Below are positions 1-64,000 of a DNA stretch of 64,000 bases, piece after piece. Every line of letters begins with the position of its first letter. Position 1 is the first letter of the stretch. Both the position numbers and the translations under genes were made by a program. This stretch comes from Syncephalis plumigaleata (taxonomy: Eukaryota; Zoopagomycota; Zoopagomycetes; Zoopagales; Piptocephalidaceae), in assembly GCA_025201365.1 (NCBI GenBank), contig JAIXMF010000020.1:124001-188000 (forward strand), given 5' to 3'. Below the pieces are notes generated by a model. That model was not told the DNA's origin. It was given only the letters and a program-made list of their open reading frames with translations, and did not search any database.

Positions 1-970
1 ACAATCTATATCTAATACTACTATTCTACTAGATTGGTTTCTTTTTGGCATTGATCGGTACAGCTATCGCTCGTGCCGATGCTTACGCATGGCTTACCGT
101 TTTCTACACGCTTATACAAATCATAGCGGTAGCCTATTGTGTGGGTAGCAAAGTACTACCATTGTACCGATTGGCTCTCTTGACCTGTTTAGCCGTGAAT
201 ATCATGCTAGCCATTCAAGGTGCCAATTCGTACATCTATGGATACAGCTCATCTACCGCACTCATTGGTGCCGGCTTCGTTTTTATCACTCTAATTGAAG
301 TAAGTAGCGCATTCATATAAGCTAATACGACATCATCCTACATGTTATTAATATACCACCCATCTGTCTATCTATCGTATTATATCGTATCACAGTTACT
401 ATGGGCTATTGTTATCGGTTCCGAGGATAGTTCTATATCTACTATCTTGTCGATAGCACCGTAGCCCTTACCCCTACCTCGTTGCACGTGAACTCATCAG
501 GCGCACCACCCGCTGCCTACCCGATGCACGCCGTATCAAATACTAACGGTGTACCACAAGCGCATACCGTTGTTGCCATGCCTGCTCCTAATGTACCCGG
601 TGGTGTGGGTGCTGCCACCTCTCCAGCTGTTAGTCTACCCGGTACTCACACCCCTACCACGGCGGTTACCAGTAAGTGTCGGATGTTCAGTATATGTACA
701 AGGCACGCGCTAAATATGCATGTAAGTCGATTGATTAATTAGTTGAATGAGCACAAAACACATTCAATGACGTAATACTTACCTTATGACATGCACACGG
801 ATAGATACCGCCAATCCTGAGGATAACACGGAGCTAAGTTTGCTAAGGATGAAGTGATGGACATTGCCGATAACAAGGGCAAGTGGTGGCATGCTCGCAA
901 GGCAGATGGTTCCATTGGTGTCGTGCCCAGTAACTATCTCGAATTAGTGGGACCATCCAGCAATGCCTAA
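1..970 (+). CDS. SHO1: SHO1-like osmosensor (5' end outside window)
   Basis: Four-helix plasma-membrane protein with a C-terminal SH3 domain; in fungi Sho1 feeds the HOG osmostress and filamentation MAPK pathways. Exons are about 34-300, 396-721 and 805-970. The first visible exon follows an AG acceptor and gives hydrophobic helices around RLALLTCL and GAGFVFITLIELLWAIVIGSED, matching the Sho1 membrane block; the linker is Pro/Thr/Ala-rich; the SH3 part contains ANPEDNTELS, KGKWWHARKADG and GVVPSNYLELVG. The N-terminal exon(s) lie upstream of the window. The frame breaks three times (about 430-445, 680-695 and 839-841), each time as if one base were missing; at the last site TTT should be TTTT. 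Family assignment is firm from the SH3 and helix order; whether the breaks are real is doubtful. Confidence 0.88.
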
Positions 971-1837
971 AGAAGATATGCATCGCTCTCCTCCTTTTTC
1001 TTATAATCCCTTTATCTTATTATACTAATAGTAGCAGTAGTAGCGGTAGTAGCAGTAGTAGTAGCAGTAATAGTTATCTATAGTAACGTATCTTGTATAC
1101 TATGGATACTAACGTAAATTGTGGTAGTTGCATTGTGTTGTGCTGCGTACGTGTTTTACATTTAATCGTAATCATCATCTATCCTATGACGATTGTCATT
1201 TTGTTGTCTACTATAATGCATATCCGTCATCTAACACTCTACTTGTGCACCGCGTAGTAGAGTATGTACTAGAACATGACTGGCATGCTAACACTTGGTG
1301 TATAGTAGGTTTCATATCCCTTATTATTGACCAATAAATGAGATCTACTAAACCAAGTAACTCTGTGCAGTTTAATAACAACAACAGTAACAATAGCGAT
1401 CATAATTTATATTATATAAATAGTAATCAGATTCATAATTTATATTATATAAATAGCAATCCAGATTCATAATTAATTGTTAACCACCACATACCACATT
1501 TGTTTACAATCAATTTAGCACACGCCCTTATTGGCTCTTTAACTACTCGTCTTTCTCGATAGTTTAACTACTGATTCATCTTGCTCTCCTATTGAATCTA
1601 CCACTATTCTCCTGCTTGTCTTCCTCTATCATACATATAAGCAAGTATCATTGTAGTAGTGAGTGTACTGTCTACTACTACTACTACAGCTTAACTCGTT
1701 ATTCCTGCCTCTATCTTTCCTTATCAATCAACTGATTCCATCACTACCACTACTGCCTCTACTGCTACTTGTTGATTCATCTATTGCTTGTTCGTGTCCT
1801 TTTTATTGTCCATTTCTACTACTAATAACAATTAGTT
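971..1837. other. Intergenic region upstream of allantoicase
   Basis: AT-rich spacer of about 870 bases between SHO1 and allantoicase. It holds an imperfect AGT/AGC triplet run (about 1026-1080) and a short tandem duplication of an AT-rich 35-mer (about 1396-1475). Small open frames here have no recognisable features. It presumably contains the allantoicase promoter. Confidence 0.6.
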
Positions 1838-3608
1838 ATGGGGAATCGACAAAGTACACTCAAGTCTTCACCGGGCTATTCGCGTTTATATCCCGAGTCG
1901 TTTGTGGGCAAACCCTTCGCATCTTATATAGGCAAGTATACTCACCAATATTATTATTATATGAGTAAAGAAATGGAGAAACTACGCGTAGAATGAAGAA
2001 TGAAATAGATATCAACTTTACTATTAGTATCATATTGCTTAGAAATTAATCTATCATTGGCATAGTATTATTTTATAAATATGAGATATATAACTAATTG
2101 TTATGCTACAGATCTAGCAGGAAGAGCTCAAGGGGGTCGTATTGTCGATGTAAGCGACGAGTTCTTTGCATCGGCCGACAATCTACTACAAACTCATGAA
2201 CCAGTCAGTAAACCGAACACTTATACCGAGAATGGAGCATGGATGGATGGTTGGGAGTCACGTCGTCATAATCCCGATCACGATTGGTAAGTCATATAAT
2301 TGATGAGATTCTTATTCTTACTGTTGTTGTTATTAGGGTGATTATTAAATTGGGATTCCCTGGTAGTATTGTTGGATTCGACATCAATACTGGCCATTTT
2401 AACGGTAATCAAGCACCAGAAGCTAGCGTAGAAGCCTGCTTTATCAGTGAAGACACGTTGAAACAAGGTGGCGATATCGATTTTGATTGGGATTCCGTGT
2501 TGCCACGCGTCGATCTAGGTCCAGCGAGTAAACACTACTTCATGCTGGATAGCCCTACACCAGTTTATAATTTCGTCCGTTTACGCATCTATCCGGATGG
2601 TGGTGTGGGACGATTCCGCGTGTACGGCACGTGAAACCGAACTGGCCTACCACTGCCACTGCAGGTAAACAATTGATGGATCTCGCCTTTGTAGGCAATG
2701 GTGGACGTGTCGTGGCTCAGAGCGATCAACACTACACGCCATCGAGTAATCTCATTCTACCGGAGCGTGGACACAACATGGGCGATGGCTGGGAAACGAA
2801 GCGTAGTCGTATACCCAACCATTGCGACTGGGTACTCGTACGCCTGGGCATGCCAGGTAAACTGGAAAAGTGCGAGATTGACACGCACTACTTTAAGGGC
2901 AACTTTCCAGATGGTGTGGAACTTGACGCTTGTTACTCCGACGTGGAGGATCCCAGCCTAGAGACGGACGTGGCATGGTTCCAAATATTGCCGCGTCAAC
3001 GATTGTCGGCTCACCAGCAGCATCATTTCTCGTTGGACTTGCGTGATCGTGCGTTTACTCATGTGCGCATGACCATCTTCCCTGATGGTGGTGTGATGCG
3101 TCTACGTGTGTACGGTCGTCCATTATTAGCGGAATCGGCTAAGAATGAGGAGGGTGGTGTGGTGATCGAGACGAGCGCTAAATCATCGTCGGCCACTTCT
3201 ACGCCTATTCCACTATCACGTACAACAAAAGCGGAAACGACCGATGCGACACCATCACCGGGATCGTCCACCTCCACCTCGACTGTCACCTCGACTGCCA
3301 CCGATAGCACTAGGGAAACAACGGGTAGTGGCGTGTCAGCGACTGCATCAATGGCCGCATCCAATGCACGATCAGCTCATCGTAAACGATCACGTCGTGA
3401 GCGTGCCATAAAAGAGAATGGAGATGACGAGGAATACGTGGAGGAAACGATCACCACACCAACGATTGCGAATGGCAAGGGAGCTGGACGTAAACCGAAG
3501 CGTCGTGCCGTGAATACACCGGTTGCCACACCATCATCTAGGAGTAGGAAAACACCGATACTCGATGGTGCTGGTGCTGGTGATGCTGGTGGTAATGATG
3601 AAAGCTAA
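1838..3608 (+). CDS. DAL2: Allantoicase with basic C-terminal extension
   Basis: Hydrolyses allantoate to ureidoglycolate and urea in purine catabolism. Exons 1838-1931, 2112-2286 and 2337-3608. Two allantoicase repeats are visible, each with a WMDGWE/MGDGWET-type motif, HDW/HCDW, a glycine-rich LG-PG turn and a terminal YPDGGV/FPDGGV-RVYG strand. The first intron (1932-2111) uses a GC donor (GCAAGT); reading Y-I-D-L-A across it fits the family. One base seems missing at about 2630, where GGC ACG should continue into the link between repeats. After the second repeat (about 3119) comes an unusual 160-residue Ser/Thr-rich then Lys/Arg-rich tail with GRKPKRR, absent from ordinary allantoicases of about 340 residues. 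The next gene downstream, convergent, is the following pathway enzyme. Confidence 0.9.
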
Positions 3609-3862
3609 TTATCATGTCAATACTAATAAATATTACATTTACGTAATGAATCCATTATACCAATGATGCATTGTATTTTATAATGATTTTATTATGCTAT
3701 AATAAACATATAATGAATAATATCAATCCACCATACTTGTGTGATTGTTTATTAGAATGGATCGCATAAAACTATACGAATAGAAAAGTACGACTATGCC
3801 TCGGCATTGAATGGTGCACGTTGTTATGTGCTAGCACAATTAGCCAACAGGCTTGCATTGCT

Positions 3863-4729
3863 TTATTCTAGATTGATAACAACATCCACCGGCAGATTGA
3901 CCTCTTCGCAATCTTCCTCTGTCATATCATTCTCCCAGACAAGACAGGCAAAATCCATTGGCTATCATAGTCATAAATACGAGAATACATAGGAAAGAGA
4001 CAAATGATTAGTAAAACATGATTATACTACTACTATGTAAAGTAGGATGTACTTACGGTTTTTAGAGCAATCATTGGATGATGCCATACATTAGCATTGT
4101 AATTGATGCCTTGTAGGGCAGTGGCACGGAAAGCAGCCAGGGTAGATAAGTCAGGACGATTATCTAAATAAAGAAAAACAATAACAACAACATTACTATT
4201 GTTATTAATGAGTGACTATCCCTCCACTTACCTGGACCATTTAATGCCACAACAACGAGATAACCACCATTACCACTATGTAGCGATGGTGTCGAGGCAA
4301 CTGGCAAGAATGTTTGCGTACTCCATTGATGACGCTCAAGTATACGTAGCGGGAAATGGGTGACGGTGGTAGGATCACGTAGATCGGCAGGTGGTTCACA
4401 TCGGAATAGCGCTAGATTGGGCTGAGCGGCACACGATAACTTGCTGGATACTGGACGCAAGTTGCTCAACTGTGCGGCATGGTTGATACGCCGAGCCGTG
4501 CCATGATTGGCAGCAATACCAATAGCCTCGTTGTCCGATGAAGAAGGGAATGCAATGACTTGACCATAGTCAGCGAAGCTTTGTGCAGACAACGGTGTTA
4601 CGGTAAGTTGTATTAACGAAGGTGCTATGTTGACGTGAAAACAATAATGAATAATGAGTATGAATGTACGCGGGTTTAGTGGGTTAACAACTTACCAGGA
4701 CCTGTGTGCGTGGGTGGAGCAGTCTCCAT
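3863..4729 (-). CDS. DAL3: Ureidoglycolate lyase
   Basis: Cleaves ureidoglycolate to glyoxylate and urea, the step after allantoicase. Exons (minus strand) 4696-4729, 4232-4624, 4057-4163 and 3863-3961 join without any frame break into 210 codons. Seen motifs: FADYGQVIAFP, NHGTARRI, NLALFRCEPP, ILERHQWSTQTFLPV, YLVVVALNGPG, DLSTLAAFRATALQGINYNANVWHHPM and DFACLVWENDMTEEDCEEV, the full ordered signature of the AllA/DAL3 family. It converges with allantoicase with about 250 bases between stops, so the two enzymes form a small purine-degradation cluster. The ATG at 4729 opens the frame and is followed after 34 nt by the first intron. High certainty. Confidence 0.93.
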
Positions 4730-5491
4730 ACTGCCTAGTTAGCGAATAGGTAGGAAGAGAGAGAGAGGATAATAGAACGAGAACGGAAAGATACAAGAAC
4801 AACGAGAGTAGTTGTAGTGCGTGCGTGTAATATACTACTATCTTTTTTGACCGATACAAGACTATATAAATGACGAGCAGATAGGATAATAAAGAAAGAC
4901 GTTGGCTATGTCATACGGTCGAGTATGGGTGATTATCGCGTTATCAGTGCATGTAACAAGAAGGGAGAACACGAGATAGATAGAGAGAGAAGAGGCCAAG
5001 CGTTTTTGTCTAATCAGTACTGTAACGATGACATGAATCCACATTGTGATAATGGCCATCTAGTAGGAACCGGGAAATCGTCATCTCGTTTACAGAGTGC
5101 AAACACACGTGAATTTGCTAGTTACACGCTTCTACTTCTTTACTGATGATGAATAGGCACGACAACTCAATCAGTAACACTTGATATGATAGGGTTCATG
5201 CTACTCGCTTATTACGATAAAGATTGCATAACCATACAATATATACAATTACTATTTATGTGAATCGACAATGTGATGTAGTAACTGATTAAGTTATACA
5301 AAGCATAAAAGACTAATATTCATATCCACACGCACACATATCATGCAATTGATTCATGTAACAAGTAATCTCATCTATAATGTTTACTATATTCAAGTAA
5401 ATTCGATAGTGTATTGAATCAAAACGGTATATACTATACCAAATAAACTGCAAATTACATCCACTCTAAATGTGGTATTCACCCCTCCGTG
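4730..5491. other. Intergenic region between DAL3 and a sugar-nucleotide transporter
   Basis: About 760 bases between the divergent start of DAL3 and the 3' end of the minus-strand transporter. AT-rich, with purine-rich stretches (4750-4790, 4975-4995). Overlapping open frames on both strands (about 4862-5146) show no domain, no splice logic and no homology that I recognise. Confidence 0.55.
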
Positions 5492-6952
5492 TTAATAGTT
5501 GCGTGTATTTTGGATCAATTGTATTTCTAAATAGACTGACGTTGTCATCGCTGCTACTGCTACTGCTGCTACTACTACTGCTACTCTACTATTGAGGATT
5601 GCGGTGCTATCGTAGAATGATGCAGTCGATACCTCGACAATTGGACTGGCATGCTCATTGACGAGATATTTCGGACGTGGCGTGCCACCATTTGCCTTAG
5701 CGTAGAGTACGGTGGCCGCTATCACCACCGCAGTACCCAGTATGAATAGATGATTGGGCTCGAAACCAAACACGAAATAACTAATAATACCCGATAACAC
5801 AATGCTGATGCTGGTTGCGAATCCTTTAAGAATGTTATCCGCATACTTCACCACCAGTGCCACGAGTAGTCCACCCAGTGCCTGGTTAATTAACACGGAC
5901 CAAGTGAGTATGTTGTAACCGCGTAGCATGCCATACTCGATGATCGCACCGCCATCCTGCACGAGCATCACCAGTAGCGAGAAGAGTAGCCCGACATGGC
6001 CAGTTGAATGTTACGTATCCACATACTGGTATCGGTAGTTTTTAGAACACGTTCAAAGTAGCAACCGGCAAATCCGGACAATAAACATGCTGTCATTACC
6101 GCACTCAATCCAATCAATGGATTCTGTCCATATCCATCCCCATGCGTGTTTGCATGTGATGACAATGAGCCGGCAGTGGTAGCCGTATTAGCCGTATTAG
6201 CGGTGTAGTAGCCGTTGCTGCAGTTGTTGCTGTGGTGCTGGTTGTCTGCAATTGTACGACAGCAACGCCAAACATGAGTAATCCAAGGGAAAGCCATTGT
6301 AGACGAGCCACACGTTCCCCAGCAGTATCACGGAGAAGATGGCCGTGGATAAGATCTTCATTTGGTAAGTGACCTGGAAAGATGCCGCCTCCAATTGGAT
6401 AGGGCAATGTAGAGCAGATTATTTTGTACGGCGTAAAGTGCCGATGGTACCGCCATCAACGCTAGTTCTCGCGGTCTCTGAAGGAGATCTCGCTGTAAAC
6501 GCGATAGAAAGTGCTTCACCGAATTCGATTGCGTGTATAGGATAAGCAGACAACTAACAAGTTTGACTACCTCTGCAAGTACCACTGCAGTCGAGGCGAT
6601 ATAGACAGGTTGTCCGGGTAGTTGTGTGGTACGCGAATGCCGCATCATTAGTACAAGTGTACTACTCTGCAGTACAAGTACGAGAAGCGATAGATGCTTC
6701 ATCGAGAAGTTACGTAGCATCGGCCCATCCGTATTTCTAATGGTAAGCGGTAGATAAATAAGACACGTTTTGTTTGTTTGTTCGTTATTATCACTCGTGT
6801 TGACTATTTGTTTGCATGTTTATCTATCTATCTATCTATCTATCTACTCGTTCGTTCATTCATGCATCTCTATTAGCAAACTACATACCTGAACGTATCG
6901 ATATACGCGCGAGTGGCAATGGACTTCTTGTACGTGCATGTGTGAACTCCAT
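5492..6952 (-). CDS. Golgi UDP-sugar transporter (SLC35A type)
   Basis: Multi-pass nucleotide-sugar transporter, most similar to UDP-galactose/UDP-GlcNAc antiporters. Visible family blocks in order: [174 protein letters not shown] short first exon (6889-6952) probably precedes the main exon that ends near 6740. The main exon breaks four times (about 6386, 6318, 6150-6240 and 5985), always as if one base were missing; two sites are G runs (GGGG for five, GGG for four). A real host gene, broken in this sequence. Confidence 0.85.
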
Positions 6953-8157
6953 GGTAGTGGCAGATTCCTAATCTGCACCTATTTTCACTTTGCTATAAAC
7001 TAAGACAAGAGAAGCGTGTATTATAGAGTATTGTATATTATTAGGATGCGGTGTATAATAGTGATAATGACAACGATGTACTAGAACAGTAAGATGGAAG
7101 AGGTATGTGATTCGTCAATAGCAAAGTAGAGATGAAGTGAAGAAGTTGGAGGGCGGGTGAATGGAATGAGCAAGCGAGTGAACGAACGAACGAACGAACG
7201 AACGAACGAACGAGTGAGTGGCGAGGCAAAGGAGAAATCCACCCACCACCACCACTACAGCAATGCGAGTTTTCATTCATCTGAAAAATGCAAAAAAATG
7301 ATGCACAATCATTACCACTCCAATGGTTCAATCTTCCGATGTATGTGATCAACTACACACTACTAACAATAATCTATAAGGCCCATTGATCGTTGTACTA
7401 TCGATAGATACAAGCAATACAAGGCTACACTGACATGTTGACTATTGTAATGGAAACAATGAATAAATCGCAATGGTAATTATGGTTCACTGTTATGATA
7501 CATTATGAACATTACCAAGATGTTAATGCGTTCTAACATCTGCTTATATCCATTACAGCACATGCAATATTATCATTTGATTGTAGAATGAGGCTAGTGC
7601 GTATATGATACTGCCATATCGTCACTATGTTAGTTATTGCAGCTTATTTACATCTACTGAATGGCATACTATGTAGAGCAGCAAATCAAAAGTAACGGAA
7701 AAAATGAACACGGATATGTTAATGAAACATGTAATGGACGTGCCATAAGGAAATACGTGAATGACTCTTCCCCTTTTTGGAAGGGAGAAGAATAAGAAAT
7801 GGCAAGTGGACATGAATTCGGTAATATTCTAGTTAATAAATACGGAGAGGAGAGAGAATTCAGACTAGGCATGGTGCTAAAACATGAGATAGGCTTCATC
7901 TGACATTCTTGCGGTTGAATTACTGGCACATGGTACAATAAGACAACATAGTTCATCGTATAAACGAGATGGCTGTTTCAACTTTGTCGCCTCGCTTATT
8001 CCGCATAACATGCTGTTACCTCTTTCGATATTTCTGTTACAGCATGGTGCTAAATTTAAGGAAAGATTGATTCGCCCTTCTACTAGTGCTACATCGTTTA
8101 ATTCCCTTATTAGATTAGGAACGTGGTTTCTTATGGCGCACATTGATTCGCCGCGTA
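6953..8157. other. Gene-poor spacer with simple repeats
   Basis: About 1.2 kb without a supportable gene. It contains TATC repeats (about 6826-6845) and a GAAC/CGAA tetranucleotide run (about 7181-7212). Overlapping open frames at 7669-8204 have no recognisable features. Confidence 0.55.
7181..7212. repeat. GAAC microsatellite
   Basis: About eight consecutive GAAC/CGAA tetranucleotides, read directly from the sequence, in otherwise non-coding DNA. Confidence 0.9.
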
Positions 8158-8376
8158 CCGATACAATAAGGATTTCAGGTTATCATGGAAGTATTCCAGA
8201 ATAGATGGAAGCGAGTTAGGGCAAGCATCAATGCCACCTCGAATATAAAAGCAGCATGTTATTCGTGGTTTCATTCGATATTCTACATCCACATCTACTA
8301 CGCTTCATCCACATCTACGCTTATTCTAACTGATTGTCAACGGTCCCATACAACAACATGGTCTCCTTCCGCTCAT
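8158..8376. repeat. Left arm of inverted promoter duplication
   Basis: This stretch is nearly identical to the reverse complement of 14147-14398, including the GGAAGTATTCCAGAATAG block, a TATA box (AATATAAAAG at about 8242), CATGTTATTCGTGGTTTC, the CATCTACGCTTATTCTAAC leader and the first codons (ATGGTCTCC) of the gene that follows. Differences are small indels and substitutions, so the duplication is recent. It drives the Gln-rich secreted protein gene at 8358. Confidence 0.9.
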
Positions 8377-8827
8377 TGTCTTCGCCGCCATTGTGGTATT
8401 GACCATCGTCGGTAATGCTAATGCTGGTATAGCATCATCCCACACCCTTAGGGACCTAGGCACAACCAGCAGCTTACCAATCGCCACACAACAACAAACG
8501 ACACTAACACCCGATGAGCAACGGCAAGCAGAGGACCGTCGAATACGGGCACTGGAGTTTAAGGCAGCCTGGGAAAAGCAACAAGCACTAGAACTGAAAT
8601 TACAGAAGCAACGAGATGAGCGACGAGAACAAGAACGACTACAAGAGCAACAGCAGCGACAACAGCGACAACGACAAGAATCACAAATGCCAATAAGACA
8701 ACAACCAGTAAAACTAGAGCTAACGTCACAACAAAGACACGCATTAGCGCAACAGCAGCAACGACACTTGCAGCAGCAACAGCAGCAAGAGCAACAGGCT
8801 GCGCTTAGTTCTGGATTACCCCAATGA
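8358..8827 (+). CDS. Secreted Gln/Arg-rich coiled-coil protein
   Basis: Function unknown. ATG at 8358 opens MVSFRSLS; after an apparent one-base loss near 8381 (TCTTCGCC for TCTTTCGCC) the frame continues as FAAIVVLTIVGNANA, completing a typical signal peptide ending in ANA. The mature part (about 130 residues) begins with a short Ser/Thr region, then TPDEQRQAEDRRIRALEFKAAWEKQQALELKL and a long Gln/Arg-rich, probably coiled-coil tail with CAG/CAA runs. The promoter and signal peptide are duplicated at the minus-strand gene 13328-14163, but the mature proteins differ entirely. The start is chosen from that alignment. A lineage-specific secreted protein is likely. Confidence 0.6.
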
Positions 8828-9107
8828 TTGATACTACCACTTTTATGGGTGTCAGCGGAATGTAATGGCATTGCTGAACACAGTAATAGTAGAGCAGCTA
8901 CATATAACAATGCTTTAGATTAATAAACAATATATGAATCAAGATAACTAGTATATATATGTGTATTTGTAGAGCTTATTAGGTAATCATTGAATACTAC
9001 ATGTATTATAACAATGTGGTGGAATCCATATCATCTTATAAATGAATGAATAGAATGATGATGATGATGATGATTCCCCTTTTCAGTTGTCTTTATTCTT
9101 CCACACC

Positions 9108-9945
9108 ATGTCCTCGTCTACTACTGCTGCTGCTTCCACACACTACACGGTATCGCAACGTGCTTATGCAAAGATTGTTTTGCACGCAGCAGCTCATGCT
9201 TGCGTCAGTGTCAACGGTGTACTACTTGCTGACACGGCAAGTTTGAACACTGCCTCCATTACGGTAACGGATGCTGTACCGCTTTTCCATACTCGTTTGA
9301 CACTTTCGCCAATGCTCGAGATTGCCTTGGAACAAGTAAGTTTAACGCGCCTAATCTAGTGTTGTTATGGTCGGAGACACTCATACGCTCGGTTGTCTAG
9401 CTGGATATTTACTGCGAAAAGACCGAGCAAACTATTATCGGCTATTATCAGGCTAATGAAGCATTGGATGCCGTTGGATTGACGCCTGTAGGTGCTCAGA
9501 TTGCTAGTCGAATTCGCGATTATCAACCGGGTGCATTTGCCGTAGTGGTAAGTAGATGATGATGATAATATTAGTAGTAAACAATTGGCATGTAACTCAT
9601 AAATCAATTAGGTTGACAATAACAAATTATCACTTAGTCAGCCTTCTAATGCACTCATTGTAAGTAAATAGATGTACTATTGCTACTAATAAGTTAATGA
9701 ATTCAAATGAAATACTAGTTCCATACAATGCGGGACAATCAATGGATAGTCGCACGTAATCAGCCTGACACTACCGGTGCTACTGATAGTCAAAAGACAG
9801 ATGCAAAGAATCCATCATTCCAGCTAGAGTCGCGTGCCATTGATATGGCATGACAGCGGTGTCGAATCAGTTACATAGACAACTTGTAGATTTCGACACG
9901 CATCTAGCTTCCGTGGTACGGATAGTATCGATGGCTACACAATAA
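9108..9945 (+). CDS. EMC8: ER membrane complex subunit 8/9
   Basis: Subunit of the EMC insertase that helps place tail-anchored and multi-pass proteins in the ER membrane; MPN-like fold lacking protease metal ligands. Exons 9108-9335, 9401-9547, 9612-9659 and 9719-9945. Matching blocks: AYAKIVLHAAAHACVSVNGVLLAD, DAVPLFHTRLTLSPMLEIALEQ, IIGYYQANE, VGAQIASRI, AVVVDNNKLSL, and near the C-terminus LHRQLVDFDTHLASV. A frame break near 9850 (ATGGCATGAC) separates the last block; one missing base restores the family C-terminus. Convergent with the MRG15 gene on the other strand. Confidence 0.85.
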
Positions 9946-10028
9946 TAACATTGTAGCTAGTCTAGGCAATTAACAAAGATCTACGAATAAATTTTAATAA
10001 CGCAATTGGGCATCAAACAGAAAATAGA

Positions 10029-11490
10029 CTAGGTCGCTTTGAGCATATTCATGTGTGCGGGTGACGCATTCTCATAAGCATCAGTGAAAAGTTGTTTCGC
10101 GTTCTTTTGCATGAACCTAGCAAGTGTTATAAAGTGTTATTATCACGATGACTATGGTCTCTTTGACTACTTACTTTAATAGATCTAACAATTGTTCCCG
10201 TAAACGAGACATGCCATCCTTGCCCAGACTAGTAAATGCTAATAGTTTGGGTAGTTCCACTGTAACGCGCAAATAATAATGATGATGATCACATTAGATG
10301 CTACGTTTTCTTTGTTGCTATCTGCATTGCTAAATAGCTAGATAACCTACCAAATAGACGTAGTAAATGTTCCGCACCATAAATGTCTGACATGGGTGTA
10401 TCGGGTATTCCTCTAGTATTTTGCATACTGTTGTCGTTCCAATCGATACAATAAACGATTGCCCAGTGCACGATCGAAATACAGACGTAATCCTGCGGCA
10501 AATTCCGTCAAATAGCTTTCACTAAAGATAACAACAATGCTTTAATATAACCGATCAGCATTTTGTATTCCCGTCGACTTACGTTGCTTGTTTAATCTCA
10601 CGCGATTCGCAATACATTTCGATAATTTGCGTGACAGTAGGTTGACGAGGAAGTGGCACCAACTATCAATCAATGATTAGTGGTGTATTATTCGATATAC
10701 AGGCATATACATCTGCCCTATATGCGATTAGCTTACCTTATGCTGTCGCGTAACCCATTCGAAATCATCGACTAGTTGCACTTTTAATGGACCAGGAATG
10801 GGAATACGCACCTCAGGACGTGCAATATAATCATCCTCCTATAGTATTACCCATCATCATCATCATCATCACCGTAATTATTATTTCAATTGAGTATATG
10901 CATTGCATTCACATTAACCGCGTGCTACTACTTGCCCCTTCTATGGCCTCCTCTCGCGGCCGTTTCTTTCCTTTATCATCGATACTGGGCTGCTTCTCGT
11001 GTCGTGATCCACCGGCGATACCTGTAGCATTCGGCTGTTTACTGCCCGATTTCTTCGTACGATGCGATTGCTTTAACGCGCGCTGCTTCTCAAGATTCTC
11101 CTCGTTGATCTCCATAATACGCGTCTCCTGAACCCATTCATCCCATCTGCATTGATATAGGTTGACATTCGTGGAATGGCATGATATCACGGGTTAGTGC
11201 ATGATAGATTCACTTGCTACCGCAGAAGTTGAATCTACTCACCGTTGCTTCCAACCTTTGTAATGCACCAGATAGTACGGGCCATCCTCGGCATCCTCAC
11301 GACCCTCCCACCATTCTGCCTCTAGCACCTATAGGTTATGGTCAAAATGGCACATGTCATATATATATATATATGTGTGTGTGTCTGTCTGTTTCCATAG
11401 TCAACTTACTCTGGCTTCATATAATAGTGGGCCGTGAAAGCAGAGTACATTCTGATCTTTCGCAAATACCAATTTGTCCTTGACTGACAT
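10029..11490 (-). CDS. EAF3: MRG15/Eaf3 chromodomain protein
   Basis: Chromo-barrel plus MRG-domain subunit of NuA4 acetyltransferase and Rpd3S deacetylase complexes; binds H3K36-methylated nucleosomes. Eight exons on the minus strand: 11410-11490, 11243-11328, 10936-11146, 10737-10838, 10583-10662, 10351-10521, 10175-10259, 10029-10116. Chromodomain: NVLCFHGPLLYEARVLEAEWW and YYLVHYKGWKQRWDEWV; basic linker; MRG domain: QLVDDFEWVTRQHK, AAGLRLYFDRALGNRLLYRLERQQYAK, DTPMSDIYGAEHLLRLF, AYENASPAHMNMLKAT. Intron 3 uses a GC donor (GCAAGT). Exon 6 lacks two bases relative to frame (an A run near 10399 and a C run near 10388); with both, all downstream phases agree exactly. Confidence 0.92.
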
Positions 11491-11679
11491 ATTGTGCACT
11501 AGTGTGAATACACGGTAATGTACGAACAAATATGAAAACGAAAGAAATAATAAAATGGTGCATGAATAGTTGACTGGTGGCGTATCCACACATCACATAA
11601 GTAGTGAAATCATCCACGACAATTATGGTGTTATTTTTATTCTTTTTTTTGTTTTCTCCATCGAATACACGACGAATCT

Positions 11680-13059
<1,380 letters not shown>

Positions 13060-13327
13060 ATAAATCATAGATTTATATGTAATTAATGGAGCATTAATAT
13101 ACTAATAGGAAGCAATGCGAGATTATACTGCATTCCAATTACATGATACACTTGTAAGAATGTGTGATAGCATTTAGAATTGGTTATAATAAACGAAGAA
13201 TGTATTGAGTAATCTAGCTTAAACAGTTTATTGATTTGAACTACATGTTAGCAATTAAGAACAGTTGAAATCATGCGCACTTGCATGGACTTTTACAATT
13301 CGCATGAAACGATTAACAAGCTCAGAT

Positions 13328-14163
13328 TTAAGTAAGCTTTGGACTCAACGGGCCTGTAGGTTCCACCTGAGTAGTTACCCGACCGGTATCCACCTTCGAG
13401 TCCCTTGGGACCTTTGACTCAGCTGGAATAGTTACCCGACCGGTATCCACCTTCGAGTCCTTTGAGATTGTAGGCTCAACTTGAGTAGCTATTTGAGGAG
13501 AGCTCTCCTTTGAAATACCAAAGAAGATATCGTCCTCAAGGTTAGGTACGGTTTTTGAGTCTTTTGGGTATCATGGATGAATTTTCCTAGCTTTGGGTGT
13601 TGCTTAAGATAGTCGACGAGCTCATCGACGGTCACACCATCCATAGTAGCTGAACCTTCAACTGGGCGTAGTGGCTTACTCAGCAAACCACCGCTGATTA
13701 CGTGATCAGGCACTTTGACGATACCCTGAGGTCTCACTGGACCACCACCCTTTACAACGGGAGTTGGAGGGATCGTCGGCTCGGTCTTCTCAGCTTTTGA
13801 TGAAGCATCATCAGTTGTTGGATTGGTGGTTGAATCGGCCTTTTCCTTCTTTTCAGCTTCTAAGAGAATGCTGGGCTTGTTAAGTGTTGTGAAGCGGCGA
13901 TACCCATTGGTTCAAAGCGCTTAGTATCGCTAACTATACCAGGGCTAGTGCTGCCAATTGGACCAGGGTTAGCATTACCGCTTGGAGGAACGTTAGGACC
14001 GGCAGCTGGAGGAGCGCTAGCATATCGTGGAACATTAGGCAGCTGAGGAGCGCAGCATTGCATTTGGACCGGGAGTAGATTCAACGACTGGGAGAGCATT
14101 GACATTACCAATGATGACCAGCATCATGGCAGCGGCAAAGGACAATGAGTTGAGGGAGACCAT
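13328..14163 (-). CDS. Secreted Pro-rich protein (paralogous promoter)
   Basis: Function unknown. ATG at 14163 gives signal peptide MVSLNSLSFAAAMMLVIIGNVNA, nearly identical to that of the gene at 8358. The mature region is Pro/Ala/Gly/Asn-rich (PRYASAPPAAGPNVPPSG), then KEKADSTTNPTTDDASS, a possibly folded part with GVTVDELVDYLKQHPKLGKFIHD, and a tail carrying two copies of KDSKVDTGRVT separated by a few residues (13370-13480). At least three frame breaks occur (between about 14060 and 14110, near 13870 and near 13560); two fit one missing base, the first needs two missing or one extra. The stop at 13328 follows the third frame. Real expression is suggested by the conserved promoter. Confidence 0.5.
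13366..13490. repeat. Tandem repeat in secreted protein tail
   Basis: Two near-identical copies of a stretch with GTTACCCGACCGGTATCCAC followed by CTTCGAGTCC, at about 13374-13404 and 13431-13461, encode repeated KDSKVDTGRVT on the minus strand. Confidence 0.8.
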
Positions 14164-14398
14164 GTTGTAGTATAAGAGCGTTGACAATCAGTTAGAATAA
14201 GCGTAGATGTCGTCTTGGAAGAAGCGTAGTAGATGTGGATGTAGTCGTTGTAGTAGCGGTGTGTGTAGAATATCGAATGAAACCACGAATAACATGTGCT
14301 TTTATATTCGAGGTAGCATTATTATCGCTTCCTAACTCGCTTCCATCTATTCTGGAATACTTCCATGATAACCATGAAATCCTTATTGTAGTGCCCTA
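14147..14398. repeat. Right arm of inverted promoter duplication
   Basis: Reverse complement of this interval matches 8158-8376 over the promoter, TATA box (about 14302-14308), leader and signal-peptide start. The arm carries an additional short CTACAACGACTACATCC-type insertion relative to the left arm. Confidence 0.9.
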
Positions 14399-15111
14399 AT
14401 TGCCTTCTTACGTTGTTTTATCATTGTAGTACTAGAATGGTCCGGAGTGAAACAAAATATAGGCCACGTTTTATAATCACGTTTTATAATCACGTTTGGC
14501 CACAACAACTACCTCGTTTTCTCGGTTAAATGGCTAAGCTTGATAGTAGCCTATTTGTTACACTAACATGTATATACATGCTGTTGTTGTTGCTATTGTT
14601 GCTTATTGATGCATAGTAATAGCGATGACTCATGTAATAATTCTAACATGCATTTATAAATAGTAAACATTTTTGTTACACAATAGTTATAAGCACTTTT
14701 ACAACGAGAAAACCTTAACTATTACAGCCTGTATGGTTCACCACATCATTTGCCGCCAACCGTGCCACATGAACGGGCTTGAAACAAGGTTACAGCGGCT
14801 ACTCCAATTGCCGATGACCAGCACCATTAACGCATCCAATGGACAAGTTACTGGTAGCGTATTTCATGGCACTCAAACAACGTGAAACAATGCTGTATTA
14901 TGCTAATATGACGAATAAATAAACTATCACTACCATTAATGCTGTATGCTGTTCTCTTAACAAGCTATAATGAACATGAATACTGAGTTATTCCTGGAAT
15001 GGTGATGTGTGCCATGCTGGATTACATCAAATCAAAAGATTGGAAATAAAACAAAACATGTCATCAATGATTGGTTGATGGAAGCAGTGCACGAGGAACT
15101 CTTTTCTTGTC
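14399..15111. other. Intergenic region, one unassigned small ORF
   Basis: About 700 bases. An open frame at 14673-14885 lies in slightly GC-richer sequence but shows no domain or signal peptide; I cannot decide if it is coding. A tandem TTTTATAATCACG pair occurs at about 14470-14495. Confidence 0.45.
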
Positions 15112-16947
15112 ATGCAATTGTCGCGAAATCTAGAGCTGGCTGCAGCTGCCGTGGCGGCCTCTGTTGCTACTGCCACCTTGATATTCTCGTACCAGTCTCG
15201 ACAGAATCGTCAGAGGATCAAGGATATTAAGCGGAATGCCGGGACACTGGGTCGCGAACGTGCTATAAGTTTGAATGAATTCTCAGTTGCAAAACGTTCA
15301 CTACCCGAAGGCATCCAGAATGAAGCGGAAGAACGTGAACACGAGCAACTGCTAATGAGCGAGCAACTATCGCGGAATAGATCATTCCTGGGTGAGCCCG
15401 GTATGGAGAAACTTCAAAACGCGTTTGTTATTATTGGTGAGTAGTTCGTGCTGCTTGTACTATTGCTATTATTGCTATTGCTATTTCAGCTAACCGGATA
15501 CTGTTGCTATGTTGTGATAATCAGTGGGAGCAGGAGGTGTTGGTTCGTGGGCAGCACTGATGCTGGCACGGTCTGGCGTCAAACGTATGCGTATCATCGA
15601 CTTTGACCAAGTGACGCTCTCCTCGCTAAATCGACATGCCGTGGCAAACCGAGCGGATGTTGGTACGGCCAAGGTGATTGCTATCCGCGACCATTTACGA
15701 CGTATCGTGCCACTCATCGAGATTGATGCGTGTGTGGAGTTGTTCTCGAAAGATTCAGCAGCTTATTTATTGCAAGGTAAGGGGAGATGGGAAGTATGGC
15801 AGCATCGGGACAAGTGCTTATTGTTGTGTTGCAATTATAACAGATAATCCGGACATGGTGCTGGATTGTATCGACAATATTGATACAAAAGTGGATCTAC
15901 TAGAGTATTGCCACAAGAACAATATAACAGTAAGAGGATGCTTGTAAATAGGCACACACTTACCGAGCATGTCAATAGGTGATGAGTTCCATGGGAGCAG
16001 GTGCCAAAGCAGATCCATCGCGAATTCAACTAGCCGATATCAGTGATACAAATGGTATGTATGAAGAGGATGGAGCACACTTACAATCGACTAATGTCTG
16101 ACCCTATACAGAGGATCATCTGGCACGAGCAGTTCGACGTCGTTTGAAACAGCGCAACATTCTATCGGGTATCGATGTTGTCTATTCCACCGAGAAACCA
16201 GGAGAAGTCAACTTATTGCCACTAGGTAAGTAATGATGATGAAGTAAACGATTGGTGTATTGACTTTTATTTATACATTAGCTGAATCTCAAGTGCAGGA
16301 ATCGGATGAGTTTGCAATCCTGCCCGACTTTCGTGTACGCATTCTGCCGGTACTTGGTCCGTTGCCTGCCATGTTCGGCATGGCCATGGCAACCTACACC
16401 ATTTGCAAGCTGGCTGACCATAAGATCGAGCCACTCCCGGTTAAACTACGCGGTAAACTGTATGATCGAATGCAGCGCGAGTTGATTGTACGCGAGGACA
16501 AAGTATTTGGGAACAAGTAAGCAGCACGATTATGCAATGGTCACACCATCTAATGTGTAACTGATCATCATCATCGTTATTATTAGGGCTGGCATTCCAT
16601 TTGATCGTGATGACATTGCCTATATCGTTGAAGAGGTGTGGCGTGGCAAGAGCGTACTAACGGGCATGTCCGATAAACTGTGTCTTACCCGCTGGGATCT
16701 TCGTCTTCCTATGTCCTTCCAGAATTGCGTATGCCTGACAAAAAGCGAGGCTACACGTCATGAAGCATGCGATCCAGATAACTTGCACGAGCTTTATTCC
16801 GCTGAAACATTGGCATTAGTCGAGAAACGCTTTACGGAAGAACGCTACTACAGCAATGGCGATGATAGTTCAGTCATACTGCAACACGCTAGTCAATATG
16901 AAAGCATTAAGACTGATCTAACTATGGCATACCTTTGCAGGAAGTAG
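15112..16947 (+). CDS. TCD: tRNA threonylcarbamoyladenosine dehydratase
   Basis: E1-like ATP-dependent enzyme that cyclises t6A37 to ct6A in ANN-decoding tRNAs; in yeasts Tcd1/Tcd2 are mitochondrial outer-membrane anchored. Exons 15112-15436, 15525-15776, 15844-15929, 15979-16054, 16112-16225, 16282-16516 and 16587-16947 give 482 intact codons. An N-terminal hydrophobic segment (AAAAVAASVATATLIFSY) fits a membrane anchor. ThiF/E1 core: nucleotide motif VGAGGVGSWAALMLARSGV, RIIDFDQVTLSSLNRHAVA, DCIDNIDTKVDLLEYC, VMSSMGAGAKADPSRIQLADIS, DFRVRILPVLGPLPAMFGMAMATYTI. Two paralogues exist in yeast; which one this corresponds to is not decided. Confidence 0.93.
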
Positions 16948-17054
16948 CCTTTGTATCTGGCTTATAATGATAAATAAGTTGCATTAGACAGCTCTAGATA
17001 ATAAAAAGTAATCCATTGAATTTGCTTCTCTCTTTCTTTCTTCATTGGCATAAG

Positions 17055-17865
17055 ATGGATTCATCTCAGCCAACTCTTGTATTAAATGATAATGCACAAA
17101 AAGCGTACAACATTATCACGCTTATCATCAATGTAGCAGTAATAGTTATGGTATTTGGCAAAGCCAAAAGAAAAGAAGGTTCGGTCGATTCGGCATAGTT
17201 CTACTTGGTGTTGCCATGGGTGAGTTCTACATGATCATCACATTAGTGCAAATGTTTACCGGTGTATCTAGCAAATACTGTCATGTACAGTGCTACCCTA
17301 TTCAATTATGGTTATGGCCAGTCGAGTTGACCATTATAATCGTTCGTAAACTTGTAACAGTCATAGCATGGATTAAAACACAGCCACTCAATAGAGCACA
17401 GAAGCTGTTGCGCTGGCTAGCAATGATCGTGATATTCATTGCAGGTTGTGTACAGTTTAAATGGTCTACACCTGTGGGAGAAGGCATATCCGTCATTGTA
17501 CTATGCTTTATTCTACTATCCAACACCTGTATCTGCCACTCAATCTCAACATGCATACGAGTGAACCTGATAAGCACACTAGACTAGTGGTAAATTACTG
17601 AATCCACAACATATCACCATTCATTTACTAATCCATACATTGCTAGTTATCCTATAAATTAGCAGCATTGCATACTACACTCATTCTAGCATGTCTACTG
17701 CATCTCGTCTTTATTCCCGCCATTGGTGTTCCATTAGACTGGCTATGGACAATCGGTGCATGGCTTACGCTATCTCCATTGATGAAACCAAAAACAGGCC
17801 TGCCCTCTACTCATAGATGGATTACATTGTTCGTACACAGTATTAGCATTATCATTCTAGTATAA
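17055..17865 (+). CDS. Multi-pass membrane protein, unknown
   Basis: No family recognised. Exon about 17055-17589, intron 17590-17662, second exon 17663-17865. Predicted segments: AYNIITLIINVAVIVMVF; FGIVLLGVAMGEFYMIITL; IQLWLWPVELTIIIV plus VTVIAW; LLRWLAMIVIFIAGCVQF; ISVIVLCFILLSNTCIC; TTLILACLLHLVFIPAIGV; WITLFVHSISIIILV. That suggests seven helices with loops rich in Lys/Arg on one side. Two clear one-base losses (AAAGAAAAGAAGG near 17175 and TGCCACTC near 17535) and a third near the intron divide it into several frames. Small size (about 255 residues) and topology resemble small 7TM proteins, but this is only topology. Confidence 0.5.
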
Positions 17866-17990
17866 CATTGTAATAAACAACTATCAAGTATTTACTATAA
17901 TTCATGCAATAGAATTATGTATAATGATGTGAATAACATGGATACTAAAGGCTTCCGTATACTACTAGTGTATACGCTTGATTCAGTAAT

Positions 17991-18200
17991 CTACATCAAA
18001 TAGAGATTTGGGTAGTGCACAATTGTATAAAAACTACAGTGTTTTTCCATCCAATTTGCGCATTTATCCTTTAACATTTGCAGTTTATTAATAAATAGAT
18101 TTACACAATTGTTAACATCATTATCATCGTAGAAATGCCAATTAACACAGCATGATAATAATAACAATTTAGTATTCAGTAATGGATCATTTATTGATAG
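17991..18200 (-). other. CANW-motif small ORF, copy 1
   Basis: Minus-strand open frame reading NWHFYDDNDVNNCVNLFINK then LQMLKDKCANWMEKHC and ending YPNLYLM before a stop at 17991. It is homologous, in inverted orientation, to 43575-43766, and the homology continues upstream through a 62-nt intron-like segment (GTAAGTACATGACATGG ... CTTATAG) at about 18218-18280. No ATG could be fixed, so the 5' end is uncertain. Function unknown. Confidence 0.45.
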
Positions 18201-18272
18201 CGATAACTATCATCATCAATTCTATAAGGTAAACGATACAAGTGTACTAGTATAGTTGGATATTGCCATGTC

Positions 18273-18645
18273 ATGTACTTACAAGTAGCTATTGATTATC
18301 ATGTATGGAATCGGGATATGGCTGCATGTCTGAACTTCATTCAGATTATTCGCAGTCATCGTGCTGATGGTCGTATTCCAACACAATTCCAACGAGGTGC
18401 CGTTCCTTCTAAACGTTCAAGCAATGAAGAACAAGATCAAGAGGGAACCAAACAACAAAAAACAATTCATCCGTGATGGTTATCGCTATCGCCCCAGTCC
18501 TTCCCCCAAGGGAAGGAGGGCTGGGAAACAGAATACGGGGGTACTTGTACTTGTAAGTGTTAATTATTATTTATTCGTAAGACAGAAGCTAACTGCGCAA
18601 ATTGGATGGAAAAAGCCTGTATCAACATCAACGAAAAAAGAAAAT
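18273..18645 (+). other. CANW-motif small gene, copy 2
   Basis: Open frame with DYHVWNRDMAACLNFIQII, an RSHRADGRIPTQFQRG stretch, a Lys/Gln-rich linker (one or two bases apparently missing in an A run near 18455), RDGYRYRPSPSPKGRRAGK, a GTAAGT donor at about 18552 and an exon reading NCANWMEKACININEKRK before TGA. The pattern (aromatic-His-aromatic, DxxxxC(L/V)N(F/L)I, then CANWMEKxC) is shared with 17991-18200 and 43575-43766. It overlaps in part the opposite-strand homologous segment, so exact gene limits are uncertain. Confidence 0.4.
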
Positions 18646-18681
18646 GAATAGACGACACTTTACATTTTTATCTCATACATT

Positions 18682-19744
18682 ATGGCATTCCCGTTACTGG
18701 CGCGTAATATACAACCGCGCGTAGGTGTGCGTGCTTGGACACAGTCTATCCAGGTGAGTATATGGATAGCCAGCCATACGCTTAATATCAACTATTAATG
18801 ACGTATTCTTGCTACTATTCTACGATAGATGCCACTGCTTCGTGGACTGCGTAGTAAGTCTGAGATTTCCGTTGAATTACGAGAAACCATACCCGATATT
18901 GGTAAAAGCGGTAAGCTATTCTATAAGCTATCTAGTCATAATCTATAGTATGAATCTCACGCGTACTTTTTATTATTGAATGTCGAAAATAAAGGCGAAG
19001 TAGTTAAAGTCCGAGGTAAGTAATGTCAATACTGATCACAAGCAACTATACAGCAATGAGTGAGAGTGATTAGCCTGGTGGACTACTAATGACAAGGTGA
19101 ATAGCGGGATATATGCGTAATTACTTGTTTCGCTATGGTAAAGCAAAATACGTGTCGCGCGAGCGTCCCATCCTATGTTTTGCCGAGCGACAAGCGATAG
19201 AGGCAGAGAAGAAGGCGCAAGAACAACAGGCACAAGGTTTACTACAGGAACAAACGGATATTGCCATGGCGGTAAGCCTTCTATTCATTCATCGTGATCA
19301 TAGTATATGGATATTCATAGTTGTGATGTTAAGGGTCAGGATCGTGCTGCACAAATGTTACGCGATCGTTTGGAGCAATTACGTCGTTTGCCGCCATTAC
19401 AATTTGCACGACGTGCGCGAGGTGCTCCACCATCCACCACTGATGTACCAGATCGTCGTGCCATCTTCGGTTCGGTAAGCGTGGACGACGTGCTATTACG
19501 ACTACGCGAGATGCATCAACTAGTCGTAGAACGATCATGGATTCAACTCGTATCGTCTAGCGCGGATGATCATGGCAGTAGTAGTGATCGTATTCGTCAA
19601 TTGGGTGGTGCTCGCTTCCAAGTGAATATTCCAGGTGTAGGCACATCCACACTACGTGTAATGGTGACACCTGAGGAGACCACCGAGACTGAAGCCACTA
19701 AGCATCAGCAGAACAAAGAGGAAACGACAACTCACGCTAACTAG
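18682..19744 (+). CDS. Mitochondrial ribosomal protein bL9m
   Basis: Component of the mitochondrial large ribosomal subunit, homologue of bacterial L9 (yeast MRPL50). Exons 18682-18753, 18829-18910, 18995-19015 (21 nt), 19105-19271 and about 19334-19744, no frame break, about 250 codons. The N-terminus MAFPLLARNIQPRVGVRAW looks like a mitochondrial presequence. L9 core: ISVELRETIPDIGKSGEVVKVRAGYMRNYLFRYGKAKYVS, followed by an Ala/Glu/Gln-rich helix and the C-terminal domain with FGSVSVDDVLLRL and GTSTLRVMVTPEE. The last acceptor could be at 19333 or 19339; both keep frame. Confidence 0.88.
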
Positions 19745-20223
19745 TGCGCTATACGATAATAATAATGATAATAATAGGATTGTCGTATTTAAATCATTCA
19801 AGTAACTCAATAAATAAAAGCAAGCTGCCTTATCCAGTATGTTTGTATCGATTGATGACTACTACATTATTAACGCGTACAAATGAATATATTTTAATGG
19901 ATAAGCAATACGATAAAGGAGAACATATACTTGGATAGAAGAATAAACGCAACATAAATCAATATGCCACTTGCTAATTATTTGATTTATATTCGTTTAT
20001 GTTATCCTTTCAGCTATGTTACTAGCTAGCTAACTAAATAGATAGATAGAGAGATATTAAAGAATGAGAACAGAAGATACAATCATATGATTAGCTCTAT
20101 GCTTACTACTACTACTATTGTTACTTACAATTCATTTTAAAAAGGAAAACGGCCACATCATCACACACACACACTGTTGTCTTCTAGCCATCTTCTCCCT
20201 CGTCGTCTCTATCTCTCTTCTCC
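19745..20223. other. Convergent 3' spacer
   Basis: AT-rich region between the bL9m and RER1 stops; GATA runs at about 20039-20052 and a CACA run at about 20163-20174. No gene seen. Confidence 0.6.
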
Positions 20224-21372
20224 TTAATCGGATCGACCATTTCGTGATGGTGCAGAGGACGGCGATGCCTTGCCATAGTTTTTCTTACCGATATTAAATG
20301 GTACATAGCGATACTTTATCATATGTCGAATCTGTCGACGCATAGTAACAGCCGCAAGGAATATAAAGTAAATGAGGAGAATTGGCCAGAATACCGGAAT
20401 ATCCAATGCATCAAATAGCGTGCACACCAATGCAATCAACGTGGCTCGTGTTGCTGAAACCCTAAACACACACATACACACATACACATATATATATGTC
20501 ATTATTATATGTATAATAGTTTAACTATTCTATTGCTACTTACCAGAATTTAAATTCAGGCAATCGACGAATAAATGGACGGAATTCCGCGTCATTACGT
20601 GTAGGCAATACTGGTGTACTATCTGCCATAATATCGTCATCTCCTTCGAGTACAGCAGTAACTGCAGGATCAAACTTCGGTTGCAAGAACAACAGGAATA
20701 AACTTAATAGGTAGATGCCGAGTGCATAGCAGATGATATACCAGCCATGTGTAATGAAAATACGTAACATAAATGTTAAGAGTAATAGACCGAATACACC
20801 CCAGCGTATACCAGTATGCGGTGTGGTCACATCTAGAAATGTTTGATATCGCTAATATACAATATACATTAGTAAACAAGACAATCTATTGTATTTTATA
20901 CAAAGAAAGAAATAGTAGTAGTTTGTAGTCATCATCATCATAATCTCTTTCTGTATTTGGTGTGTGTGTATTCGTGTTGTTTATATCTCTGCCCCAACCC
21001 TTGTGGTCTGTGTGACACGTGATAATTAAACCAGCAATCTTCCCAATAATAGTGATGATGATGATGAAGAGGAGCAGGATGATCGTTGCCACGCTATGTT
21101 CATACATAGAATGAACGTGCCCTACTATACAGCCATGAATGGAGATATCCACTCAACAACAGCAGCAGCACTATTGCATAGACCGTGCACACTTATATCA
21201 AAATAAACAATCGTATCCAACCCACTACTACTACTACTACTACTACTCTCATAGTAATATTACTTACGCGATCTACCTGATGCTTCCATCGCATGAGACT
21301 AGAAGCAGGCGTGTCGGGTGCGTCCACACCTGCAGTGGTCAATCCGCTGTTCATATGAGTAGCTGTAGCCAT
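20224..21372 (-). CDS. RER1: RER1, ER retention receptor
   Basis: Four-helix Golgi/COPI-cycling receptor that returns ER membrane proteins. Exons 21268-21372, 20544-20851 and 20224-20461 join cleanly into 216 codons. Motifs: MRWKHQVDRYQTFLDVTTPHTGIRWGVF across the first junction, HGWYIICYALGIYLLSLFLLFLQPKFDP, NDAEFRPFIRRLPEFKFW, DALDIPVFWPILLIYF, MRRQIRHMIKYRYVPFNIGKKNYGK. The first intron is long for this window (416 nt). Intact; high certainty. Confidence 0.96.
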
Positions 21373-22000
21373 ACTAGATACGCGATTGTAAGTTAATTCA
21401 GTATTTGACTAGTTGATTATCATGGTTACTTACGTGTCTAGTGCAATCAGAATAGAAAATATTCAGTACGTAGTAGGAATAGTAAAGTATCAAATGCAAG
21501 TCAATATAGTAAGTAGAAAGTAAGGAAAAGAATGGAATGGAATGAAATGGCAATCTGTTAAACCACAAACAAACAAACAATAAGAAAGAGAAAGGAAATA
21601 GTGGTTGTAATAGTAGTAGTAGTAATAGTAATAGTAGCAATTTAAAACGAGGTCAAGGTGTAATCAATCAATTCAATGATGTGTTCATTTGTATTTATAG
21701 CTTCCTTTTAACTTTTATCTCTTTTTCCCTCTCCTATTATTAATGCCTATCTCAACATCACTCTTGTTACAATCTCGCCTATCTTGTATATGAAAACATG
21801 TAGAACTGATTAGAGTCGTATACTCAACATTATCAAACATTGTTAACCCAATCGGTTGGGGTCACTTGACACATTTCAATCACATTATTAACTTCACATA
21901 ACATTGTTTTATTCATCAATTGACACTTTTATCTGTGTATTATCTTGTTATTAGCTTGAACACAAAGGGTTAGTTATTCTCTGTTCTCATCATGACACGC
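21373..22000. other. Intergenic region
   Basis: Promoter side of RER1 and 3' side of the KH-protein gene. Contains AAAC and AGT triplet runs (about 21567-21580, 21611-21640). No coding signal seen. Confidence 0.6.
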
Positions 22001-24242
22001 TCACCGACGACGTGAATGGTAAGATGCCGGTGGTGGTACATGGTGGTATTGATGATCATGACTTGTCTCATTGCTATTATTGTTACTAGTAGTAGTAGCA
22101 TCTAGTAATGGATCATCAGAACGAGCTTGTTTATACTCTGTACGACTATCACTATTACTACCATCATCATGTTTGGTGTCTTCTTTATAATGGCCTTGTG
22201 GCTGTTGATACGATGCATTATAAGTGCCATTATAGGAATAATCTTGACCGTAGCCTGCTGTTGCTGTTGCTGTTGCTGCTGATTGCTGATAGTAATAGTT
22301 ACTATTGTTATAGTTATATTGACCATACTGGCTGTAATAATAAGCGTTAGCATCAGTGGGTTCTACTTTAGTTGAATCATTAGCACTTGATGACTTTGTA
22401 GTCTTGGTGTCCTCGTCTGTCTTCGTAGTATCGGAATCTGTACCCGGGGGAGGAGGTGGCGGTGGTGGTGGAGGAGAGGCAGGAAGTGGTGGTGGTGCAC
22501 CATAATTGTTGTCTTCTGTCCCTGTAGTAGTAGTAGCAGCAGCGGTATTGTACCCTCCACCATAGTTCTATACATCATCATGATTGTTATTATTACTACA
22601 ATAATATGCTGGTTTATCTAGACTACTTACACCATATTGCTGATTACCATACTGTCCATTATAGCCATTATTATATCCATAGTAGTTTTGATGGTTGTAA
22701 TAGCCACCTCGATTATAGCCACCGTAATAGCCGCCTTGTGGTTGACTACGCACTCGTTCAAACTCCTTTTTAACGCTTTCTACTAGACTCTTGGCTAATT
22801 GTACCGCTTCATCCAATGGTTCTTGCCTCAAATGTCTACATATTCATAGAGGGTTACTAGACTATAAAATAAACAGGCTCACTACTTACGTTACTACTAA
22901 ATGCATGGGTTCCTCAGCTTCCTTGCCGGTGGCCGCTTCAATATACCCGGATCCCTGACCTCGAATGGTCACGCGTGCACCTGTCTCATTCTGAATATGT
23001 TTTACATAGCTTCCCTATATCATTGCAATAATGAACAAGACAATTCATCATCACTATGGTCATTGTATCTCACTTACTTGTGGTCCAATTAGCTTTGGTT
23101 TAACATAGAATCCTGGTGTAGGTCAAAGTCAAGGTATACTTTCTCTGCAAGATACGTTTTCTATTCATTCACATTCATACAAGTATACGCATATGTGTAA
23201 ATAATAATAAATACAGCAGACTATCGTTCATTACTTACTTCTCTTGGTTTAAATTCCCGTTGAGGAGGTGCAGGTGATATCGAGTAGGCACCCGGTTCCT
23301 CGTTCATTAGTTCGTTGATACGTTGCACGGCAGCATCCAATATCTCCTGAGTGGCTGCCGTAATATGCAAATGCAACGGTGGATCATCAGGTGTGGCTCT
23401 ACTACGCTCTGGATAGTATTTGCCACGGGTGGTTACATCTACAACGAGTATACACGTATATGAGTATTATGATTAGTTCCATACTATCGAGTACTCATCA
23501 GTATAGATGAACTAGCTCACTTACCAGCATTAAACTCTTTCTTAATCTGCTGTTGCGTCACTCCTTTGGTAAGGGCATACCGGTTACGACAGTCATTAAT
23601 GTCAATATCCTTGGCAAATTCATGCTCTGCATTCAGTACACTGCTACCACCATTGCTACTACTAGGTGGATCCGCTGCCGACGACTGTATGTGTATATGC
23701 ATACGTGTTACAATATAAAGTTAATAATTTAATACTACTTACCGTATCATCGCCATTACTAGGATAAGTGACAGGTATAGCCGCTTTAATCGTAGGCTTG
23801 ATGCCTTGTCGAGCAAGAATGGCCTCCACTTTAGCCGCAGCAGCCGCTATCAACCAATCAGTCTAGGTTAACAACCATCCATGCTAGCGCTGTTATTCTT
23901 TATACACTTATTATGCTTACCTGCTATGGCGGCAGGATCAAGTATACCTCCATGCACCGGTGGAGGAGGAGGTGGTGGCGACGATTGAGGTGGCGGTGGT
24001 GGAGGACGAGCACCGTCTGGTGCATCCGCAGGTTGATCCCATTTACGCTTTCGTCTAGTGGTTATGGTTATTATATTAGGCAGAATGGGACTAGATAAAT
24101 ACTTACGATCGTGGTTCGTCCGTTTCAGATCCTGTCGTTTTAGATGGCGCTGGAGGTGGTGGCGGCGGTGGCGGTGGCGGTGGAGAGTCGGGTGGTGGTG
24201 GTGGTGGCCATAAGGTGGTGGCACGGGCGGTGGAAACGACAT
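22001..24242 (-). CDS. KH-domain pre-mRNA splicing factor (KHDC4/BLOM7-like)
   Basis: Probable RNA-binding splicing factor. Nine exons: 24107-24242, 23921-24054, 23743-23846, 23525-23684, 23239-23438, 23078-23142, 22890-23014, 22631-22835, 22001-22567 (about 565 codons). Order: Pro-rich N-terminus (MSFPPPVPPPYG then poly-Pro), RKRKWDQ, long poly-Pro, AAAAKVEAILARQGI, DIDINDCRNRYALTKG with TTRGKYYPE (KH-like), LHLHITAATQEILDAAVQRINELM, KVYLDFDL, the KH core [44 protein letters not shown], then Gly/Tyr-rich and Pro-rich prion-like C-terminus. Two one-base losses (near 24209 and 23112) interrupt the frame. WDQP plus tandem KH layout matches KHDC4. Confidence 0.8.
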
Positions 24243-25721
24243 TGCTAACCAGAGAGAATCGTAATAAAGCAAAAAATGTTCGTGTACGAAGTGGAAAAAG
24301 TAAATGATGTCAATTTGTAAATAAAAGACTGAAATGTGAAGCACATCACCTTTCTTCTTTCCTCTTCAATAATCTATCATGTAATCATTATTCAGTATTT
24401 ATTCATATTTATACTTGATAGTAACATACTAATAATAAGCACTACATTCGATTGATATCTATGCCAATGCGTAGAATCTAATAAAGCCTTGACATAAACA
24501 ATAATGCTCCTTTTGTACTTGCTTCTATTCACATTGTATCTGCAAATATCTCCTTATGGATGCATGGTCTAACGTGCTATATAATGGTTACTGCTATACA
24601 CAAATAAATAGTATACCTCTTTATTTGCTAATGTTTATAAGCGTATTCATATGATCATGCAGATTGCCAACTGAATCATCTGTCTCATCTGCATTGATAA
24701 CAGTTGTATCGTCCTTATAGTAATCGAATAGCAAGCTAGTTATTAACCATTGGCCTTTGTATCAAGGCGATATGCCAATTGTAGATCCTTGTTCATTCTT
24801 GTATAATCATCATTACTACCATTACTACTAATATTACTACTGATCTACACAGCATCTATCCATCTCTGACTATTACAGCTATTGCTGTTTATCATATGGT
24901 AAAGTCTATCTTTATCTACACACATCCACACGCACACACACATACGTACATACGCGTGGCATGATAGTGGTTAGTGGCAACACGCTCACACTCTTCTATT
25001 CATATCGGTTGTTATAGCACACACCTTGTCCACCTTTCAACTGCTCTTTACCTTTTTATATTTTTCTTTTCTTCAAGCAACTATCCTTCCACTTTGTGCT
25101 GTGGCTCGTCCAAAGACGTGCTCGCGCTGTAGTGGCTGTGCAGCGACTTACACACACTCTCACTCACTCACTCACTCATAATCCTTATTTCTCTCTCTCT
25201 CTTTCTCTCTCCTCTTCCTCTTTTGCTTCTAATCAGTGGTTGTTCTTTGACTTTTTCCCTTCGTTTTACTCGGTACGTCTCCTTCTTCACCTATCTATTA
25301 GTGGTGAATTGCACGACGACGACAACAACAAAGAAAGTGGTGGTGATTAGGTCGCGTTAGACTTGTCATTTCAACCCATTAGTACTACTTAAGCAAAAGA
25401 AGCAGAGGCAACAGATAAGAAGACGGCAATCATAACCACAAGACTCACCACTAGGTAAGTAGTAACGAGAGAGAGAGATAAAAGATGAGAGCACCTAGTC
25501 GATGAGGTGATACCTCTTCACAAGTATGCGTGGTACTGGTCATCTTGCCAGTGCGTGTACTGTTTGAAAATGGGGTCAGACCGGTTACAAGTAAAGCTAC
25601 TGCTGTTGCTGCTGCTATTAACAAATTATCACCATTATCTTGTTCTTTCTAGGTTGAGATAGTTTAAGCTTTATAATTTACAGTGTAATATTATCCATAT
25701 TCCCATTCTTGCCCTTTTACA
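24243..25721. other. Long intergenic region between divergent genes
   Basis: About 1.5 kb separating divergent starts of the KH protein and the TBC protein. Holds CACTCACT (about 25150-25170) and CTCTCTCT (25190-25215) simple repeats and a purine run near 25465. An open frame at 25096-25350 is low-complexity and not supported. Confidence 0.6.
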
Positions 25722-27334
25722 ATGGCACGCAACGAATTAGAAGAGTTCGAGGACATTCTGAGTGCCGAAGTACTCGTAGACATGGAGAAACTAAGAGATA
25801 TGGCACGATCCGGTGTACCTAACACTATCCGCGGGGTAATTGAATTGAACATATCGACTATAGAGGACAATGACGTCTAAGTATGATCATTCATTATTTG
25901 TATATTTAGGTGGTATGGCGTTATTTATTAGGTGTAGAGAGTGCCGATCGATGTAAGCTTGCTGATTTACAAAGGATGTCATCATTCAGAGGACTAACAC
26001 ATTAGTCATCATTTATATACGTGATACTATTACACTGTACATCATAACTAGCTCGCGAGCAAAGTGATTCACGTCGTCACATAGAAGAATACGAGCAACT
26101 AGACAAGGAGAACATGGAGATATCGAAACGAGTACGCGGTGACGTACAACGTTATCAAAGACGATTGGCCGCGGTGAATGCGGGCTATTCGGTAAACACA
26201 CTTACCAACAATGCAAAAGAACATACGACAGCTGGTTCATCTATTTCAGCATCCTCATCTTCCTCATCTTCATCGAATCTATCGGCTAATAACGATAGTC
26301 AAAATAATGGCAATAGTAGCAGTAATCAGCATGGTCAACGAGAAGATCATATAACACAACATAATAATAATAACAATACTGATGCTACTGCTACTGCTAC
26401 GAATAATAGTAGCAATAGTAATAGTGCTAGTCATACTGACACTAATCAAACTAATCATTTGGCTGAGCAACTTGCTAATTTTGCCCAGCAACATGATTGG
26501 CCACGGTTGTTGAACGTATTCTAGCTGCTTACATTAACAGTAACAAACACGTTGAATATTCACCGGCATTAGTGTCGCTTTGCATGCCTTTTGTATTCGT
26601 TTGTCAAGAAGAATCCGACATGTATCATTGTTTCTCGCAATTGATGAGAATGCTAGGTAATGACATGTTGCTTATACACTCGTATTATTGAATAGCTAAT
26701 AATTGCATATTTATTCATTAATGAATCACTAGAGGATTATCTTGACGAGCAAGGTATTCGGGAACGAATGGCCAATTTCATGACACTCTTCCGAGCACTT
26801 ATACCTGATTTGTATCCTTTCTTCGTCTAGTTATTAGTATGATGATATACATACAGATGAATCGACTATCATTTAACTCACTTGTAGACACAATTACTTT
26901 GTTGAAGAAGAGGTCGATGTCAATGAATGGGCCACCTCTTGGCTTCAATTCCTATTATCCAAGGAGTTGCCACTGCCTTGTCTGTTACGACTATGGGATA
27001 TTTACTTTTCACTTGATGGCAAATTAGAAAATCATGTTTACGTTTGTTTAGGTAAGTGTTGCAGTGGATATACACATTTATATTTATATTTACGCTATGT
27101 CATCCGTAGCATTATTACGCCATTATAAAGATGCTCTAGAAGAGTTGGAACAATCAGAGATTCGTACATTACTCCTACGTATGCCTATACTGGATATTAA
27201 TGAGGTAAGTATACAAACATCTTCTTCCTCTCCTTCTTCTTTATACACATTATTCACGAATGATATAGGTTATTCATCAAGCATTAAATATCCGTAGTGA
27301 AATCCTACAGCGTCAAGTATCTGACTCGCTGTAA
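25722..27334 (+). CDS. TBC-domain Rab GTPase-activating protein
   Basis: Stimulates GTP hydrolysis by a Rab GTPase. Exons 25722-25835, 25910-25952, 26052-26656, 26733-26811, 26888-27051, 27110-27204 and 27269-27334. TBC features: GVPNTIRGVVWRYLLGV (motif A, with the Arg finger in the following IxxD-like region replaced by exon 3 text), VVERILAAYINSNKHVEYSPALVSLCMPFVFV, ESDMYHCFSQLMRML, NYFVEEEVDVNEWATSWLQFLLSKELPLPCLLRLWDIYF (motif C). A Ser/Asn/Thr-rich disordered insert (about 26200-26460) splits the domain. One base is missing near 26503, just before VVERIL. The exact subfamily is not assigned. Confidence 0.82.
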
Positions 27335-27760
27335 CGCGCTTATCATCGTTCATTCCATCTCTGTTACGTGTTATCTGCCCTATTACTTGCAGATTCATAT
27401 GAATAATTTTACAAAGCACATTGTCCACATTGATTGATACGCGTAGTAATGAGCAAAGTTTCCTATGAATCCTGTCATGAATATGAATGTGTGTGTGTAC
27501 GTGCATGTATCATCAGAACCATATTGTGCTAGTCGGGTAACACCGGAACATATCCAAACCTATTTTCGACTGTAACATTGTCTATACGAGATGACATCAT
27601 CATCATCATCATCATCATTCGATTCATATCATTGCTCAGTAGTCAAGCCCCACCCTACGCTTCTCTTTCTAGTTTCGCTCGTTTTCTTTTCTTCTCTCTT
27701 TTCTTTATCGCTACTGCTGCTTCTTGTGCCCTATCTGATTACTTCTTCTATCTAGCAAAA
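27335..27760. other. Spacer upstream of TPI
   Basis: About 425 bases with a GT run (about 27486-27500), an ATC triplet run (about 27592-27617) and pyrimidine-rich sequence just before the TPI start, typical of strong fungal promoters. No gene seen. Confidence 0.6.
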
Positions 27761-28826
<1,066 letters not shown>

Positions 28827-28909
28827 TTAGTCACAATAAACATCTGATCTATTTACACTATAGTAATATCTAGCATTCTAGTTTATTATTATTATAAGCG
28901 AATTAATAA

Positions 28910-30649
28910 TTAATAGAATGAAATGGAGGAATCACCACCTGGTTTCTGATGCGCTCTAATAATAACATAGTATTAATAACACTAATATCATTACTTGTGC
29001 TAGTTATTACACTTACTTGAACACAGGTCGTGTTGTTTCCTCTTTACTATGCAAATTAGGATTACGTACACTACCAAGTCGTGCTTTATTATGATGATCA
29101 TCGTCATCATTTGTCGAACCAAATCCATTGCTTAATTCACCACGATTAGGATCACGAACACCGCCACGACCCGCATAACTAGCATTGGCTGGACGTGGTC
29201 TCGATAAAGGATCATCGTTGTCCACGGGTAATCCTGTATTATATAGGTAGGTTATTACACAAACTAATGGTCTACTAGATGATCACTAATTGACTTGCCT
29301 GCAGAAGTACGATCATCACCAAATACTACATTTGATTTACCACCACCGACACTGCTACTTGGTTTAGATGTCGAGTTACCCGATAATCCTAATCGATTTA
29401 CACCTATGCTACTCATTAGTATATGACTGTAACATCTTTATCTAGCTACTTACCTTTGGTTGCTTTATTCACTGCATCCTCTTCGTCTTCATCTTCATTG
29501 CCAAATTGAATACGCGATCTTCCACCCGTACTACTTTTATCGGCAGCACGAAAGACTGGACGTGAACCCTCTGGTGGTGGTGCATCTATCATATCATTCC
29601 ATACATCAATATCCCACCACCATCACCGTCACCGTCATCTCTCTTTTGCTTACCTGCATGTCCATCAAACATAAGCGATGAATGAGTGGCCTGTCTACCA
29701 TTAGCATCACCACGAGCAATACCCGTGAATGAGTTCACTCGCTCTTCATCTCCTTCTCCTTCTCCATTAAAACTAATCTGGCTCTTGGCACTAGGATGCA
29801 ACACACGCGAGGTAAGCTGAGTGGCACCTGGATCATGATCAGGCCGTTCATCGCCAAATACTAACTGTGAGGAACCACCACCCGCACTACTCGTTTTACC
29901 AATACGAATGGAGGAGGAAGTGGAGTTGGCAATTTCGGACTCATCCTCTTCTCCGCCGAAAACGATACTTGATTTGGATGTGCCATGAGATGTTCGTGAT
30001 CCAGCTTTAGTATGCGTTCTACGCTTACCATGTCCACTGTCGCTGTCATCATCACTGTCATCAGCATTGCCACCAAATTTGACATTCGATTTGCCTCCTC
30101 CACTACTTGAAGGAGGAGAAGCTTTACGAACAGAAGAACGACACGTATCATCGTCATTATCATCTGCAGCAAAACTAATACTAGATTTACCACCAGCTGC
30201 CAATGCTGGCTTGGAACGAGAAGGGACATCATCCAAGTCTAAATGATAATAAACAATAAACAATATTAGTGATTAAATGGAGAATGATCGTCGTGATGTC
30301 ACACATAGGATATACTAAAGAGAGAGAGAGAGAGAGATAAACAAATAGATGATTGTTATTATCATGCTTACCATCACCACCAAATGATATGCTGGATTTA
30401 CCACCACCTGCATGAGTAGCAGGACGCACCGATGTTCTGACTCGTTCTGTGTCGTCGTCACCTCCACCGAATGATATGCTAGACTTGCCACCACCTGCAT
30501 GGGCAGCAGGACGCACAGACGGCCTTACATTGTCATAGGTGTCGTCATCTCCACCAAATGATATACTAGACTTGCCTAATACATAGTAGACGCATAAGTA
30601 CGACTAGTATGCCTATGGTTATTCATTGTAACTTACCAACTCGACTCAT
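28910..30649 (-). CDS. Jupiter/HN1-like repeat protein
   Basis: Disordered protein built from about ten GGGKSSISFGG-type motifs (KSSISFGGDD, KSNVKFGGN, KSSIVFGGE, SSQLVFGDE, KSQISFNGE, HSSLMFDG, RSRIQFGNE, KSNVVFGDD, and a last GGDSSISFY at the terminus), separated by acidic and Ser/Thr linkers. This PGG-SS-hydrophobic-FG signature resembles the Jupiter/HN1 microtubule-associated family; assignment is inference. Exons 30637-30649 (13 nt), 30372-30575, 29654-30238, 29454-29585, 29299-29403, 29017-29233 and 28910-28955, with no frame break. Intron 5 uses a GC donor (GCAAGT). Repeats 1-3 also carry VRPAxHAGGG and are recent duplicates. Confidence 0.72.
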
Positions 30650-31608
30650 GGCTGTATGCAATATAGACAATGGATATCAATAGTGCTTATTATAGCTTTG
30701 ATAATACACTTGTAACCGTATAATAGTTGAATTGCTTTACCAATAGAGAGCAGTTAAATAGAACCACGTTGGGTTATAATAGATGAGAAAGAAGAAGAAA
30801 GAGTAACGATACTTGTCAATGATAGTTGTGGGTGAATAGCAATAACAAACGAGTATGCCTTTATATATACATACATATTTATAGATAGGATAGATCTGGA
30901 ACATCACCTACATACATACGTGTGCTATACACACAAGCATGCCCTTATTCACGGACCAAGCCCTTCTATCCATTTAGGCAAGACAGGGTGTTGACAACAA
31001 GCATGCCAATTCGCTTGCCATTCATTCATTCATTCATTCATTCATGTGTGTGTGCGTGTTGAATGGCAGGGTTACCCGTTGTTTCATGTACGTAACAAAG
31101 GATTGATAGTATGGATGACCATCTATCTATCTATCTATCTATCTATAGTCATCCTAGTACGCGCTAACTTATGATCCTATCACATTGCTAAAAGATTCAA
31201 GCGTGTCATTGCCATGATCACATCGTGCTTACTTTTTGTTACTTTCATAGTCACTCTCAAATTAGAAATGTGTATCACCATGTGGACAATCTATTCATAG
31301 CATAACATATGGCGTAGAGATTGAGCATCATCGATGAGATAACAAAGAAATGATAGAGACAAGATTATATTGTCTATTAGTATGTTGTATATGTAGTCAA
31401 ATGAATTGATTAATAAATATATCAATGTTGTTATTGTATAATCATCATTCCTACTTTTTAACATGTCATCAATCACATTGTCCACTTAAACGATGTATCA
31501 TTTTTAATACAATTCAATTTAGACGACGATAACACCAACAATAACCAACCAGAGCATCAGCAGAGAAGAAGAGGAGAAAGAAGGAAGAGGAAAGTAAGAC
31601 AAATCGTA
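30650..31608. other. Intergenic region rich in microsatellites
   Basis: About 960 bases with CATT (about 31020-31045), TATC (about 31121-31146) and GT runs. Divergent promoter of the Jupiter-like gene on one side, 3' end of the Asn-rich gene on the other. No coding signal. Confidence 0.6.
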
Positions 31609-32686
31609 CTAGCCTTTAGTACGAGTAGGTTGCGTAGCTTGTTGTAATTCATATAGGAAATCATTACCATTGGCCATAGCACCACCTAAATAATCATAAT
31701 TCAATATTATTATCTTGTATATAGATATAGATATAGATATATAGATATATATGTATTCAACTTACGTCTATTACCCCAAGCACCAGTTTGTCCATTACGA
31801 TTAGACCATGGCTGTTCATCAGATCGATATAGTTCAGGTTTCTCTACATTCATCTATTAATACTGATGTAATCTACTAATCTATAGGTAATAATACATAC
31901 CTGCTACTGGTAGACTACCATCATGTAGTTTCTCTAATACACTCGACCATGCTATACAACATCTAGTCAGTATAACAATGTAATACAAGTATTATTATCA
32001 TTACATTACCTTTATTTAAATTGGCTGATACTTCTGCTCCATTAAACTATTCACAGGGACATGTGTTGCAGATCGATTATCGGATGACATTGATGAAGAT
32101 GTAAATGATGAAGTATGTGAACTAGGTGAATTAGGCGAATGATGATGATTGTTATGATTGTTATGATTGTTGTTGTTGTTATAATGATGATGATGTCCAT
32201 TATAATTATTACTATGGTTACCGCCATTACTATTGTTATTATTATGATTGGAGTGATGGCGATGATTACTATTGCTCTCGTTGTTATTGTTATTATTATT
32301 GTTATTGTTGTTATTATTGTTATTACTCCATCCACTACTACTACCACTACTGAATCCACGTCCTATTATTAATTAATTAGTTAATTAGTTAATATATTCA
32401 TTTATTCACTTCTTATTAATAATTACCATGTCCCGGTTTATTATTGTACGAGTTTTTACGTTTAAAATCATTGCGTCCTTTTTTGTAATTACCTCCATTG
32501 CCATTATTATACATTGGATTATTATTATTATGGCTGGTATTGTTATTGGTATTATTATTGTTATTGTTATTATTGTTGTTGTTGTTGTTGTTATATCTCC
32601 TATGATGTGTATCAATAAATAAACATGTAATACAGCAGCTATCCATTCTATAAATACACTTACGCTCTATCGTCTGGACCCGCCAT
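31609..32686 (-). CDS. Asn-rich protein, unknown
   Basis: Not recognised. Exons 32664-32686, 32427-32599, 32010-32362, 31901-31951, 31766-31843 and 31609-31685 (about 251 codons). It begins MAGPDDRARYN, runs into poly-Asn, a basic patch YKKGRNDFKRKNSYNNK, a second Asn/His/Ser-rich block, then a more conserved-looking end: GAEVSANLNKAWSSVLEKLHDGSL, EKPELYRSDEQPWSNRNGQ, TGAWGNRRGAMANGNDFLYELQQATQPTRTK. One base appears missing near 32046. Splice sites all fit in phase, so the gene is real; the basic Asn-rich centre and Trp-containing tail suggest an RNA-associated protein, which is only a guess. Confidence 0.62.
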
Positions 32687-33187
32687 ATTGGTGGTATAAG
32701 CTAGTTAAACAATAGGAATAGGTGTGACGGATAACTTGTGTGTGTGTATACGTGTTTTAATACACCGATGAAAGTACCGAATGTGTATGAAGCAATTTGA
32801 CTAGACAAAGGTACGTCTTGGCTATGATATTCGCAATAAAATACTCGTAGTAATAACAGAGTGTTCAACTGGTATTGAGTCTGAGAGTACACACACGCCC
32901 GTAATAGATACGATGAGGTAATCTGAAGAGAGAGATGAAGAATAAGCAGCCGCTCAAGTGGGAAAGAAGAGTAAGAGAGAGTAAGGCCAACGCAAACAAG
33001 AATGGTGCGGGTGTGTGGATGTGTGTGTGTGAGCAGAAACACCGATAGGATAAATGATGTGTGATAGTCATTTCATCAATTAACACTTGTAATATAAACA
33101 TCACATTTATCACTCTATTGATGTATATATATGACAATATTAGCAAGTATCTGCTTACTAGTTTATTTATCTATTCATTCATTCATG
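32687..33187. other. Intergenic region
   Basis: About 500 bases between the Asn-rich gene start and the methyltransferase stop; GT runs (about 32740-32752, 33007-33030). Open frames here are antisense artefacts without features. Confidence 0.6.
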
Positions 33188-34400
33188 TTATGACATGCTT
33201 AGCTGATCCACTCCTGCAGTTACTGTGTCCATATCATTACAGGTAGTCGATGAATTGGAGGAGGATGGACGACGTTTAAATCGACCTTGTACGAATATAC
33301 GATGCATTGATGTTTCTCGATAACGATTGACTGTAGTACGTGTTACAAAGGTTAAACTGCTGTTTCCATTACTATTACTACTATTACTATCATGATCATT
33401 AGATGTGAGTGTCATTGTGGTGTCTTCCATATCCATAGTATGTGAATCTGTATTACTGTCGTTGTTGTTGTTATCTTCATCAGCGGGTAGTACATCGAAG
33501 CCTGCTTCATCAAATAGACGACGCACTTGATCCAATTCGAAATAATAGGCCATCGTACCATCTTGTCGTACATAGAGATTCTCCTCCATTTTATGACCCG
33601 GTTTGAATCGTAATTGTGCCATATCGTAGAGACCATAATCGCGGAATATCACTACTCCACCTGGTCGTACAATCTAAATAATGATGAGTATACATAGATC
33701 TATATATTATTGTCAATATTGAATTACCGAAGCAACATTGGCCAGGGCTTTAGCCATCTTCTCGGGTGGTATAGCTGATAGAACGAATATCATCGATACG
33801 ACATCGACACCTTCCCTCGTCTCGTGGTCATCGGGTAATAGACGCACTAATGAATCTTGCGTTAAATCACAAACAAACGCGTGACAACGCTCAGGATCAT
33901 ATTCAGGATTGCTTTTTACGAATTCGATAGCTCGCGGTGAAAAGTCGCAAGCAAAGAAGCGATGATTGCTATGAATTCGCATTACTGGAAATACAAAGTT
34001 GCCCACACCGCAACCTACTTCAAGTACCAACTGCCATAGAGAGAATGACAATAATAACAATAATAATGAACTAGCTAAATAAATAGAATCTATCATACAT
34101 GATCTGATCTAGTTTACCTTTCTTCGTGGTTGTCCCTGTGCATCGGTGCTTGGCTCGTTCAATTCACGAAACTCTCTATCGATCCAGTGCCTATCCTTGA
34201 AAAAGTTGGTCGTATTCCTCTTGTAGAATAGATCCCTATCACACATATATTAATGATTATTACTAGAGGAGTCGATCATGTCCTATGGCTTACCAGTTAC
34301 GAGCTGCTTCAGTTCGATATTTATTAGACCAGAATTCCGATACCGGTTCCTTATCCTGGGCCAGAATAGCTTTGGCCTGGTTCAACTGTTCCTCATTCAT
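33188..34400 (-). CDS. tRNA N3-methylcytidine methyltransferase (METTL2/Trm140 type)
   Basis: Class I SAM methyltransferase forming m3C32 in tRNAs. Exons 34294-34400, 34118-34235, 33728-34030 and 33188-33673 give 337 intact codons. Family text: [40 protein letters not shown], motif [99 protein letters not shown], and terminal [20 protein letters not shown]. An Asn/Asp/Ser-rich insert of about 40 residues interrupts the C-terminal part. No frame break. Confidence 0.93.
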
Positions 34401-34715
34401 ACTGGCACTACTGTATGTATATATATATATGAGTCGTAATCAATTCAACGAGTAACGAGAAAGGAATTAAACGAGAACCAGCAAGCAGACCTTAGAATGT
34501 TATCACGATAGTGTGATAGTAATACTTTTGCTTAAAAAATAATAATATGACTGTCAGACATGAATGTGAGTGTGATTATGTGTGGAGTGGGTGGAATTGG
34601 AAACTGTGAATGGCTACGCCACTACTGAATGGGTGTGATAGTCCCTCCTCTTTCTATCCTTCCTCTCTGCTCTACAACGTGCTAGTGAGGCCAAGATATA
34701 CGCTTGACAGCCAAC
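34401..34715. other. Divergent promoter region of methyltransferase and eL20
   Basis: About 315 bases between two divergent start codons, including a pyrimidine-rich stretch (about 34645-34680) just upstream of the ribosomal gene. TATA repeats near 34424. Confidence 0.6.
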
Positions 34716-35972
34716 ATGGGTCGTGTACGTATTACAATTAATCTAGATAGATGGATAGATGGATAGATACGGGTGGTAATATAGTGTATATAAACACCAT
34801 GATACGAATGATAGTATAGTATATATGCAGGTATATGGATGGATGGATGGATGAAGAGTAAGTAGTAGCATAGTAGTAGCAGTATATGTATATGCATCCA
34901 TCCATCCATTCATCTACTAGTTGGTTGATTGATTGATTGATTGCCGTCTGAATGATTAATCTATAAGCAATATAGACATCATATACGAGAATATGCGTAA
35001 TTATATAGTTGTAGTAGTATCAGCATTATATAGAATAGGTAGATTTACATTTATTTACGATATGATATTGCCATTACAATTATTATTATTATTCTATCGC
35101 GTTAATACTAGTAGCTGTAACTACGCGGATAGTAATGATTATAATAGTAATGGCAATATTGTATTATTAATAAGATACGCGTGTATTCAATAATGAATAC
35201 ATATGAATACGCGAAATGCTGATATCATAGATGATAATAACTACTACTTGCTATCTTGCTATGCGATATACTATAATATTATAATAGGAGAGAGAGGGGG
35301 AATAGACATATACTTATATGCAACAATAACTAATCTATTTGCTGTTTATTATTCTCTATTATATAGCTGCATGAATACCAGGTGATCGGTCGCCATCTTC
35401 CGACCGAAGCACAACCACATCCAAGGTTGTTCCGCATGCGTCTCTTCGCTCCCAATGAAGTGGTAGCCCAGAGTCGTTTCTGGTATTTCTTGAAGCGTTT
35501 CAACAAGGTTAAGCGCGCTACCGGTGAGATCGTCTCCATCAACGAGATCTTTGAGAAGCGTCCAGGCCGTGTTAAGAACTTTGGTATCTGGCTCCGTTAT
35601 GACTCGCGCTCGGGTACCCACAACATGTACAAGGAATACCGTGAGTTGAACCGTTGCGACGCCGTCGAATCCTGCTGTAAGTACTATTCGCTACTATAAT
35701 AATGATGGGATGCTTATTACGCGTACTAATGATCTATATACGCACACACACGATAAATAGACCAGGATATGGCTGCTCGTCACCGTACTCGCTTCCGCTC
35801 CATCCAAATCATTCGTGTGGCTCAAGTCGCCAACAAGAACGTGCGTCGTCCATACATCAAGCAGGTTATTCAAAAGAAGCTCAAGTTCCCATTGACTCAC
35901 CGCATCCACCGTGCTGCTCACAAGCGCAACGCATCTCTCTTCCTTGCCAAGCGCCCAACTACCGTCAACTAA
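34716..35972 (+). CDS. RPL20: Ribosomal protein eL20 (L18a)
   Basis: Component of the cytosolic 60S subunit. Exons 34716-34724 (only M-G-R), 35367-35676 and 35761-35972; 176 codons. Text: [117 protein letters not shown]. The exon 2 start was placed before LHEYQ because it joins MGR in phase as in other eL20 proteins. The first intron (642 nt) is the longest in the window; long first introns are common in fungal ribosomal-protein genes. Intact and certain. Confidence 0.96.
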
Positions 35973-36195
35973 ATGGACGACGGCAACAACATGGTACGCG
36001 TTCATCATTCTTCTACGACGACAATTGCTACTGCCGTTGTTATTATCTACACGACAGATGTTATGGCGTAATAGCAACAATGATAACGCAAGGACGATAT
36101 GGAATAAATTGGCTATACTTGCATATGGAAAGAATTACTACATTAATAGCAGTGTATAATTGTGATAATGTTAAATTGTTATTGTTATGAACTAC

Positions 36196-36568
36196 TTATT
36201 TATTAGAAGTTGTTGCTTGCTGGCTGGCTGGTGTTGTTACGTCAGATGCTGCACCATCAGATGGATAAACGTGAACATCCCACGCTGGTCGATCTGACTC
36301 GGCGTTTTGCCGTATTTGATCGAGGATATATTGGTTACGACGACGTTGCTCGTCTTTCTGCTGACCCAGACGATGCTTCACCTCTTCCGGTAGTGCCTAG
36401 TTGAACAAACAGCATTTTATTATAGGATGGGTGTCTTCATTTTTACTAAAAACTTACCGCTACAAATTCATCTCTATTGGGCACCGTATACTTGTAGAAT
36501 CCATAGCCCACCATCATAATGGCCGTAGACACAAGTGTGGCCTTTAGAAATGGCGATCGACCTGACAT
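36196..36568 (-). CDS. CBP4: Cytochrome bc1 assembly factor CBP4-like
   Basis: Small inner-mitochondrial-membrane protein that helps assemble cytochrome b into complex III. Exons 36458-36568 and 36196-36396; 103 codons, intact. N-terminal helix FLKATLVSTAIMMVGYGFYKYTVPNRDEFVAALPEEVKHRL matches the CBP4/UQCC3 pattern (one helix, YKYTxP, then L(P/S)-E), followed by a charged KDEQRRRNQYILDQIRQNAESDRPAWDV helix. The family is short and weakly conserved, so the assignment is good but not certain. Confidence 0.75.
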
Positions 36569-37132
36569 GATGTTGCGGATAGAAGCAGAAGAATAAACAC
36601 AAACAGTTCAATCGATATGATTTAGAGGAGATGAAGAAAAAAGGAAAGAAAATCAGTAATACGTGTTAATGATGGTCGAGTACAATTTAAGACTAAAGTG
36701 CACAGTGCCATTTCGGGAATGGTTCGTTTGATGATTCCTTGGTCAATCTACTCGGATAGAGGATGTCCACAGCAAATCAGCGAATGGTGTCATTATATCG
36801 TCGTGATATACTGATATCCCATTTCAATTGATACATGAACCGACAATGCTAATAATGATAATAATAATAGGAAAAAATGAAATCAGAATGAAATTGTAAT
36901 TGTAATGGTCAGAATACGACATATTTATTCAATGAATGAGAGAATGATCTTGTAGATATACTTGTTGTTGGTACCAAGGAATAATGACTTGAATGACATG
37001 GACACTAAAGGGTCTTGCACCGATACATTCTTGACTTGATTACCTATAATATCTACTTGATGATGTCCTTGTCTTGTTCTGTAATCATAATGGATCAGTA
37101 TGAGTATGATTATTGTGGATTATTACTACCGC
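36569..37132. other. Intergenic region, 3' side of micro-exon gene
   Basis: About 560 bases; promoter of the CBP4-like gene at one end. No open frame worth calling; nothing else recognised. Confidence 0.6.
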
Positions 37133-39403
37133 TTAATTCTATCGTCCAGATGATGTAGATTGTAGTGTGATTAGCGTATCGTAGATGACGATTGAAATGT
37201 TAACTTACGTCCTGTTATCCAAAAAAACATACGTGGATCATGTGTCATATTGTAGTCAGTACCTCATTCATTCATTGCAATCAGAAATATCAACTTACAA
37301 GCTGTTATGCAGAAACATACGGATCATGTGCCATAGTGTAATTAGAACCTCGTTCATTGCATTCAAAAATGATCACTTACAAGCTGACATACGAGAACAT
37401 AAGTGGATTGTGTGCCATATCGTAGTTAATATCCAGTTCCTTGCAGCTAGTATGATAACTTACTCCCTATCATACAAGAGCATACGTGGATCATGTGTTG
37501 TACTGGAATTAGTATCTCGTTCATTACGATCAGAAATGGTGACTTACGCCCTATCGTATACAAGCATATGCGAATCGCATATCATAGGAAAGTTAGTACA
37601 GCGTAGATTGTAGTCAGAGCGATAACTTACAAGCTGTTATACACAAATATATAAAATTGTGAGCCATACCGTGATTAGTACATCCATGCATTACGGTCAG
37701 AACGATAACTTACAAGCTGTCATACGAGAACATAAGTGAATCATAGGTCATATCGTAGTTAGCATCCAGTTCCTTGCAGTTAGTATGATAACTTACGCCC
37801 TATCATACAAGGACATATGAACCATGTCATAGTTAGTACATTCATATATTACAGTTAGAATGATAACTTACAGGCTAGCATGCACAAACATATATGTATC
37901 ATATGTCGTTATGTGGTTAGTACATCCATATATTATAGTTAGAATGATAACTTACGCCCTATCATACAAGGACGTATGTGGATCATATGTCGTTATGTGG
38001 TTAGTGCACCGTACAGCATTATTAGAACAGTGACTTACTTTCTATCGTATACAGGAACATACATGGGTCGTGTGTCATAGCGTGATTAGTACCTCATAGG
38101 TTACGATCAGAAATGATAACTTACTTTCTATTATGCACAAGCATACGAATAATACAGTGTATTATAATTAGTGCACAATGTAACATTCTAGGCTGCTAAC
38201 TTACGCCACCTTGTAACGTAGAAACATATAATTTGTTTTATATTACAATTAGCATGTATTTATTATGGCCAATAGGATTACTTACGTTGTTTTGGTGCTA
38301 ACATATTAAGAGATGGAATAATCGTTACAATGTGATTAGCGTAGCGCTTGTTATGGTCGATAGAATAGCTTACGAGGTGGAGCTAGCAAATTAATATATA
38401 AAATGAGCATTATAGTGTGGTTAGCATAGCATTTGTTATGCTCTATAGGAGAGCTTACCGTGTTGACCTAACATATTAATAAGAAGAATAGATATTATGA
38501 GGTGATTAGCATAGTATTTATTATGACCAATAGGATTGCTTACCTTGTCCTGGTACTAACAAATTAAGAGATGGAATAATCGTTACAATGTGATTAGCGT
38601 AGTACTTGTTATAGCCAATAGGATAGCTTACGAGGTGGAGCTAGCAAATTAAGAGATAGGATGAACGTTATGATGTGATTAGCATAGTAATTGTTATGGT
38701 CAATAGACTAGCTTACCATCTTCAGCTAACAAATAAGAGATATGATAAACATTATAATGTGATTAGCATAGTATTTTATGGTCAATAGATTGCTTACCAC
38801 CTTCAGCTAGCAAATTAAGAGATAGGATAAACATTATGATGTGGTTAGCATATCATTTGTTATGCTCTATAGGAGAGCTTACCCTCTTCAGCTAGCAAAT
38901 TAAGAGATAGGATAAACATTATGATGTGATTAGCATAGTACCTACTATGGCCAATAGGACTGCTTACCTTGTCTTGGTGCTAACATATTAAGAGATGGAA
39001 TAGACATTACAATGTGATTAGCGTAGTGCTTGTTATGACCAATAGGATAGCTTACGAGGTGGAGCTAGCAAATTTATATATAAAATGAGCATTATAGTGT
39101 GATTAGCATAGCATTTGTTATGGTCAATAGGATAGCTTACGAGCTTGTGCTAACAAATTAATAGGAAGAATAGACATTATAGTATGATTAACATGTGAAA
39201 ACAACCATTTAATATACATGAACTTACGGTCTATCGGTAATCATCCGTAGACAATGAAACAATAGACTACGATTAGTACATCAATTGATTGGGTCACGGC
39301 CAGACATACCACGACGTTCCAGGACGGGACTAGCTTCAACGGCGACCAGACTGGCGAGAGCGACAACGGCGACGGCAATAGCGATAATGGCAGAGAACTT
39401 CAT
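37133..39403 (-). CDS. Putative micro-exon gene: secreted peptide precursor
   Basis: ATG at 39403 begins a textbook signal peptide (MKFSAIIAIAVAV then VALASLVAVEA) and SPVLERR, exon 1 ending at 39310 before GTATGT. Downstream, 25 micro-exons fit between an AG acceptor and a GTAAG(T/C) donor: 39228-39230; 39141-39149; 39056-39064; 38968-38979; 38883-38891; 38798-38806; 38717-38725; 38632-38640; 38544-38555; 38459-38467; 38374-38382; 38286-38297; 38205-38209 (5 nt); then 3-nt exons at 38125, 38039, 37956, 37872, 37797, 37714, 37631, 37548, 37464, 37381, 37299, 37209; last exon 37133-37138 (N, stop). Joined they stay open for about 83 codons: Asp, then PQA, PPP, PPRQ, AEE, AEG, AED, APP pieces, later a Lys/Gly/Leu-rich end. 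A simpler alternative is an unspliced 40-residue peptide ending RRGMSGRDPIN. Confidence 0.6.
37139..38209 (-). repeat. Tandem intron/micro-exon array, 3-nt exon class
   Basis: Thirteen intron units of 70-87 nt (typically 80) separated by 3-nt exons (AAA, AAA, GGC, CCT, GGC, CTT, CTT, GGC, GGA, CTT, CTT, GAC in order of transcription). Each has a GTAAGT donor, a CTAA(T/C) or CTGAC branch-like motif, then an AG-free stretch including CATGATCC-type text, and an acceptor (GATAG, ACAG or TCAG). The units are clearly homologous to each other but more diverged than those of the neighbouring array. Confidence 0.8.
38210..39230 (-). repeat. Tandem intron/micro-exon array, 9-12 nt exon class
   Basis: Twelve tandem units, mostly exactly 76 nt of intron plus a 9- or 12-nt exon (one intron is 72 nt). 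Each intron begins GTAAGC (GTAAGT in the first and last), has a (T/C)GCTAAT(C/A) or TGCTAACCAC branch-like site about 40-45 nt before the acceptor, no AG in between, and ends TTGCTAG or ATGTTAG. Three exons are identical (CTCCACCTC at 39056, 38632 and 38374), showing duplication of units. Confidence 0.85.
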
Positions 39404-39528
39404 GTTGACTAGAACGAGAGTATAAGGCAGTGGTATATACGAGTAGTAATAGCAGTAGATAGTAGTGGCTAGAGTAGAATAGAGTAGAAGAGTGAGTATG
39501 ATGATGACAAGTTGAGCGTGTCAAAAGT

Positions 39529-39545
39529 GATCGATTTATAGCCGA
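39529..39545 (-). promoter_or_regulatory. TATA box of micro-exon gene
   Basis: GGCTATAAATCGATC on the minus strand about 135 bases upstream of the ATG at 39403. A good consensus TATA box suggests that the peptide gene has a defined, possibly strong and regulated promoter. Confidence 0.65.
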
Positions 39546-39991
39546 GATGATGATGATGATGATGGCGGATATTCCTAGTGAGCATAATACGATGGTCATA
39601 GACCACAGTCAGACTATCTCCATACAATACTCTCCTCTGTATATGGATTGTACTCGGAATGATGGAACATCCATCAGACTGCACGTTTACCATGCCATCC
39701 ATGTGGATATTGACCAGTAGATGCAGCATTCGCTAGTGAATCACGTCTACTTCAATTGGTTTACTTTTGTCGATGACTGATAGCGACATAGCCAAGCCTT
39801 TAATCTGCTGCTTGTTGGTAGTACACCGAGCAAGCCTGCATCAATTGGATAGTGGAGTACGCATCAGCATGTATCTATCAACTACCAGTACATGCAAGAT
39901 GTATAGGAAAGCAAAGTAGCGGATGAACAGTACCAGTCTTTGGCATATGGCTGCATCATTAGTTGTACGGGAATCAACTAGTAGCACTCGC

Positions 39992-40283
39992 GTAGTATTT
40001 CTCTTCACATGGACGTACAACATATGCTTGCCGTATTCACATACCAGTGCTATTGCTATTGGTAATGCAAACACTAACTTGTATTTGTCAATGGGCAATG
40101 TAGTTCGAATGCTCAGTGTTAAGCAATGTCAAGTTGATTCGTCATGTCCGCTCTTACATGATGATATCATTATTCCTGTTGAGAACCAATCAGCAACATC
40201 CATGTAGTATTCCTCTCTCGACATGGACGTACAACATATATCTGCCGTGTCCACATACCAATGCTATTGCTATTGGTGAATGC
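39992..40283. repeat. Direct repeat pair
   Basis: Copies at 39992-40068 and 40204-40283 share most positions, beginning GTAGTATT(T/C)CTCT and ending CTATTGCTATTGGT. On the plus strand both would read TWTYNI-LP--HT-AIAIG, but the frames around them are not convincingly coding. Confidence 0.75.
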
Positions 40284-41728
40284 CCGGCGTTGAACTGTCA
40301 ATCGATCATTTCCAGACTGGAAGCTATGCATATGGCCTGTGCATATGAAAAGAGGGTTGACTGTTCGTATGTTTATTCGTGATATTGAACACTTGATAGG
40401 TTACAATACCTGTTCCTATTAGTGCAATTATGTAGATATCAATCAAATGGCCAGAATATATCGTATCACCATTATCATTGATAGCTATCGATATATTCGG
40501 TGAATGATGACGCGTACACTTGCATCAACTGGTATTGCTTGTTTGTATCGTACATCCAGATACATCAACTACTTTGTATTGATTGATGATACGATGGTAT
40601 TATTGCAATAATTGTATTGATTGTTGTATACATGGCTAGTGTATTATGGAATGAATAATAGTAGTAGTAGTAGTAGTGAGTGGAATAGTATGTTAATAGG
40701 CGAGTGATCATTGACGGATACAATGGACAGACAAATACCAAATGACAGGTAGTATTGGTGTAGTAGCACACCGAACAGATGAGTACCAATTAGATGGAGG
40801 AATACATGTCCAGCCTGCTTCTGTCAATTGTCGAATGCAATCCGAATGCATGAAGCAATATCGATATGAGCTGTTCACGTCAACTACCGTATGATTGTAT
40901 TGTCGTCTTTGCTTACAATGTATCATGTAGCATTCCTCTCACCATATGAATGTACATCGTATGAGCTATTACAATTGAATTAGACATGCATCAGGTGAGT
41001 GTCAAGATAGTCACTATCATCTAATCCCTTTTAGATGCACACGATGCATATGAATGACGATTAAAGTGGAAATGTAAGGAAAGCTATCCATGTGTTTAAT
41101 CATCATAGCAATTAGCGATGAATGAATGAATGGTGAATGTTTGTTATGTCGTGTAACCGCATGCTCTGTCAATTGTCTGAATCTACACATCATCATTATT
41201 TCAGAATACTCCATCAATAATGACGCGTACACCTGTTACAATCATCATGGCTGGTTATATTCTATTGAAATTATTGTACTGAGTTTTGTTATTGTTTTTG
41301 TCTTTGTCATTTTTTTGTATTGAATACCATGCATATGAATATAGATTGTTATAGAGAATCATTAATGAACAGGATACTATTAGATTGAACGTGCTTTGCA
41401 ACTGCTTCATTCACATGTTATATCTTGTATAGTTTAACGTATTGCTATGATTACTGCTAATAATAAGCATACCAATTGTTTTATCGTTGTCATAGTCTTA
41501 TAATACAAATCAATTGAAAGAATCTACCAGATTTAATTAGAATGCTACTAATAAGTATTAATCTGTTTTTTATTTACTGATGTCGTCATCATCACCTCCA
41601 TCGTCATCACCTATATCTGTTATTCACCACATTGTATCTCATACTCGTTAGCTTTGTTTGTCTTGCCTGCTTTCCTACACGTTTTGTCTTCTATCGTTCT
41701 GCTTCAGCCTCTTCTATATTGCATAACT

Positions 41729-42562
41729 ATGACCTCGCATAATGTTCCGTTCATACCTCACGATAACCCGCCTCCACCCATTATCTATGAGCCTACTGAT
41801 TTCACTGGTGCACTGGCAGACCACGTCGTCAAGGTAGCCCAGGAAGCGATAGCACGCCATGATCGTTTTACGGTGGCTATCTCGGGTGGCTCGCTGCCGT
41901 CCCAGCTTAGCGGTCTGTTGCAGCCCGCTATTCGGGACACAATGGACTGGTCGCGCTGGCATGTATTCCTTGCGGACGAGCGTCTAGTGCCGCACAATCA
42001 TGCCGATTCGAATTATCGACTTATCAAGGAACATCTACTGGACCACGTGCCCATTCCAGCATCGCAAGTGTATCCGGTGAACGAGGCACTACTTAAAGAG
42101 CCGGAGGAGGCAGCCGACGACTACATGAAGGTGCTACAACGCGTATTTGCCGCTAAAGACGCGGTGAAATTCCCGGTATTCGATCTTATCCTATTGGGCA
42201 TGGGACCAGATGGTCATACGTGTTCACTCTTCCCAGGCCATGAACTACTCGACGAGCGCATAGCCTGGGCTGCCTCCATCACCGATTCGCCCAAACCACC
42301 ACCGGAGCGTATCACGCTAACCCTACCCGTGCTTAACCACGCGCATCACGCGACATTTGTGTGTGCCGGCACATCTAAACGAGACGCGCTACGCCGTATT
42401 CTGGCCAAATCAGCAGGTGAAACAGATCCAGCGCAGCATCCATTACCCGCGGCTCGTGTTCACCCCCTTCATGGTAGACTTGTATGGATTCTTGACCATG
42501 TCGCAGCCGAGGCATTGGCCGATATTGAATCCGTAGTTCCCATTAGTCAATATAAACTATAA
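41729..42562 (+). CDS. SOL: 6-phosphogluconolactonase
   Basis: Second step of the oxidative pentose phosphate pathway. Single exon, 277 codons, intact. The in-frame ATG at 41729 is preferred over upstream non-ATG codons. Motifs: FTVAISGGSLPSQLSGLL, WHVFLADERLVPHNHADSNYRLIKEHLL, FDLILLGMGPDGHTCSLFPGHELL, ITLTLPVLNHAHHATFVCAGTSKRDALRRIL, PARVHPLHGRLVWILDHVAA. GC-rich, C/G-ending codons and no intron set it apart from its neighbours. Certain family. Confidence 0.96.
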   Translation: MTSHNVPFIPHDNPPPPIIYEPTDFTGALADHVVKVAQEAIARHDRFTVAISGGSLPSQLSGLLQPAIRDTMDWSRWHVFLADERLVPHNHADSNYRLIKEHLLDHVPIPASQVYPVNEALLKEPEEAADDYMKVLQRVFAAKDAVKFPVFDLILLGMGPDGHTCSLFPGHELLDERIAWAASITDSPKPPPERITLTLPVLNHAHHATFVCAGTSKRDALRRILAKSAGETDPAQHPLPAARVHPLHGRLVWILDHVAAEALADIESVVPISQYKL

Positions 42563-42645
42563 TATGGACAAAAGCAATCGTCATATATAGTGCTTTCCAT
42601 CCAATTGCGCAGTTAGCCTTTTATTTTTACGAATAAATAATAGCT
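42540..42645 (-). pseudogene. CANW-motif fragment, copy 3
   Basis: Minus-strand sequence GCTAACTGCGCAATTGGATGG closely resembles the exon at about 18580 (GCTAACTGCGCAAATTGGATGG), including the preceding TTATTATTTATTCGTAA intron-end text. One A is missing relative to that copy; with it the reading is ANCANWME. The frame then runs to a stop opposite the end of 6-phosphogluconolactonase. Probably a degraded copy. Confidence 0.4.
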
Positions 42646-43574
42646 TTATTAATGCTTCCATTAGCAATTTCTTTTTAACTGTCATTAATGATCTACTAAT
42701 CCATTTCTTAGTATCTATTTCATTGCTATTTCCATTTACTTCTTTACCAATGCTGTCTTCTTCGTGTCAACTACATTCCACTTGTCAGTAAACAACACGC
42801 GTCTACTTCCTCTTAACTATATGCTAGTTATTTCTTTTACTTTCTCAGTAATACGCGTCTTCTTCGTGTCATTCACATTCTACTTACTTCCTCTCTCACT
42901 TTAACATACACATTCCCAATAGCAGCTATTCTGCCATACTATCTCTATGACGTTTATTTATCTCTTTGTTTTCCTCTTGCTCTATCCTATCTATATGCTC
43001 ACTTGCCGTTATTATTACTATACCAATAAGTGTTGTTTATTGTTCGTTCTAGTCCTTTGTTTCTATCACTGTCCTGCTTATTTATCAATGCTTAAGCGTT
43101 TACTGCTCTCGTTGTAATATGTACCTTTTACTTTTACCACTCTTTTCCGTCATCTGTTTGTATGCCACCCTTACGTCATGCTTTTATTTGTATTTTTATT
43201 TGTTTACTGCCATCTACATACTCTGTCTACCTACAAGCATACACTGCTTCTTCGAATAAACTGACATACGTGTTCATGCATCCTTCCTTGCTCATTTCTT
43301 GCTCATTCGTGACAATTAGTCATTCTACTATTCACTGCTTGTTTATTACATTGTTTACCGTGTATTCTATTTGTTCACTCGTTGCTCTCTATGCAATCAA
43401 TCGTAAGCATTATCATCATAATTATCTACCATTCTAGTTTATTACTACTTGTAAGTACATGACATGGCAGTATCCGACTATACTACTACACTTGTATCAT
43501 CTACCTTATAGAATTGATGATGATAGTTATCGCTATCAATAAATGCATTACTAATACTGAATTATTATTATTTC
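42563..43574. other. Pyrimidine-rich intergenic region
   Basis: About 1 kb, strongly T/C-rich on the plus strand (42700-43400) with many TTACTTCCTC/ATTTCTT pieces. Holds a degenerate CANW-family fragment (42540-42645, minus) and the intron-like segment (43451-43512) shared with the copy at 18.2 kb. No other gene seen. Confidence 0.55.
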
Positions 43575-43766
43575 ATGTTGTTCAATTGGCATTTCTATGA
43601 TGATAATGGTGCTAACAATTGTGTAATCTATTTATTAATAAACTGCAAAGTTAAAGGTAAATGCGCAAATTGGTTGGAAAAACACTGTAGTAATAATAAA
43701 AAGAATCCATACTATAATGCACATTTATTGCGAAAGAAGAGAGTAAGAAAAAGTGTTACAGTCTAG
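43575..43766 (+). CDS. CANW-motif small protein, copy 4
   Basis: Sixty-three-codon open frame, MLFNWHFYDDNGANNCVIYL then LINCKVKGKCANWLEKHCSN and a basic end KKRVRKSVTV. Four cysteines occur as C-x8-C-x5-C-x7-C. Homologous to the minus-strand ORF at 17991-18200 (shared NWHFYDDN, NNCV, KCANW, EKHCS), including an upstream intron-like segment at 43451-43512, so the true gene probably starts further 5'. Its stop codon overlaps the stop of the minus-strand dimethyltransferase gene (shared CTAG at 43763-43766). Function unknown. Confidence 0.5.
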   Translation: MLFNWHFYDDNGANNCVIYLLINCKVKGKCANWLEKHCSNNKKNPYYNAHLLRKKRVRKSVTV

Positions 43767-45294
43767 GAGGAGCGCGGTTGAGCTGAATTGGGAATAGAGA
43801 TGTCTACCGCGTAGCATCGATCGGCCAATTGGCAGAATGCCTCCACCGATAATTCCTGCGGTCGTTTGTTTGATACATCCTCACCGTCTAGATCGTTAAG
43901 CATCTCGTCGACCATCGAGTTTGCGTCTTTAATCAAATGACTAATGAATAATGGGTTCAATATAGATTAGCATATTAACAGGCATCGTATAAGCTGCATA
44001 GAATATTAACCTACCGCATGATATGACGCATCGTTTTACGTCGTTTGGTAAATGTATAACGTACTAAATCTTCTAAATAGATAAAGGGAGCTATAACAAT
44101 GGACGAGTTAGTTCAATAAGCTATAATCATTATTGTCGTATTACTTGCCATGAATAAGCAGAGGCATTGTCGGTCTCAGTTGAACCACGGCAGCATCAAC
44201 CTATTGCTAGTTAGTATGATGTACTTGTAGATATATATACGCATTATTACCTTTGGTTTAGGTACGAATACATTTGCTGGCACATTATACGTAATGCGTG
44301 CATCACTTGCCGTTTGAGTCATGACAGAGAGACGACTACGTGTACTACTACCGGCAGAGGCAACAATTCTCTAATTGTTACATTCATTAGCATCCATCAT
44401 CTCATTTATGTTGTATCTATTAAGCTGCTAATTACCTCGGCTACTTCTTTTTGAAACATTAGCGTCATTGTCCAAGGAATTAGATCATTATGATGAGTGA
44501 TGGAATCAGACGATGATGATGATGTTAGACCGAATAATCCAGTATGTGTATAGGCAGATCGTAACCATGAAATGAGCAATGGACTGGCAATGTTGAATGG
44601 TAAATTGCCCAGTAAATGAACTCTACGACAAGTAGCTTATAGTATGATCATTAGTATTCCTACTATTGCTATTATAACAATGATATTATTACCTTGTTCC
44701 TCGCTGTTTGGAAAGGCAGTCGATAGAATGGAGGCATGTGTAGTTTGCAAAGCATCACCAGAAAGTATTTGTAAACGACCAGGTGAGCAAGCATCGGCCA
44801 ATTGCTAATGGATAATAATAATGAATCGAATAAATAGACATGTACATGTTTGTTATATATCGATATTACCTTTAACGAGGGAAGGAAACGTGTATCTTTC
44901 TCAATGACCACAACACGCTCAGCACCAGCATCAAGAATGGAACGCGTCAATAGACCAGGACCTTGATGAATGTTAATGTTAATGCATCATACGAATAGAT
45001 ACACAATGATGGTGATGTATATTACTATGTACCTGGACCCACTTCAACGACAAGTGCATCTTCAAAATCCAATTTGGCACTACTTAATATCTTGTCTGCA
45101 TCATTGTAGATATATATACATTGATTAATCTATGATTATCGTATACATTTTCAATCGTAATATCTACCCGTAACATTTTTATCCAATATGAAGTTTTGAC
45201 TTAATTCTGACTTTGCACGCAGTCCGTAGATACGCACAAGATCACGTACAGCAGGCAACGATGGTAGTGCTCGTTTCATACGGATAGAGGACAT
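43763..45294 (-). CDS. Mitochondrial rRNA dimethyladenosine transferase (TFB1M-like)
   Basis: KsgA/Dim1-family enzyme; mitochondrial TFB1M methylates the two adjacent adenines at the 3' end of small-subunit rRNA. Nine exons 45168-45294, 45033-45095, 44870-44961, 44693-44804, 44436-44620, 44251-44370, 44149-44200, 44015-44090, 43763-43940 join into 334 intact codons. Motifs: LRAKSELSQNFILDKNV, motif I VVEVGPGPGLLTRSIL, ERVVVIEKDTRFLPSL, catalytic HLLGNLPFNIASPLLISWL, LMFQKEVAERIVA, FVPKPKVDAAVVQLRP, YTFTKRRKTMRHIMR. Intron 7 has a GC donor. Distinguished from cytosolic Dim1 by motif I and the TFB1M-like N-terminus. Confidence 0.9.
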
Positions 45295-45507
45295 GAGATA
45301 CAAGTAGTATTGCTGCTGCTGTTGTTGTTGTTGTCGTTGTCGTCGTTACTATTATTTCTATCTCACACTCGTACACGAATTGATAAGCGCGAGTGGCTGT
45401 GAATAAAACACAAGAGTGAAAAAAAAGAAATCAAAAAAATCATGAACTAGTTTGTGTGTGCGTGTACATGTGTGATTCTTTTCCATATTTTGTTAGCTTT
45501 GGAAACC

Positions 45508-48672
<3,165 letters not shown>

Positions 48673-49093
48673 TACGATGATGGTGATAATGTTTATTGCG
48701 CAAGCATTAGTGAAAGTTGAATGATAATAATAAATTGCTGATGATGATTATGATCATGATATTAAGGGTAAAAGTGAATTGTTTCATGTAAATTTATTAC
48801 ATTTCTTGGTATTACATTAAACAAACATGTAGTAAAAGCTATCCTTTCGTAGATGTACAAGAGTATAAGTAAAAAAACTAACCACAACTGCAAGTACAAG
48901 CTTGTCGATACGTATATGATGCTAACGGATAGATACTATCACATAGAATTGGGTTACAAGTTTGCTGAAAGCGTTGAGACGTGATACACTACGGCGGTAA
49001 ACTATTATCTACTAGTATATCGTTCGCGCTCTACCAAAAAGCGTCCTTCGTCTCGACCGTTAACAAAACGGTACCTACACGCGTAGGTTGCCT

Positions 49094-49167
49094 CGCTCCC
49101 GGGTGGGCTCGAACCACCAACCTCCTGATTAACAGTCAGACGCGCTAGCCGATTGCGCCACGGAAGC
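49094..49167 (-). tRNA. tRNA-Asn (GTT)
   Basis: Seventy-four-base cloverleaf on the minus strand: acceptor GCTTCCG pairing with CGGGAGC, D arm GGCGCAATCGGCTAGCGCG with the A-box, anticodon arm CTGACTGTTAATCAG with anticodon GTT, and B-box GGTTCGAGCCC in the T arm. Discriminator G. No intron. The sequence is close to canonical eukaryotic tRNA-Asn. Confidence 0.95.
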
Positions 49168-49858
49168 TTGAAATGCGTGTGCTTGCTCTCTATTTATAGT
49201 CGTCTCCTTCCCGAGCGCAATCTTCTTGCGGGCCGCTTTTTTGGCGAATTTAATAGCTAGATAACAATAGCAACCATAGTAACAAAGAATAAATAACTAA
49301 ATAAGCCATAGCAGTTAATTGGCACTTCTAAACATGGTAATCATCTGTGATTGTCAACTAGACTAGATTTGTTACTTGCAATATTGACAGTCACTACCAG
49401 GACATAGTGTCTACCAAGTTTAGTAGGTATAATTCATGGTTTATAATGCCGTAGATTGCACAATGTACTAGTGTATGTCATAGAATTACGATATAATGCG
49501 TATTTGCTATCTCCATGGAAACATTCAACTGGTATGCGCTATGGAGAGCATGTGATTTAATTGCATGTTCTATTAGCCATTGTTGACACAAGGGTAACCA
49601 GAGCATTGTCCTACCATTGTGACAGCCCAGTAATGCTGATTGACCGAGTGACATTGTTAGGCACTGTCAATGGTGATAGACGAGCTGCGTTGTTTGTCTA
49701 TGACATGTATGGGAACACACACACATATGCATAGTTACATACTTGTTAAATAAACGGTATAAATGCGTGACGCGAATAAACCATTGACCGCGTAATATTG
49801 TCACGAATAAAACTACAGACCACGTGATACTATCACAAAAAGCAGACGCATATTTGCG

Positions 49859-49870
49859 CTATAAAAACAG
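49859..49870 (+). promoter_or_regulatory. TATA box of F-box gene
   Basis: CTATAAAAAC about 140 bases upstream of the ATG at 50002, directly after the tandem promoter repeat. Confidence 0.55.
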
Positions 49871-50001
49871 GCCTGTTGTAATGGTGGGGACAGGTCACAA
49901 CACTGCTTCATTCTTCTTGCACTACACCGTACGTCATTCTACATGCACATATCTGTTTGCATTGTGAACTCGTTTATTTCATTTTCGGTAACGGTTACTC
50001 A

Positions 50002-51590
50002 ATGTTGCTACTAGAACTTCCCCTCGAGTTACTATTGATGGTGGTGAATGAACTGGATCTACTGGCTGTGTACCAGCTGATGCTAACATGTAAATATGCC
50101 AAAGCGGTGGTACAAAGTGGATCCAACCAGAAAGAGCGAAACTATTGGAAACGGTATTACAGAGATAAGGACGAGGAACTGGACTGGTTACGGGCGTTTT
50201 TCGGATTCCGACGAGCATCCTCGCTAGATTTCATCAAATGGTGGAAGGTATGGCATGTGCGCACGGCCATCGAGGACAGTATCGGTGAAGCTGCCTACGT
50301 TGAATATCGAACGAGGATAGAGTTTAGGCCATTCCTTTACACGGTCGACTATCATGATACGCAGCTCATGCTAATATGCAATAGAAAGACGGGACAGCTT
50401 ACGCTCGCACGATACGCTTACTATATCGATAGTGATAAACTGCTCAAGCTAAGACCGTATTTGCTCGTGAAAACACTCGAGGTACCCAAGGACAACGAGG
50501 AAGCTGAGCAATCATCCAAGAACAGCAAGGAAATTGAGCAATTACCCAAGAATAGCAGAGAAGTCGAGTGCTATAGTTTGTTCAGTAAATCGGATCATTA
50601 CATTGTAGCGCAGCCCAGTGGCAATGGACACCTTGACGCACTTTCAATTCAACGTAAAATATCCTATAGAATCCCACCGCCATTTCATTTGAATACCACA
50701 TGTAGCGATGCCACTACGACAACACCATCTGCATGGGCATTGGATGGTAGGAAACTGATTGTTGCATTCAGGACATCAAGCGTTTGGTGCTTACACAAAT
50801 CAACTTATAATGGACAATGGGGTCAACATATTTATTCGACTTATAACCTCCATCAAAACAGTGGTATCCGTCGGGTGCCATAGTCAGTAAACTAGCCGAT
50901 GGAATGATACTGCAAGCGAATTACTCCTCGATTACTAGTGTCGTCACAGATATCGATAGGGATTCACACCGTTTGATGGTGCAGCTATGGCAATCGACTA
51001 CAGAGGATGTCACTACTAGGTGTATTTACCATAAAACACTCGAACTACCAAGTGAAATGGATGACAGTAGCATAAGCTACGTACAGCTAAGAAAAGTAAA
51101 TAGCTTATGTTTCATCGCTACCGTAAGTACACACCGTCATTTACTCGTAGCGTCCATTCAAGTTACCAAACGGACCAAAGCAACTTGTCAATCAGTCGAT
51201 GGCAAACTGATTCGACCTAGCTGGCAGCTATTGCTAAGGGATTCCATTAGTACGGGTGAGCATTTGGTTAGTGGTGATCGTTTCTACATTTTCGGTGGAC
51301 GGCAAAAGCGATACAGAAGCTACGACATCGCCACGGGGAATTGCATCTACGACGTGTCCATGCACGACAGATGGTCTTGGTCGCCGCATCGACACTTGTT
51401 CTCTCGTGCTTACGCGGCCTTTGTCGAACAGTTGTCCAACAGCATACCGGCTAGTGAATTCCATCCGTACAGCTATAGTGTACCCTACAAGTATAGCGCT
51501 CATTTAAGACACTGGTTACTGGTAAGACATGATGAAACGTCGAATACACTACGTATTCAAAGCTTTCTTCCTAGTCATGTCAACACTTGA
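50002..51590 (+). CDS. F-box protein, intronless
   Basis: Probable substrate receptor of an SCF ubiquitin ligase. The ATG at 50002 is immediately followed by an F-box: LLLELPLELLLMVVNELDLLAVYQLMLTCKYAKAVV, then WKRYYRDKDEELDWLRAFFGF. The rest (about 450 residues) resembles a beta-rich, possibly propeller-like region (SDHYIVAQPSGNGHLDALS, DGRKLIVAFRTSSVWCL, DRFYIFGGRQKRYRSYDIATGNCIYDVSM). A Glu/Lys insert has a repeated EQ-KNSKE/REVE element. One base seems missing near 50872, where the frame passes from GIR to SGAIVSKLADG. No intron in 1.6 kb, unlike most neighbours. Substrate unknown. Confidence 0.7.
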
Positions 51591-52104
51591 ATATGACGAT
51601 GCCTGTCATAGTGAATACTCATTTATTCTTATGCATTTCCTCTCTAATAAACTAACTATTACTAGCCGGTGTATTCGGTACAATCAATCTTTATCTCATC
51701 TATCTTCTACAATCTGCTATTCAACAGCCCTTAATTCCCATTTTTATTTTCACCATAAGCAATAGTACTGGCAGCTAGGCCTTATCCTTCACACCAGTGC
51801 TTAACCAATTCAGGATGTTGCACTGTTCATGAGGTTACTTGGTGTAACACCATAGGTATCGTGCACATGTAGCGTATTGCATTCCAGTAAGTTAGTCCAG
51901 TAATGTAAAAACCGGATGTAGTCAAGTCGTACTTTTGTTTAGTGATACATTGCGTTATGCACTGTGCCCTATACTATTGCCATATCCTGTAAGAGCACAA
52001 TAAAGCATTGGTTACTCTCCCTTTATTGTTATTATCTTATTTCATTTCATTTCAACTTTTATTTTTTCTTTTCATAGTTTGCATTATTAACATTTATTCT
52101 CGCC
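51591..52104. other. Intergenic region
   Basis: About 510 bases between the F-box and 7TM genes. No recognisable gene; T/C-rich run just upstream of the 7TM start (52040-52080). Confidence 0.6.
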
Positions 52105-53382
52105 ATGAAATTAGCTAATCTATCATCTGAACTGCCATGCAATCCATCCAGTAACATTTACAATTGTCGTGATAGTCACCAATTCAGACTGGTGGTTATA
52201 TTCAACCTGTTGGGCGCATTCTCCGTATTCGCCACCGCTCTATCCGTCATTCTATATCGATGGCGAGGCGGTCTATTCTGCGGCATCTATCGTCGTGTCG
52301 GCAAACATTACTGGCTTCCCAATGCTATCGACTCGTTCATGGCATGTCTTGCTATGGGTGAATTGCTACGCACCATCAAGCATATAGTCGTGCTGAGTGA
52401 CTCGCCCAAACTAATGCTATTTCGCGACACGCTTAACATGACCGTTACCGTGCTCGACTGTCTTGCGGTAGCCATGTTCACCACAGGGATTATCGGACAT
52501 ATACCATTGGAATTCACTTATAGCGAATCATCGTCGTCGCTGTCGTTGCCGTCGTCGTCGTGTGACGATGCTACCGCACAACCTGGGACATGGGACAAGT
52601 TACGCATTTTCGTACCGCGTACCGCATTATTGTTCTGGATGTCTTGCGGTTTCTTCACACAAATGGTTGTTGTTAATGTCGGTATCGGTGTGTGGCTTGG
52701 CTGGACGAAAGACCACGGACTACAGCGAATGGCCTCCATTGCCGAAAAGACCGAAGCATTGTGTATGGCCGCGTCCATTCTTGCCATTCTCGTAGTGAAC
52801 ATCTACTACTGCTTCGGTTTCTATCGTATCCTGTACACGCTCGCCAGTCTAACGGGGAATTATCAGTCGCAAACCGGCATCACTAGTCAAATGAGCGCGG
52901 CACGCAGATATAGGAACATCTTTCTTACCGTGGTTATTCTATTCTCCATCTCTAGTTGTTTCGCCATATTCATCGGTATATTTAGTCAGCAAATCAATCA
53001 TAACACCATCGCCAGTATGATCGTGTCGCTACTCCAGTTCAGCATACTCTACCCGATATTCGGCCTAACCGTTCTATACAACATATGGCAAACATCACGC
53101 TTACAAATGCGTCGCAGTAACAGGAATAGACGTGATCTCTCGGATACTCGTGAGCATAATAACATTTTGACCACTACTACGACTGCTACTGCTACAACCA
53201 CCACTAATATGCAACAGACATTCTCCACTGCCACCGACAAGACTCCTACATTAGTGTGGCAAACCTTCATTGCTGGTCATGAAGGTAATGATACTGTCGA
53301 TGACAGACATGTTGTAATGCCCATCGGTAAACAACAGACCAGCGAAGAACAACAAATCGATGATAGCTTTATCGGCTATTAA
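52105..53382 (+). CDS. Seven-transmembrane (GPCR-like) protein, intronless
   Basis: 425 codons, intact, no intron. Seven hydrophobic segments: LVVIFNLLGAFSVFATALSVILY (about 30-52), DSFMACLAMGELLRTIKHIVVL (76-98), TVLDCLAVAMFTTGIIGHIPL (112-134), TALLFWMSCGFFTQMVVVNVGIGVWLG (172-198), CMAASILAILVVNIYYCFGF (214-236), IFLTVVILFSISSCFAIFIGIFS (273-296), IASMIVSLLQFSILYPIFGLTVLY (305-328). The N-terminus has NLSS and is short; the C-terminal tail (about 95 residues) is Thr-rich and hydrophilic. Topology and length fit an orphan G-protein-coupled receptor, but I see no diagnostic family motif, so the class is open. Confidence 0.65.
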   Translation: MKLANLSSELPCNPSSNIYNCRDSHQFRLVVIFNLLGAFSVFATALSVILYRWRGGLFCGIYRRVGKHYWLPNAIDSFMACLAMGELLRTIKHIVVLSDSPKLMLFRDTLNMTVTVLDCLAVAMFTTGIIGHIPLEFTYSESSSSLSLPSSSCDDATAQPGTWDKLRIFVPRTALLFWMSCGFFTQMVVVNVGIGVWLGWTKDHGLQRMASIAEKTEALCMAASILAILVVNIYYCFGFYRILYTLASLTGNYQSQTGITSQMSAARRYRNIFLTVVILFSISSCFAIFIGIFSQQINHNTIASMIVSLLQFSILYPIFGLTVLYNIWQTSRLQMRRSNRNRRDLSDTREHNNILTTTTTATATTTTNMQQTFSTATDKTPTLVWQTFIAGHEGNDTVDDRHVVMPIGKQQTSEEQQIDDSFIGY

Positions 53383-53649
53383 TAATAATATTACGTTATA
53401 CTCCCTATTCATATTAACAAATGTATCAATAATAATAATAAAATAAACGCATTACATATACATAGTAGTCTGATCGTATTATTGAATGCACAAGAATGCG
53501 CAATTGTTTATGTAAAAACATGCCAGTGTACCATTGGATGGAAAATGATATGGAAACAAGCAATAATAATGCGTGCAAACGAGTAACATCCAATAATGAA
53601 AGTAGCGAATATAGGCACAAGCAAGCAAGTAAAGGGCTGACTAGCTGGC

Positions 53650-56336
53650 TTACAACTTGTCGTAGAAACGATCAAATGGTGGGATAGCCTTTTCGAGACC
53701 CTTGCGTTCACGGACACCGGTGATGGTCTTGAACAACATACAGTTCTCGTCCTTGATGTCACCAGGCATAATCTGCCAGTGATCGAACACGGATTGAGGG
53801 AAGGCTTGACCACCGGTTTGCGAGCGGAGATCGGCGGTGAAACCAAAGGATTCCTTGACGGGCAAGTAGGCCTTCAAGTTGTACAATGGCGTACCTGGAC
53901 GTTGCTCCTCCGAGAATACGTGACCACGACGACGATTGAGTACGCTGTAGATACCGCCCATGACTTGCTCGGGACATTGGATCTCCACGAGGTAGATTGG
54001 CTCTTGAAGGGCTGGCTTGGCGGTAAGAACCGAGGCGTAGATGACACGACGGCACGTTGGCATATTTGACCGGTACCACGATGGATAGCATCAGCGTGTA
54101 GGGTGACATCCAACAAGTTGAAGCGACAACCGCGCATTGGCTCGTCACAGCAGACACCTTCCTTGCTGGCCCATTGGAGGGCGCTGGCGCAAGAGTCCTT
54201 GATTTCGTTAAGGTATTGTACAGCCTTGGTGGTGTCAACAAGCACGTTAGGGCCGTTGTTTTCTGGACCGAAACTCCAGATCTTACGGGCCTCATCGACG
54301 TTCCAGTTGTGGGTCTCGGCGAGGTAGCGGGCACGGACCTTAGGATCATCACGATCGGTGACCTTACCGGCTTCGATGTCGGCGGACAATTCGTCACCCA
54401 ATGGCATGGCCTTCATGAAGATACGGTTGTGTTTGTTGGGCGACTTGGATAGACAGGTCATGTCGGATTCAGCGGTAACGGTTTCACGATAACCGACGAC
54501 TGGGTCCATCTTCTTGAGTGGCACTTGAGCGTGATCTTCCTCGAGATCCTTTAGACAAATTTCCAAATGCAATTCACCGGCACCGGCGACGATGTGTTCA
54601 CCGGACTCGTTGGTGAAGCAGAGCACGCAAGGATCGGACTTGGAGAGACGCTTGAGACCTTCGACCAACTTGGGCAAATCGTTGGCGTTCTTGACTTCGA
54701 CGGCAACTTGCACGACAGGCGAGACGGAGAACTTCATCACCTTCATGTTGTGGGCAACCTCGGAGGTGGTGATGGTACCGGACTTGAGCAAGAACTGATC
54801 GACACCGACCAAACCGACAATGTTACCGGCTGGGCAGTCCTCGATGGCTTCGACGTAACGACCCATCATGAGAATGGTACGCTGGATGGACTTGACGGCC
54901 AAATCTTCCTTCTTGCCAGGAATGTAGTTTGGACCTTGGATACGGACCTTCAAACCGGAACGGACGGTACCGGAGAAGACACGACCGAAGGCGTAGAAAC
55001 GACCCTTATCGGAAGTGGGCACCATCTTGGAGACGTACAACATGAGTGGGGCCTTTGGATCGCAGTTCTTGATACCGATGGCGCACTCATCGTCAGCTGG
55101 ACCTTCGTACAAGGTCTCGGCACGGTACTTTTGAGCGGTAACTGGGGATGGCAAGTGAATTACCAACATTTCCAATAGAGCATCGGCAGCTGGCAAGAAC
55201 TTGCGCATAACGATCTTGAGAAGGGCCTTACCCTCGAGGTCGCGTTCTTCGGCCTTGAGTTGGATTTCAAGCTTCTCGAGCATGGTCTTGGTTTGCTCCT
55301 TCTTGAAGCCCATGATGGCTTCGAACAACTTGTAGATTGGGTCCAATACGAACATACAGAAGGCACGCTCGAGTTGATTACCATCGGCGTCGACGCTCTT
55401 GGTGGCCCACTTGCGGGTCTTTGGGTTGAAGAAGTGGTCGCCCCAGAGACGTTCCATCATCTTGTTGCGGTCAACACCGAACTTGGCGGCGTAACGCTTG
55501 GCGAATTGACGGAGGGTGAAGCCCCATCCGTGGAGACCGGAACCGAAGGCGACGGTACCGTGGTATGGGTAGACTTGACGATCGCCCAAGGATGGATCGG
55601 TGTAGGTGGAGATAATGACGTTGACGGACTCAATGGTACGCTGGAAGGATTGGTACAAGTCTTCCTTTGGCGATTGCAACTCGAGCAAGGCACGATCCAC
55701 CTTGTTGATAATGATAACTGGCTTAATACGCTCAGTGAGTGCCTGACGCAATACAGTTTCAGTCTGGACGCACACGCCTTCGACACAGTCGACGACAACG
55801 AGGGCACCATCAGTAACACGAAGGGCAGCAGTAACTTCGGACGAGAAATCAACGTGTCCCGGTGAATCGATCAAGTTGATCAAGAAGTTGGGACCTTCCG
55901 TCTTTTGCTGGATATCCTTGAGTTCGGACTCTGGCATTTCAAAGTACATGGAAATGGCAGTGGACTTGATGGTAATACAACGGTCCTGCTCGTCCTGACG
56001 AGTATCGGTGAAACGGGCTTCACCAGCCTTGGCCGAGGAAATAATACCGGCTCTTGATACCAACGAATCAGTCAAAGTAGACTTGCCATGATCGACGTGA
56101 GCAATCACAGACATGTTACGAACGTTCGTAACCTTGTCCATAAGACCACGGATCTCATCTAATAGTATATGCAAAGGGATACGGTTAGTTTACATGCATG
56201 TATATTATTACTGTATATTATTTGCTTCTATGCTACTTCTACAATCGTCATCATCATCCATCTATCTATCTAGCTATTCATGCATGTATGCATCCATCCA
56301 TCCATCCATCTACTTACCAATAGTAAAGTTCACCAT
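53650..56336 (-). CDS. EFT: Elongation factor 2
   Basis: GTPase that drives ribosomal translocation. Exon 1 is 56318-56336 (MVNFTI), exon 2 is 53650-56158. G1 AHVDHGKST, switch [13 protein letters not shown]3 [63 protein letters not shown], the diphthamide loop [16 protein letters not shown] and the C-terminal [32 protein letters not shown] end. C/G-ending codons throughout fit very high expression and create long antisense open frames. Immediately after the diphthamide loop (about 54064-54068) one base is missing; [16 protein letters not shown] continues in the next frame. As EF2 is essential, this break is almost certainly not in the living gene. Confidence 0.97.
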
Positions 56337-56762
56337 CTTGACAACTTGTTGTTATAATAAGAGTATAGTTGGGTATATAGGCGTTTCTTTGCTCTCTCAC
56401 TCTCTCTCCAAAAATACACAGCGTAAGATGGCTAATGTGTGAGGGGAAGAGGGGGGAAACGAAAGAATCGAATGGTGCGGTGGGTGGGAATTATATTAGT
56501 ATTACTGCTACCATTTACCATTACTATGACACCGATTAGTCAGGATTAGAAATGAGCAAATCGATTTGATTCAATGTCAGTTGACGTAACAACCATTATT
56601 GAAATAAGCAAACGAAGCTTGTGTTTGCTGGATGTACGTTGCGATTGTACCATCAATAACGACAAGGAGTGTAACTGAACAGATAGTTACTGCTTAATCC
56701 CGTATCTCACTCTCTTACTCTCACTTTTATCATCATCTCTTACAGTTCATTCTACATACAAC
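56337..56762. other. Divergent promoter region of EF2 and ARL2
   Basis: About 425 bases between divergent starts, with CTCTCT and GGGGAAGAGGGG runs near 56395-56460. No gene seen. Confidence 0.6.
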
Positions 56763-57522
56763 ATGGGTTTATTGACTATTCTTAGGAAACACCGACAAAA
56801 GGAAAAAGAAATGCGGTTGCTTATGCTGTAAGTCGGTTAATCTCGCGTCATCTTACATTGATACTCATCCACATGTACAATGCTGTGTAGTGGTTTAGAC
56901 AATGCAGGCAAGACAACACTGTTAAAGCGTATTAACGGTGATCCCATTGATGATATATCACCTACACTTGGATTCAATATAAAGACATTTGAACATCAAG
57001 GGTATGTATATTGTATTGTAACAGCATTAGTATCATTATTCTTACAATAAACTATATAATATTGCAAACTACTACTAGATATAAGCTGAATGTATGGGAT
57101 GTAGGTGGTCAGACATCGTTACGTTCCTACTGGCGTAATTACTTTGAACGTACGGATGGTCTTGTATGGGTGGTGGATGCAGGTGATCATGCTCGTATTG
57201 CCGATTGTAAGAAAGAATTGGATAACTTATTACAGGAAGAGGTAAGCTGAAGATATAATCTAGTATACATGTATATATATTTATATTGTTGTTGTTGTTG
57301 TTATTAGCGATTAGCAGGTGCTTCTCTGTTAGTACTGGCTAATAAACAAGATTTATCGGGTGCCATGACTGTAGCTGAAATACGTGATGCCCTTCAACTT
57401 GATGCTATCGAACACATCGTTGGCATATTGAACCATGTAGTGCTAAAACGGGAGAGCATCTACTTGATGGTCTAGACTGGCTAGTGGATGAGATTGCCAG
57501 TCGACTCTACTTATTAGATTAA
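56763..57522 (+). CDS. ARL2: ARF-like GTPase ARL2
   Basis: Small GTPase working with tubulin cofactors in microtubule biogenesis (yeast Cin4). Exons 56763-56827, 56891-57001, 57079-57241 and 57308-57522. [35 protein letters not shown] (G1), [51 protein letters not shown] (switch and G3), [14 protein letters not shown] (G4), [25 protein letters not shown] (G5 and end). One base is missing near 57411 (ATCGAACACATC for an expected extra A), just before the [10 protein letters not shown] block. Gly2 is present. Confident family; the C-terminal frame must be read through the break. Confidence 0.92.
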
Positions 57523-57644
57523 AATACAGCTGTTATATACGCGTGTACATTCATGATTGTAATAATAGTAATAGAAATGAATAATATGAAATATTCTTGA
57601 TGCATTCCTATTCATTTATTAGTGAGTATAGGACTATATCATAG

Positions 57645-57648
57645 ACAT

Positions 57649-57692
<44 letters not shown>
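57645..57692. repeat. AC/AT compound microsatellite
   Basis: A run of CA dinucleotides followed directly by AT dinucleotides in the 3' spacer between ARL2 and SEC13. Confidence 0.9.
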
Positions 57693-57760
57693 GCGTATTT
57701 ACGCAAGAAGGAAAAAGTGGCTTAATATCCTTCATTCATTCATTCATTCAATTGATCGAT

Positions 57761-59087
57761 CTACATGTTCTTCTCCTCGACTTCATTGATGCATTCCCAT
57801 TCTCCCTTGAGATTCTCTTTCCATAGTGTAATCTTATTGTCACCCGATGACACGGCTAGTACATTGCCACTAAGTGACCATGACACACGCCATACAACAT
57901 CGGGGAAGCGTTCCGCGCGTAGTGACACTTTCTGCCAGTTGGTGCCGGGTGTCTCCTGCGTCCAAATGAGCACGGACTTGTCTTGCGAGCAACTGGCAAG
58001 ATATGTCTTGGGTAGTCCGATGCTTGGTGCAAATGCTACATCGCGTACCCAATCCTGATGACCATCTAGGGTCTCTTCAAGTTCCCAAGCCTTTGAGATG
58101 TCACTAATGATGATTGTATACATATATAAATATTAATAAATATGAATGATCATTCTACTTACTTGTACTTCCATAGCTTCACTAATTATCACATCCCGCG
58201 GTAGCTAAACGTTTAACGAAATTCGTATCGGGTGACGTGGTGGCTGCTGCCACTAATGCACCTGGTGTAATGGGTGATGACCAACTAACTGCATTACAAC
58301 CGATAGCATGTGCATCAAAGCTTATAGTATCCCAAGAACCATCATCTACATACATAGATATAAATATATAGATATAGTATGAGTTGCACTATTGGTAATC
58401 ACCTTTGAATGATAGAATGGATACACGTCCATCGGATGAGGCACAGGCAAGTATAGGACCCAATTCATGAGGTGCCCAACTAACCGAGTTCACTAATCAT
58501 AGTAGTGCCATTTAGTATAAATAGACATACTCGTCACTATTGAATAAACAGACTAGCTTACCCGATGCAGTATGGAATGCATGTCCTTTATCTTATTCCA
58601 AGCTCCTCTGACTCTTTCCAGATAATAACACGACCATCATACGAGCAGGAAGCAAGAATCGTACCAAACTTGGGATGACCCCAACTTACTTGCCATACGG
58701 TCCTTCATGTCTATACCAATACGCGTTACAGCAACCAAATAGCAATAGCAATAATGAAACAACTTACCCTTTCAGTACATCAATAAGACGATGATTACCT
58801 TCAGCGTCCACGTCAAATATTCTGATGGATCGGTCAGAGGAGCAGGTAGCTAGACGCTTTCCGTAGTAGTCAAGTTGCGCATCATGCTACAAGTAGAGTA
58901 ACGATTAGCAATAGTTTATGAATAAGTGTGAGTATACGCGCACTATTCATTATTATTATTCACTAGACTACTTACGATCATATCCTCGTGTTGCGTGTCA
59001 AACGACGTTGTTGAGGCCACCTACGTCATTAGTAGACGATACAGTCAATATACTAGATACTTTGCTAGTCTTTTGTATACATACCAT
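57761..59087 (-). CDS. SEC13: SEC13, COPII/nuclear-pore WD protein
   Basis: Six-bladed WD protein of the COPII outer coat and the nuclear pore Y-complex. Exons 59085-59087 (the ATG alone), 58976-59020, 58768-58886, 58562-58710, 58403-58492, 58163-58345, 57761-58103. Blocks: [177 protein letters not shown]. Four one-base losses (near 58694, 58604, 58562 and 58184) break the frame; with one base at each, all domains join in phase. Confidence 0.93.
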
Positions 59088-59390
59088 ATTGAATGTAGTA
59101 TAGGTAGTAGGTCAAATGATAGTAGTTTGAATAGTTTAACAACAGTAAGGAAACGAAGAAGTAAGCAAGAGATAGAAAGTAAGAGGAGAGACGACAAAAA
59201 GATGTGCTAATGAAATGGAGCATGAAATGTGTGGATGTGTGTTTACTCGTCAATCCAATCCGATTTGACCAGCGCATCACACAGAAATAAACAGACAGTG
59301 TCATCATTTTCAACAACCATAACAATTTACCTTGTGTTAGATATTTTCTGTTACGTGTAAACATTTCTATACTGTTATATTACTATTACT

Positions 59391-62300
59391 ATGCAACCTC
59401 GCTCTTTATTAGGCATACTATTGACACTACTACTAGTGGAATTAGTCGCATTACTTTTATTTGCTTATGGCTTCTTTCCGCAAAAGACTTATTTGCCACC
59501 ACGTACCACACCTACTGATGATGTACCTACGTGGCCCGGTCAATCCTTACCACCTGCCTGTGAAGCACTACGCGATACAGCAGTTGAACCACCGCATAGT
59601 TATACACTATTAGACGCGTGTTTCGGTGTGACACCGCAATATGACCGTCTAGTATTCATGGTAGTTGATGCACTTCGTCAGTAAGTATGTTTGTTCCTTC
59701 ATCAATTTGTTAATAATAACGCGGATATCATGTTATAAATGTAGTGATTTCGCACTAGGACCAACATCTCGTATGACCTTTACACATCAGTAAGTGATAC
59801 TCACACTATAGTTATTAATGAATAGTTGATTGATTAATATCACTACTCAACTAATAGAAAGATTAAAGAGAAACACGGTATACCATTTATTAGTCGAGCA
59901 ACAGCACCTACCGTAACATTACCACGTATTAAAGCATTAAGTACTGGTATGTTGATGGATAAACAGCAATCATTATATTGATGTGATAATCTTACATGTA
60001 TAACAGGTATGGTTCCCAATTTCCAAGATGCTATTCTCAATATCGTTGAAAGTAATGCAAATGGTGCCACGAATAATGATAACTGGCTATTTCAGCTACA
60101 TCAACAGCGACATAAACGATTTATATTCTATGGTGATGAGACATGGTTGAATTTCGCAGAACCACTATTCAAGCGATATGAGGGTACATCCTCATTTTAC
60201 GTGGCAGTAAGTCAATCATCACTATTACTATATCACTATTAATAACAATACATGTATATATGTATATAGGATACGGTAGAGGTGGATACGAATGTGACAC
60301 GTCACGTTGAACCTGAATTAGCCAAAAGTGATTGGGATATCATGATACTACACTATTTGGGACTTGATCATATTGGACATTCAGCAGGGCCTAAAAGGTA
60401 ACTACTAGCATCATTGTACTCCTATTATTAACCATGCTAATACGCATATAATATCTATATAGTCCATTAATGGGACCGAAACAACGCGAGATGGATGATG
60501 TAGTACGTGTGTTATATGAACGAACACGTATAATAGATCAACAACGAATGGCCACCGATCCTAGTGCACGACCCACATTGATTATACTATGCGGTGATCA
60601 TGGTATGAATGATGTACGTATCTTCTATCTATAAGCATAATATTGATAGAGATACTAGATTACTAACTGTATACATACATAAAATGATAGATTGGTGGAC
60701 ATGGTGGTTCTTCACCTGGAGAAACATCACCCGTAAGTAATTCATGTATAATGTATGAATACTCAAGTATTGACCACCATTGTTAATGAACAGGCATTGA
60801 TATTCTTGAGTCCATCTATGGAAGTATCACATACCACGATACAATACGCACTATTAATCAGATTGATGTGGTTCCTACCATTTCATTATTATTCGGTGTA
60901 CCATGTCCACGTAATAGTTTGGGTAATCTAATACCTGAACTATTTGAATCACTTTCACGTAAGTAATAACCATGATAGTTACTATTATTAGTCTATTCAC
61001 TTGTATACTACTATTCCTATGAAAGCATTGGAGAAGATTCGTGCATTACAGTTGAACGCGTATCAAATACGAAGCATGTTTGTATCATTGTGGCATGGAT
61101 GGAACACGCGTTGTCTCGATGATCATGACATGACTACGGTGGATTGTGACGCGGATATGAACGAAGCAGCCGATGAACTTGTTTGTATGTATGAACAAGC
61201 AGTTTATTATCATGCCCTAGCAATGAATGAACCATCTACGAAATACATAGAGAGGGCAGCACATCTCTATCAGAAAGTAAGTGAATATGCCTATACAATA
61301 ATAGTTGATGTACTAATCTATTCTATGCAGTTTTCGGAAAAAGGTGCTCAACAACTTACACAGGACTTCAGCAGTTACGGATTAACATCAATGTTCACTG
61401 CAATGATTATGATGGCTATTTGCACATTGACAGGCATTTCGCTATTTAATACTGTTGTACATTCAGTATCATCATCAACGACACTGCTATTTGTACGGAG
61501 ACACGACATGGTTCTCGTTAGAATAGAGATACTACTCATCATTCTCTATGCTATTGGACTATTCTCTAGTAGTTACATAGAGGAGGAGCATCAAATGTGG
61601 TATTTTATTATACAAACATTATGGCTAAGTCAAGTGATAGTAGGGTAAGCAGTATATAGCACAATGTATTGATAATCTACATTATTGTTACTAATGTACA
61701 CTTAGCTGCTCATCAATGCAACGAGTTCGACAACAACCGCTATTCATTTATCCATTACTTCAAATGATATTAATGCGCTTATTACGAGTGTGGAATCAAA
61801 CAGGTAATAATGATGTATAGTGCTACTATAATGGCTACTAACAAATATACAAAATAATAGGACAGAAATATGCTGATCAGCTGGATATTCGATTCTACTT
61901 GAATACCACATATACAGATACTCGTCGTGTATTGATGTATACTGGTGTGATACTCGTATGTTTATGGGGGTTATACGTTGCACTAGTGGCTTATCGTCAT
62001 AGATCATTATTGATACGGAAAGTAATCACAATGCTAGCAACAATCATCACGAGTGGTACCATTATTCTATACAAGCTAGCCTATGAAATAGAAGCTACAC
62101 CGGATATGACGACAACATCGATGGTGCATGACATTGTCCACTACATCGATAAACTCCATCTGGCACGAATAGCCTATGGTGGTGTTGCTATTCTACTAGT
62201 AGCAGGTGCATCCTATACATCAGTTGACCATTCTAGCTACGTTAAACAACAGCGTACACATCGAATTCATTTATGTTTAGTGGCCATCACATTACTACTA

Positions 62301-63032
62301 CTCCTACTTGCTCGTATGCATAATTTATTTGTATTTGTGTTGTTTGGTGGTCAGCTTTACTTGCTCATTAAGCATACACAGCAACTACGAGCGATTGCGA
62401 AACAATCCGCTGATGAGACGTATAACGAGCATAGTATCACTATGCAGGTAGCAAAACTAAGTATACTTACATTAGCGTTGCAACATGCAGCATTCTTTGT
62501 TCTTGGTAATAGCAATGCTTTATCGTCAGTCGAATTGAATAACGCGTATATTGGTCTGACCTCTTTCATCCCAGCCATCGTTGGATTACTTGCTTTTATT
62601 TGCAACTGGTCAGGTCCTATATGGTGGATGGTGGCCAGCATGCTAGCACTAAGCTATTTAATCGAATCAGACACAAGTGTCGCTACTGCTAATCAACAGT
62701 CATTGTCATCCACTAATATATTCAATGGTGATGATATCAATGAGCAGTATAGTGAAGAGAAATCCCAGTTGACGAAACACCTAAACAATTCACCTAGATC
62801 GAGTTGTACACCAATCAATAACTGGACTAGATCGATTATCATTCTACTATGGATAAACAAGCTGTTCTTCTCGATCAGTCTTCTTTGTTTATCCATTGCC
62901 GTGACAATACTACGCTACCATTTATTTATCTGGACGGTATTCTCGCCAAAGTATTTGTATCAAGCATTCTGGATGGGATTCCATCTAGTAATGACAAGTG
63001 CCTGGTTAGTATGTCTCGCTCAATCGCGGTAA
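59391..63032 (+). CDS. LAS21: GPI ethanolamine phosphate transferase 2 (LAS21/PIG-G)
   Basis: Adds ethanolamine phosphate to the second mannose of GPI anchors in the ER. Exons 59391-59680, 59745-59789, 59858-59946, 60007-60206, 60270-60397, 60463-60613, 60691-60732, 60794-60958, 61026-61276, 61331-61644, 61706-61803, 61861-63032. N-terminal helix; alkaline-phosphatase-like luminal domain with LVFMVVDALRHDFAL, PTVTLPRIKALSTGMVPNF, FYGDETWLNF, DWDIMILHYLGLDHIGHSAGPKSPLMGPKQREMD, LCGDHGMND, GGHGGSSPGETSPA, IDVVPTISLLFGVPCPRNSLG; multi-helix C-terminus with LQHAAFFVLGNSNALSSVELNNAYIGL. One base is missing between about 60830 and 60868. Confidence 0.94.
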
Positions 63033-63131
63033 TTAACCAATCCATGCAACATAAACACAATAAATAAATGATATCATGACATAATAATGCATTTATTAAA
63101 CATAAACAAATCAATTGCAACAAGACAATGC

Positions 63132-64000
63132 CTATTTACCAAAGTTATTGTGTAAGCCGATGGTTTCCGGTGCATCTGCCTCGCGCTTCATCTTCTCTTC
63201 GTCATTTCGTGCACTATCAATCATGCGTAGATATTCCGAGGATACATCACCCGTAACGTAGCGTCCATCAAATACCGATGTATCAAATTGCTTTAGGGTT
63301 GGATTGAACTTGTTACAGGCAGCCACAAGATCCGGCAATGTCTGGAAGATGACGCAATCGGCACCGATCACCTTGGCGATCTCTTTTTCATCTCTATTAT
63401 ACGCTACAAGTTCGTGCGGTGATGGCATATCAATGCCGTAGACATTGGCATATCGAATGGCCGGTGCAGCCGAGGCAAAGTAGACCTTCTTCGCACCGAC
63501 ATCACGGGCCATTTGTACGATTTCACTCGAGGTAGTACCACGCACGATGGAGTCATCCACGAGTAGTACATTCTTACCGGCGAATTCCATGGCCATCGCG
63601 TTCAATTTACGACGTACATTCTTGCGTCGCATCGTCTGTCCGGGCATGATAAACGTACGACCGATATAGCGATTCTTAATAAATCCCTCACGATAGGGTA
63701 ATCCCAGTTTGTGGGAGAGTTGTAGTGCTGATACACGACTCGTATCGGGCACGGGAATCACCACGTCGATATCGTTATCCGCACCTAGTACCTTTAAAAT
63801 TTGATCGGCCAATGCCTCGCCCATGGCTAGACGTGCGTTGTACACGCTAACACCATCGATAATCGTGTCGGGACGCGCAAAGTAGACGTATTCAAAGATA
63901 CATGGCGCGAATGTTCGATCCGCAACCAGTTGACGTCTTGTAATACCTGAACGCGTGATAAGCACAGCTCACCCGGTAATATATCGGTAACATCGGTGAA
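63132..64000 (-). CDS. ADE4: Amidophosphoribosyltransferase (5' part outside window)
   Basis: Committed step of de novo purine synthesis: PRPP plus glutamine to phosphoribosylamine. Only the C-terminal PRTase half is in the window; the N-terminal Ntn glutaminase part lies to the right. Seen: FEYVYFARPDTIIDGVSVYNARLAMGE, VIPVPDTSRVSALQLSHKLGLPYREGFIKNRYIGRTFIMP, RKLNAMAMEFAGKNVLLVDDSIVRGTTSSEI (PRPP loop), VYFASAAPAIRYANVYGIDMPS, FQTLPDLVAAC, FDTSVFDGRYVTGD. A one-base loss near 63969 (GAGCTG for GAGGCTG) shifts the frame before VLITRSGITRRQL. Convergent with LAS21, about 100 bases between stops. Confidence 0.95.

Follow-up and report, generated by a model that had tools for sequence, protein, structure and literature searches.

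Families of micro-exon genes have previously come from schistosomes and aphids, and the short exons of the schistosome micro-exon genes (MEGs) are mostly multiples of three. Schistosomes have 35 MEGs, with exons of 3–81 bp, 10 to 20 of them very short, and introns of 100 to almost 5000 bp (PMC10526429), and the bicycle genes of aphids are fast-evolving putative effectors with many micro-exons, an average of ~17 exons per gene, and internal exons almost all of phase 2 (PMC9168663). Among fungi, the SP7-like effectors of Rhizophagus, placed only in Glomeromycotina, are described as having hydrophilic imperfect repeats with conserved islands and one conserved intron ahead of the first repeat (PMC11333574), and introner-like elements are families of similar introns within one genome (PMC4457414, PMC9860276). 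The word microexon was used in 2005 in a paper on Phanerochaete P450 genes (PMC1184071). For Trichoderma Xlr2, a functional fungal microexon, the abstract states that none had previously been described in filamentous fungi, and the introduction states that fungal microexons had been experimentally tested only in S. pombe (PMC11121469).

The locus described here belongs to Syncephalis plumigaleata, a member of Zoopagales, Zoopagomycota, from a genus of mycoparasites (PMC10386755). It lies in a stretch of 64,000 nucleotides, analyzed as a whole and referred to as the window, at 39403-37133 on the minus strand, where a signal-like exon of 94 nt stands ahead of 26 introns, 25 micro-exons, and a terminal exon (Table 1). 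The introns measure 70–87 nt each and 2019 nt in sum; the micro-exons comprise thirteen of 3 nt, eight of 9 nt, three of 12 nt, and one of 5 nt. Spliced together, the exons give a frame of 83 codons plus stop (252 nt) for a predicted product MKFSAIIAIAVAVVALASLVAVEASPVLERR-DPQAPPPPPRQAEEAEGAEDAPPLPGQGQHAPPPPKQRGKKGPGLLGGLLDN that lacks cysteine; exon 1 (39403-39310) encodes MKFSAIIAIAVAVVALASLVAVEASPVLERR with one extra base, and the predicted joined mRNA reads CGTCGTG-ACC-CACAAGCTC...GTGGC-AAA-AAA-GGC...GAC-AATTAA. The splice-model parse thereby reproduces the preliminary description, which had set a signal-peptide exon at 39310-39403 before about 26 intron units, with exons of 3, 9, or 12 nt and one of 5 nt, about 250 nt of exon and 2 kb of intron, and a single open frame of about 83 codons with its stop, now placed at 37135-37133, in the last exon. 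The Pro/Ala/Glu/Gln-rich middle that it had pointed out corresponds to exons 3–13 of the phase-1 array. Judging from intronless relatives, the 3' UTR probably contains an extra intron (37129-37079); the last acceptor chosen by the parser, ATTATAG before GTATTCAAG, is at odds with the intronless copies and was rejected in favor of the acceptor before ACAAGACAAGG that they indicate.

Table 1. Exons, introns, and flanking features of the window gene; positions are those of the window.
Feature	Position	Strand	Remark
TATAAA box-like site	39535..39540	-	upstream of the gene; consensus match only
Exon 1, 94 nt, end in phase 1	39310..39403	-	signal-peptide-like MKFSAIIAIAVAVVALASLVAVEA
Exon 1 pro-part	within 39310..39403	-	short; predicted dibasic Kex2-type ERR at its end
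Intron 1, 79 nt, donor GTATGT at 39309	39231..39309	-	unspliced reading GMSGRDPIN, then stop
Exon 2, ACC, 3 nt, phase 1	39228..39230	-	splice-model parse
Intron 2, 78 nt	39150..39227	-	splice-model parse
Phase-1 array: introns 3–12, exons 3–13 (9 nt x8, 12 nt x3)	38286..39149	-	Pro/Ala/Glu/Gln-rich part
Phase-1 array exons, first six	39149-39141, 39064-39056, 38979-38968, 38891-38883, 38806-38798, 38725-38717	-	
Phase-1 array exons, last five	38640-38632, 38555-38544, 38467-38459, 38382-38374, 38297-38286	-	
Intron 13, 76 nt, between both arrays, acceptor end CAAG	38210..38285	-	splice-model parse
Exon 14, GTGGC, 5 nt, switching the phase from 1 to 0	38205..38209	-	splice-model parse
Intron 14, 77 nt	38128..38204	-	splice-model parse
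Phase-0 array: introns 15–25, exons 15–26 (twelve single-codon exons)	37209..38127	-	codons in order AAA AAA GGC CCT GGC CTT CTT GGC GGA CTT CTT GAC
Phase-0 array exons, first six	38127-38125, 38041-38039, 37958-37956, 37874-37872, 37799-37797, 37716-37714	-	
Phase-0 array exons, last six	37633-37631, 37550-37548, 37466-37464, 37383-37381, 37301-37299, 37211-37209	-	
Intron 26, 70 nt	37139..37208	-	splice-model parse
Terminal coding exon AAT TAA GCG	37130..37138	-	stop 37135-37133; TTAAGCR-like end repeated in relatives
Probable 3'-UTR intron GTAGTAATAATCC...GATTACAG	37079..37129	-	in intronless relatives TTAAGCG is joined straight to GACAAGACAAGGACATC
3'-UTR exon with ACAAGACAAGGACATCATCAAG block	36924..37078	-	up to AATAAA at 36929-36924; block found again in relatives

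The chain is not a product of chance, since a splice model trained without the window gene returned the identical exon chain, and 300 dinucleotide shuffles of the segment yielded chains of at most 3 introns (0 in 80 shuffles, 1 in 211, 2 in 8, and 3 in 1) versus 25 in the real segment with no forced start. No other chain of at least three such introns was found on either strand of the whole 64-kb window. The tandem intron duplication suggested beforehand agrees with the kinship of the introns, which fall into two groups with mean identities of 79% (introns 2–12) and 70% (introns 14–25), compared with 65% between the groups and 58% for shuffled introns. Over its first 40 nt, intron 13 is 78% identical to introns 2–12 versus 68% to introns 14–25. 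Synonymous codon choice in the three-nt exons showed no correlation with that of three ORFs in the window (r = -0.02) and so lends the gene reading no support.

The preliminary description was right in what it observed, but it treated as one gene what belongs to a family of very many members. Searched with up to three mismatches, the start motif ATGAARTTCTCYGYNATYRTYGC occurs 211 times in the 32.6-Mb genome versus 3 times for the reversed pattern, and the window locus as a query matches 155 places, partly pieces of one array. The strict pattern CTAAYN{22,50}TAG-NNN-GTAAGT is found 1457 times versus 70 for its reversed control; with an exon one base longer (4 nt), it is found 37 times versus 106. 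Since only 347 of the 670 three-nt exons parsed (see below) comply with the strict pattern, the genome may, by extrapolation, contain ~2800 three-nt-exon patterns in total. Diverged arrays are also present (L052, L055). Homologue searches returned 17 named S. plumigaleata proteins (BDF22DRAFT), some of which (e.g., P0005, P0010, and P0015) include stretches translated from intron or 3'-UTR sequence.

Thirty-nine loci were parsed by dynamic programming that scored donor (GC donors included), branch site, acceptor, and intron length, and was blind to frame and to exon length beyond 1–24 nt; the start of L048, one of the 39, was missed by the parser and this locus was scanned apart. The parse yielded 824 introns (median 80 nt, 5–95% range 72–84) and 764 internal micro-exons, of which 727 are multiples of three (670 of 3 nt, 47 of 9, 5 of 12, and 5 of 6) and the rest of odd length (25 of 5 nt, 10 of 2 nt, and 2 of 1 nt). 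Not one stop codon occurs in the 670 three-nt exons, which stand in 550 distinct contexts, versus 21.0 expected from position-specific base use. By our own reading of the parses, 30 of the 36 loci that have 8 or more introns are open as parsed, and 33 are open with one acceptor shifted 2 nt upstream in each of L020, L047, and L051, leaving three in which the frame is apparently broken (L006, L012, and L043); the script labels differ in that L043 is called open, and L016 and L025 early, though their stop sits in the terminal exon. The arrays of L015, L028, and L046 could not be traced beyond 4 introns. Among the first 14 exons, 28 of the 39 loci have just one exon of 2 or 5 nt, by which phase 1 is shifted to phase 0; 8 loci have none, and 3 have additional exons of odd length.

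In the 11 closest paralogue pairs, i.e., those with k-mer sharing of at least 0.55 from a longer list, some perhaps allelic or duplicated contigs, 17 of 702 micro-exon sites changed versus 602 of 12606 intron sites (p = 0.0023). The micro-exons of close duplicates thus change at about half the intron rate, which points to purifying selection. The stop-free three-nt exons and this slower change both support the proposal that the locus is a fungal secreted micro-exon gene. In a more distant pair, L047/L051, 37 of 105 exon sites changed versus 297 of 2002 intron sites (p = 6e-7), the C...CC...CRY framework being retained and the loops altered; here, exon change looks diversifying. Turnover of whole units is seen between L010 and L011, which differ by a CTT and a GGT unit (gaps of 80 and 82 bp). 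Among like introns in different gene groups, which were delimited by hand, the amino acid is shared in 34 of 48 cases where intron identity is 0.85–0.90 and in all 7 where it exceeds 0.90, compared with 6.5% by chance; at 0.75–0.80, it is shared in 9.3% of 259.

Paralogues without any array introns exist in the genome, for example L077 (...LERR, then APQGLSCDKEKCCIMDSDICRPSSAKTHA) and L068 (...LDRR, then APNTQFPGMPAGMPMPPGLIPMPGMPGQ). Allowing up to three mismatches, the joined 3'-UTR junction is found at 33 places versus 0 for the control, C107 perhaps being an unspliced acceptor, and a joined exon 1-CTC-CTCAA-like junction at 30 places versus 1, 8 of them exact and a few of the three-mismatch matches looking unrelated. 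When 40 of 225 candidates were scored against L077, leaving out L077 itself and L087, 29 of 38 matches stopped exactly at the predicted exon-1 boundary. In 49 records running from the start to the 3' exon, gathered in part via the intronless-junction search and not a random sample, the intron-bearing ones carry 7–44 GTAAG[TC] sites and the others 0, with no intermediates. A tree of 46 exon-1 plus UTR rows (two doubtful ones and one duplicate were dropped from the 49) is too poorly resolved to give a direction between arrays and intronless copies, and its 6 label changes (6–8 in bootstraps) are compatible with one origin.

An array and a plain ORF that are colinear provide a closer comparison. 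The C1 array (1417695-1412300, minus strand), for which 64 introns were parsed with a loosened model and a few units are doubtful, reads IHDYIYRI...EAEEMKAQLWGKW...LEKANQHLDLFGTIAFEKKQKD, and the plain ORF L091 at C318:1456055 (also in C220) reads IQDYIVRV...EPEEMWKRFFGRI...LQAANQHLDLFGAAAFEKRQKD. Their local alignment score of 102 was matched by none of 20,000 unit-order shuffles (maximum 80), a test made after the likeness had been noticed; with the three-nt exons alone, 13 of 20,000 shuffles were as good. The simplest cause of this pair would be retroposition of a spliced mRNA, since the reverse needs dozens of insertions placed exactly between codons. Like the intronless paralogues, the pair adds support to the micro-exon gene reading. 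In addition, of the 41 single-codon exons downstream of the L041 phase switch, 38 recur in the same order in the deposited protein P0001 (BDF22DRAFT_685685), which omits the other three as well as the 9-nt and 6-nt exons; gene models of this kind might also come from ab initio gene finders.

The intronless copies also raise the alternative that the function lies with them and that the arrays are dead, drifting relics, as 14 intronless loci have an MKFS-type ATG-started ORF of 47–143 codons and some arrays are broken. We consider this extremely unlikely, because close duplicates preserve their micro-exons better than their introns, and the 670 codons without a stop and the 33 of 36 open arrays speak against it as well. 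A second alternative concerns intron 1. Were it mostly retained, the locus would make a 40-residue preproprotein ending in GMSGRDPIN, and the downstream array would be untranslated and perhaps regulatory. The read-through stop does lie at the same position in all 39 loci, with GMSGRDPIN identical in 24; P0006 and P0011 have been deposited with this ending; and among metagenome proteins, which carry a diverged copy of the prepro part (VDATPVLDRR and similar), several end with GTSGHGHIN or alike, i.e., in the read-through form. Metagenome relatives of a second type have open frames of up to ~160 residues, often with RR-APQ, RR-DPQ, or RR-ASQ, and often carry the residues predicted from exon 1 spliced to the next two exons. 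The read-through product was demoted as the main product and is very unlikely to be so, given the stop-free micro-exons, the constraint on exons in close duplicates, and the intronless paralogues, which do not have intron 1; the cysteine frameworks of the array peptides and the conservation of intron 1 over its full length, beyond its ORF part, also argue against it.

The peptides predicted from the arrays are hypervariable downstream of the dibasic RR. A C-x(n)-CC-x(n)-C arrangement appears in several of them (L042 CSDGYHYVWSWETEQCCPNVGSGPCYDV, L047 CKPDETFYDGFGGGHCCKKEPVGDCRYQ, L050 CHTDQAPHYQWYSWRDECCISNGKWWPDNKLECKQPW, and also L044 and L048); L044 has 47 three-nt exons, 45 of them consecutive, and L048 has 68 introns and a tail rich in Arg/Pro. 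For eight predicted proteins, Pfam returned three weak matches, the best being Conotoxin (PF02950) for one of the eight at E 0.012; P0001 and P0005 matched no Pfam family at E 0.001, and no match to solved structures fell below E 0.025. By its sequence, exon 1 looks like a signal peptide, and we conclude that the array loci are real micro-exon genes for predicted secreted peptides, probably effectors.

We propose, with a probability of roughly 0.86, that the window locus functions in S. plumigaleata as a micro-exon gene, spliced by intron definition and encoding a preproprotein. Sequence comparison shows the exon chain, the coding constraint, the family, and the intronless paralogues; present-day splicing of the RNA in this manner, its order, secretion, Kex2 processing, and the effector role are inferred. 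Every intron of ~80 nt would be defined by a strong GTAAGT donor, a TACTAAY branch site, and a TAG acceptor, and since each intron has its own set, the spliceosome may take the introns out one after another, each event adding one codon (three to four in the 5' half), in a process resembling ratcheting recursive splicing that leaves a codon behind per step. A three-nt exon can hardly accommodate the U1 and U2AF contacts simultaneously; thus, the introns are probably defined singly and removed in sequence. The resulting mRNA would encode a preproprotein with a signal peptide for secretion, a short pro-part with an RR for putative Kex2-type processing, and a short hypervariable mature peptide spelled almost entirely by micro-exons, the 5- or 2-nt exon changing the reading phase between the halves of the gene. 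The introns would have arisen through tandem duplication, and whole intron-plus-codon units could be gained or lost as in-frame changes of one residue, which would allow the family to diversify fast. The likely role would be that of secreted effectors or antifungal peptides of a mycoparasite.

The preliminary description had also remarked that the micro-exons are nearly all multiples of three, so that skipping any subset would keep the frame. The first point holds for the family, as counted above; however, skipping the 5-nt exon shifts the frame. Subsets of three-nt exons might be skipped to give many peptide variants per gene, as has been proposed for the schistosome MEGs, an idea for which the multiples of three, the three codons missing from P0001, and the weaker donors within arrays (GTGAGT, GTAGGT, and GCAAGT) can be cited. 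Simple full inclusion, however, needs multiples of three too; cysteine spacing is preserved between relatives when every micro-exon is read; and near-full inclusion is mirrored by the intronless paralogues as well as by the C1/L091 pair. Given the preserved spacing of the cysteines and the copies that have no introns, full inclusion is favored, and combinatorial splicing appears unlikely, its odds being compatible with, and not exclusive of, the working micro-exon gene. A tentative and rather doubtful extension is that each residue is an exon–intron cassette open to duplication, deletion, exchange between genes via shared introns, or selective skipping, and forms the unit of variation; if this were true, a couple of hundred loci would provide a combinatorial peptide repertoire against fungal hosts.

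Among the literature matches listed, with preprints and most subscription journals outside the scope, none describes these genes or a series of single-codon exons, and, to our knowledge, twelve consecutive three-nt exons in the window and up to 45 elsewhere are far beyond any known splicing case. Splicing of dozens of such exons with full inclusion, if true, would in itself revise the lower bounds accepted for exon recognition, and how the spliceosome handles long runs of them without exon definition becomes a testable question. The family also offers a natural example of tandem intron duplication with gene diversification in codon-sized steps, and it points to an effector-like mycoparasite secretome that is poorly handled by gene prediction.

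Conotoxins have a conserved prepro part, a hypervariable mature part, and a C-CC-C spacing, and the Cys-rich peptides predicted here follow the same plan; membership in the Conotoxin family was rejected, as its single match (one of eight members, E 0.012) is not significant. Introner-like elements also form families of similar introns in a genome and are defined by their spread into many genes that are unrelated; the Syncephalis introns are seen multiplied within one family, head to tail in each gene with single codons between them. SP7-like effectors are also fungal secreted proteins, described with one conserved intron and not with micro-exons; membership was rejected, the present fungus being in Zoopagomycota and the named matches of the homologue searches coming from S. 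plumigaleata only, with no Rhizophagus protein among them. Xlr2, a transcription-factor gene, has just one regulated microexon, in contrast to the long arrays of Syncephalis. Aphid bicycle genes are similarly rich in micro-exons, but their phase 2 differs from the phase 1 followed by phase 0 of these mostly 3-nt exons, and membership was rejected on this ground.

The resemblance to schistosome MEGs, noted beforehand, stands as one of layout: both involve secreted proteins of parasites with variable products (predicted here), encoded by a signal exon, here a signal-like one, and a long series of short exons after it, mostly multiples of three. No sequence relation to MEG proteins was found, however, and membership was rejected, given the intron sizes outside the MEG range and the lack of any Pfam or homologue link. 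Unlike the MEG introns of 100 to about 5000 bp, the Syncephalis introns are short (70–87 nt in the window, family median 80) and mutually similar, and the family further differs in its runs of up to 45 single-codon exons, its 2- or 5-nt phase-switch exon, its larger size, its occurrence in a fungus, and its lack of a Pfam match. Compared with the families from schistosomes and aphids, the present one is fungal and far more extreme, with genes in which nearly every codon of the mature peptide is predicted to form an exon.

Unspliced intron 1 of the window gene encodes GMSGRDPIN followed by a stop, and this read-through stop occupies the same position in each of 39 loci compared from the micro-exon family, across which the conservation of the intron extends over its whole length. 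Separately, the first exon is fused to intron, 3'-UTR or neighbouring-gene sequence in some of the family's deposited models (P0005, P0010, P0014 and P0015).

GC-AG introns with GCAAGT donors were found inside the arrays of three family loci (L049, L050 and L033). The parser, a frame-blind splice-site model, also read a 1-nt exon, T, in L033 and L035; in L033 it is followed by a 2-nt exon, AT, and the pair would form one codon. These 1-nt and 2-nt readings may be misparses.

In L052, a diverged member whose array has different introns, dibasic-flanked repeats such as DHVPPAAFRSLERR lie within the first exon itself, upstream of the micro-exon array. Scanning of the sequence of L048, a relative with 68 introns, revealed a predicted product that includes a C...CC...C part as well as a tail rich in Arg and Pro, and many exons of this tail measure 6 nt, i.e., two codons.

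Coordinates of ordinary window genes, the intron-1 segment and two family loci
Feature	Position	Strand	Basis
Allantoicase repeat gene	2571-3605	+	Pfam
Intron-1 read-through segment, window gene	39309-39281		
Glucosamine-6-P isomerase/6-phosphogluconolactonase gene	41555-42562	+	Pfam
AIR synthase C-terminal part	47874-48425	+	Pfam
Elongation factor, EF-G/EF2 type	53877-56189	-	Pfam
Phosphoribosyltransferase domain gene	63135-63968	-	Pfam
L052	C1:2473000-2476200	-	
L048	G000 C223:612000-618000	-
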